Below, piece after piece: positions 1-38,593 of a DNA stretch of 38,593 bases. Each line of letters opens with the position of its first letter. Position 1 is the stretch's first letter. Both the position numbers and the translations under genes were made by a program. A model generated the notes under the pieces. The model did no database searches. It was not told the DNA's origin and saw nothing but the letters and a program-made list of their open reading frames with translations. The DNA comes from an uncultured Eubacteriales bacterium (GTDB taxonomy: Bacteria; Bacillota; Clostridia; Lachnospirales; Lachnospiraceae), in contig ONED01000035.1 in assembly GCA_900316755.1 (NCBI GenBank), positions 1-38,593 on the forward strand, written 5' to 3'.

Positions 1-1363
1 ATTTTTTGACGGGAAGTTATATGACAACACTTACTATACAGTGAAGGATGTGCCACTTGGATATTTGACACAGGCAATACGTTTTAATCCGACGGGCAAA
101 ACAAATGCGGTAGCATCGGCAACAAATAAGGATCCGGTGACTCCGCCACCGGCAGATGATATTTATCTGGATAATACACCGGAGAAGGATTTCACAGAGT
201 GGACATTCTCAACGGTAGGAATCGCGGATCAAAAAGTTACAGGAAATTTAAATTGGATAACGCCAAATATTTCAAATTCCTTAGATAAAACTTTATTCCG
301 AGGCAAAATTCAGTTTGCGGATGACTCTACCAAGATTGGAAATTTATATATTGGTGGAGCTGTCACCGGGGATATTAGTCAATATCGCGGATTTATCATT
401 CGTGGATTTGATGATGCAGACCCGAATTTAACACTCGGTTTTGCCGGAACAGATGGGATTTTCTATAATAAAGACGGAGCAACCAATGAAAAGATAGCGA
501 TGTTTTATAGTGGCAAAGCAGGAGTCGCATTGAGAGGAAATTCTGACTTGGAAATTGCGCTTTCTGTTGAGTTTACAAGTGTGACAGATGGAAAAGCTGA
601 CTTAAAGGTTGGAGTCTTCTTTAATGAAAAACTGTATGACAACACTTACTATACCGTGAAAGATGTACCTGTAGAATATTTAACACAGAATATTCGCTGG
701 TATTCACCATTGGGTACCAATACGATTGCATCTGTTGCAATTGCCGGAGGTGGTGGCAGTTTAGGAGATGACTTTAATGGCATCAATTCAAGTTATGAAG
801 AATTGACAATGAATGATTTCTCTATTTTTGATGCAAAGATAGACAGCGTTCAAGAAGGCAAAGACTGGCGTGCAGAAAACTACTGCGACAAAGATACTTT
901 GGATGGAAGTGCAGTGAGTGTTGTGTGTAACTTCCCGGAGAAGACGACAGCAAGATTTAGCGTTGGTGGAACTTTCTGGCGTGGAGTTTTCGTAGGTTCA
1001 CTCTCAGACGGAACTTTGGAAGTTGGTTATATCAGTGCATCCGGTGAGGCAAAAAAGATTGCATATCTTGATGCACAGACAGCGGGTATGGATAAGCTCA
1101 CAGGCAGGGAGCTGACGATTAGACTGACCTTTGACATTGATGAGAAGACCGCTGAAAAGGGTGATTTAAGACTTGGCATCTATGTAAATGGAAAACTCTA
1201 CGAGAATAGGCATCGAATCGTAAGAGATGTTGACTTAGAAACCATGACGAGAACCATGAAGTTGTATGTGACGGCGGCACCATTTGAGATTAAGTCTGTG
1301 GTGAAAGCGCCTGATTTATCAAAATTTGGATTTAACAATCAGACATGGAAAGATGAAATTTAG
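1..1363 (+). CDS. Modular secreted protein, 5' end outside the window
   Basis: This is the 3' part of a gene; the reading frame is already open at base 2, so the true start lies upstream. It begins inside a ~200-residue module (FFDGKLYDNTYYTVKDVP), carries one complete module (about nt 165-720, from DNTPEKDFTEWTF to LTQNIRWYSP), a Gly-rich linker and then a diverged third copy (about 770-1290, ending LRLGIYVNGKLYENRHRIV). The modules recur four times in the large protein at 5296-9702. The alternating pattern and the motif VGVFFNGKLYDN suggest a beta-sandwich binding module, but I do not recognise a named family. There is no LPXTG motif or C-terminal membrane anchor. Export is inferred from the paralogue, because no signal peptide is visible here. 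The next gene starts 15 bases downstream, so the two are probably co-transcribed. Confidence 0.75.
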   Translation, partial: FFDGKLYDNTYYTVKDVPLGYLTQAIRFNPTGKTNAVASATNKDPVTPPPADDIYLDNTPEKDFTEWTFSTVGIADQKVTGNLNWITPNISNSLDKTLFRGKIQFADDSTKIGNLYIGGAVTGDISQYRGFIIRGFDDADPNLTLGFAGTDGIFYNKDGATNEKIAMFYSGKAGVALRGNSDLEIALSVEFTSVTDGKADLKVGVFFNEKLYDNTYYTVKDVPVEYLTQNIRWYSPLGTNTIASVAIAGGGGSLGDDFNGINSSYEELTMNDFSIFDAKIDSVQEGKDWRAENYCDKDTLDGSAVSVVCNFPEKTTARFSVGGTFWRGVFVGSLSDGTLEVGYISASGEAKKIAYLDAQTAGMDKLTGRELTIRLTFDIDEKTAEKGDLRLGIYVNGKLYENRHRIVRDVDLETMTRTMKLYVTAAPFEIKSVVKAPDLSKFGFNNQTWKDEI

Positions 1364-1378
1364 TTAGGAGTGCACGCT

Positions 1379-3478
1379 ATGTTTGAACATGCAAAATGGA
1401 TATGGTGTCAAAATGCAGATGTGACGGACAGCTACACAGAATTCTATGTTAATTGCGAATTGGACGAGGATATTCCCGTCCAAATTCGCATATCTGCGGA
1501 TTCGAATTATGCAGTCTATGTAAACGGTGCTTTTGCCGATAGTGGACAATATGCGGATTTTCCGCATTATAAGGTGTTTGATGAGATTGATATAAGCCAT
1601 TATATTCATGCAGGGAAAAATCACATTGCAATCGTGGTGTGGCATTATGGGATTCCTTCTTTTGGCTATTATATAGGAAAGCCCGGTGTGATTTTTGAAG
1701 TGGAGCAGGCAGGAGAGATTATCTGTTCCTCCGATGAAAACATCTTATGTAGAAAGAGCAGACGCTACACAAGCGGCAGAAATGTGAGAATTACGGAGCA
1801 ACTTGGACTGACCTTTCATGTGGACATGAAGGAAAACAATAACTGGATGATGGGATTGGATCTGGATGATTTTGACCACAGTTTCTTGCAGACAGGAATG
1901 CCTCAGGAACTCTATCCAAGGGAGATTCGGAAGCTTATTGTAAAGCCGCGGGCTGCATCTGAAATAGTGAGTCAAGGTGGATTCACATATCTTCCGGAAG
2001 AAGGACATGCAGGATTTCGCATGATGCACGCGGCCATTTCGTTCTATCGCTGGTTCGATATAGGCGAGAAGAAAGAAGGGAAGACGATTTTAAACAGACC
2101 TTGCGGAGAAGGAATCTATTTTATTGTTGATTTAAAAGAAGAAACTGCAGGTTATGTGGATTTTGATATAGAAGTAGACGAAGATTGTGAACTGGAGATT
2201 GGATGGGGAGAGCATCTGGAAGATGGACGCTGCAGTACACAAATCGCAGAACGAAATTTCTCGGCAACAGTCAGTTTAAAGCGTGGAAGAAATAGCTATA
2301 TGAATCCATTTCGACGGATGGGATGCAGATATCTACAGTTCTTTGTACATACATCGAAGGTTGCAATATATTATGCGGGGTTAAGACCAAGTGTATATCC
2401 GGTAACCATACAGCCGTATGAAAGTGGCAATCTTTTGCGGGACGAAATTTATAAAGTGTGCTGCAACACCTTACTACATTGCATGCATGAGCACTATGAG
2501 GATTGCCCTTGGAGAGAGCAGGCATTCTATTCGTTGGACTCACGCAATCAGATGCTTTGCGGATATTATGCATTCGGAGAGACAGAGTTTCCAAAGGCAG
2601 GATTGAAGTTGATTGCAAGGTCTATTCGTGAGGATGGATTGCTTCCAATGTGTTATCCAACCAATGAAAAACTTGCGATTCCATCATTTGCACTATCTTA
2701 TCTCTTGCAGGTGGCCGAGTATTACAGACACACGAAAGACAAAGAAACCATCGAGTTCTGTTTCGATACTGCCAAGACGGTGATTGATACTTTTGTGGAA
2801 CATATTGATGCGACCGGGCTGGTTCCAATCTTTGATGAGACAAAGAAATATTGGAATTTCTATGAGTGGCAGCCGTATCTGAACGGAAGAGGAAATGAAG
2901 GCAAAGTGTATGACATGTGTCTGAATGCATGGTTATCGCTTGCCTTGGATTATTTTATAGAGATTTGCGAGGTGCTTGAGATAGATGCAAAGGACTACCG
3001 CTTCACAAAAACGAGTTTGAATGAAACGATTGCCAGAGAATTCTATGATGAGGCAGCAGGACTTTTTGTTATATGTAGAGGTCAGGAGCGAGATCAATAT
3101 AGCGTCCTTGCAAATGCACTTGGATGCCTGTGTGGTGCGGCAGACCACCTGAACAGAGACACCATGATGAAGATTATTCTGCAAAACGGATGGGATGGAG
3201 AAGGGATGGATGTCATTCCGGCAACGCTCTCGATGCATACCTTCCGGTATGAAGCATTACTCAAAGAAAATAGAGATGTCTATAAAGACAAAATATTAGA
3301 TGAAATTGACCATGTCTACTTCCGCATGTTGCGGATGGGAGCAACTTCCTTCTGGGAAACGGAACTTGGAAGCAGAGATTTCAGCTATGCAGGTTCGCTG
3401 TGTCATGGATGGAGTGCAATGCCGATATATTACTACAAAACCCTTGGGGAGAGACAAGATTATGAATGTGAACAGTAG
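1379..3478 (+). CDS. GH78-like (alpha-L-rhamnosidase-type) six-hairpin glycosidase
   Basis: This predicted 699-residue enzyme has no signal peptide and is probably cytoplasmic. An N-terminal beta-sandwich (residues ~1-330; WIWCQ, ISADSNYAVYVNG, HIAIVVWHYG) precedes an (alpha/alpha)6 domain. Family landmarks are the DCP motif at Asp375-Pro377, Asp387 in the position of the usual acid, and the late FWETELGS segment with Glu660, followed by SLCHGWSAMPIYYY. The usual RExxGWxGD sequence is altered to REQAFYSLD, so substrate specificity may differ from true rhamnosidases. The listed ATG has AGGAG eight bases upstream; a GTG nine bases earlier overlaps that site and is less likely. The gene overlaps the following hexosaminidase gene by 17 bases, indicating one operon. 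Confidence 0.8.
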   Translation: MFEHAKWIWCQNADVTDSYTEFYVNCELDEDIPVQIRISADSNYAVYVNGAFADSGQYADFPHYKVFDEIDISHYIHAGKNHIAIVVWHYGIPSFGYYIGKPGVIFEVEQAGEIICSSDENILCRKSRRYTSGRNVRITEQLGLTFHVDMKENNNWMMGLDLDDFDHSFLQTGMPQELYPREIRKLIVKPRAASEIVSQGGFTYLPEEGHAGFRMMHAAISFYRWFDIGEKKEGKTILNRPCGEGIYFIVDLKEETAGYVDFDIEVDEDCELEIGWGEHLEDGRCSTQIAERNFSATVSLKRGRNSYMNPFRRMGCRYLQFFVHTSKVAIYYAGLRPSVYPVTIQPYESGNLLRDEIYKVCCNTLLHCMHEHYEDCPWREQAFYSLDSRNQMLCGYYAFGETEFPKAGLKLIARSIREDGLLPMCYPTNEKLAIPSFALSYLLQVAEYYRHTKDKETIEFCFDTAKTVIDTFVEHIDATGLVPIFDETKKYWNFYEWQPYLNGRGNEGKVYDMCLNAWLSLALDYFIEICEVLEIDAKDYRFTKTSLNETIAREFYDEAAGLFVICRGQERDQYSVLANALGCLCGAADHLNRDTMMKIILQNGWDGEGMDVIPATLSMHTFRYEALLKENRDVYKDKILDEIDHVYFRMLRMGATSFWETELGSRDFSYAGSLCHGWSAMPIYYYKTLGERQDYECEQ

Positions 3479-5279
3479 CAATCTAAAAGACAGTCTAAAG
3501 AGCGGTGTAAAAGCATTGGAGGAAAATGGTTTTCTGCAAAGGTGTGAGAACGGCATTCGATTAGATGCGATTCAGGGTAGTACGATGATGGTCGAGAAGC
3601 ATGAAGACACCATCACTATCACTTATGATACAGAGCCACATTTTTATATGGCATTGGCACGCAGCATGGTCATGTCTGAGGGAAAACACATAATCGAAGC
3701 AAAGGCAAAACGGCTTGGGTTTATGCTGGATTGTTCACGCAATGCAGTGTCAAAGCCAAGAACCGTGAAGGAATTAATCTGTTTGCTGGTTATGGCAGGA
3801 TATGATTATCTGGAACTGTATACAGAGGACACCTATGAACTGCCGGATGAGCCTTATTTTGGCTATAAGCGTGGTCGATATAGCGCGGAGGAACTGAAAG
3901 AAATCGTTGCTTTTGCAGATAGATTCCGCTTTGGAGTTGTGCCGTGCATTCAGACGTTGGCACATCTGAAGACATTGGCAAATTGGAAACCGTATTACGA
4001 CCACATGGATATTGATGATGTTCTTCTTACCGGTGATGAGAGAACCTATCGCCTGATTCGCAAATGCATCCGTTTTTGGAAAGAAATATGTCATACCAAG
4101 AGAATCAACATCGGAAGTGATGAGGCATATCGACAGGGGCGTGGAAAGTACACAGATATCTACGGATATAAAAGTACACCGGAGGTATATCTGGAACACA
4201 TGCAGAAGGTGTTTGAAATCTGTAAGGAGGAAGGTGTAGAACCGGAATTCTGGGCGGACGCTTTCTATGATTCGAAGTTTTCGAAAGAGGAAGTAGAGAA
4301 TCTCTTTGATGGCACACAGTTGCCAATTGTGTGGCGGTATCGTTATACAGAAGCGGAACAGCTTCACGACTATCTTCCGCGGTGTAAAGAATATGCAGGT
4401 AAGGTCATGTTTGCCTGTGCCGCATATCGATGCTACAGTTACGCTCCTGAAAATCTGTATTCCCAACGCAGTATTGATGCCTTGTTTGATGTGGCATGGC
4501 AATATGGTGTGGATGATGTACTGCTGACTGCCTGGGGAAATGATGGAAGCGGTTGCTCGGCAATTGCGATTATGCCGACGATATGGTATGTGGCACAGAA
4601 ACTTTATCCCTGTGATGTTGATTTGGAACGCTTGCTGTATGAGCTTACGGGCTATACAAAAGCGGAGTGGGAAGTGTGCGATAAGTTAAATTATGTGATG
4701 CCTGGAACGAACAGGCAGACAAATGCAGCGAAATATTTATTGTATAACGATTTTTTAATCGGTCTTTTGGATTATAACATTCCGGATCATGCGGCAAAAA
4801 TCTATCAGGATTTATTGCCGGAATTCAGGGTATTGGCGGAACGCGGAGGAAGGTTTTCTTATCTCTTTGCAGTATATGAGGCGCAGTGCAGAGTGCTTAC
4901 ACGTAAAGCGACGTTTAGTAAACGCTTATACAAAGCATATCAGGAGGACGACAGGGCGACGATAAGGAGCCTGATAGAAGAACTCCCTCTGATTGCAGAG
5001 GATTTGAAAGAATTTATTCGGTTATACCGCATTCACTGGATGACGGAGTACAAAGGATTTGGTTTTGAGGTAATTGACATCCGTATCGGAGGATTAATTG
5101 CCCGAATTGACACGGTAATCAGTGTCCTGAATGATTATTTGGATGGGAAGACAGAACGTATCTATGAGCTTGATGAGAAGCGGATTGAGTATTTCTGTAA
5201 TCAGCTCAAAGGCGAGGATGTATATTCCCCATTCCATTGTCATTGGGGAACTGCATATACAGTGAATATTGTTTATTAG
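3462..5279 (+). CDS. GH20-family beta-N-acetylhexosaminidase-like enzyme
   Basis: The 605-residue product has an N-terminal alpha/beta domain and a GH20 TIM barrel starting near residue 86 (GFMLDCSRN; YDYLELYTEDTYEL). The family's catalytic Asp-Glu pair is visible as Asp220-Glu221 in NIGSDEAYRQGRG. GH20 enzymes release terminal GlcNAc or GalNAc by substrate-assisted catalysis. There is no signal peptide, so it probably acts on imported oligosaccharides. The start ATG lies inside the end of the GH78-like gene with GGGGAG upstream; longer frames extending further upstream lack support. The C-terminal ~170 residues are helical and resemble those of intracellular Firmicutes members. It could prefer galactosamine or N-glycan fragments; the sequence alone does not decide. 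Confidence 0.82.
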   Translation: MNVNSSNLKDSLKSGVKALEENGFLQRCENGIRLDAIQGSTMMVEKHEDTITITYDTEPHFYMALARSMVMSEGKHIIEAKAKRLGFMLDCSRNAVSKPRTVKELICLLVMAGYDYLELYTEDTYELPDEPYFGYKRGRYSAEELKEIVAFADRFRFGVVPCIQTLAHLKTLANWKPYYDHMDIDDVLLTGDERTYRLIRKCIRFWKEICHTKRINIGSDEAYRQGRGKYTDIYGYKSTPEVYLEHMQKVFEICKEEGVEPEFWADAFYDSKFSKEEVENLFDGTQLPIVWRYRYTEAEQLHDYLPRCKEYAGKVMFACAAYRCYSYAPENLYSQRSIDALFDVAWQYGVDDVLLTAWGNDGSGCSAIAIMPTIWYVAQKLYPCDVDLERLLYELTGYTKAEWEVCDKLNYVMPGTNRQTNAAKYLLYNDFLIGLLDYNIPDHAAKIYQDLLPEFRVLAERGGRFSYLFAVYEAQCRVLTRKATFSKRLYKAYQEDDRATIRSLIEELPLIAEDLKEFIRLYRIHWMTEYKGFGFEVIDIRIGGLIARIDTVISVLNDYLDGKTERIYELDEKRIEYFCNQLKGEDVYSPFHCHWGTAYTVNIVY

Positions 5280-5295
5280 AAGGAGGAACAGACCT

Positions 5296-8200
5296 ATGAA
5301 AAGAAGGAGGAAAGAATCTATGAAACAAACGATGAAACAACGGCTGGTGGCAATCATTTGCATGGTATGTATGTTGCTCTCTGTATCTTATGTCGGCACA
5401 CCGATATATGCAGAGGCAGAGGGGACGGACATTACGCTTGAGAATGCACCGGAAAGAGAATTTAAGAATTGGACATTCAGTGATGTGGGGCTAACAGACC
5501 AGACCGTGACCGACAATTTGAACTGGGGAACTGACTGGCAGGAGAAAACAGCTGCAAAGACATTGGATAAGACACTGTTTACCGGAAAAATAAAGTTCGC
5601 TGATGATTCCACCCAGTTTGGTAACCTCTATATTGGTGGAGCAGTTCGTGGGGACAACAGTAAATACCGAGGATTCATTATCCGTGGATATAATGACACA
5701 GACCCGAATTTGACATTCGGTTTCGCAGGAAAAGACGGAATTTTCTATAATAAAGACGGAGCAACCAACAAACAAATAGCAGAGTTTTATAGTGACCAGG
5801 CCGGAGTGGCGTTGCGGGGAAACAGTGAGCTGGAACTTGCAATTTCGGTAGAATATACCGATGTAACCACAGCTGGTTTGGTAACAATGAAAGTTGGTGT
5901 TTTCTTTAATGGAAAGCTATATAACAATGAATATTTTACAGTTAAGGATGTGCCAGAAGAATATCTAACTCAGAATATTCGGTGGTACCTTCCTTCTGGA
6001 ACTAACGCGATTGCTTCTTATTTATTAAAAGATACAAGCCTTACAAATTTAGCAAAAGAGGAAGTAATACTTGAAAATGCACCGGAAAAAGAATTTTCTG
6101 AGTGGACGTTTCAGGATGTGGGAATTGCAGATAAGACATTGACTGACAATGATCTGTGGGATAACAACTATACCAATGGAAGATCCCTGGACAAAACAAT
6201 TTTCCGTGGGAAAATCAAGTTTTCTAACGACGACAGTACAAAGGCATTTGGTAATTTCTATATTGGAGCAAAGGATCCTGCAAGTGGAAGCCAATGGAGA
6301 GGTCTTCTATTTACAGCAAACGGAGCAGATAAATTAAACTTCGGTTTTGTGGGAACAGATGGCTGTTTCTTTGATGCAAACGGAAAGACAACCAATACCT
6401 CAAACGGATTTTTGGCAGTGTTTGACCCGGCTGTAGCAGGAACAACCTTAAGAGGAAACGCAGACCTACATGTATCTATCTCAGTAGAGTATGTCAACAA
6501 GACGTCAGACAAGACCGACTTGAAGCTGGGTGTTTTCTTTGACGGGAAGTTATATGATAACACTTACTATACAGTGAAGGATGTGCCACTTGGATATTTG
6601 ACACAGACGATTCGCTTCCGGCCGACAGGAAAATCTAATGAAGTAAAATCTTGTGTTGCGGGAACATATTTGGAAAATATGTTTGATATGGGATATAAGG
6701 AATGGACATTTTCTGATGTAGGTATTGCTGACCAAACATTAAGTGGACATCTTAACCTGACTAGAGTTGCAACTACCACGCCTAAGTTAGATAAAACCAT
6801 TTTTAACGGGAAAATTCTATTCCCGGCAGGAGGCAGAGATATTTTCGGTAATTTTTACGTGGGTGGTGCTTCCGATGCGAATAGTACCAATGGCACTTGG
6901 ACGGGATTTTACCTTCGAGGTAGCACAACGGTAGATGAAGGGCTAGACCTTCTCTATACGAACGACTCAGGAACTACTGCTTACAATATTTGTACGTTTA
7001 AGAAAGAAACGGCAGGGACAACGCTTCGCGGCAATGAAAACCTACAGGTTTCCGTTTCGGTGGAAACGATAAAAGATACAGAATCAGGATCGACGGTTAC
7101 GGTGAAATTAGGTGTATTCTTTGATGGAAAGTTGTACGATAATCAATATTATTATCCAACGGTTTCAACCGGAATTTTATATAAGACCGCGAAATGGGCA
7201 AGTGCGAAGAATAGCCCAAGGGTTGCTTCTCACAGAGCATCCCAGATTACACTGGAGAATGCCCCGGAAAAGGACTATACATACTGGACCTTCTCGGATA
7301 TTGGAATTCAAGATCAGGTCATTGTAAACAACTATCTCTGGGATAATTTATATACGAATAATGGTACATTAAATGAAACGATCTTTAACGGAAAGATCAA
7401 TTTTGATAATACAACTAATTTTGGTAATTGTTTTATTGGTGGGGCAAACACGACAGACGGCAACAAATATTCCGGATTTCGTTTTAATGCGGATGGAACC
7501 ACAGATTGCCTGAATTTTGGGTTCTATGGCGCAGGTAATTACTATAATGAAAACGGCAATACAGGAAACGGAAGCAAGACGGGAATCTTAACTGTTATAA
7601 CACCGGAAAAAGCAGGAACAACTCTTCGTGGCAATTCCGAACTACAAGTTTCTATTTCCGTAAAATATGTGAGTGTGACAGATACAACAGCCACATTAAA
7701 GGTAGGTCTTTTCTTAGATGGAAAACTCTACAACAATGAGTACTACACCGTAAAAGATGTACCAAAGGAGTATCTGTATCGTACCGTACACTTTAATCCG
7801 ATAGGGCAGAACAATCGGATACAATCACTTGGCAAGGCGAAGAATCTCCTGGCAGATACATCTTCCTTTGAGCTTGCGGCAAGCCATGTCAATGGGTACG
7901 CAGAGAATATCGGATATGGTACAGAATGTCTGACCGATGGTGTAGCAAAGCAGACAAAACCTTATTATATGGGAGTTGATAAAGCAGCAACATTAGAATT
8001 TTCATTTGATGGTGTTTACAATGTTGACCGTGTTCGTTTATACAGAAACTATGCAGCAAGTAGTTTCCCTCAAAACTTTACAATCAGTGCGTATACAAAG
8101 GATGGCTGGCAGACAGTCAAGACAGTAAGTAATTATGCATCTTCTGTAGGTTGGAATAATATTTCTTTTGATGATGCAGTATGTTCAGCGATTCGTTTGA

Positions 8201-9702
8201 CAACCACGGACGCTAGCAAAATGGATCTTGGTGAGATCGAGATTTTGGGAAGCGATACTCTGGCAAATGTAGAAACCCCGGGTATGGTCAGCTATGAGGC
8301 AGTAGCATTGGCAGTTGGACAAAATGAGGTCGCATTAAATAATGGTACTTATGTAGAGGAAGGATATCGCCTGATTGCGAATTCTGCAAATGAGACAGCG
8401 AAATTGCAGTTCATGTTTGATTATACCGTAGATGCAAGAGGAATCAGCTTCTTTACAAAGGAGGCGGAAGCATTTCCAAGCGCGTTTCAGGTATATGCAT
8501 ATACAGGAAGCGCATGGGAATTAGTTCATACAGTTAGCGGATACACGCCAAGTGCGGGCACAAGACTTCATGAATTTACGTTTAATAGCCCGGTGACTTG
8601 TACCAGTATCATGGCAGTATTTGACACCTTATATGATATCTATGGAGCAGGCAATTCCTATGGCCTTCAGATTCAGGAGATGCGTGTGGATGGTGTTCAA
8701 TCAAAAGAAAACCGTGCGTTATTGGGCGTAGTTGATACCCAGGGTTCTCGTGTAGAGAGTACAGATATTAATGCAGTAAGAGAGATATTGATTGGAACAA
8801 GAACAGCTTCCGCAAGCTTTGATTTGAATATGGATAGAGAATGTACTGCAAAGGATTTAGTGAGAATAAAACGTTTTTTTTCAGCAAGCGGTAACAAGAC
8901 GAGAGAATTTGACATCACCTGTATGAGTTTTAACCTGCTTGCCGAGGATAGTGATGTGTATGGAACACAGGCAACACGTGCGCCGCTCATTGCACAATAT
9001 ATTCGTGAACAGCAACCGGATTTAGTGGGTATTCAAGAATGTGCAAAAGCCACAACATACGATTGGACTACCGATTTTGTAAATCAGGTATGTGCAGATG
9101 GATTGTACACAGCGGTAAAGATTGGTGACGAATCTGGTTTTAAAAATACTAGTACCCATTATAAAGCGGATGGAACGATTCCGGCCGGATCCGGTCTCGT
9201 GATTTTCTATAAAACAAGTCGCTTTGAGACGCGTGTAACCGGAGCTGCGGAATATTCTGACATCTCATATACGTCAGATAATCAACAACGTTATTATCAG
9301 TGGGTAATGCTGACGGATAGATTGACGGGTGAGAAAGTGACCATGACAAACACGCATTGGTCCATCAATCGTGATGAGGAAGGTATTGCTAATCGCTCGA
9401 AACAGTCGGAGCAGTTGTTAGCATTCTGGCAAAAGGAAGTTGGAAATGGATTGCTTTTTGGAACCGGCGATTATAATGATAATCAGAGAACACAAAGCAT
9501 TGATAATTTGCAAAGCACAATTTATAAAGAAGTGATTGGACTGAAAGGTGGCTCCGATCATGTAATTAATCACATTGATCACGTGTTCTGCAACCCACAA
9601 GTGATGAACCTGAAAGAAAGCGAATTCTTACATGCGACAGTAGGAGGTACGGTTCTCTCAGATCATTCACAGATTTTGACAACAATATCTTATAAAAAAT
9701 AA
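5296..9702 (+). CDS. Large secreted protein: 4 repeat modules, 2 discoidin-like domains, dockerin-like segment, EEP phosphoesterase
   Basis: The ~1468-residue product starts with a signal peptide (KQRLVAIICMVCMLLSVSYV, likely cut near IYA|EAEG). Four ~200-residue modules follow at about nt 5431-6020, 6064-6650, 6664-7215 and 7246-7825, each opening with a variant of LENAPEKEFxEWTF. Two F5/8 type C (discoidin, CBM32-like) domains span about 7843-8250 and 8290-8695. A dockerin-like segment at about 8725-8890 has one good calcium loop (DLNMDRECTAKD: D1, N3, D5, D12) and one degenerate one. The C-terminus is an endonuclease/exonuclease/phosphatase domain: MSFNLLAED, QPDLVGIQECAK (metal Glu ~1248), TNTHWSI, GTGDYND and a final SDHSQ. 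Such domains cleave phosphodiesters or phosphomonoesters; the substrate is unknown. Two starts (5296 and 5320) each have an AGGAGG nine bases upstream; 5320 gives a more typical 31-residue signal peptide. Confidence 0.82.
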   Translation: MKRRRKESMKQTMKQRLVAIICMVCMLLSVSYVGTPIYAEAEGTDITLENAPEREFKNWTFSDVGLTDQTVTDNLNWGTDWQEKTAAKTLDKTLFTGKIKFADDSTQFGNLYIGGAVRGDNSKYRGFIIRGYNDTDPNLTFGFAGKDGIFYNKDGATNKQIAEFYSDQAGVALRGNSELELAISVEYTDVTTAGLVTMKVGVFFNGKLYNNEYFTVKDVPEEYLTQNIRWYLPSGTNAIASYLLKDTSLTNLAKEEVILENAPEKEFSEWTFQDVGIADKTLTDNDLWDNNYTNGRSLDKTIFRGKIKFSNDDSTKAFGNFYIGAKDPASGSQWRGLLFTANGADKLNFGFVGTDGCFFDANGKTTNTSNGFLAVFDPAVAGTTLRGNADLHVSISVEYVNKTSDKTDLKLGVFFDGKLYDNTYYTVKDVPLGYLTQTIRFRPTGKSNEVKSCVAGTYLENMFDMGYKEWTFSDVGIADQTLSGHLNLTRVATTTPKLDKTIFNGKILFPAGGRDIFGNFYVGGASDANSTNGTWTGFYLRGSTTVDEGLDLLYTNDSGTTAYNICTFKKETAGTTLRGNENLQVSVSVETIKDTESGSTVTVKLGVFFDGKLYDNQYYYPTVSTGILYKTAKWASAKNSPRVASHRASQITLENAPEKDYTYWTFSDIGIQDQVIVNNYLWDNLYTNNGTLNETIFNGKINFDNTTNFGNCFIGGANTTDGNKYSGFRFNADGTTDCLNFGFYGAGNYYNENGNTGNGSKTGILTVITPEKAGTTLRGNSELQVSISVKYVSVTDTTATLKVGLFLDGKLYNNEYYTVKDVPKEYLYRTVHFNPIGQNNRIQSLGKAKNLLADTSSFELAASHVNGYAENIGYGTECLTDGVAKQTKPYYMGVDKAATLEFSFDGVYNVDRVRLYRNYAASSFPQNFTISAYTKDGWQTVKTVSNYASSVGWNNISFDDAVCSAIRLTTTDASKMDLGEIEILGSDTLANVETPGMVSYEAVALAVGQNEVALNNGTYVEEGYRLIANSANETAKLQFMFDYTVDARGISFFTKEAEAFPSAFQVYAYTGSAWELVHTVSGYTPSAGTRLHEFTFNSPVTCTSIMAVFDTLYDIYGAGNSYGLQIQEMRVDGVQSKENRALLGVVDTQGSRVESTDINAVREILIGTRTASASFDLNMDRECTAKDLVRIKRFFSASGNKTREFDITCMSFNLLAEDSDVYGTQATRAPLIAQYIREQQPDLVGIQECAKATTYDWTTDFVNQVCADGLYTAVKIGDESGFKNTSTHYKADGTIPAGSGLVIFYKTSRFETRVTGAAEYSDISYTSDNQQRYYQWVMLTDRLTGEKVTMTNTHWSINRDEEGIANRSKQSEQLLAFWQKEVGNGLLFGTGDYNDNQRTQSIDNLQSTIYKEVIGLKGGSDHVINHIDHVFCNPQVMNLKESEFLHATVGGTVLSDHSQILTTISYKK
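5431..7825 (+). repeat. Four tandem copies of an unrecognised ~200-residue module
   Basis: The repeat unit runs from ENAPEKEFxxWTFxDVGI through LDKTxFxGKIxF, FGNxYIGGA, LNFGFxGxDGxFY, AGTTLRGNxELxxSISVEY and KVGVFFDGKLYDNxYYTVKDVP to YLTQxIRF. Two more copies and a partial one lie in the gene at 1-1363. At DNA level, bases 5-76 match 6538-6609 with one difference over about 70 bases, which indicates recent duplication or gene conversion between the two genes. Confidence 0.8.
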
Positions 9703-9718
9703 AATTGGAGGAATGAAT

Positions 9719-9847
9719 ATGAAATATGAAAACCCGATAATGGAAATATCCCAATTTGAATGTATTGATGTTGTAACTGTATCAGGTAACGAAGTTTCTG
9801 ATGGTAAAATTGAAGATGCCAATTCGTTGCCGGGAGAAGCATGGTAG
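9719..9847 (+). CDS. 42-residue peptide between dockerin and cohesin genes
   Basis: A short frame starts at ATG 9719 with GGAGG seven bases upstream and ends in TAG at 9847. It encodes a 42-residue acidic peptide beginning MKYENPIMEISQFECIDVVT and ending in NSLPGEAW. There is no signal peptide or membrane segment. The start fits a pattern (MKYExPxMEIxxFExxDVxTxS) that I recall as common among small clostridial proteins of unknown role encoded beside secreted protein genes; that is memory, not a search. It lies 16 bases after the phosphoesterase gene and 25 before the cohesin-like gene, so it is part of the operon. A RiPP precursor is possible in size, but no maturation enzyme is nearby. Confidence 0.6.
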   Translation: MKYENPIMEISQFECIDVVTVSGNEVSDGKIEDANSLPGEAW

Positions 9848-9872
9848 TGTTTACAGAAAGGAGGAGATAAGT

Positions 9873-10982
9873 ATGAGAATGAAGAACAAATGGTTACAAG
9901 CATTTTTAACCTTGGCATTAGTGGTGTCATGTATAACAGGCGTTTCGGCAGTGGCTGATGCTGCAGAAGTTGCGGGAAGTGTTACGACGGAAAAAGGTAT
10001 TCAGTATGTGCCATGCGATATGAGTGAGTATTGGTCGCAGACAGAGAAAACAGCTCCTGAAATGGCGAATTATGTTTTTGGGGGTTGGTACACAGGGACG
10101 GATGGAGTATTTACTGCGATAAAGGAAGCGGATGTGACTGCAGACTCTACTGGAAAAGCATCTATGTCAGGTACCTATGCGAAATTTGTGAAAGCAGAAG
10201 TTTTAGGTGTGAAGGCACAGGTTGATGTGGATACGCAGGAGAAAGGATTAAGTCGTGAAAACGCTGCCAGTATCCGTTTGGTTTCCGGATTGGATTCCAA
10301 AGATTATCAAAGAGTGGGATTTAAGGTATTATTGGCAAATAGCAAGCCTGTTTATAAAGATAATGACGATGTAAAGAAAGAACCATTGGAAACCAAAAAG
10401 GTTTATACAGGCTTGAAGATTGGTGATGCGACTCCGCTTTCCCCTGCCAGTATCTTTGGAGAGCAGGCAGAATTCCTGAGCGTTTGGAGATTAGATAATA
10501 TTATTACAGCGAATGACAGCAAAATTATTAACGTAACTCCTTACTGGATTACAATGGATGGTACAAAAGTGGAAGGTTTATCAAAATACGTTCATGTAGA
10601 AGATAGTTATATGGGATATATTAGTGTTCCGATTAATCTTAGAACTGCGAAAAAGATTGCAGCAGGAACTGTGACTTTGACATATCCGGAAGGACTCGTT
10701 TTGGTAGAGGAGAAAGTAGAATATGATGAAGTATTTCCGGCATCGGAGATGAAATGTCATGATACCGGCAATAGCGCGGTTAAGCTGGTTGGGAATGCAA
10801 AGGTTGTAGATACCGCAGTCGATGCAAACGGCATCTATGCAAATTTGCGTTTCAAAGTCGGAACTTCAGGATATCAAGGTGTTGGGAAAGGAACCATATT
10901 AACATTTGGTATCAGTGATGCGTTCTTCTGTAATTGGGGAGAAGAAGAAGTTCCAGTGAATGTCTGGGATATCAAATATTAA
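9873..10982 (+). CDS. Secreted protein with InlB-type repeat-like segment and C-terminal cohesin-like domain
   Basis: The 369-residue product has a signal peptide (KNKWLQAFLTLALVVSCITG, cut near ADAAE). Residues ~45-90 (YVFGGWYTGTDGVFTA) resemble an InlB B-repeat. A middle domain (SIRLVSGLDSKDYQRVGFKV; IINVTPYWITMDGTKVEG) is of a type often seen in secreted Lachnospiraceae proteins. The last ~125 residues look like a cohesin: ISVPINLR, AGTVTLTYPEGLVLVEE, DANGIYANLRFKVG, GTILTFGISDAFFCNWGEEEVPVNVWD. This matches the cohesin order (strand start VPVNL, TLKYDP-like strand, a FKV strand, final EVPVxV). A cohesin here, two genes after a dockerin-like segment, suggests the two proteins may assemble. 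AAAGGAGG lies eight bases before the chosen ATG. There is no wall-anchor motif. Confidence 0.65.
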   Translation: MRMKNKWLQAFLTLALVVSCITGVSAVADAAEVAGSVTTEKGIQYVPCDMSEYWSQTEKTAPEMANYVFGGWYTGTDGVFTAIKEADVTADSTGKASMSGTYAKFVKAEVLGVKAQVDVDTQEKGLSRENAASIRLVSGLDSKDYQRVGFKVLLANSKPVYKDNDDVKKEPLETKKVYTGLKIGDATPLSPASIFGEQAEFLSVWRLDNIITANDSKIINVTPYWITMDGTKVEGLSKYVHVEDSYMGYISVPINLRTAKKIAAGTVTLTYPEGLVLVEEKVEYDEVFPASEMKCHDTGNSAVKLVGNAKVVDTAVDANGIYANLRFKVGTSGYQGVGKGTILTFGISDAFFCNWGEEEVPVNVWDIKY

Positions 10983-10999
10983 ACAGGAGAAACAATGTT

Positions 11000-11794
11000 A
11001 TGAAGGTAACACATGATTTTCATATTCATACGAATCTCTCGCTCTGTGCAGAGCCGGATACAACGCCGGAATTCTATGTGCGCAGAGCGGAAGAAATCGG
11101 CCTTAAAAAATTAGGATTTGCAAATCATTTTTGGGACGAAAGGATAGCGGGAGCGAATGACTTTTATGTGTCACAAAATCTGGAATATGTTCTGAAATTA
11201 AAAGAAGAACTAAAGCAAATCAAAAGTGATACAGTTCAGACCTATTTTGGCTGTGAAGTGGAGTATGATTTTGCTCATCGCGGCGTTTCGCTTACTGAGG
11301 ACGTTGCAGAACAATTTGACTTTGTAGTGGTTCCAAATTCACATACGCATATGACAATGCCAAAGGATTGCTACGAACCATACCAAAAGCATGCGGACTT
11401 TATGGTTCAGGCGTATGAAGATATTTTGAACAGCAATGTAAGTCGTTATATTACGGCGATGGCACACCCTTTTGAAGCGGTGTGCTGCCCGTACGACTAC
11501 AGTATCCTAATTGATATTATTTCTGATGATTGTTTTAAGCGATTATTTGACCTGACTGCGAAGAAAGGGGTTGCGGTGGAAATCAATATTGGAAATTATC
11601 ATGACCTTGAGGATGCGGATATTGAAAAGTGTTCTCAAATAAGAATGTTCCGAATTGCCAAGGAGTGTGGGTGTAAATTTATATTTGGCAGCGACGCACA
11701 TAACCGGAGACGCCACAATTCCTATGGACACGCGGATGTCCTGGCAGATATTTTGGAATTGAGAGAAAACGATATCGCAGAAATTGCAAGATAA
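11000..11794 (+). CDS. PHP-domain phosphoesterase (histidinol-phosphatase-like)
   Basis: The 264-residue protein has the PHP metal motifs: HDFHIHTN at the N-terminus, a second-motif-like LGFANHFWDE, GCEVEYDF, then MAHPFE and a final FGSDAHNRR. PHP enzymes are metal-dependent phosphatases; relatives act on histidinol phosphate, nucleotides and sugar phosphates. With no other his genes nearby and glycosidases on both sides, dephosphorylating a sugar phosphate or related product is more likely than histidine synthesis (inference). There is no signal peptide. The ATG has AGGAG ten bases upstream; it follows the cohesin-like gene by 17 bases and is followed by the GH13 gene after 28. Confidence 0.8.
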   Translation: MKVTHDFHIHTNLSLCAEPDTTPEFYVRRAEEIGLKKLGFANHFWDERIAGANDFYVSQNLEYVLKLKEELKQIKSDTVQTYFGCEVEYDFAHRGVSLTEDVAEQFDFVVVPNSHTHMTMPKDCYEPYQKHADFMVQAYEDILNSNVSRYITAMAHPFEAVCCPYDYSILIDIISDDCFKRLFDLTAKKGVAVEINIGNYHDLEDADIEKCSQIRMFRIAKECGCKFIFGSDAHNRRRHNSYGHADVLADILELRENDIAEIAR

Positions 11795-11822
11795 GAAACA
11801 ATCGGACAAAGGAGATTTTAAC

Positions 11823-13367
11823 ATGAATAATTGGCTTAACAGTGCCATTGTATATGAGATATACCCGCAATCCTTCAATGATACCAACGGAGACGGAATC
11901 GGTGATCTTCGAGGTATTATTGAAAAACTGGACTATATTGAGTCTATGGGGTTCAATGTGATTTGGTTGAATCCGATTAATGAGAGTTCTTTCCGTGACG
12001 GCGGTTACGACATCACAGATTATTATAAGGTCGATCCGCGATATGGAACCAATGAGGATTACCGAGAACTCTGTAACGCGGTTCATGCTCGTGGTATGCA
12101 CATTATTTTTGATTTGGTTGCGGGTCACACCTCCATTGATCATCCTTGGTTTATTGAATCATCCAAGGTGGAGAAGAACGAGTACAGCAATCGTTATATA
12201 TGGACCGAGAATGTATGTGAAGGCGGTCCGGGAGTCAGTGGATACGCGCAAAGAGACGGAGTGTACATACAGAATTATTACTGGTGTCAGCCTGCCCTTA
12301 ACTATGGCTATGCACATCCGCAGGCTCCCTGGCAGCTTCCGGTAACACATCCGGACTGTGTTGCAACGAAAGAGGAGTTGAAGAAGATTATCTATTTCTG
12401 GATGGATATGGGCGTAGATGCATTTCGTGTGGACTTGGCGCCCACCCTTATCAAAAATGATTTCGATGGTTCCTTCACAAAAGCATTTTGGCATGAAATA
12501 AGAAGTTGTATTGAGGCAAAAAATCCGGAGTGTCTTTTGATCTCTGAGTGGGGAAAACCGGCACTGGCAATTGATACCGGATTTCACGGAGATTTTCTCC
12601 TTCATTGTTGTCATCCGGCGTATACTTCTTTATTCCGGCATGAGGCAGGGAGAAATGTAATCAGTCAGTATATCGGACACAGCTATTTTGATCAAGATGG
12701 CAAGGGAAACATCAATGATTTCCTTGATCATTTCCTCGAGCAGTACGAACAGATTGGCGAGAGAGGAGTGATTGGATTAATCTCCGGCAACCATGATATA
12801 CCGCGTATCGGATATCGCCGTACTCAGGAAGAGATGAAGCTTGTCATGCTGTTCCTATTTACGATGCCGGGGGTACCTTTTGTTTACTATGGCGACGAGA
12901 TTGGTATGGATTATATGGAAGGACTTCCTTCAAAGGAGGGGGGCTATATCCGCACAGGTTCTCGCACACCGATGCAGTGGAACGATGAGAAAAACCGTGG
13001 TTTTTCAACCAGTGATACGCCGTATCTGCCGACGGATGAAAGAGAAGGTGCACCTACGGTTTCATCACAGCTTGCAGATGACAATTCACTGCTATTGTTC
13101 GTGAAAAAACTGGCGATGCTTCGCAAAGAGAATCCAGAGCTTTCAGGAGTATCAGATTTAAACATTTTGATGCCGGGTTACCCATTTGTTTATGAGAGGA
13201 CAGTGAACGGGAAAACATTCTTTATTGCGATGAATCCTTCTAAATATACGCACTATTATGATATGCCGGAATTAAAGAACGTGATTGCAAGCCAGCATGT
13301 TGAGAGAGATGGAAAGCATTTGGTGCTTAACGGAGTAAGTTTCATTATTGCAGAGAAGCATGTCTGA
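11823..13367 (+). CDS. GH13-family alpha-glucosidase/amylase-type enzyme
   Basis: The 514-residue protein has the GH13 barrel motifs in order: NSAIVYEIYPQSFNDTNGDG, a region-I VAGHTSIDHPWF, DAFRVDLAPT with nucleophile Asp204, LLISEWGKP with acid Glu242, and SGNHDIPR with Asp325. MPGVPFVYYGDEIGM and RTPMQW follow as in oligo-1,6-glucosidase, trehalose-converting and related members. Region I reads AGHTS where NHTS is usual (Asn to Gly). It has no signal peptide, so it is cytoplasmic, and it is the last gene of the operon, with AAAGGAG upstream of the ATG. The exact alpha-glucoside cannot be read from the sequence. Confidence 0.88.
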   Translation: MNNWLNSAIVYEIYPQSFNDTNGDGIGDLRGIIEKLDYIESMGFNVIWLNPINESSFRDGGYDITDYYKVDPRYGTNEDYRELCNAVHARGMHIIFDLVAGHTSIDHPWFIESSKVEKNEYSNRYIWTENVCEGGPGVSGYAQRDGVYIQNYYWCQPALNYGYAHPQAPWQLPVTHPDCVATKEELKKIIYFWMDMGVDAFRVDLAPTLIKNDFDGSFTKAFWHEIRSCIEAKNPECLLISEWGKPALAIDTGFHGDFLLHCCHPAYTSLFRHEAGRNVISQYIGHSYFDQDGKGNINDFLDHFLEQYEQIGERGVIGLISGNHDIPRIGYRRTQEEMKLVMLFLFTMPGVPFVYYGDEIGMDYMEGLPSKEGGYIRTGSRTPMQWNDEKNRGFSTSDTPYLPTDEREGAPTVSSQLADDNSLLLFVKKLAMLRKENPELSGVSDLNILMPGYPFVYERTVNGKTFFIAMNPSKYTHYYDMPELKNVIASQHVERDGKHLVLNGVSFIIAEKHV

Positions 13368-13413
13368 AAGCATTGGAACTCGGATTGCCAATTGAATTAG
13401 AGGGAAAACTTTG

Positions 13414-13530
13414 AAAGAGAGGCTGCGAAACAGCAAAATCGGTCTCACTGAGCCCTTGGTAGCGGCGTGTGTGCCGACTGCCTCAGGCTCAGTGAGACCG
13501 ATTTTGTTATTACAGCAGTCCCCTCTTTTT
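13414..13530. terminator. Very long bidirectional terminator hairpin
   Basis: A perfect 21-bp inverted repeat (13434-13454 with 13486-13506) encloses a 31-base loop that folds again (GGTAGCGGC with GCCGACTGCC). Outer flanks also pair (AGAGGcTGC with GCAGtcCCcTCT), followed by TTTTT on the + side. It separates the GH operon from the convergent acyltransferase gene. Confidence 0.8.
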
Positions 13531-14386
13531 AGTCTATATCCGCTACTTTTTTTGCAAGCGGTGTTTCCAAAACCACAGGATTCTGCATGATTTTGCGGAA
13601 TTCACGCAGTGCCAGTGCATAGTATAATCCGTCACAGAAACGCTCGTCGGAAACAAGGCTGAAGCCCATGTGTTTCTGAATCACGACTTCTCCTTTTTCC
13701 ACGACAGGAATCTTTTTCTCTTTTCCCATTGCAAAGAAAAGTCCGTTTGTACCAAACTCACAGGTGTGATGGTATACGTGATTGATTCCGAGCGACTTTA
13801 AGTTGGTGATAAAGAAGGAAGTATGGAACGGACTCAGCTCGATAATGGATTTTGGAAGCATGTTGTGCCGGTCCATCCACATCAGTATCGCAACCACAAG
13901 GTTTAAAATCGAGCTTGGAATTGCAGTGAAAAAACGTGCCAGCTTATCGGTTTTGTTTTCTTCTGTTCTGAGAATCGTTTCCTTGCGAATCGCTTCATTG
14001 ATTTTCTCGGCAATCTCCAAAATAGTTTCCGTACCTTCGAAACAAAGTTTAATGGTCGTATCCGGACTATCAATATGTAACTCCGGGTGAATGGTAAAGC
14101 TTACCCAGATTTTGGGCCTTGCATAGATTTTTCCATTCATGACAAAGCGGTTCAGTCTTGGCTTGAGAGCAAGCATACGGACAGCTCCCGCAATAAATAT
14201 ATGCATGTACCCCAGCTTAATCCCCTGTTCTCTTTTTTCTCTTATGTATTTGTCCCATGCTTCGCAGTTAAACGTGTCTTCATACATCGTCATGGAATCA
14301 TAACGTTTTTTCATTAAAAACCCGGTAATGAGCTGTAATGGTTCAATATTGCGAATTCTGCGACCATCTGGTCTTTTGCCGAACAT
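13529..14386 (-). CDS. E2/chloramphenicol-acetyltransferase-like acyltransferase
   Basis: The 285-residue protein belongs to the 2-oxo-acid-dehydrogenase E2 / CAT fold (PF00198-like). Visible parts are the N-terminal RPDGRRIRN, the central LKPRLNRFVMNGKIYAR, FFITNLKSLG and the C-terminal SDERFCDGLYYALALREF. It has no lipoyl domain and stands apart from any dehydrogenase complex genes. The catalytic HxxxDG motif of E2/CAT is ERFCDG here, with Glu in place of His; I recall the same change (DERxxDG) in other clostridial members, so it may be a subfamily trait. The start was set at ATG 14386, five bases after GGAGG; a GTG at 14392 overlaps that site. It is divergent from the PlsC/PAP2 pair. Confidence 0.75.
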   Translation of the reverse strand: MFGKRPDGRRIRNIEPLQLITGFLMKKRYDSMTMYEDTFNCEAWDKYIREKREQGIKLGYMHIFIAGAVRMLALKPRLNRFVMNGKIYARPKIWVSFTIHPELHIDSPDTTIKLCFEGTETILEIAEKINEAIRKETILRTEENKTDKLARFFTAIPSSILNLVVAILMWMDRHNMLPKSIIELSPFHTSFFITNLKSLGINHVYHHTCEFGTNGLFFAMGKEKKIPVVEKGEVVIQKHMGFSLVSDERFCDGLYYALALREFRKIMQNPVVLETPLAKKVADID

Positions 14387-14449
14387 AAACACCTCCGTGT
14401 CATAAAATCATTATAAATATTTTATGTTTTTTTTATAAATTGTATTAGT

Positions 14450-14478
14450 ATTGTACACGATTTGACATGAAATGACAA
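14450..14478 (-). promoter_or_regulatory. Promoter for the E2/CAT-like gene
   Basis: On the - strand, TTGTCA (14478-14473) and TACAAT (14455-14450) are separated by 17 bases. The predicted start is ~55 bases before the gene's ATG. Confidence 0.6.
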
Positions 14479-14566
14479 GTTTTTCACGCGAAAAGATGAA
14501 TTACAGGTGGCAAATGATGTGTCTTTGTGGCATAATATTCCTGTAAGATATTGGAGGAAATAAAAA

Positions 14567-15328
14567 ATGACGAAGAAAAAAACATCCATTCTGTTTCGCA
14601 TAATCAAAGGTCTTGTGCGAATGTTCTATGGGAAAATGGAAGTGGTCGGACTGGAAAATCTGCCGGAAAGTCATGCGGTGATTGTGGCGAATCACTCCCA
14701 GATGAACGGACCGATTGCATGCGAACTGTTCTTGCCGGATGACTGTTATATCTGGTGTGCGGGAGAAATGATGCACCTTAAAGAAGTGCCGGAGTATGCG
14801 TTTACAGATTTCTGGTCGCAGAAATCGAAATGGACGCAACCCTTATATAAAGTGTTGTCTTATCTCATTGCGCCATTGTCGGTCTGCATTTTCAACAATG
14901 CGAGGACAATTGCGGTATACAAGGATATGCGGATTATGTCCACGTTTAAAGAAACGATTAAGATGTTAAAAGAGAATGTGAATATTGTCATATTCCCGGA
15001 AAAAGATGAAAAGCACAATAATATCGTGTATCAATTTCAGGAAAATTTTATTGATGTTGCAAAGCTTTACTACAAAAAAACAGGCATTGCACTCACGTTC
15101 GTGCCTATGTATATTGCGCCCAAATTAAAGAAAATGTATATTGGGAAGGGCATCTGTTTTCAAGGGGAAAACCCGATTGAAGAGGAACGGAAAAGAATTT
15201 CCGCGTATCTGGCAGATGAAATTACGGATATGGCAAGAAATCTGCCCGTACATACCGTAGTTCCCTATCGGAATATCCCGAAAAAATATTATTTGACGAA
15301 TAAAGACATCACGGAGGTGCCAAGATGA
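14567..15328 (+). CDS. PlsC-like lysophospholipid acyltransferase
   Basis: The 253-residue protein resembles 1-acyl-glycerol-3-phosphate acyltransferases: EVVGLENLPESHAVIVANHS (motif I), a hydrophobic segment LYKVLSYLIAPLSVCIF, FNNARTIAVYKD, IVIFPEKDEK (motif III) and LTFVPMYIAPK. These enzymes add the second acyl chain to lysophosphatidic acid at the inner membrane face. Motif I reads NHSQMNG, so the Asp of the catalytic HxxxxD is Gly; activity or substrate may therefore differ. GGAGG precedes the ATG. Its stop overlaps the ATG of the PAP2 gene (ATGA), indicating translational coupling. Confidence 0.75.
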   Translation: MTKKKTSILFRIIKGLVRMFYGKMEVVGLENLPESHAVIVANHSQMNGPIACELFLPDDCYIWCAGEMMHLKEVPEYAFTDFWSQKSKWTQPLYKVLSYLIAPLSVCIFNNARTIAVYKDMRIMSTFKETIKMLKENVNIVIFPEKDEKHNNIVYQFQENFIDVAKLYYKKTGIALTFVPMYIAPKLKKMYIGKGICFQGENPIEEERKRISAYLADEITDMARNLPVHTVVPYRNIPKKYYLTNKDITEVPR

Positions 15329-16008
15329 GAAAACCGGTAGTCGATTACAGGACATTTAAACTTTCCAAAATAAACGAGCCACAATTCCGGCATTTAAAAT
15401 TACTGCTGGGGTGGCTGGTCTATTTTGCATTATATTTTTTAACGGAAAACCTGATACCGTATGAGAAGTGTTCCCCGGTTCACTGCGCGCTGGATGACAT
15501 GATTCCTTTCTGCGAATACTTTGCCATCCCGTATGTCGGCTGGTATTTTTTGATTGCCGGCTCTCTTCTCTACTTTGCACTCTATAATCCCGAGAATTTT
15601 AAAGGGATGATGAAATTTATTATTGTCGCACAGCTGGTGGGGATGGCAATTTATATTCTCTTCCCCAATCGGCAGGATTTAAGACCTGCCGAATTTGTAA
15701 GGGATAATATTTTCACCCGCCTGATGGGACTTTTGTATTCCCTCGATACCAGCACGAATGTGTGTCCGTCCATGCATGTAGCGTATTCCATCGGGATTGC
15801 CTCTACATGGCTGAAGGAAAAGTCGGCATCAAAATGGTGTAAGACCTTTCTTGTTAGCTTTTGTTTGCTTGTATGCATATCAGTTGCGTTTGTCAAACAG
15901 CATTCGGTAGTGGACATTCTGGCTGCGCTTCCCGTATGCCTGTTGGCAGAATGGATTGCATTTGGAAAAACCTATTGGAACAAACGGCTCTTTCGTAAAC
16001 CGGTGTAA
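15325..16008 (+). CDS. PAP2-family membrane phosphatase
   Basis: The 227-residue protein has about five to six membrane segments (LLLGWLVYFALYFL, GWYFLIAGSLLYFALY, FIIVAQLVGMAIYILF, FLVSFCLLVCISVAFV, LAALPVCLLAEWIAF). PAP2 motifs are CPSMHVAYSIG and KQHSVVDILAA, with His in both; motif 1 (K..RP type) is weak. PAP2 enzymes dephosphorylate lipid phosphates such as phosphatidic acid or undecaprenyl pyrophosphate. Coupling to the PlsC-like gene suggests one lipid-remodelling step pair (inference). Its 3' end overlaps the convergent queT gene by 37 bases. Confidence 0.85.
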   Translation: MRKPVVDYRTFKLSKINEPQFRHLKLLLGWLVYFALYFLTENLIPYEKCSPVHCALDDMIPFCEYFAIPYVGWYFLIAGSLLYFALYNPENFKGMMKFIIVAQLVGMAIYILFPNRQDLRPAEFVRDNIFTRLMGLLYSLDTSTNVCPSMHVAYSIGIASTWLKEKSASKWCKTFLVSFCLLVCISVAFVKQHSVVDILAALPVCLLAEWIAFGKTYWNKRLFRKPV

Positions 16009-16448
16009 ACAATCATGCCGAGTACGCCACAGGAAATTACTTCTCCGATTCCGACTGTCAGCATCATAAGGGGAATCGGAAGGTTGACTCCGTAGGCATA
16101 GTAAAGCACGAAAGGAACGATTACAGTGTTTGCGAGAATAGGCGGAAGGGGAGCCAGATATTTGCTGCGATTCCGAAGCAGATAAGTAAAAAGTGCTCCA
16201 ATCAGCGTAGCAAAGCTTCCGAAAATGACATCCCAGAGAACGCTTCCTCCTAAAAGATTTCCAATCAGACACCCGATAAATAATCCGGGGATGGCTGCCG
16301 GCGTAAAGACCGGAAGGATGGTAAGTGCTTCTGCGATGCGCACCTGTATCTCGCCGAAGGAAAATGGCCGAAAGATGATGGTGAGTACCACATAGATGGC
16401 AGCAATCATAGCTGCCTGTGTCAAGAATAATACTTTTTTGTTTTTCAT
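15972..16448 (-). CDS. queT: QueT queuosine-precursor ECF transporter S component
   Basis: The 158-residue membrane protein has QueT features: AAIYVVLTIIFRPFSFGEIQ, VRIAEALTILPVFTPAAIPG, LFIGCLIGNLLGG and LANTVIVPFVLYYAYG. QueT is the substrate-binding part of an ECF transporter that imports preQ1 or a related queuosine precursor, using shared EcfAAT energising parts that are not in this window. The start ATG at 16448 follows GGAG by nine bases. The leader carries a preQ1-I riboswitch, which independently supports the identification. The gene's 3' end overlaps the convergent PAP2 gene. Confidence 0.93.
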   Translation of the reverse strand: MKNKKVLFLTQAAMIAAIYVVLTIIFRPFSFGEIQVRIAEALTILPVFTPAAIPGLFIGCLIGNLLGGSVLWDVIFGSFATLIGALFTYLLRNRSKYLAPLPPILANTVIVPFVLYYAYGVNLPIPLMMLTVGIGEVISCGVLGMIVYTGLRKSRLFQ

Positions 16449-16455
16449 ATGTTTT

Positions 16456-16502
16456 ATCTCCTTTAGTTTTGTTTTACGTGAGGAAGGTCTCGAACTCACG
16501 TT
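16456..16502 (-). promoter_or_regulatory. preQ1-I riboswitch in the queT leader
   Basis: Read on the - strand, a stem CGTGAG/CTCACG encloses the loop TTCGAGACCTTC and is followed by an A-rich tail ending ACAAAACTAAAGGAG. This is the layout of the preQ1-I aptamer, whose tail pairs back into the loop as an H-type pseudoknot. The tail contains the queT ribosome binding site, so ligand binding should block translation. Confidence 0.88.
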
Positions 16503-16506
16503 TTAC

Positions 16507-16535
16507 AGTATAGCACCGGGAAGGTGGAAAAGCAA
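16507..16535 (-). promoter_or_regulatory. queT promoter
   Basis: TTGCTT (16535-16530) and TATACT (16512-16507) on the - strand are spaced by 17 bases. The predicted transcript would begin near 16500, at the first base of the riboswitch. Confidence 0.75.
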
Positions 16536-16564
16536 GTGTAGTACAAAAAAATACAAAATGGCAG

Positions 16565-17174
16565 GTAACAGTTCAGCCTTCCGCTGCATGGCAGACCCTG
16601 CGCCCCAAGCGCCAACCGGGCAGACAGCGCCAGACAGTTGCAGACTCTGACAGCCCCAAGGCTCCAAGGTAGGTTTGAGCTTTCTGCAAGTCACTTATGT
16701 TTCTCTAGTGTCCAATTTACAAAAAATCATGTATGCAAAGCTTACCTCGCAGCTAAAAGAGTTCAAAGTTCCCATGGGATTCAAAACTTAGCGAGCAATT
16801 CCGAAAAAGACTATACAGTTGCGTTCGGAGAGATAATTTTGGCAGCGCGTCTAGAACTCGCTTTGCTCAAACAATTATCCGCGCTACCATCTTTTCCTCA
16901 CCGCAACTGCAAGTCTTTGCACGGAATTGCTCAAAGTCTTCTCACCCCATGGGAACTTTGAACCCTTTGCTTGCGAGCTTGCTTTGCATAGATGTAAAAG
17001 ATTCTTGTAAATTGGACACTTAGAGAAACTTGTGACTGAAGCCTTGCTCAAACCTTGGAGCCTTGGGGCTGTCAGAGTCTGCAACTGTCTGGCGCTGTCT
17101 GCCCGGTTGGCGCTTGGGGCGCAGGGTCTGCCATGCAGCGGAAGCTGCCATGCAGCGGAAGGCTGAATTGTAAC
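16565..17174. repeat. Giant ~610-bp imperfect palindrome, no convincing gene
   Basis: Arms 16578-16669 and 17053-17144 are perfect inverted copies over 92 bp. Inner matching blocks keep the same register: 16761-16778 with 16946-16963 (18 bp), 16793-16803 with 16922-16932, and CAGTTGCG with CGCAACTG near 16817 and 16903. The axis is near 16862. A 17-bp unit is tandemly duplicated in the right arm only (17128-17144 and 17145-17161). It lies between the divergent queT and toxin promoters. As RNA, either strand would fold into one long hairpin. Confidence 0.9.
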
Positions 17175-17189
17175 AATGGCAGCAGGACA

Positions 17190-17218
17190 TTGAAAAACAA
17201 AAAAGTCCATGTTAGACT
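17190..17218 (+). promoter_or_regulatory. Candidate promoter of the split toxin gene
   Basis: TTGAAA (17190-17195) and TAGACT (17213-17218) are spaced by 17 bases, upstream of the toxin start at 17287. Confidence 0.45.
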
Positions 17219-17286
17219 ATTAAGTGAGAACAATCGTGTTACAGGGTGACTGACCTTTATTCTTACATAGAATGGGGGTGGTACTG

Positions 17287-17343
17287 ATGGACAAGAAACC
17301 ATTTGATTTCAAAGACTTGATGCAATTAGCTGTCGCCAGATAA
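17287..17343 (+). pseudogene. 5' part of a holin-like small toxin gene, interrupted
   Basis: ATG at 17287 follows GGGGGTGG and encodes MDKKPFDFKDLM, then runs into unrelated LAVAR and a stop at 17341-17343. The first 12 codons match the hydrophilic start of holin-like small membrane toxins (type I toxin-antitoxin peptides). The missing hydrophobic half, preceded by the same ATG codon, lies at 25614-25676. Joining the two gives an intact ~31-residue peptide. Confidence 0.6.
17319..17322. other. Left attachment site (attL core GATG)
   Basis: The sequence TGATG at 17318-17322 recurs at 25612-25616. The GA within it fits the GA target dinucleotide known for Tn4451-type (TnpX) large serine recombinases. 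Joining the outer flanks restores the toxin reading frame. Confidence 0.55.
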
Positions 17344-17358
17344 GGATGTTTTTATGTA

Positions 17359-17400
17359 GGGTACGGTGTAACTAAAATTGTTTACACCGTATCCCTTTGT
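17359..17400. terminator. Hairpin at the recombinase 3' end
   Basis: GGGTACGGTGTAA (17359-17371) pairs with TTACACCGTATCCC (17382-17395), 13 bp with one bulged T and a 10-base loop. It lies immediately after the - strand recombinase stop codon. Confidence 0.6.
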
Positions 17401-17866
17401 TACGCCACAAATTTGAAATCCTGCGGGTTGTTCCGTATTTCTTCCATCGTGGCAAGTATTTCTTTTTCGGTGGGAATGTCAATCATCCCTACCGCCGTAA
17501 AGTAGATGTCCACCTTGACATGGCTGTGACCGTCGGATTTGTCGCTGTTGTGGACTTCGATACGCTCAATCAGCGAATTGACAAGCGTAGGGGTAAGCTC
17601 CTTAATGTCGGTCATTTCCCGAAGTGTGCGGAGTACAAGCCTTTCAAGGACAATGTCACGGATATAGTGCATGGCGCATTCCCCTCTGCCGGATTTATAT
17701 TGGGAACAGCGGAAATGCTCCTGTTTCCTTTTCATGCTCTTGGCGGCGGCAAAGTGCATTTTCGCTTTGCAGTCATAACAATATACTAATCCCGAAAAGA
17801 GGCTTGTCCTGCCGGTTTTTGTCGGTCTGCGCTTGTGTTTCCGAAGCTCCTGCACCGGTACGCTTG
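17400..17866 (-). pseudogene. C-terminal remnant of a large serine recombinase
   Basis: About 150 residues remain of a protein that is usually ~500-550. The C-terminal recombinase zinc ribbon is clear: LFSGLVYCYDCKAKMHF, then RCSQYKSGRGECAMHYIRD. It is followed by the tail LTPTLVNSLIERIEVHNSDK and DIYFTAVG. The catalytic N-terminal domain is absent. Its homology begins abruptly near 17860, where it abuts the ParB remnant in another frame, so a deletion joined the two genes. It belongs to the Tn4451/Tn916-like ICE group of recombinases that typically sit at one element end, as here next to attL. Confidence 0.88.
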
Positions 17867-18264
17867 CCCTGTTGTTTCATTGCTTCCATTTTCATTTTGT
17901 AGGAAAAGGCTTTCTCCGATGGGAGCAGCCTTTCACGGTGCAGGTTGCTGTCTACAACGGCAATCATCGCTTCACTGCGGTCAAGGGGATAAATTAAGGC
18001 GGGGACTTCGGAAAACCCCGCTTTGACGGCGGCGTGTAAACGCCTGTGTCCGCTTATCACTTCATATTCGTCTGTATTTTCAATCGGTCGGACTATCAGA
18101 GGGGAGATAATGCCTTGCTGCCTGATGCTCTCTGTAAGATTGTCCATATCCTCATCGTCCTGCACCTTGAAGGGGTGACCCTCAAAGGTACGGAGTTTGT
18201 CCACTTGGATATTTGCCGCCCTTTTCTTCGGCGGGTTATTGGTCTTGATTTCTGTATTTGTCAT
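17773..18264 (-). pseudogene. N-terminal remnant of a ParB/Spo0J-family protein
   Basis: The first ~140 residues match the ParB N-terminal domain of mobile elements: VQDDEDMDNLTESIRQQGII, PLIVRPI, YEVISGHRRLHAAVKAGFSE and DSNLHRERLLPSEKAFSYKM. The frame then leaves ParB homology near GKRTGAG and reads the recombinase sequence out of frame to a stop, so the helix-turn-helix part of ParB is lost. The start ATG overlaps the stop of the upstream relaxase remnant (ATGA), as expected for an intact ancestral operon. ParB proteins on such elements aid maintenance or partition. Confidence 0.85.
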
Positions 18265-18593
18265 CGTGCATACCTTCTTTCCTTATTTTTTGTGATAACG
18301 GCGGTTTCTGCCTGACGTTTGGTTTCCAGCAGTTCCTTGAATCTCGGTATCTTTTCAAGAACTGCCTTTGCGGTGGACAGTTCCTTGCGGAGAGGCTTGA
18401 TTTTTACGGAGATTTCCCGTGCCGCTTTGTTCAATCCATCATCTTTTTTGTGACGGTTGCGGTTGTAAATGGACTGCCTTTCTTTTTCCAAAGCGGAAAT
18501 CTGTTCACGCTTTTCATCGATAAAAGAAACAAGCTCCTGCAAAGAATCAATGTTGTTCCCGCATAGTGATGATATGTTGCTCAGTTTGAGAGA
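18261..18593 (-). pseudogene. C-terminal remnant of a relaxase/mobilisation protein
   Basis: About 110 codons are open from 18593, with a stop in frame just upstream (18596-18594), and end at 18261. The residues are coiled-coil and highly charged: LVSFIDEKREQISALEKERQ, then AAREISVKIKPLRKEL and a basic end KNKERRYAR. This resembles the C-terminal tail of clostridial ICE relaxases preceding a ParB gene. The catalytic HUH nickase domain is missing. Identification rests on composition and context more than on a diagnostic motif. Confidence 0.55.
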
Positions 18594-18595
18594 TC

Positions 18596-18633
18596 ATTCC
18601 TGACTCAACAAATCGCTTACTTGAAACAGGAAT
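18596..18633. repeat. Inverted repeat at the relaxase truncation point
   Basis: ATTCCTG (18596-18602) and CAGGAAT (18627-18633) face each other, with TCAA/TTGA pairing inside. It begins exactly where relaxase homology stops, so it may mark a recombination junction or serve as a regulator site. Apart from this, 18597-18723 shows nothing I can name. Confidence 0.35.
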
Positions 18634-18723
18634 TAACATCTTTTACATAAGGAATTTACTGCGACGATAAGGGATATAACAAGCGCAAAAATGTAAATTT
18701 TTTATTGTTTCGTGCGGATTTTA

Positions 18724-18752
18724 TTGCATTATAAGCACAGATTTGTTATACT
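18724..18752 (+). promoter_or_regulatory. Promoter of the XRE-TetR operon
   Basis: TTGCAT (18724-18729) and TATACT (18747-18752) are spaced by 17 bases. A second -10-like TATAAT follows at 18757-18762 without a good -35. Confidence 0.6.
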
Positions 18753-18790
18753 AATATATAATACCTTGAAGAAGTTTAAGGAGGCACAAC

Positions 18791-19012
18791 ATGGAAAACA
18801 CCACTCAGATATCCTATGACCGTTTATGGAAACTATTGATTGATCGTAAACTGAAAAAGAAAGGCTTGCAAGAACTAACGCACCTTAGCCCTTCGGTGAT
18901 TACGAAAATGGGCAGGAACGAGTCTGTTCACTTGGATACATTAGCAAAAATTTGTTATGCTCTGCGATGCAACATCGAAGACATTGTTGAAATAAAGCTG
19001 AAAGGAGAATAG
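18791..19012 (+). CDS. Cro/CI-type (XRE) small HTH regulator
   Basis: This 73-residue protein is nearly all helix-turn-helix: ISYDRLWKLLIDRKLKKKGL, ELTHLSPSVITKMGRNESVH, LDTLAKICYALRCNIEDIVE. The pattern is that of the short PF13443-type regulators that often sit beside mobile-element cargo. AAGGAGG lies six bases before the ATG. The TetR gene starts three bases after its stop, so the two regulators are co-translated. It probably represses its own promoter (inference). Confidence 0.88.
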   Translation: MENTTQISYDRLWKLLIDRKLKKKGLQELTHLSPSVITKMGRNESVHLDTLAKICYALRCNIEDIVEIKLKGE

Positions 19013-19014
19013 CA

Positions 19015-19575
19015 ATGGCGAATTTTACAAGGAATGCAATAAAATCCTCCTTTTTGAAGCTATTAAATGAACGACCGCTTTCCAAAATCACTGTAAAAGA
19101 CATTGTATCTGACTGCGGCGTCAATCGAAATACGTTTTATTACTATTTTGAAGATATTCCCAAGTTGATCGAGGATATCATAGTAGAGGATGCAGAGCGT
19201 ATTATACAGGACTTCCCGTCCGTGGCTTTGATTGAGGATTGCTTAAATGCCATGATCGATTTTGCTCTGGAACATAAGCGTGCCGTATTACATATCTACA
19301 ACTCGGTCAACCGGGACATCTATGAGCAGTACCTTTGGAAAATATGTGATCATGTGATAGAGAAGTATGTGGATACGGTTATGGACGGAAGAAAAATCAA
19401 TGAATCTGATGAGTATGTCATTCGTCAATATTTTGGCTGTATGCTGTTCGGAATTGTAGCCGGATGGCTGAATAAAGGAATGAAGGAAGATATCCAGTTA
19501 TCCTTCAAGCGCCTGTGTGAATTACAAAAAGGAACTGTTGAAGAAATGATCCGCCGTTGCGAGGAAAGAAAATAA
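19015..19575 (+). CDS. TetR/AcrR-family regulator
   Basis: The 186-residue protein has an N-terminal TetR DNA-binding domain (TRNAIKSSFLKLLNERPLSK, ITVKDIVSDCGVNRNTFYYY, FEDIPKLIEDII) and a helical ligand domain with an aromatic C-terminal segment (IRQYFGCMLFGIVAGWLNKG). AAAGGAG precedes the ATG. It is followed by a strong terminator and then by the DUF308-MMPL-repeat protein operon, which it likely controls. The effector is unknown; it could be a lipid or an antimicrobial. Confidence 0.9.
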   Translation: MANFTRNAIKSSFLKLLNERPLSKITVKDIVSDCGVNRNTFYYYFEDIPKLIEDIIVEDAERIIQDFPSVALIEDCLNAMIDFALEHKRAVLHIYNSVNRDIYEQYLWKICDHVIEKYVDTVMDGRKINESDEYVIRQYFGCMLFGIVAGWLNKGMKEDIQLSFKRLCELQKGTVEEMIRRCEERK

Positions 19576-19623
19576 ACAAGTCAGACATTTTCCTTTGTCT
19601 GTCTGTTTTTCAGTCAATGAGTA

Positions 19624-19655
19624 CCCTGTGCCTGATTTTCAGGCACAGGGCATTT
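19624..19655 (+). terminator. Rho-independent terminator after tetR
   Basis: CCCTGTGCCTG (19624-19634) pairs perfectly with CAGGCACAGGG (19640-19650), leaving a five-base loop, followed by CATTTTAA. Confidence 0.8.
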
Positions 19656-19687
19656 TAATGCCCGTATTCAGAAAAACAGGACGGCGC

Positions 19688-19693
19688 TATAAT
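19688..19693 (+). promoter_or_regulatory. -10 element for the DUF308/MMPL operon
   Basis: A perfect TATAAT lies 33 bases before the DUF308 start. The -35 is weak (TATTCA at 17 bases), as expected for a promoter needing or escaping a regulator. Confidence 0.45.
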
Positions 19694-19725
19694 ACTATCA
19701 GAAAACAAATGAGGAGGTTTGCACT

Positions 19726-20322
19726 ATGAAAATGCGTTCTGTAACACCAATGCGGATTGCAAAAATCGGCTATATTGTGATGTCCGTTATGTTTTGCATT
19801 GCCGGCGCTTTGTTCATTGCACTGCCGGATATTTCAATAACTATGATTGGTATATCCATGGGGATTGCAATGATCGTATTCGGTATTGTAAAACTCGTTG
19901 GATATTTTTCAAGAGATTTGTTCCGACTGGCCTTTCAATTTGACCTGGAACTCGGCATATTGCTGCTTGTTTTGGGATTGATTGTTCTGATCCGACCGGA
20001 TGATCTTATGCCATTCATTTGCATTGCTCTTGGAATTTCCATTCTGACAGATGGGCTATTTAAGGTTCAAATTGCTTTAGATTCCAAGAGATTCGGTATC
20101 AAAAGCTGGTGGGTGATTCTCGCTTTGGCGGTTGTCGCAGGGACTATCGGAGTGTTTCTTATTTTTCACTCCGCAAAGAGCGCTCAGTTCCTGACGGTAC
20201 TGCTCGGCGTTTCAATTTTAGCCGAAGGAATCTTGAATCTCTATACGGTAATCAGTACAGTGCTTATTATTAAGCATCAGCAGCCTGATGCTATTGAAAT
20301 TGAGTATTCTGAAACCAAGTGA
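19726..20322 (+). CDS. DUF308 (HdeD-like) membrane protein
   Basis: The 198-residue product has about six membrane helices in the paired arrangement of the DUF308/HdeD family (IGYIVMSVMFCIAGALFIAL, ITMIGISMGIAMIVFGIVKL, ILLLVLGLIVLIRP, FICIALGISILTDGLFKVQI, WVILALAVVAGTIGVFLIF, LLGVSILAEGILNLYTVIS). HdeD relatives are linked to acid or envelope stress, but the biochemical role is unknown. GAGGAGG lies eight bases before the ATG. It leads an operon with the MMPL exporter 18 bases downstream. Confidence 0.82.
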   Translation: MKMRSVTPMRIAKIGYIVMSVMFCIAGALFIALPDISITMIGISMGIAMIVFGIVKLVGYFSRDLFRLAFQFDLELGILLLVLGLIVLIRPDDLMPFICIALGISILTDGLFKVQIALDSKRFGIKSWWVILALAVVAGTIGVFLIFHSAKSAQFLTVLLGVSILAEGILNLYTVISTVLIIKHQQPDAIEIEYSETK

Positions 20323-20340
20323 AAGGATAGGTGATGATTT

Positions 20341-22479
20341 ATGCGTTTTTCAAAAGCGGTCGTAAAGCACCGCATACTGATTCTGATTGTTGTCCTTGTA
20401 TTGATGATACCGTCCGTACTCGGAATGGCGGGAACAAGGATCAACTATGATATGCTCGACTATTTGCCGGAGGATATGGAAACGGTAATTGGGCAGAATG
20501 AGCTTTTAGAAGATTTCGGAAAAGGGGCTTTTTCCTTTATCATCGTGGAGGATATGCCTGCTAAAGATGTAGCGGCTCTGAAAGAGAAAATCGAACAGGT
20601 TGATCATGTAGAAACGGTTCTTTGGTATGATTCTATAGCCGATCTTTCTATTCCGATGGAACTTTTGCCGGATAAAATCTATAACGAATTTAACACAGAG
20701 AACGCCACAATGATGGCAGTATTCTTCGATACCTCTACATCCTCAGACATTACCATGGATGCGATTCGGGAGATTCGCCAGATTGCTGGGAAACAGTGTT
20801 TTGTCTCAGGTATGTCGGCGCTTGTGACTGATCTGAAAGATTTGTGTGAAAAGGAAGAACCGATTTATGTCGGGATTGCTGTGCTGCTCGCCTGTGTAGC
20901 CATGCTGGTGTTCCTTGATAGCTGGCTGGTTCCGTTTGTGTTTCTTGCCAGTATCGGTATGATGATTTTGCTCAATCTCGGAACGAACTATTTTATGGGC
21001 GAAATCTCTTATATCACAAAGGCGCTTTCGGCTGTTTTACAGCTTGCCGTTACCATGGATTATTCCATCTTCCTTTGGCATAGCTACAACGAGCAGCGAA
21101 CACGGTGCGACGACAACAAAGCGGCTATGGCTGTTGCCATTAAAGAAACACTGGCCTCTGTAGTTGGCAGTTCCATTACAACGGTTGCCGGGTTTATTGC
21201 GCTTTGCTTCATGTCCTTTACGATGGGGCGCGACCTTGGCATCGTTATGGCGAAGGGTGTGCTGCTTGGCGTCCTGGGCTGTGTGACCGTTCTTCCGGCA
21301 TTGATTCTTGTGTTCGATAAACCCTTGCGAAAAACCAAGCATAAATCTCTCATTCCCAACATGGGCGGTTTTGCCAAAGGCGTTGTTCGCATATTCCCCG
21401 TGTTCATTGTAATCTTTGCTTTGCTGATCCTGCCGAGCTATTACGGTTACAGTAAAACAAATGATGAAGTTTATTATGACATGGGACAGTGCCTGCCGGA
21501 GGATATGGAATATGTAATTGCCAACAGTAAGCTGTCAGAGGATTTTGACATCGCATCGACCCATATGCTGTTGGTGGATGCAAATCTCCCCGCAAAATCC
21601 GTTCGCTCCATGATGAAAGAAATGGAGCAGGTAGACGGCGTGAAGTATGTTCTTGGGCTGGAATCCGTGATTGGCTCCCGCATACCGGAGGAAATTTTGC
21701 CGGAATCCATTACAAGTATTCTGAAAAATGATAAGTGGGAACTGTTGCTGATCAACTCTGAATATAAAGTGGCAAGCGACGCGGTTAACGATCAAATTAG
21801 CGATCTGAATACAATCCTGAAAAAATACGATGAAAGCGGTATGCTGATTGGCGAAGCGCCCTGCATGAAGGACATGATTGAAACAACCTCTCATGATTTT
21901 CAAGTTGTCAATGCCATTTCCATCCTTGCAATTTTCATCATAATAGCTTTGGTGGAGAAAAGCTTGTCTTTGCCGTTTATTTTGATCTCTGTAATAGAGG
22001 TTGCAATCTTTATTAACCTTGGATTACCTCATTATTTGGGTCAGAGCCTTCCGTTTATCGCCCCCATCTGTATCAGCACGATTCAGCTTGGTGCAACCGT
22101 AGACTACGCAATTTTAATGACGACTCGGTACAAAGCGGAGCGAATACGAGGGAATGGCAAGAAGGACGCTGTATGGACGGCGCTTTCCACCTCGATTCCG
22201 TCCATTATCGTATCGGGTATGGGACTATTTGCTGCAACTTTTGGAGTTGCGATTTATTCTGACATTGATATCATCGGTTCCATGTGTATGCTGATGGCAA
22301 GAGGCGCCATTGTCAGTATGCTTGCAGTTATCTTTATTCTACCGGCGCTTCTGCTCCTGTGTGATAAGATCATCTGCGCAACTACTTGGGGTATGAGAAA
22401 GAAAACTCATTTTACGGACGATTCCGGTCATGCCGAAACGCCGATCAACTTAGAAAAATTGGAGGTACTTACGAAATGA
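20341..22479 (+). CDS. MMPL/RND-family exporter
   Basis: The 712-residue protein has the duplicated RND/MMPL layout: TM1 (VKHRILILIVVLVLMIPSVL), a first outer domain (INYDMLDYLPEDMETVIGQN), a helix bundle with AVTMDYSIFLWHSYNEQR, then a second copy (VRIFPVFIVIFALLILPSYY; DEVYYDMGQCLPEDMEYVI; GATVDYAILMTTRYKAER). The paired Asp-Tyr in TM4-like helices are the proton-relay positions of RND pumps. Such proteins export lipids, peptides or drugs by proton motive force. Its stop overlaps the start of the next gene (ATGA), implying coupled production of the SGxxxL-repeat partner. Confidence 0.9.
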   Translation: MRFSKAVVKHRILILIVVLVLMIPSVLGMAGTRINYDMLDYLPEDMETVIGQNELLEDFGKGAFSFIIVEDMPAKDVAALKEKIEQVDHVETVLWYDSIADLSIPMELLPDKIYNEFNTENATMMAVFFDTSTSSDITMDAIREIRQIAGKQCFVSGMSALVTDLKDLCEKEEPIYVGIAVLLACVAMLVFLDSWLVPFVFLASIGMMILLNLGTNYFMGEISYITKALSAVLQLAVTMDYSIFLWHSYNEQRTRCDDNKAAMAVAIKETLASVVGSSITTVAGFIALCFMSFTMGRDLGIVMAKGVLLGVLGCVTVLPALILVFDKPLRKTKHKSLIPNMGGFAKGVVRIFPVFIVIFALLILPSYYGYSKTNDEVYYDMGQCLPEDMEYVIANSKLSEDFDIASTHMLLVDANLPAKSVRSMMKEMEQVDGVKYVLGLESVIGSRIPEEILPESITSILKNDKWELLLINSEYKVASDAVNDQISDLNTILKKYDESGMLIGEAPCMKDMIETTSHDFQVVNAISILAIFIIIALVEKSLSLPFILISVIEVAIFINLGLPHYLGQSLPFIAPICISTIQLGATVDYAILMTTRYKAERIRGNGKKDAVWTALSTSIPSIIVSGMGLFAATFGVAIYSDIDIIGSMCMLMARGAIVSMLAVIFILPALLLLCDKIICATTWGMRKKTHFTDDSGHAETPINLEKLEVLTK

Positions 22480-24686
22480 AAAGGTCTATGATAAAGCCGA
22501 TTGCAATCTGTCTTTGCATGATACTGCTTGTTAGTTCCAGTGTTGCAGCATTTGCACTGACAAACGAAAAAAAGGAAGAAGCTGAACAACCGCAGACTAT
22601 GTCAACTGGCAATACTGCAGAGGAACAGAGCAATTCTAAGGATGAAACAGTATATGTCATAGCCGGAGCAGACGGCTCGGTACAAAAAATCATTGTCAGT
22701 GACTGGATTAAAAACACGCTTGGCAGTAACACGATCCGTGATAAGAGCGAACTGACGGATGTAGAAAATGTCAAGAGTGATGAAAGTTATACGCTTGGCA
22801 ACGATAATACTCGTGTCTGGGACGCACAAGGCAATGATATTTACTATCAGGGCAATATCGAAAAGGAACTGCCTGTTGGACTGTCCGTTACATACAAGTT
22901 GGACGGTAAAACAGTATCTCCTGCAGAATTGGCTGGGAAAAGCGGTAAGGTGACGATCCGTTTCGACTATACGAATCAACAATACGAGTATGTTGAGATT
23001 GATGGGCAAAAGGAAAAAATCTACGTGCCTTTTGCAATGCTTACGGGTATCCTGCTGGACAATGATGTTTTCACAAATGTAGAGATCACCAACGGGAAGC
23101 TCATTAACGATGGCAGCCGCACTGCCGTGATTGGTATCGCTTTCCCCGGACTTCAGGATAACCTTGCGATTTCTCCTGAGAAGCTGGAAATTCCCGATTA
23201 TGTGGAGATTACTGCCAATGCAAAAAACTTTAAGCTTGGTATGACAATCACTCTGGCAGCCAATGAGTTGTTTAACGAGATGGATGCGGATCATCTCGAC
23301 TCGATCAGTGATCTGAGCGGTTCGCTTGGTGAAATGTCAGATGCCATGGAACAGTTAATGGACGGTTCCTCCCAGCTTTACGATGGGCTTTCCACACTAC
23401 TTGAAAAATCCGGAGAGTTGGTGGAAGGCATTGATAAATTGACCGCTGGCGCAGAAGCCTTAAAAACCGGCGCAGGTGATCTGGATACCGGTGCGGCCAA
23501 ACTACAATCTGGTGCAGCACAATTATCCGAGGGATTAAATACGCTCGCGTCCAATAATGATTCGCTGAATGGAGGCGCTAAACAGGTATTTGAGACGTTG
23601 CTTTCTGCCGCCAATACTCAGCTTGCCGCTGCGGGATTAGATGTACCGGCATTAACGATAAGCAACTATGCCGATGTGTTGACTGGTGTGATCGCTTCTC
23701 TGGATGAAAATGCGGTCTACGAAAAGGCGCTTGCGGCAGTTACAGCGGCAGTCGAGGCACAACGCCCTTATATAGAGGGGCAAGTAACGGCGGCAATCCG
23801 TGTAAAAGTAACTGCACAGGTAACGACTGCTGTAAGAGAACAGGTCACAATACAGGTGACAGAAGCAATTCATCAAACCATAACAGAACAAGTCATTTAT
23901 GCTGCAACAGGAATGGATCAGGCAAGCTACGACGCTGCGATCGCTGCCGGTATGATTGATGAAGAAACCCAAGCTGCGATCAATGCCGCAATTGCTGAAC
24001 AAATGCAAAGTGAGTCGATTTTTCAGATGATTGAAGATAAGACAACAGAACAGATGGCGTCAGAATCTGTTCAGGCGATGATCTCCGCAAACGTAGAGGA
24101 GCAAATGCAGAGCGATACGATAAAGGAAATGATTGCGACCAATACGGAATTGCAGGTACAAAAAGCGATTTCTGACAATATGGCTTCTGACGAAGTGCAA
24201 GCGCAGTTTGCTGCCGCCTCGGAAGGTGCAAAATCCGTGATTTCACTCAAAACATCGCTGGATAGCTATAACACCTTCTATCTCGGACTTCAATCTTATA
24301 CGGCTGGTGTTTCTCAGGCTGCTGCAGGCGCAGGAGAATTAAAAGCCGGTACAGATGATCTGAAAAGCGGAACAAGCAAGCTATATGCCGGAGCCACTGA
24401 ACTATACGACGGAATTCTTACTCTGAAAAACGGTACCCCCGCTCTTGTGGATGGTATTACACAGCTTCGGGACGGAGCAATGCAGCTTTCCGACGGTCTA
24501 AAGGAATTCAATGAGCAAGGCGTACAGAAACTTGTGGATGCAGTTGACGGCGATCTGACGGGACTTACCACGAGACTGCGGGCAACCATAGACGTGTCGA
24601 AAAATTACCGCTCTTTCTCAGGTATTGACGATAATATGGACGGTCAGGTAAAGTTCATTTATAGAACTGACGCCATTGAATCGTAA
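22476..24686 (+). CDS. Exported SGxxxL-repeat partner of the MMPL exporter
   Basis: This ~736-residue protein starts with a signal peptide (KPIAICLCMILLVSSSVAAF). A beta-rich domain (residues ~45-275) precedes two blocks of SGxxxLxxG-type repeats (SSQLYDGLSTLLEKSGELVE, LDTGAAKLQSGAAQLSEG; and SGTSKLYAGATELYDGILTL), the type found in YhgE/Pip proteins and in loops of some MMPL exporters. Between them are ~11-residue helical repeats (VTAQVTTAVREQVTIQVTEA; EQMQSESIFQMI). It lacks a C-terminal membrane segment. It would lie outside the membrane, helping the exporter as an adaptor or cell-wall spanning fibre (inference). The start has GGAGG ten bases upstream. Confidence 0.8.
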   Translation: MKRSMIKPIAICLCMILLVSSSVAAFALTNEKKEEAEQPQTMSTGNTAEEQSNSKDETVYVIAGADGSVQKIIVSDWIKNTLGSNTIRDKSELTDVENVKSDESYTLGNDNTRVWDAQGNDIYYQGNIEKELPVGLSVTYKLDGKTVSPAELAGKSGKVTIRFDYTNQQYEYVEIDGQKEKIYVPFAMLTGILLDNDVFTNVEITNGKLINDGSRTAVIGIAFPGLQDNLAISPEKLEIPDYVEITANAKNFKLGMTITLAANELFNEMDADHLDSISDLSGSLGEMSDAMEQLMDGSSQLYDGLSTLLEKSGELVEGIDKLTAGAEALKTGAGDLDTGAAKLQSGAAQLSEGLNTLASNNDSLNGGAKQVFETLLSAANTQLAAAGLDVPALTISNYADVLTGVIASLDENAVYEKALAAVTAAVEAQRPYIEGQVTAAIRVKVTAQVTTAVREQVTIQVTEAIHQTITEQVIYAATGMDQASYDAAIAAGMIDEETQAAINAAIAEQMQSESIFQMIEDKTTEQMASESVQAMISANVEEQMQSDTIKEMIATNTELQVQKAISDNMASDEVQAQFAAASEGAKSVISLKTSLDSYNTFYLGLQSYTAGVSQAAAGAGELKAGTDDLKSGTSKLYAGATELYDGILTLKNGTPALVDGITQLRDGAMQLSDGLKEFNEQGVQKLVDAVDGDLTGLTTRLRATIDVSKNYRSFSGIDDNMDGQVKFIYRTDAIES

Positions 24687-24798
24687 GAGACATACACTTT
24701 GCTCGTACTCGCTGGAGGATAATCTTAAAAAACTGCATGAAAAGATTGATACTTCCGACGCTTTGTGGTATGGTCAGGATGAAATGTAGATGTTAAAC

Positions 24799-24844
24799 AA
24801 AGCAGCCACTACGGACTTAATTGATCTGTAGCGGTTGCTTTTTA
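24799..24844 (+). terminator. Terminator of the MMPL operon
   Basis: AAGCAGCCACTAC pairs with GTAGCGGTTGCTT around an AT-rich loop and is followed by TTTTT. The stretch 24687-24785 before it holds an open frame ending LHEKIDTSDALWYGQDEM that I could not assign; it may be a gene remnant. Confidence 0.75.
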
Positions 24845-24860
24845 CTTGAGGAGTACAATA

Positions 24861-25060
24861 TGGGTTTGATTGCAAGATATTTTTTATGGTTTGGGGAATA
24901 TTGTTTATGACAAGCGCCGTTATCACCTGTGCTTTGGAATATCTTACTTCCTATGGCATGGAAAAACTGTTCCATGCCATAGGGTGGAACTATTATGGAG
25001 GATTTTGGTGCGGAGTATTGACACTGCTTTGTGGCTTATTAAATGATGAGCAAAGTGTTA
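24861..25060 (+). pseudogene. Fragment of a CmpB-like (putative type IV ABC transporter) membrane gene
   Basis: A start with GAGGAG (24861) stops after 16 codons, but another frame from ~24886 reads on: MVWGILFMTSAVITCALEYL then TSYGMEKLFHAIGWNYYG. The segment EYLTSYxMEKLFHAxxWxY is characteristic of PF06541 membrane proteins. Only ~60 residues remain, with at least one frameshift and no end of its own. It probably was cargo of the mobile element and is now decayed. Confidence 0.5.
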
Positions 25061-25103
25061 TCACTGCCCGTCACGATTTTACGATTATATGCGTTACAAT
25101 GCT

Positions 25104-25479
25104 TTAAGTGTAGATGATTTCCTCGTTCACAATCTCCATCGCACACGCCCGTATGTTATTCATCCTTCCGAACCATTCTAAGGCATTTTCTGCCTTTAGC
25201 TGTTCTGTAAATGCTCTGTGTCTGCTTCATGCCCTCTATGAGCCGTTCAAAGCGTTCCTGCGCTTGCTTGTCAATGTTGACAAGGTAGGCGTTTAGTTTG
25301 CCGCTTGTTAGAAGATTCATATACAAAACTTTGCGGTTCTGCTTTAAATACCTTGCGTGTCGCTGTCCCCATATGCCGATTGGCTTTGATTCTTCATTGG
25401 AAAGTATAAGGCTTGGCAAATTGTAATCGCCAGCCTGCGCATATGTCCCGCCCATTTGCTCAAAAATTGTCTTTTCCAT
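25104..25479 (-). pseudogene. tnpV: tnpV, frameshifted
   Basis: The frame from 25479 matches transposon-encoded TnpV (Tn4451 family): MEKTIFEQMGGTYAQAGDYN, PIGIWGQRHARYLKQNR, LLTSGKLNAYLVNIDKQAQE, RFERLIEGMKQTQ. After this it switches to a wrong frame and stops at 25156. The correct tail (QLKAENALEWFGRMNNIRAC, then MEIVNEEIIYT and TAA at 25104) is intact in the neighbouring frame, so one indel near 25205 has broken the gene. GGAGG precedes the ATG. TnpV is a small element protein of unclear function; it identifies the element type. Confidence 0.88.
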
Positions 25480-25613
25480 GCTTTAAACCTCCGTTATCTT
25501 CATTTTGAATTTTTTGATAGGTGCGTTGATGATTTTGATTTCGCATATCTTTCGCCTTTGCTATCGCCCGTAAGTTGTATTTCAATATTTTTCTCAAATT
25601 ACTTCCTTATGTG

Positions 25614-25676
25614 ATGACAGCCTTTAGCATGTTCATTATATCACTACTGACATTCATTTATTTGATTTGTCGCTAA
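25614..25676 (+). pseudogene. 3' part of the holin-like toxin gene, with attR core
   Basis: From the GATG at 25613 the frame reads MTAFSMFIISLLTFIYLICR and stops. This is the hydrophobic membrane half of a holin-like small toxin and complements the 12-codon start at 17287. The shared TGATG (25612-25616) marks the right element end. It lacks its own ribosome binding site. Upstream, 25480-25611 shows only the tnpV leader. Confidence 0.6.
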
Positions 25677-25692
25677 TGATTTTTGCATAGAA

Positions 25693-25772
25693 AAAACCAC
25701 CCTTTGAACTTTGACCGAGTATCTAGGGTGGTAATTCTACTTTGCTTATGAGGTCAACCCCTTGTGGGCGGT
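25693..25772 (+). terminator. Structured 3' region of the toxin locus
   Basis: ACCACCCT (25696-25703) pairs with AGGGTGGT (25725-25732), and further on CAACC pairs with GGTTG (about 25755-25774). I recall this double-hairpin layout downstream of holin-like toxin genes, where an antisense RNA antitoxin often overlaps. The rest of the gap to 25842 shows nothing else. Confidence 0.5.
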
Positions 25773-25842
25773 TGTTCTCTTTGTGTTTTCAATATAGCAT
25801 ATCTGATGCAGATCTGCAAGAGTTTGTTTGAAAATGCTGATT

Positions 25843-26259
25843 TCAGTGTTCCTTCTTTGCCGTATCGATATTTTTTCCGAACACCACAAAGCGGTCATAC
25901 AAATATTCGGTCACAAAGTTAACCAGCATAGTCAGTATGAGCACCAGATATTCATTCCAGCCCACAGATGCTCCGGTCAACACAGCGGTCCACCAGGTAG
26001 ACAGTGGTGTAAATACCAGATAAAATCCTGCCACTTTCAACATGGCAACAGGCACGTTATTAGCAGAACAAAAGGTAAACTTCCGGTTCAGTGTAAAATT
26101 CCACAAAACGGACAGCACCAGTGCAACCAGATAGGACACCCAGTGCTGTAGGTGCAGTAATTCGTCCATAAGCGTAAAACTAATAATCTGAATCAGCCCT
26201 GCGCTTATGGAAAACAGAACAAATTTTATGGAACGCAGTATTTCTTTTTTCGTATTCAT
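25843..26259 (-). CDS. GtrA-like membrane protein
   Basis: The 138-residue protein has four membrane helices (IKFVLFSISAGLIQIISFTL, VSYLVALVLSVLWNFTLNRK, VAGFYLVFTPLSTWWTAVL, YLVLILTMLVNFVTEYLYDR). The NFTLNRKFTF and NFVTEYLYDRFVVF repeats are the GtrA signature. GtrA proteins are thought to help move lipid-linked sugars across the membrane. Its ATG overlaps the stop of the ECF S-component gene by four bases; no strong ribosome site is seen, so translation is probably coupled. I moved the start from a longer upstream frame for that reason. Confidence 0.85.
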   Translation of the reverse strand: MNTKKEILRSIKFVLFSISAGLIQIISFTLMDELLHLQHWVSYLVALVLSVLWNFTLNRKFTFCSANNVPVAMLKVAGFYLVFTPLSTWWTAVLTGASVGWNEYLVLILTMLVNFVTEYLYDRFVVFGKNIDTAKKEH

Positions 26260-26777
26260 GATTCTTGATACCTCGCTTTCTCCAGTGCCAGCATAAGAAC
26301 CGGAATCAGTATGATTTGCACTACAATGCCCGGGATGGCATTGAGGAATGCGCCGCCTGCAAACATCTGCCATGTAAATGCAGAGCCCTCTATGCCGTAA
26401 ATAAGGATGCTGACAATCCCCCATACCAGCCGACCGGCTACCATGGCGATAAGGAGGCTTATGTAAATCCTTGCTTTGGATTTTGGGAGCTTCCGATAAA
26501 GAAGTCCGGTCACGGCACCATAGGTAGCAAGTTCAAATGCCATTCCGATTGCCCTTGGAAGTGGCGGCATAGAAAACAGCAGACTGCGAAGAAGCGGTGT
26601 AATAAATCCCACCAGCAGCCCATATTGCGGACCGCACAAAAACCCGCACAGCAAAACAGGAATGTGCATAGGCAGCAGTTTATTGCCGATTTCTCGAATC
26701 TGTCCGGTGAAAAACGGAAGAACCAGCCCCAATGCCAGGAACATGGCGGATAAAATCAATTTTTTGGTTTGTTTCAT
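26256..26777 (-). CDS. ECF transporter S component, substrate unknown
   Basis: The 173-residue protein has about six membrane helices and the S-component start (KLILSAMFLALGLVLPFFTG). Other helices are HIPVLLCGFLCGPQYGLLVG and YISLLIAMVAGRLVWGIVS. It resembles PF12822-type S components. These bind a vitamin or other cofactor and use a shared EcfAAT module for energy. No riboswitch is seen in the leader, so the substrate cannot be read. A purine-rich GAGGGGG lies before the ATG, with a good promoter upstream. Confidence 0.82.
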   Translation of the reverse strand: MKQTKKLILSAMFLALGLVLPFFTGQIREIGNKLLPMHIPVLLCGFLCGPQYGLLVGFITPLLRSLLFSMPPLPRAIGMAFELATYGAVTGLLYRKLPKSKARIYISLLIAMVAGRLVWGIVSILIYGIEGSAFTWQMFAGGAFLNAIPGIVVQIILIPVLMLALEKARYQES

Positions 26778-26823
26778 AGTGCCCCCTCTTTTCCAATTAT
26801 TTCTATATTACAAAGTAAGTTCA

Positions 26824-26852
26824 GAATATCGGAATCCTCGGAATTTGTCAAG
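26824..26852 (-). promoter_or_regulatory. Promoter of the ECF S-component gene
   Basis: On the - strand a perfect TTGACA (26852-26847) and TATTCT (26829-26824) are spaced by 17 bases. Confidence 0.7.
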
Positions 26853-26888
26853 AATTCGATTGCTTTTCCATTTTCATGCAATTCGAGA

Positions 26889-26917
26889 TTGCGGCGACCC
26901 GCAAAATGGGGTATACT
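26889..26917 (+). promoter_or_regulatory. asnS promoter
   Basis: TTGCGG (26889-26894) and TATACT (26912-26917) are spaced by 17 bases. The leader of ~60 bases is too short for a T-box. Confidence 0.65.
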
Positions 26918-26982
26918 ATAAAAATAGTGAGCAGAATCGTTCGGGACAGGCGGACAGTGCACAGACAAAGGAGTGAAAAGAG

Positions 26983-28374
26983 ATGGATTTGATAACAATA
27001 AAAGAGTTATATAAAAATCGGGAACAATATTTTGACAAAGAGGTGACGGTAGGGGGGTGGATTCGAAGTATCCGGGATTCCAAAACATTCGGTTTCATCG
27101 TGGTAAATGACGGCTCCTACTTTGAGACCCTGCAGGTGGTGTATCATGATGCGATGGACAATTTTGCAGAGATTTCCAAGCTGAATGTGGGTGCAGCGAT
27201 TGTGGTAAAAGGAACGCTGGTTGCCACTCCACAGGCAAAGCAGCCGTTTGAGATTCAGGCAGAAGAGGTTGTGGTAGAAGGAGCTTCCGCACCGGATTAT
27301 CCGCTTCAGAAGAAACGCCACAGCTTTGAATATTTAAGAACCATTACCCATCTGCGTCCGCGGACGAACACCTTCCAGGCAGTGTTCCGTGTACGCTCTC
27401 TGGCAGCATATGCGATTCACAAATTCTTTCAGGAGAGAGGTTTTGTCTACGTCAACACACCACTTATCACAGGCAGTGACTGTGAAGGTGCCGGGGAGAT
27501 GTTCCGCGTAACCACATTGGATTTGGAGAACCTACCGAAGAACGAAGATGGTACGGTTGATTACACAAAGGACTTTTTCAACAAGGAGACAAACCTTACG
27601 GTGAGCGGGCAGCTAAACGGGGAAACGTATGCACAGGCATTCCGCAGCATTTATACATTCGGGCCGACGTTCCGTGCGGAAAATTCCAACACAACACGTC
27701 ATGCGGCGGAGTTCTGGATGATTGAGCCGGAAATCGCATTTGCGGATTTGGAAGATGATATGAATCTGGCAGAGTCCATGCTGAAGTACATTATCAACTA
27801 CGTTCTGGAGAACGCTCCGGAGGAGATGAACTTCTTTAATTCGTTTGTAGACAAGGGATTGCTGGAGCGCCTTGACAATGTTGCAAATTCTGATTTTGCC
27901 CGTGTGACCTACACCGAGGCCATTGAAATCTTAGAAAAGAACAATGACAATTTTGACTATAAGGTTTCCTGGGGATGTGACCTGCAGACAGAGCATGAGC
28001 GCTATCTGACGGAACAGGTGTATAAGCGTCCTGTATTTGTGACGGACTACCCGAAGGATATTAAAGCTTTTTACATGAAGATGAACGATGACAATAAGAC
28101 AGTGGCAGCAGTGGATTGTCTGGTGCCGGGGATTGGAGAAATCATCGGCGGAAGCCAGAGGGAAGATGATTACGACAAGCTGCTGGGCCGTATGAAGGAG
28201 ATGGGACTGAAACCCGAGGATTATCAGTTCTATCTGGATCTTAGAAAGTATGGTTCGACAAGGCATGCCGGTTTCGGGCTTGGTTTTGAGCGGTGCGTGA
28301 TGTACCTGACGGGAATGTCCAACATCCGTGATGTGATTCCGTTCCCAAGAACAGTCAATAACTGCGATTTATAG
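26983..28374 (+). CDS. asnS: Asparagine--tRNA ligase
   Basis: The 463-residue length is normal for AsnRS. An N-terminal OB-fold anticodon-binding domain ([20 protein letters not shown]) precedes the class II core: motif 1 near [20 protein letters not shown], motif 2 [19 protein letters not shown] and motif 3 [20 protein letters not shown]. The enzyme charges tRNA-Asn in the cytoplasm. AAAGGAG lies eight bases before the ATG, and a terminator follows directly. Confidence 0.97.
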
Positions 28375-28383
28375 GATGTATGG

Positions 28384-28416
28384 GGCGTGGGAACGATGTG
28401 TTTCCGCGCCTTTTTT
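28384..28416 (+). terminator. asnS terminator
   Basis: GGCGTGGGAA pairs with TTTCCGCGCC (10 bp including two wobble pairs) and is followed by TTTTTT. Confidence 0.88.
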
Positions 28417-28470
28417 CATGATATAGGAAATTTCGTTTCCCATATTATAAAACTAGGAGGGGAGAGAAAA

Positions 28471-29160
28471 ATGAATATTCTGGTCGTGGACGACGAAAGA
28501 GAGATTGCAGATGTGATTGAGTTGTATCTGCAAAGCAGCGAGTATAACATATACAAATTTTACCATGGGAAAGAGGCTTTGAAATGTGTGGAATCCACCC
28601 CGATTGATTTGGCACTTCTGGATGTCATGCTTCCGGATATGGACGGGTTTGAGATTCTTCGAACTATTCGCCAGAAGCACACATTTCCTGTGATTATGCT
28701 GACCGCGAAAGCAGATGCTAAGGATAAGATTACAGGATTGACGCTGGGAGCAGACGACTATATTCCGAAGCCGTTTAATCCGATGGAGCTGGTGGCAAGA
28801 GTGAAGGCGCAGCTTCGGAGATACACACAGTACAATGACGGCGCAAAAAATAAGGGGGATGTGATTGATTTTGCGGGACTTTTGTTAAACCGGGTTTCCC
28901 ATGAATGTACTTATAATGAGCGGGAGCTGACCCTGACCCCGCTGGAATTTGACATCCTATGGCTGCTCTGTGAGAACCGGGGAAAGGTGATTAGCTCCGA
29001 GGAACTGTTCCGGCAGGTCTGGAAGGAAGAATACTACAAAAACAGCAACAATACCGTTATGGTGCATATCCGGCATCTGAGGGAGAAGATGGGAGGACCG
29101 ACGGGAAAGTGCGACTTTATTAAGACAGTTTGGGGAGTGGGCTATAAAGTTGAAGAATAA
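28471..29160 (+). CDS. OmpR/VanR-like response regulator
   Basis: The 229-residue protein has a receiver domain (ILVVDDEREIADVIELYLQS) with phospho-acceptor Asp51 in LALLDVMLPDMDG, and a C-terminal winged helix (ELTLTPLEFDILWLLCENRG; VMVHIRHLREKMGG; FIKTVWGVGYKVEE). It is of the VanR type, but no resistance genes lie nearby. The ATG follows AGGAGGGGAG. The histidine kinase start overlaps its end by 11 bases, so the two are translated together. Confidence 0.93.
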   Translation: MNILVVDDEREIADVIELYLQSSEYNIYKFYHGKEALKCVESTPIDLALLDVMLPDMDGFEILRTIRQKHTFPVIMLTAKADAKDKITGLTLGADDYIPKPFNPMELVARVKAQLRRYTQYNDGAKNKGDVIDFAGLLLNRVSHECTYNERELTLTPLEFDILWLLCENRGKVISSEELFRQVWKEEYYKNSNNTVMVHIRHLREKMGGPTGKCDFIKTVWGVGYKVEE

Positions 29161-30343
29161 TTATCGAAAGCTAAAACTGAGTATTTTATTGCAGACGGTG
29201 TTTGTGACTGCACTAACGCTCCTGGTGGGCGGGCTGATTCTGGAATATTTTCTGGAGGACTCCTCCAACGAATTTGTGAAAATGCTGACGTCCATTCATA
29301 TCAGTGAAGAACAGGCAAAGTCGTGGTATTGGAGATTTCTCGGAAATAATAAAGAGGCCGTTCTGGTCATTGGCTTCTTGTGTTTGTTTTCCCTTTTCTT
29401 TTACGTTTCGCTGTCGAAAATGGTGGGATACCTCCGTCAGGTGGAGAGCGGCATCGACAATATTGTATCGGAATCGGAGGAATCGATACATATGATTACA
29501 GAGCTTCGACCAATCGAAACGAGACTGACCGAAATCAAGAGTACGTTAAAGAAACAGGAACTGGAAGCGCAGGAGGCAGAGAAAAAGAAAAATGATTTGG
29601 TGTTATTTCTGGCGCACGATTTAAAGACACCGTTGACCTCTGTGGTGGCGTATCTGTCGATGCTGGAGGGCTATCCGGATATGCCGAAGGAGGAGCGGGA
29701 ACGCTATACGCATATCGCATTGGAAAAATCAATCCGGCTTGGAGAATTGATTAACGAATTTTTCGAAATCACCCGATTTAATCTGCAGGACATTGTGCTG
29801 GAGCCGGTGGAACTCAATCTGACGATGATGTTAGAACAGGTGGCGGATGAGTTTTACGGAGTTCTGCAGGAGAAAAATCTGACCTGCCGGGTGGATGCAG
29901 AGGAAGACCTGATGATTTATGGCGATGCGGACAAGCTGGCAAGAGTGTTTGACAACATTTTAAGAAACGCCGTGTCTTATTGTGATTGGGATTCTGAGAT
30001 TCGGATTCATGCAGGAAAGGTGGAGGAAGGAATCGTCATCACTTTTTCCAACTATGGGGAGCCCATTCCGCCGGAGAAACTGAATACGATTTTCGAAAAA
30101 TTCTACCGTCTGGACGAAGCACGGCACAGCAGGACAGGAGGGGCAGGTCTGGGACTTGCGATTGCAAAGCAAATTGTAGAACTGCACGGAGGTACGATAC
30201 GGGCAGAGAGCGATAATCGGGAGACCAGATTTGTAGTGGTGCTGCCGGATAGAAATGAGGGGAAACAGGATGAAATTTATTCACATAGCGGATCTGCATC
30301 TGGGGGCAGAACCGGAAGGGCTAAAGGCAGGAAGCAAAAATAG
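29150..30343 (+). CDS. VanS-like sensor histidine kinase
   Basis: The 397-residue kinase has two membrane segments (TVFVTALTLLVGGLILEYF, residues ~17-35; VLVIGFLCLFSLFFYVSL, ~71-88) around a short 35-residue outer loop. Then come a HAMP-like region, the H-box FLAHDLKTPLTSVVAYLSML (His156), the N-box NILRNAVSYCDWDS and GGAGLGLAIAKQIVELHGG. The start is TTG, with no better codon in frame. The last ~27 residues after VVLPDRN overlap the SbcD-like gene by 74 bases and look unlike a kinase end, so the stop may have been lost and displaced. Confidence 0.9.
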   Translation: MKNNYRKLKLSILLQTVFVTALTLLVGGLILEYFLEDSSNEFVKMLTSIHISEEQAKSWYWRFLGNNKEAVLVIGFLCLFSLFFYVSLSKMVGYLRQVESGIDNIVSESEESIHMITELRPIETRLTEIKSTLKKQELEAQEAEKKKNDLVLFLAHDLKTPLTSVVAYLSMLEGYPDMPKEERERYTHIALEKSIRLGELINEFFEITRFNLQDIVLEPVELNLTMMLEQVADEFYGVLQEKNLTCRVDAEEDLMIYGDADKLARVFDNILRNAVSYCDWDSEIRIHAGKVEEGIVITFSNYGEPIPPEKLNTIFEKFYRLDEARHSRTGGAGLGLAIAKQIVELHGGTIRAESDNRETRFVVVLPDRNEGKQDEIYSHSGSASGGRTGRAKGRKQK

Positions 30344-31331
30344 GGGAGAAGAATTGTGGGACGCATTGGAGCAGATTGTAAAAATCTGTGAATGGGAAGA
30401 AGCAGATTTACTTCTCATTGCCGGAGATTTGTTTCATCGGCAGCCACTTATGCGGGAGCTTCGGGAAGTAAATTTTCTCTTTTCCAAGCTAACCAAAACA
30501 CAGGTTGTTCTGATTGCGGGAAATCACGATTATTTAAAGCCGGATTCCTTTTACCATACTTTTGCATGGAAGGAAAATGTGCATCCCTTGCTGAACGGGC
30601 ATATGGGAGGCGTGGAGTTTCGGGAGCTGGAAACGAATGTGTATGGGCTCAGTTACCACCGGCGTGAGATTATGGAAGGGCTGTATGACAGAATGTTTGC
30701 GCCACGGAAACAAAAATACGAGATTTTACTGGCGCACGGAGGGGACGAAACCCACATTCCGTTTAAGAAAGAGACTCTTTTGAATCTGGGTTACGATTAT
30801 GTGGCATTGGGGCACATTCACAAGCCACAGGTGTTGGTGGAAAATAAAGTCATTTATGCAGGCGCTCTGGAGCCTACGGATAAGAATGACACCGGAATGC
30901 ATGGGTATGTGCGGGGGGAGATAACAGAGCAGGGAGTACGGGCAGAGTTTGTGCCCTGTGCAAAGCGTCAGTATATTCATACAGTCGTGCCGGTGGAGGA
31001 AGGAATGACCGGCGGTGCGCTGAAGCAATGGATTCGGGCTTATGTGGAAGAGCATGGCATAGAGCACATGTACAAATTTATCCTGCGGGGATTTCGGGAT
31101 ACCGATATTCAATTTGATTTGGAGCATATGAAAAGCTTCGGAAATGTTTTTGAAATCGTGGATGAAACAAATCCGGCGTATGATTTTGAAAAATTATTGC
31201 AGACAAATCCGAATAATCTGTTGGGGAGATATATTGGGAGCCTAAAGGACTATGCACCGGGGAGCGTAGAGTACCAGGCGTTATATCTTGGCGTGCAGGC
31301 ACTGATGGAAACGAAAAGGGGAGAGAGATGA
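30270..31331 (+). CDS. SbcD/YhaO-like DNA repair exonuclease subunit
   Basis: The 353-residue metallophosphoesterase has FIHIADLHLGAE, LLLIAGDLFHRQP, VVLIAGNHDYL, ILLAHGGDE and VALGHIHKP, the five metal motifs of the Mre11/SbcD family. It would act with the ATPase encoded next as a nuclease on DNA ends or hairpins. The start ATG is inside the kinase gene with GAGGGGA upstream. Its stop overlaps the next ATG (ATGA). The location behind a two-component pair is common in clostridia but the reason is unknown. Confidence 0.9.
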   Translation: MKFIHIADLHLGAEPEGLKAGSKNRGEELWDALEQIVKICEWEEADLLLIAGDLFHRQPLMRELREVNFLFSKLTKTQVVLIAGNHDYLKPDSFYHTFAWKENVHPLLNGHMGGVEFRELETNVYGLSYHRREIMEGLYDRMFAPRKQKYEILLAHGGDETHIPFKKETLLNLGYDYVALGHIHKPQVLVENKVIYAGALEPTDKNDTGMHGYVRGEITEQGVRAEFVPCAKRQYIHTVVPVEEGMTGGALKQWIRAYVEEHGIEHMYKFILRGFRDTDIQFDLEHMKSFGNVFEIVDETNPAYDFEKLLQTNPNNLLGRYIGSLKDYAPGSVEYQALYLGVQALMETKRGER

Positions 31332-32809
31332 AAATAAGGGAGCTTTATTTGAAAAACTTTGGGAAGTTCTCAGACAAAAGAATTCTTCTGCATGACGGAA
31401 TCAATCTCTTTTACGGGGAGAATGAATCCGGGAAGACGACGATTTACACGTTCCTTAGAAGTATGCTGTTTGGATTGGACAGAGGGAGAGGCCGCGGGGC
31501 GGTCAATGATACCTTCAGTCTTTATGAGCCATGGGAGAATCCGAATTATTATGCGGGCGTACTCCGGTTTGAATGTGGCGGGAAAAATTTTTGTCTGACG
31601 AGGAATTTTGATAAATACGGGAAAAGCGCAAGTCTCATCTGTGAGGATGACGGGGAAGAATTTTCTCTGGAGCATGGCGACTTGGAGATGCTTTTAAACG
31701 GGCTGAATGCCTCCAATTATGAAAATACCGTGTCAATCGGACAGATGAAGGTGGAGACCAATCAAGGTCTGGCATCAGAGCTTAAGAATTATGCGACGAA
31801 TTATTATTCTGCCGGAAACAGTGATATTGACTTAGAAGGAGCACTGGAGAGTCTAAATAAAAGGAAAAAAGAGACAGAACGAAGCATTCGGGAGCTTCTG
31901 CAGGAAAAACAGCAGAAACATTATGAGCTGGAGCAGGAGAAGAGTTATATCTGGCGGGACATGCACAAGCTGGAGCAGGAAATAGAGGCTCTGGATGAGC
32001 AGATTGCAGCGCAGAAAGAAAAGCAGGAAGTGGCAGAGCGTGAGGAACAGAAAAAATGGAGAGTGCATCCCGGGGAGATACTGGGGGTACTTGCCTGCCT
32101 TGTTTTTGTGGTCGTGTTGTTTGAAAAACCGTGGAATTATCTTGTGGCACCTGTTTTGGTTCTGGCGGAAGGAATCTTTATTTGGAATCGTTTAAAGGAC
32201 GGGAGAAAAAAGCCGCAGGAAGAGGTACTTTCAGAGATGCAGTCTGCGCTTGCAAAACTGTTGTGGCAGAAGGAGCACCTGGAGAGTGAATGGAAGGAAA
32301 AACAGACGCAATACGAGAATATCGACGAACAGCTTCAGGAGCCACCGGAAACCGGAGAGGAATGTGAAAAACAGGAGATGACGAAGAAAGCATTGGAATT
32401 GGCAGCGCAGCGTCTTTTGGAGCTTTCGAAGGATGTACATCAGGAGCTTGGCGTTCGCTTGAATGAAAAGACATCTTCCGTACTAAAGGAAATCACAGAC
32501 GGTAAATACGAGATGCTTCTGGTGGATGAAAAGCTGAAGATGAGCCTCTACACGGAAGGACGTAAGATTCCCATTGAGCAGGTCAGCCGCGGTACCATCG
32601 AGCAGATTTACTTTGCACTTCGCATGGCGGCAAGTGAAATCCTGTATGAGGAAGAATACCCGGTCATTCTGGATGATACATTTGCATTTTACGATGACCG
32701 GCGATTGGAGAATATGCTGAGATGGCTGGTGAAGCACAAAAAACAGGTTCTCATTTTTACCTGCCAGAAAAGAGAGCAGGAAATTCTGGACAGAATTCAA
32801 TCCATATAG
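31328..32809 (+). CDS. Short YhaN/SbcC-like AAA ATPase with membrane hairpin
   Basis: The 493-residue protein has the SMC-type head split over both ends: MKIRELYLKNFGKFSDK and Walker A FYGENESGKTT; C-terminal signature QVSRGTIEQIYFALRMAASE and Walker B YPVILDDTFAFYDD. A coiled coil (ELEQEKSYIWRDMHKLEQEI) leads into two hydrophobic stretches (ILGVLACLVFVVVLFEKPW, LVAPVLVLAEGIFIWNRL) and back into a second coil. Typical YhaN or SbcC proteins are about twice as long. The hairpin would tether the complex to the membrane, as I recall for YhaN. It forms the partner of the exonuclease upstream. Confidence 0.88.
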   Translation: MKIRELYLKNFGKFSDKRILLHDGINLFYGENESGKTTIYTFLRSMLFGLDRGRGRGAVNDTFSLYEPWENPNYYAGVLRFECGGKNFCLTRNFDKYGKSASLICEDDGEEFSLEHGDLEMLLNGLNASNYENTVSIGQMKVETNQGLASELKNYATNYYSAGNSDIDLEGALESLNKRKKETERSIRELLQEKQQKHYELEQEKSYIWRDMHKLEQEIEALDEQIAAQKEKQEVAEREEQKKWRVHPGEILGVLACLVFVVVLFEKPWNYLVAPVLVLAEGIFIWNRLKDGRKKPQEEVLSEMQSALAKLLWQKEHLESEWKEKQTQYENIDEQLQEPPETGEECEKQEMTKKALELAAQRLLELSKDVHQELGVRLNEKTSSVLKEITDGKYEMLLVDEKLKMSLYTEGRKIPIEQVSRGTIEQIYFALRMAASEILYEEEYPVILDDTFAFYDDRRLENMLRWLVKHKKQVLIFTCQKREQEILDRIQSI

Positions 32810-32831
32810 GATCCCGAAAATAAAAGAAAAC

Positions 32832-32875
32832 GCCTGACAGAGAAGACATAGCCGCTTCTTTTGTCAGGCATTTTT
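32832..32875. terminator. Bidirectional terminator between sbcC-like gene and prs
   Basis: GCCTGACA (32832-32839) pairs with TGTCAGGC (32862-32869), with AGAAG/CTTCT inside, and is followed by ATTTTT. On the - strand it lies 11 bases past the prs stop. Confidence 0.78.
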
Positions 32876-32885
32876 ATGTGAATCT

Positions 32886-34076
32886 TTATTGTTCGATTTT
32901 TTCTCCGGCTTTGTATTTTTTCACAACCTCTTGAATTCTCTGGCTTGGGTCTAAGATGCTGCTGATAGAACCGTCATGGTTTAAGGTGTCAATCATCAGA
33001 GCCAGGTATTTGCTCAAATCACAGTTAATATACCATGGTCTCTGCAACAATTCCGGTGTCTGATAAATCAGGTTGGTCGTCAGTACCCCTGTGAGAATCC
33101 CGTCTTCATAAGCCTGATCAAACTTGTCCAATCCGCTTGTAAAAAGACCAAAGGTAGAAGCTGCAAAGATACGTTTTGCCTTCCGTTCCTTTAATTGTTT
33201 TGCCACATCCAGCATACTGTCTCCGGAAGAAATCATATCATCGATGATAATCACGTCTTTTCCTTCCACAGAAGAACCTAAGAATTCGTGGGCTACAATC
33301 GGATTACGTCCGTCGACGATACGAGTATAATCGCGGCGTTTATAGAACATTCCCATGTCCAGCCCGAGCACATTTGCAAGATAAATGGCACGTCCGGTAG
33401 CGCCTTCATCCGGGCTGATGGCCATCATGTGGTCGCTGTCAATCTGTAAGTCATCATATTTGCTGAGTAATCCTTTGATAAACTGGTAAGTCGGCCGTAC
33501 CGTTTCAAACCCGTTAAGCGGAATTGCATTTTGTACACGAGGGTCATGGGCATCAAAGGTAATAATATTGTCTACACCCATGCGAACCAGCTCCTGCAGT
33601 GCGAGAGCACAGTCCAGAGATTCCCGGGAGCTTCTTTTGTGTTGTCTGCTTTCGTAGAGGAATGGCATAATGACATTGATTCTTCTTGCCTTTCCTCCGA
33701 TAGCTGCAATCACCCTCTTTAAGTTTTGGAAATGATCGTCGGGTGACATGTGGTTTACATGTCCGGATAACTTGTATGAGAGACTGTAATTGCAGACATC
33801 CACCATAATATAAATGTCTTTTCCTCTCACCGATTCGTTAATGATTCCCTTGGCCTCACCGGAACCAAAGCGGGGTACTTTTGCACTTACGATGTAAGAA
33901 TCTTTGATATAATCCGTGAAAACAACGTCATCCTGCAGGTCTTTTGCGTTTTCCCTGCGCCATGATACGAGGTAATCGTCTACTTTCTTTCCCAATTCCA
34001 GACACCCGTCAATCGGGATAAACCCGAGTGGTCCTACTGGTATGTTTTCTAAAGTACGTTCTGTGCGGTGTAACAT
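32886..34076 (-). CDS. prs: Ribose-phosphate pyrophosphokinase, long form
   Basis: PRPP synthetase makes the precursor for purines, pyrimidines, His and Trp. Visible motifs are FDAHDPRVQNAI, the PRPP loop DVIIIDDMISSGDSMLDVAK and MMAISPDEGATGRA. At 396 residues it is ~80 longer than the classic ~315-residue enzyme, mainly at the N-terminus (GPLGFIPIDGCLELGKKVDD) and the C-terminus (YINCDLSKYLALMIDTLNHD). I recall this long form in Lachnospiraceae; whether ADP/phosphate regulation is kept is not visible. The start ATG shares one base with the stop of the dnaI-like gene, and GGGAGG lies upstream. Confidence 0.92.
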   Translation of the reverse strand: MLHRTERTLENIPVGPLGFIPIDGCLELGKKVDDYLVSWRRENAKDLQDDVVFTDYIKDSYIVSAKVPRFGSGEAKGIINESVRGKDIYIMVDVCNYSLSYKLSGHVNHMSPDDHFQNLKRVIAAIGGKARRINVIMPFLYESRQHKRSSRESLDCALALQELVRMGVDNIITFDAHDPRVQNAIPLNGFETVRPTYQFIKGLLSKYDDLQIDSDHMMAISPDEGATGRAIYLANVLGLDMGMFYKRRDYTRIVDGRNPIVAHEFLGSSVEGKDVIIIDDMISSGDSMLDVAKQLKERKAKRIFAASTFGLFTSGLDKFDQAYEDGILTGVLTTNLIYQTPELLQRPWYINCDLSKYLALMIDTLNHDGSISSILDPSQRIQEVVKKYKAGEKIEQ

Positions 34077-35071
34077 TAGTATTCCTCCCTGTTCATTAGT
34101 TTCATTTTAATGCGGATATCATCACCAGTCAGTTTCAACATGGTGTAGTTACTTGTGATTCGGGAAAAGGTGCGTTCAGAATAAATGTCAACAATGGATT
34201 CCAGTGAAAGGTTAGTGGAAATCACCGTCGATTTTCTGCGCAGCAGCCGTTCGTTCAAACAGAGGAACAACTGGGAAACCGTAAAGGAATTCGGAAGCTC
34301 CGTTCCCAAATCATCAATAATTAGTAGGTCACAGTCAAAGATGTGTTCCGACATCATCTCGGCTGTGTCATCTTTTTCGAATTTACTCTTAGCCAGCGTA
34401 TCGAAGAAATCGTATGCGGTAAAGTAAATCACGGAAAATGCCCTGTCAATCAATTCTTTGGCGATACAGTTGGAAAGGAATGTCTTGCCAACACCGGTAT
34501 CTCCGTAAAGAAATAAATTGCGGAATTCATCTGAGAATGTATCGACAAATTCCAACGCCGTCCGGTGTGCGTTCTGCATCGTTTCCAATGAGGAACGCCC
34601 TGTGACGGAGTCAACATGGTTCTCTGAATAGTATGCAAAAGAAAAGGTGCTAAAATTCTCTTTTGCAAGAACGTTTTTTAAATTGGACTGGGTATACAGT
34701 AAATCGATAATCGCTTTCTGAAAACAGTGGCATTTTTGATTGCCGATGTATCCGGTATCCCTACAGTCTGCGCAGTCGTAAATGGGCTCCAGATAGTCAG
34801 CGGGATAACCGGCAGAAGTAAGAAGCATCGCCTTTCTGTCGGTCAACTTTTTCCTCTCTTCTTTTAATTCCTGCAATGCATGTTCATCGCCGTTTAACAG
34901 CTTGCGCGCCTGCTTGACGCCAAGCAGGGAAAGCGAATTGTGTAAATTTTCCAGTTCCGGTATCTGATTATACACTGTCTGACGCCGTTTGTCTAACAAA
35001 TCACGGTTGTTTCTCTGTTTTTGTTCATATGTACGAAGAATCGCATCGTACTGCGAATTTGATAAAGCCAC
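34076..35071 (-). CDS. DnaI/DnaC-like helicase loader
   Basis: The 331-residue AAA+ ATPase has an N-terminal helical region, a zinc-binding cluster (YDCADCRDTGYIGNQKCHCF), Walker A LYGDTGVGKTFLSNCIAKEL, Walker B LLIIDDLGTELPN, sensor VISTNLSLESI and an arginine finger near ERTFSRI. Such loaders place the replicative helicase at origins and restart sites. It follows the DnaD-domain gene by 16 bases, the usual primosome pairing, and overlaps prs by one base. Confidence 0.92.
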   Translation of the reverse strand: MALSNSQYDAILRTYEQKQRNNRDLLDKRRQTVYNQIPELENLHNSLSLLGVKQARKLLNGDEHALQELKEERKKLTDRKAMLLTSAGYPADYLEPIYDCADCRDTGYIGNQKCHCFQKAIIDLLYTQSNLKNVLAKENFSTFSFAYYSENHVDSVTGRSSLETMQNAHRTALEFVDTFSDEFRNLFLYGDTGVGKTFLSNCIAKELIDRAFSVIYFTAYDFFDTLAKSKFEKDDTAEMMSEHIFDCDLLIIDDLGTELPNSFTVSQLFLCLNERLLRRKSTVISTNLSLESIVDIYSERTFSRITSNYTMLKLTGDDIRIKMKLMNREEY

Positions 35072-35087
35072 GATAATGCTCCTTTAG

Positions 35088-36125
35088 CTAGTGTGTGTTT
35101 AAAAGCTGCTGCTCCAGTGAGCCTATGTCATAGGAGCGTCCTTCAAAATTATGGAATCGGTTGCCGGATACAGAAGCCGTCCTCACGGGAGTCCTCTTTT
35201 TCGGCGCTTTTTCCTGCCGGTATGCAAGATCTGCCCGAGTGATGTCGGACAAGGACCGGACATCTTTTGACAGCCAGTTTGTCAAAATGGAGTCTGCATA
35301 TTTAAAATCCGGTTTGGACGTATTGGCAATCGTGCGGTTACACGCTTCTAGTATCACGTCCAGCGTAAATCCATACTCATCTGTCCACTTTTTTATGTAA
35401 TTTACCTCCACGGGAGCCGGATTCCTTCCTGAGATACCAAATGCCTTTAAGACTGCAAAACAGTTTTTGTGGTAAAGGGAGGTACTTTCTTTTGCCTTTG
35501 CAACGGTCGTAATCTTTTCATCTGCCCATGCAAGCGCTACAGATTCCATGTAGTGCATACTTTTGTGTCCGTTTTCCACGCAGTATTCAATCAGATACTC
35601 AATTAAATCCGTGGAAAAGTGCAGCGTATCAAAGAAATAATTGATTTTCTGGATGTCGGAGATAGAAAGTGGTTTCCCCATGTACTGTTCTGCAATAAAA
35701 TATAGTTGCCGAAGCTTGTCCTGATTTTCAGAGACCATGCCGGGCACAGTCTGCTTCTTATTCTTTGTGGAAGAATAAGCGCCCCCCTCAAGGATGCCTG
35801 CCGTCTCTTCCGGCATCTTTGTATCGGAGAGACCCTTTCCGATGGCAAGTCCGCATATAGAGCCGGATTCATCATAATCAATCTTTAATAATCCTGCTTT
35901 GGACCAGTGCTTCAGGGCACGGAGAATATCTTTTTCAGTACATTCCAGGCAGTCTGCAAGATTTGAAATCGAAAGAGAACTATCCTGTGCATTTAAATGG
36001 CGCAATAGCAAAAGGTATACCTTCACATACTCCCCGTTTGCCTTTGCCATATAATGATCGATAAAATCGTTGTCCACGATGGTGCTGTTTCCTTCTATCC
36101 GATTTCGTAATGTAAGTGTCTTCAT
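35088..36125 (-). CDS. DnaD-domain primosome/replication protein
   Basis: The 345-residue protein has an N-terminal winged helix (MAKANGEYVKVYLLLLRHL; SISNLADCLECTEKDILRAL) and two C-terminal DnaD-like domains (LIEYLIEYCVENGHKSMHYM; ILTNWLSKDVRSLSDI). DnaD/DnaB proteins of Firmicutes help load the helicase with DnaI, encoded next. The spacer between domains is long and low in complexity. The gene starts a - strand operon (dnaD-like, dnaI-like, prs) behind an extended -10 promoter and a cluster of DnaA-box-like sites. Confidence 0.85.
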   Translation of the reverse strand: MKTLTLRNRIEGNSTIVDNDFIDHYMAKANGEYVKVYLLLLRHLNAQDSSLSISNLADCLECTEKDILRALKHWSKAGLLKIDYDESGSICGLAIGKGLSDTKMPEETAGILEGGAYSSTKNKKQTVPGMVSENQDKLRQLYFIAEQYMGKPLSISDIQKINYFFDTLHFSTDLIEYLIEYCVENGHKSMHYMESVALAWADEKITTVAKAKESTSLYHKNCFAVLKAFGISGRNPAPVEVNYIKKWTDEYGFTLDVILEACNRTIANTSKPDFKYADSILTNWLSKDVRSLSDITRADLAYRQEKAPKKRTPVRTASVSGNRFHNFEGRSYDIGSLEQQLLNTH

Positions 36126-36161
36126 AAATGTATTACCGCCTTTTATCCCATTGGTAGTGGT

Positions 36162-36170
36162 ATTATAACA
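36162..36170 (-). promoter_or_regulatory. Extended -10 promoter of the dnaD-like operon
   Basis: TGTTATAAT on the - strand (36170-36162) is a perfect extended -10, 37 bases before the ATG. The -35 region is only T-rich. Confidence 0.6.
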
Positions 36171-36200
36171 CCATATGGAGAGAGGAAAAAAGCATTTTTA

Positions 36201-36262
36201 AGTGGATATCTCCACTTTTTTGTGGATAACAAAAATGTGGAAAATGTGGAAAACGTGGATAA
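36201..36262 (-). promoter_or_regulatory. Cluster of DnaA-box-like sites
   Basis: Read on the - strand: TTATCCACG (36262-36254), TTTTCCACA (36253-36245), TTTTCCACA (36244-36236) in a strict 9-bp tandem, then a perfect DnaA box TTATCCACA (36229-36221) and ATATCCACT (36209-36201), part of the palindrome AGTGGATATCTCCACT. They fill the gap between the murC stop and the dnaD-like promoter. Confidence 0.7.
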
Positions 36263-36265
36263 CTT

Positions 36266-37642
36266 TTATTTTAAGAGAGATTCTCCAATGTTTACAACGT
36301 CTCCGGCTCCCATAGTTATCAACAAGTCACCGTGGATAAGTTTTTTGAGCGCAAAATTTTCAATCTCTTCGAAGCTTGAAAAATAGTACGCATCCGTTCC
36401 AAGTGTCTGAATTTCTTCCGCCAAAGCCTCTGAAGTCATGCCTAATGTATCTGTCTCCCGGGCAGCGTAAATGTCGGCAAGAATGACGTGGTCCGCAAGG
36501 GACAATGCTTCTGCAAACTCATGGAAGAACGCTTTGGTCCTGGAATACGTGTGCGGTTGGAAGATGCACCAGATTTCCCGATGGGGATAATTCTGTGCAG
36601 CCGTCAGTGTCGCGCGGATCTCCGTGGGATGATGTGCATAGTCATCAATAATGGTAAATCCGTTTCGCTCCCCTTTGTATTGAAAACGCCGATCCGTTCC
36701 CGTAAATGAGGCAATTCCCTTTTTAATCGTTTTCGGTGCAATCCCCAGTAAATCGGCGGTTGCAATCGCAGCAAGTGCATTCGAAACATTGTGCTTTCCT
36801 GTAACGGCAAGAACGATGCGGTCTGCGAATTCGCCATGTTTCATTAAATCAAAGGATGCATTTCCGACTTCATCAAAGGCAACATTTTCTGCGGCATAAT
36901 CGGCTGTCTGTGTTTCAGAAAAGGTGACAGTCCGGCAGGAAAGCCCGTCGGTAATGGTATCAAGCCCCTGAATATCCTTATGGATTACTAAAGTCCCCTC
37001 TTCCGGTAAAAGTGCCGCAAATTTGTGGAAGGAAGAACGGATATCGTCAATGTCCTTGAAAAAATCCAGATGGTCTTCTTCTACATTTAGGATGACACCA
37101 ATCTTCGGAAAGAAATGCAGGAAACTGTTGGTATATTCGCAGGCTTCCGTGACAAAGATGTCAGAATTTCCAACGCGGATATTTCCCCCGATGGCATGCA
37201 AAATACCGCCGACAGAAATGGTCGGGTCGGTGTCCGCCTCCAGTAAAATATGGGTCAGCATGGAGGTCGTGGTGGTCTTTCCGTGGGTTCCGGAAATGGC
37301 AACCGGGGTCTTGTAGTTAGTCATCAACTGCCCCAAAAGCTCTGCACGGGACAGCATAGGAAGCTGCCTCCTTTTGGCTTCTTTATATTCCGGATTATCT
37401 TCGTGAATGGCAGCCGTGTAAACCACAACGTCTGTTCCTTCCGGAAGGTTTTCCGCTTTCTGCGGATAAAATACAGATGCCCCCAGTTTTTCCAAATGCT
37501 CGGTCAGCGCAGAAGGCTTGGAGTCAGAACCGGAGACGGTAAAATGCTCTTTTAACAGGATTTCCGCAAGTCCGCTCATACTAATCCCGCCAATGCCGAT
37601 GAAATATATGTGTAAGGGTTTCTGAAAATCAATTTTATACAT
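36266..37642 (-). CDS. murC: UDP-N-acetylmuramate--L-alanine ligase
   Basis: The 458-residue enzyme adds L-Ala to UDP-MurNAc in peptidoglycan synthesis. It shows the Mur ligase start HIYFIGIGGISMSGLAEILL, the ATP loop VAISGTHGKTTTTSMLTHIL, NVEEDHLDFF, VTGKHNVSNALAAIA, the DDYAHHPTEI motif and FQPHTYSRT. Length and motifs are normal. AGGATG precedes the ATG by eight bases. It is divergent from glgC. Transcription could read into the dnaD-like operon, because no clear terminator for this strand lies between. Confidence 0.97.
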   Translation of the reverse strand: MYKIDFQKPLHIYFIGIGGISMSGLAEILLKEHFTVSGSDSKPSALTEHLEKLGASVFYPQKAENLPEGTDVVVYTAAIHEDNPEYKEAKRRQLPMLSRAELLGQLMTNYKTPVAISGTHGKTTTTSMLTHILLEADTDPTISVGGILHAIGGNIRVGNSDIFVTEACEYTNSFLHFFPKIGVILNVEEDHLDFFKDIDDIRSSFHKFAALLPEEGTLVIHKDIQGLDTITDGLSCRTVTFSETQTADYAAENVAFDEVGNASFDLMKHGEFADRIVLAVTGKHNVSNALAAIATADLLGIAPKTIKKGIASFTGTDRRFQYKGERNGFTIIDDYAHHPTEIRATLTAAQNYPHREIWCIFQPHTYSRTKAFFHEFAEALSLADHVILADIYAARETDTLGMTSEALAEEIQTLGTDAYYFSSFEEIENFALKKLIHGDLLITMGAGDVVNIGESLLK

Positions 37643-37704
37643 AAAAACACATCCTATCTGTCATAAAAAAGTTCATGAAAACTTAAAAAGTTTTGTAAAT
37701 ATTG

Positions 37705-37733
37705 TTCACTAATAGAAATAAGTGTGCTATAAT
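37705..37733 (+). promoter_or_regulatory. glgC promoter
   Basis: TTCACT (37705-37710) and TATAAT (37728-37733) are spaced by 17 bases, with an extended TGC directly before the -10. Confidence 0.7.
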
Positions 37734-37766
37734 AAAGCTACTAGAATACTGAGAAGGGGTGAAGGC

Positions 37767-38593
37767 ATGAAGAAAAAAGAAATGATTGCAATGCTTTTAG
37801 CAGGTGGACAAGGCAGCAGACTTGGAGTCCTTACTGCGAAGGTTGCAAAACCGGCTGTTGCATTTGGCGGCAAATATCGCATTATTGATTTCCCGCTCAG
37901 CAACTGTATTAACTCAGGAGTCGATACCGTCGGTGTCTTAACTCAGTACCAGCCGCTTCGGCTGAATGCCCATATCGGAATCGGGATTCCGTGGGATTTG
38001 GACCGGAATGTTGGCGGAGTGACGGTTCTTCCGCCGTATGAAAAGAGTACGAACAGCGAGTGGTATACGGGTACCGCAAATGCAATTTATCAAAACCTGG
38101 AATTTATGGAAACCTACAATCCGGACTATGTGCTGATTCTGTCCGGAGACCACATCTACAAGATGGATTATGAGGTGATGTTGGATTTCCATAAAGAAAA
38201 AGGGGCGGATGTGACGATTGCGGCTATGCCGGTTCCGATGGAGGAAGCCAGTCGGTTTGGGATTGTGGTGACGGACGAGGAGAAACGAATTACGGCTTTT
38301 GAAGAGAAACCGGAGCATCCGAGAAGTAATCTGGCATCTATGGGAATCTATATTTTCAGTTGGCCGGTTCTTCGGGATGCGCTGATTCAAAAGAGAGACG
38401 AGCCCGGATGCGATTTTGGAAAACACGTCATTCCCTACTGCTTTGAGAAAGAGAGCAGAATGTATGCGTATGAGTTTAACGGATACTGGAAGGATGTGGG
38501 CACGCTGGGTTCCTATTGGGAAGCAAACATGGAGCTGGTTGATTTGATTCCCGAGTTTAATCTGTATGAGGAGTATTGGAAGATTTACACCAA
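37767..38593 (+). CDS. glgC: Glucose-1-phosphate adenylyltransferase, 3' end outside the window
   Basis: The frame stays open from ATG 37767 to the last base, about 275 codons of a usual ~380-420. It shows the nucleotide-binding start [73 protein letters not shown] and [16 protein letters not shown]. The enzyme makes ADP-glucose for glycogen synthesis. A purine-rich GAAGGGG lies before the ATG, and the missing part is the C-terminal beta-helix. A glgD paralogue may follow, as is common in clostridia, but that lies outside the window. Confidence 0.95.

Follow-up and report, generated by a model that had tools for sequence, protein, structure and literature searches.

Single-cohesin pairing outside cellulosomes has been described in C. 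perfringens, where every one of the five cohesin proteins includes a glycoside hydrolase domain as well (PMC12997984). The same source describes the Limousia mucinolysome as a predicted cellulosome-like system that degrades mucin (PMC12997984). Here we analyse a window of 38,593 nucleotides, the whole of contig C70 (the assembly has 90 contigs and a total of 2.14 Mb), that encodes a phosphoesterase with a dockerin-like segment near a protein with a cohesin-like domain. This arrangement is best read as a candidate instance of non-cellulosomal enzyme display with one adaptor per locus.

Layout of the locus and the dockerin-bearing phosphoesterase

On the + strand, the window carries genes in the order alpha-L-rhamnosidase-like enzyme, GH20-type protein, phosphoesterase, 42-residue peptide, cohesin-like protein, PHP and GH13. 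The features, with the domains inside the two proteins of interest, are:

1370..3478, + strand: alpha-L-rhamnosidase-like glycosidase, neighbour (PF17389)
3300..5279, + strand: GH20-type protein, neighbour (PF18088, PF00728)
5296..9702, + strand: dockerin-bearing phosphoesterase, predicted secreted, 1,468 residues (signal peptide by eye)
5440..7839, + strand: four repeats of ~195-210 residues each, in the phosphoesterase
7840..8718, + strand: F5/8 type C (discoidin) domain (PF00754, E 1.7e-8)
8749..8880, + strand: dockerin-like domain (PF00404, below cut-off; loops 8734-8766 and 8821-8856)
8890..9699, + strand: Endonuclease/exonuclease/phosphatase domain (PF03372, E 8.1e-7)
9719..9847, + strand: 42-residue peptide ORF (family without a name)
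9873..10982, + strand: single-cohesin protein, predicted secreted, 369 residues (signal peptide by eye)
10047..10589, + strand: module with an InlB-repeat-like and an uncharacterised part, which recurs fused to other proteins here and in relatives
10590..10979, + strand: divergent cohesin domain (family profile against PDB, hhalign)
10934..11794, + strand: PHP-domain protein, neighbour (PF02811)
11784..13367, + strand: GH13 alpha-amylase-family protein, neighbour (PF00128)

The ORF of the GH20-type protein overlaps the preceding gene, so its start probably lies later than 3300. Similarly, a start at 9801 would give the cohesin-bearing protein a longer frame that runs into the peptide gene, so ATG 9873 is its likely start. 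The likely start of the phosphoesterase is ATG 5296, with an AAGGAGG site ahead of it. These assignments bear out the initial annotation in that only the 42-residue peptide gene (ORF 9719-9847) separates the two larger genes. Judging from signal peptides seen by eye, the phosphoesterase and the cohesin-bearing protein are both likely secreted.

The C-terminal domain of the phosphoesterase scores 29.4 bits against PF03372 as a domain alone and 24.6 bits within the whole protein, against a cut-off of 24.5. It holds N, E, NTH, GDYND and SDH motifs, which we take to be the catalytic motifs of PF03372 phosphoesterases; by profile match and catalytic motifs, the enzyme is a predicted member of this family. 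Its earlier description as glycan-binding stays putative, resting on the F5/8 type C match and on the repeats, which lack a family match (the first repeat has none in Pfam). By eye, a second discoidin-like stretch is visible in the protein, and an ORF at the contig start (41-1363) carries repeats resembling those of the phosphoesterase.

The dockerin-like segment contains, as the initial annotation had noticed, one intact calcium loop. This second loop, DLNMDRECTAKD, lies at 8821-8856; the first (DTQGSRVESTD, 8734-8766) is degenerate. A Pfam check proposed at the outset detected the dockerin at E 0.018 (15.6 bits), yet below the PF00404 cut-off of 22.9, and it remained below in a genome-wide Pfam search (19.4 bits). 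A leave-one-out HMM built from the 14 other dockerins of the genus recovered the segment among 2,277 ORFs (13.1 bits, E 0.0085), the weakest result in 15 such tests. By these profiles, 8749-8880 is a weak dockerin with one loop intact and one degenerate. Two-sequence dockerin alignments were discarded because they paired repeat 1 with repeat 2.

The divergent cohesin domain and the module that precedes it

The strands that had been quoted as following the order of cohesins in the C-terminal domain of the next protein are present (YISVPINL, 10617-10640; GTVTLTYPEGL, 10665-10697; IYANLRFKVG, 10833-10862; EVPVNVWDIKY, 10947-10979), and family profiles assign the domain to the cohesins. By its own sequence the region has no Pfam match, whether searched as 9801-10982 or as 10590-10979; for the single sequence, the proposed check came out negative. 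Searching its own genome with the window cohesin protein returned eleven further matches at E <= 1e-3 and one at 0.002. A relative on contig C28 matches PF00963 at E 2.4e-4, under the cut-off, and at a lenient E <= 10 the same profile finds 5 of 13 family members (best 7.4e-7).

Comparison with solved structures gave stronger matches. With a six-member profile, the C-terminal domain matched 1g1k and 2vn5 (2e-5), and the N-terminal part matched InlB repeats more weakly. When a 13-member profile of the C-terminal domain was compared with the PDB, the same two chains came out on top (1g1k 5.1e-7, 2vn5 6.1e-7), followed at ranks 3-6 by 5nrm (4.4e-5), 5nrk (4.6e-5), 4ums (0.026) and 4uyp (0.039). 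Four of these six top matches are labelled as scaffoldins or scaffolding proteins; 5nrm and 5nrk carry an endoglucanase label and are presumably cohesins all the same. We take 1g1k and 2vn5 to be from CipC of C. cellulolyticum. In hhalign, 15 family members scored 97.6% against 30 Pfam-detected cohesins, and 97.7% once C28 and L074 were left out. Controls against the same cohesins gave 0.1% for the shared module, 8.8% for the repeats and 0.2% for the dockerins, and thirty column shuffles gave at most 0.8%. These profile comparisons support 10590-10979 as a probable cohesin homologue too divergent for Pfam alone. Standard annotation would overlook cohesins this divergent, so that systems built on them may be undercounted; at E <= 0.001, Pfam cohesins occur in 125 of the 291 genomes that were sampled from the window's class.

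Structure prediction was less informative. As the initial annotation had suggested, the two domains were modelled in separate chains; both models were of low confidence and were set aside as evidence on the fold. The dockerin alone formed two helices with a mean pLDDT of 52, and a Foldseek search with this low-confidence model found no match at E <= 0.001. For the mature adaptor, modelled from a five-row alignment, the mean pLDDT was 48, and the model was good over the InlB-like part only. Its cohesin region was predicted as mostly strands, but with a pLDDT of 22-44 per ten-residue block.

By inspection, the aligned family members each have one cohesin-type domain. A cellulosomal scaffoldin has several cohesins that serve many enzymes, and this protein is not one. 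The term 'scaffold' used in the initial annotation was thus overstated; with just one cohesin, the protein is better called an 'adaptor'.

The module upstream of the cohesin had only a weak InlB match (E 0.28) among solved structures. It also occurs fused to other proteins, often large ones: at the C-terminus in two L028 frames (one cut by the contig end), in L029 (also cut) and in a 2,009-residue L080 frame, and at the N-terminus in two L030 frames, L073, L031 (in part) and C28, where it is followed by a cohesin and a GH123-N-like domain. As some proteins carry the module in cis, enzymes with a dockerin could gain it in trans. From this cis/trans arrangement alone, the most likely role of the module would be to anchor to a surface or substrate. 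A plasmid search with the adaptor returned no match.

Cohesin and dockerin genes in two species

The assembly that contains the window has six full-length cohesin-type genes (contigs C70, C80, C78, C72, C41 and C28) and five counted dockerins (C25, C80, C70, C41 and C78); a sixth, partial dockerin (C10, E 0.54) was listed but left uncounted. For four of the five counted dockerins the distance to a cohesin gene is only 0.9 to 2.9 kb, with a chance probability of ~3e-6 under a binomial model with a 4.5 kb span and uniform placement, which ignores clustering of secreted genes. On C80 and C41 the dockerin is on the next large frame beside the cohesin gene, while the peptide ORF intervenes on C70 and a ~130-residue frame on C78. 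The visible neighbour of the C72 cohesin gene has repeats and a transmembrane tail and lacks a dockerin; the contig of C28 is short and shows no dockerin either.

For comparison we used G007, a 67% complete goat-colon MAG of the same genus (Tyzzerella sp. RGIG2081), which is also the source of all named records found with relatives of the cohesin-like protein. NCBI places Tyzzerella under Lachnospiraceae. G007 has eight full-length cohesin genes, one of them (C14) with an in-frame stop; a partial family member on L074 (6861-8252) stands outside this count. A same-strand dockerin gene lies within 22 kb of six of the eight. On C23 the two genes adjoin and on C27 they are one gene apart, and on C31, C18, C19 and C14 the dockerin is ~10 to 22 kb off. 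The C14 dockerin, separated from its cohesin gene by an opposite-strand gene, scores weakly (6.3-9.5 bits with the genus HMM) and was added by eye. The C11 and C12 cohesin genes sit at contig ends with no dockerin in view, and no family cohesin lies close to the C4, C5, C10 and C30 dockerins. Assuming uniform placement, which again ignores secreted-gene clustering, 6 of 10 dockerins within 22 kb has a chance probability of ~0.005 (0.0001 counting strand), and 2 of 10 within 4.5 kb is non-significant (p 0.065).

In the genome search, 8 of the 9 listed G007 dockerins pass the PF00404 cut-off. Whole-protein scans placed the partners of C80, C31 and C23 at 22.4, 22.5 and 20.7 bits against 22.9; in genome searches their dockerins exceed the cut-off. 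A second dockerin in genome G006 (E 0.107, partial) was dropped before counting. We set aside the idea that the L033 partner is a metallophosphoesterase: the motifs behind it had been picked out by eye, and Pfam found no such domain there.

The peptide gene recurs with the cohesin genes. Members of this family start with MxYxxPxMEI and have an acidic tail, often with W or F as the last residue. A copy lies directly upstream of, or slightly overlaps, 12 of 14 cohesin genes, with weak scores at C80 and C72; the C41 copy is interrupted, and the 270 bases before the C28 gene hold none. Matches at E <= 0.01 occurred in 10 of 98 genomes examined, the window's own included, and five scanned members matched nothing in Pfam or NCBIfam. 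A separate NCBIfam search, with five proteins, gave only four matches, far under the cut-offs, which we judged to be chance.

Such genes could in principle come together simply because glycan-utilisation loci gather large secreted proteins; the loci are, by eye, rich in secreted proteins with common repeats, most G007 pairs are far apart, and close pairing there is non-significant. The tight pairing in the window's own genome, improbable under uniform placement, argues against this explanation, which we regard as very unlikely. A different possibility is that the two domains never meet, the cohesin-like sandwich having been put to a different use, such as binding glycans or itself, while the dockerin-like segment is a degenerate calcium-loop linker. 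The missing Pfam match of the window domain, the degenerate first loop and the low-confidence models would fit this account; it leaves the co-occurrence of dockerins and cohesins in two species unexplained and sits poorly with the Pfam scores of the G007 dockerins. We consider it quite improbable. That the pairing recurs in two species is consistent with a complex outside the cellulosome; together with the domain identities, it partly supports the two-protein complex suggested by the initial annotation.

Two kinds of dockerin and the candidate pairing

Two kinds stand out among the dockerins of the genus. Four canonical ones (C25 of the window's genome, C5 and C4 of G007, and C37 of G006) have near-identical helices, sharing 8-11 of 11 residues, and the ten co-clustered with cohesins are asymmetric, their helices sharing 1 to 5 of 11. 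A DLV-type helix, D[LVI][VI][RASH]xx[KRW], occurs in 9 of the 10 co-clustered dockerins (a pattern from segments chosen by eye, post hoc) and, with the same post hoc pattern, in none of the six others (the four canonical dockerins, C10 and C30). The canonical loci differ in content. C25 encodes a glucosaminidase, and the protein after it, which has a transmembrane tail by eye, is not a Pfam cohesin; the proteins after the C5 and C4 dockerin genes are (3.5e-8 and 2.2e-8). For C5, Pfam reports SH3 and cadherin-like domains; the C4 dockerin protein shows InlB-like repeats along with weak CHAP and cohesin matches. We had considered all four canonical-dockerin proteins as glucosaminidases and dropped this reading, as Pfam backs C25 alone.

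These loci bear on whether the enzyme's main cohesin is the one next door. Both domains could be true homologues and the enzyme still dock mainly on a cohesin elsewhere, be it the adaptor of a different locus or a cohesin-like protein encoded next to a canonical dockerin gene, so that adjacency would reflect locus architecture and not a private partnership. The genome offers six family cohesins, the genus has separate canonical dockerin-cohesin loci, and the ten cohesin-dockerin pairs show weak co-divergence (r 0.28, p ~0.03), which locus duplication could explain. Against this, the canonical dockerins are symmetric and lack the DLV helix, which suggests, as a post hoc lead, separate specificities. 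We hold docking elsewhere to be unlikely.

The reading we favour, and think probable, is a private non-cellulosomal cohesin-dockerin pair in which the single-cohesin protein is an adaptor for the neighbouring phosphoesterase. The secreted enzyme would dock by its dockerin onto the single C-terminal cohesin of its neighbour, mainly through the helix that follows the intact second loop (DLVRIKR). The adaptor's InlB-like and uncharacterised module would then supply in trans what other proteins have in cis, and the effect of docking would most likely be attachment to a surface or substrate. We infer physical binding, calcium dependence, the neighbour as partner and anchoring by the module from homology and gene neighbourhood. 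A bolder version, possible but doubtful, is a lineage-specific plug-in in which each glycan-utilisation locus has its own adaptor, made of an InlB-like surface module and a single, highly divergent cohesin, an enzyme whose one-faced dockerin is tuned to this adaptor, and a dedicated ~40-residue peptide for assembly, display or signalling of the complex.

If the pairing is real, cohesin-dockerin docking would serve as modular one-to-one display of non-cellulosic enzymes, a phosphoesterase among them, and the adjacent pairs would be candidate new orthogonal binding pairs. A literature search covering titles and the beginnings of abstracts found no description of this single-cohesin adaptor family. 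The seemingly new element is a family of divergent cohesins carried by non-catalytic adaptors, one to a locus, together with a module that is shared and a peptide that is linked.

In the canonical C25, C5 and C4 loci of the genus, a cohesin or cohesin-like gene likewise comes after the gene whose product has a C-terminal dockerin; unlike the window dockerin, theirs are symmetric and well above the Pfam cut-off, and a transmembrane tail was seen by eye in C25 and C5 only. The closest solved chains by profile, 1g1k and 2vn5, are scaffoldin cohesins, whereas the proteins described here have no tandem cohesins and are associated with different enzymes.

The Limousia mucinolysome likewise represents cohesin-dockerin use by a gut bacterium outside plant cell wall breakdown, but its scaffoldins include ones with tandem cohesins, in contrast to the single-cohesin adaptors, one per locus, found here (PMC12997984). 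The C. perfringens complexes, as described there, likewise have one cohesin per protein and form in pairs without a multi-cohesin scaffoldin; their cohesins are linked to glycoside hydrolases, whereas no catalytic domain is recognised in the window adaptor, whose gene lies beside that of its presumed partner (PMC12997984). The exception in the family is C28, in which a cohesin is joined to a GH123-N-like domain.

Dockerin-cohesin neighbour pairs and the adaptor's presumed partner

We identified a second kind of neighbouring pair within the genus, in which the gene after a canonical C-terminal-dockerin gene encodes a cohesin or a cohesin-like protein. Coordinates with L-numbers refer to individual DNA stretches from the same genome or its relatives.

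Canonical C-terminal-dockerin gene followed by cohesin or cohesin-like gene
L022:4027-7447
L081:3866-7539
L078:6443-10996

The dockerin protein on contig C4 of the second species (Tyzzerella sp. RGIG2081) itself contains InlB-like repeats and, in addition, matches cohesin weakly. In this species, the adaptor's presumed partner (L033:7529-10681) has a Laminin_G_3 domain and no phosphoesterase by Pfam; metallophosphoesterase-like motifs were noted by eye.

Other features of these loci

A PHP-type protein gene recurrently lies beside a GH13-type protein gene near these loci, with a DUF3604 protein replacing the PHP-type protein in L025. Large secreted proteins share ~200-residue repeats without a family name, judged alike by eye. 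Also by eye, some large proteins end in a transmembrane tail (L027) and others in a sortase-like motif (L066, L070).

PHP-type (DUF3604 in L025) and GH13-type pair; L025 and L080 assigned partly by eye
window 10934-13367
L025:792-3551
L080:1759-4191

~200-residue repeats, by eye
window 41-1363 and 5440-7839
L027, L023 and L025

A peptide family upstream of cohesin-type genes

An unnamed family of ~35-55-residue peptides is encoded directly 5' of 12 of the 14 cohesin-type genes, and directly 5' of several other genes for module-bearing proteins. L034 carries a tandem pair of copies.

Peptide family members, among others
window 9719-9847 (+)
L033:5752-5886
L065:2147-2278
L066:9696-9812
L070:8139-8273
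L025:9986-10141

Weaker relatives, other genomes
L119:1459-1608
L125:1453-1602

By eye, these weaker relatives adjoin genes that we take to be signal-peptidase-like and HPr-kinase-like, surroundings that recall peptide-maturation clusters.
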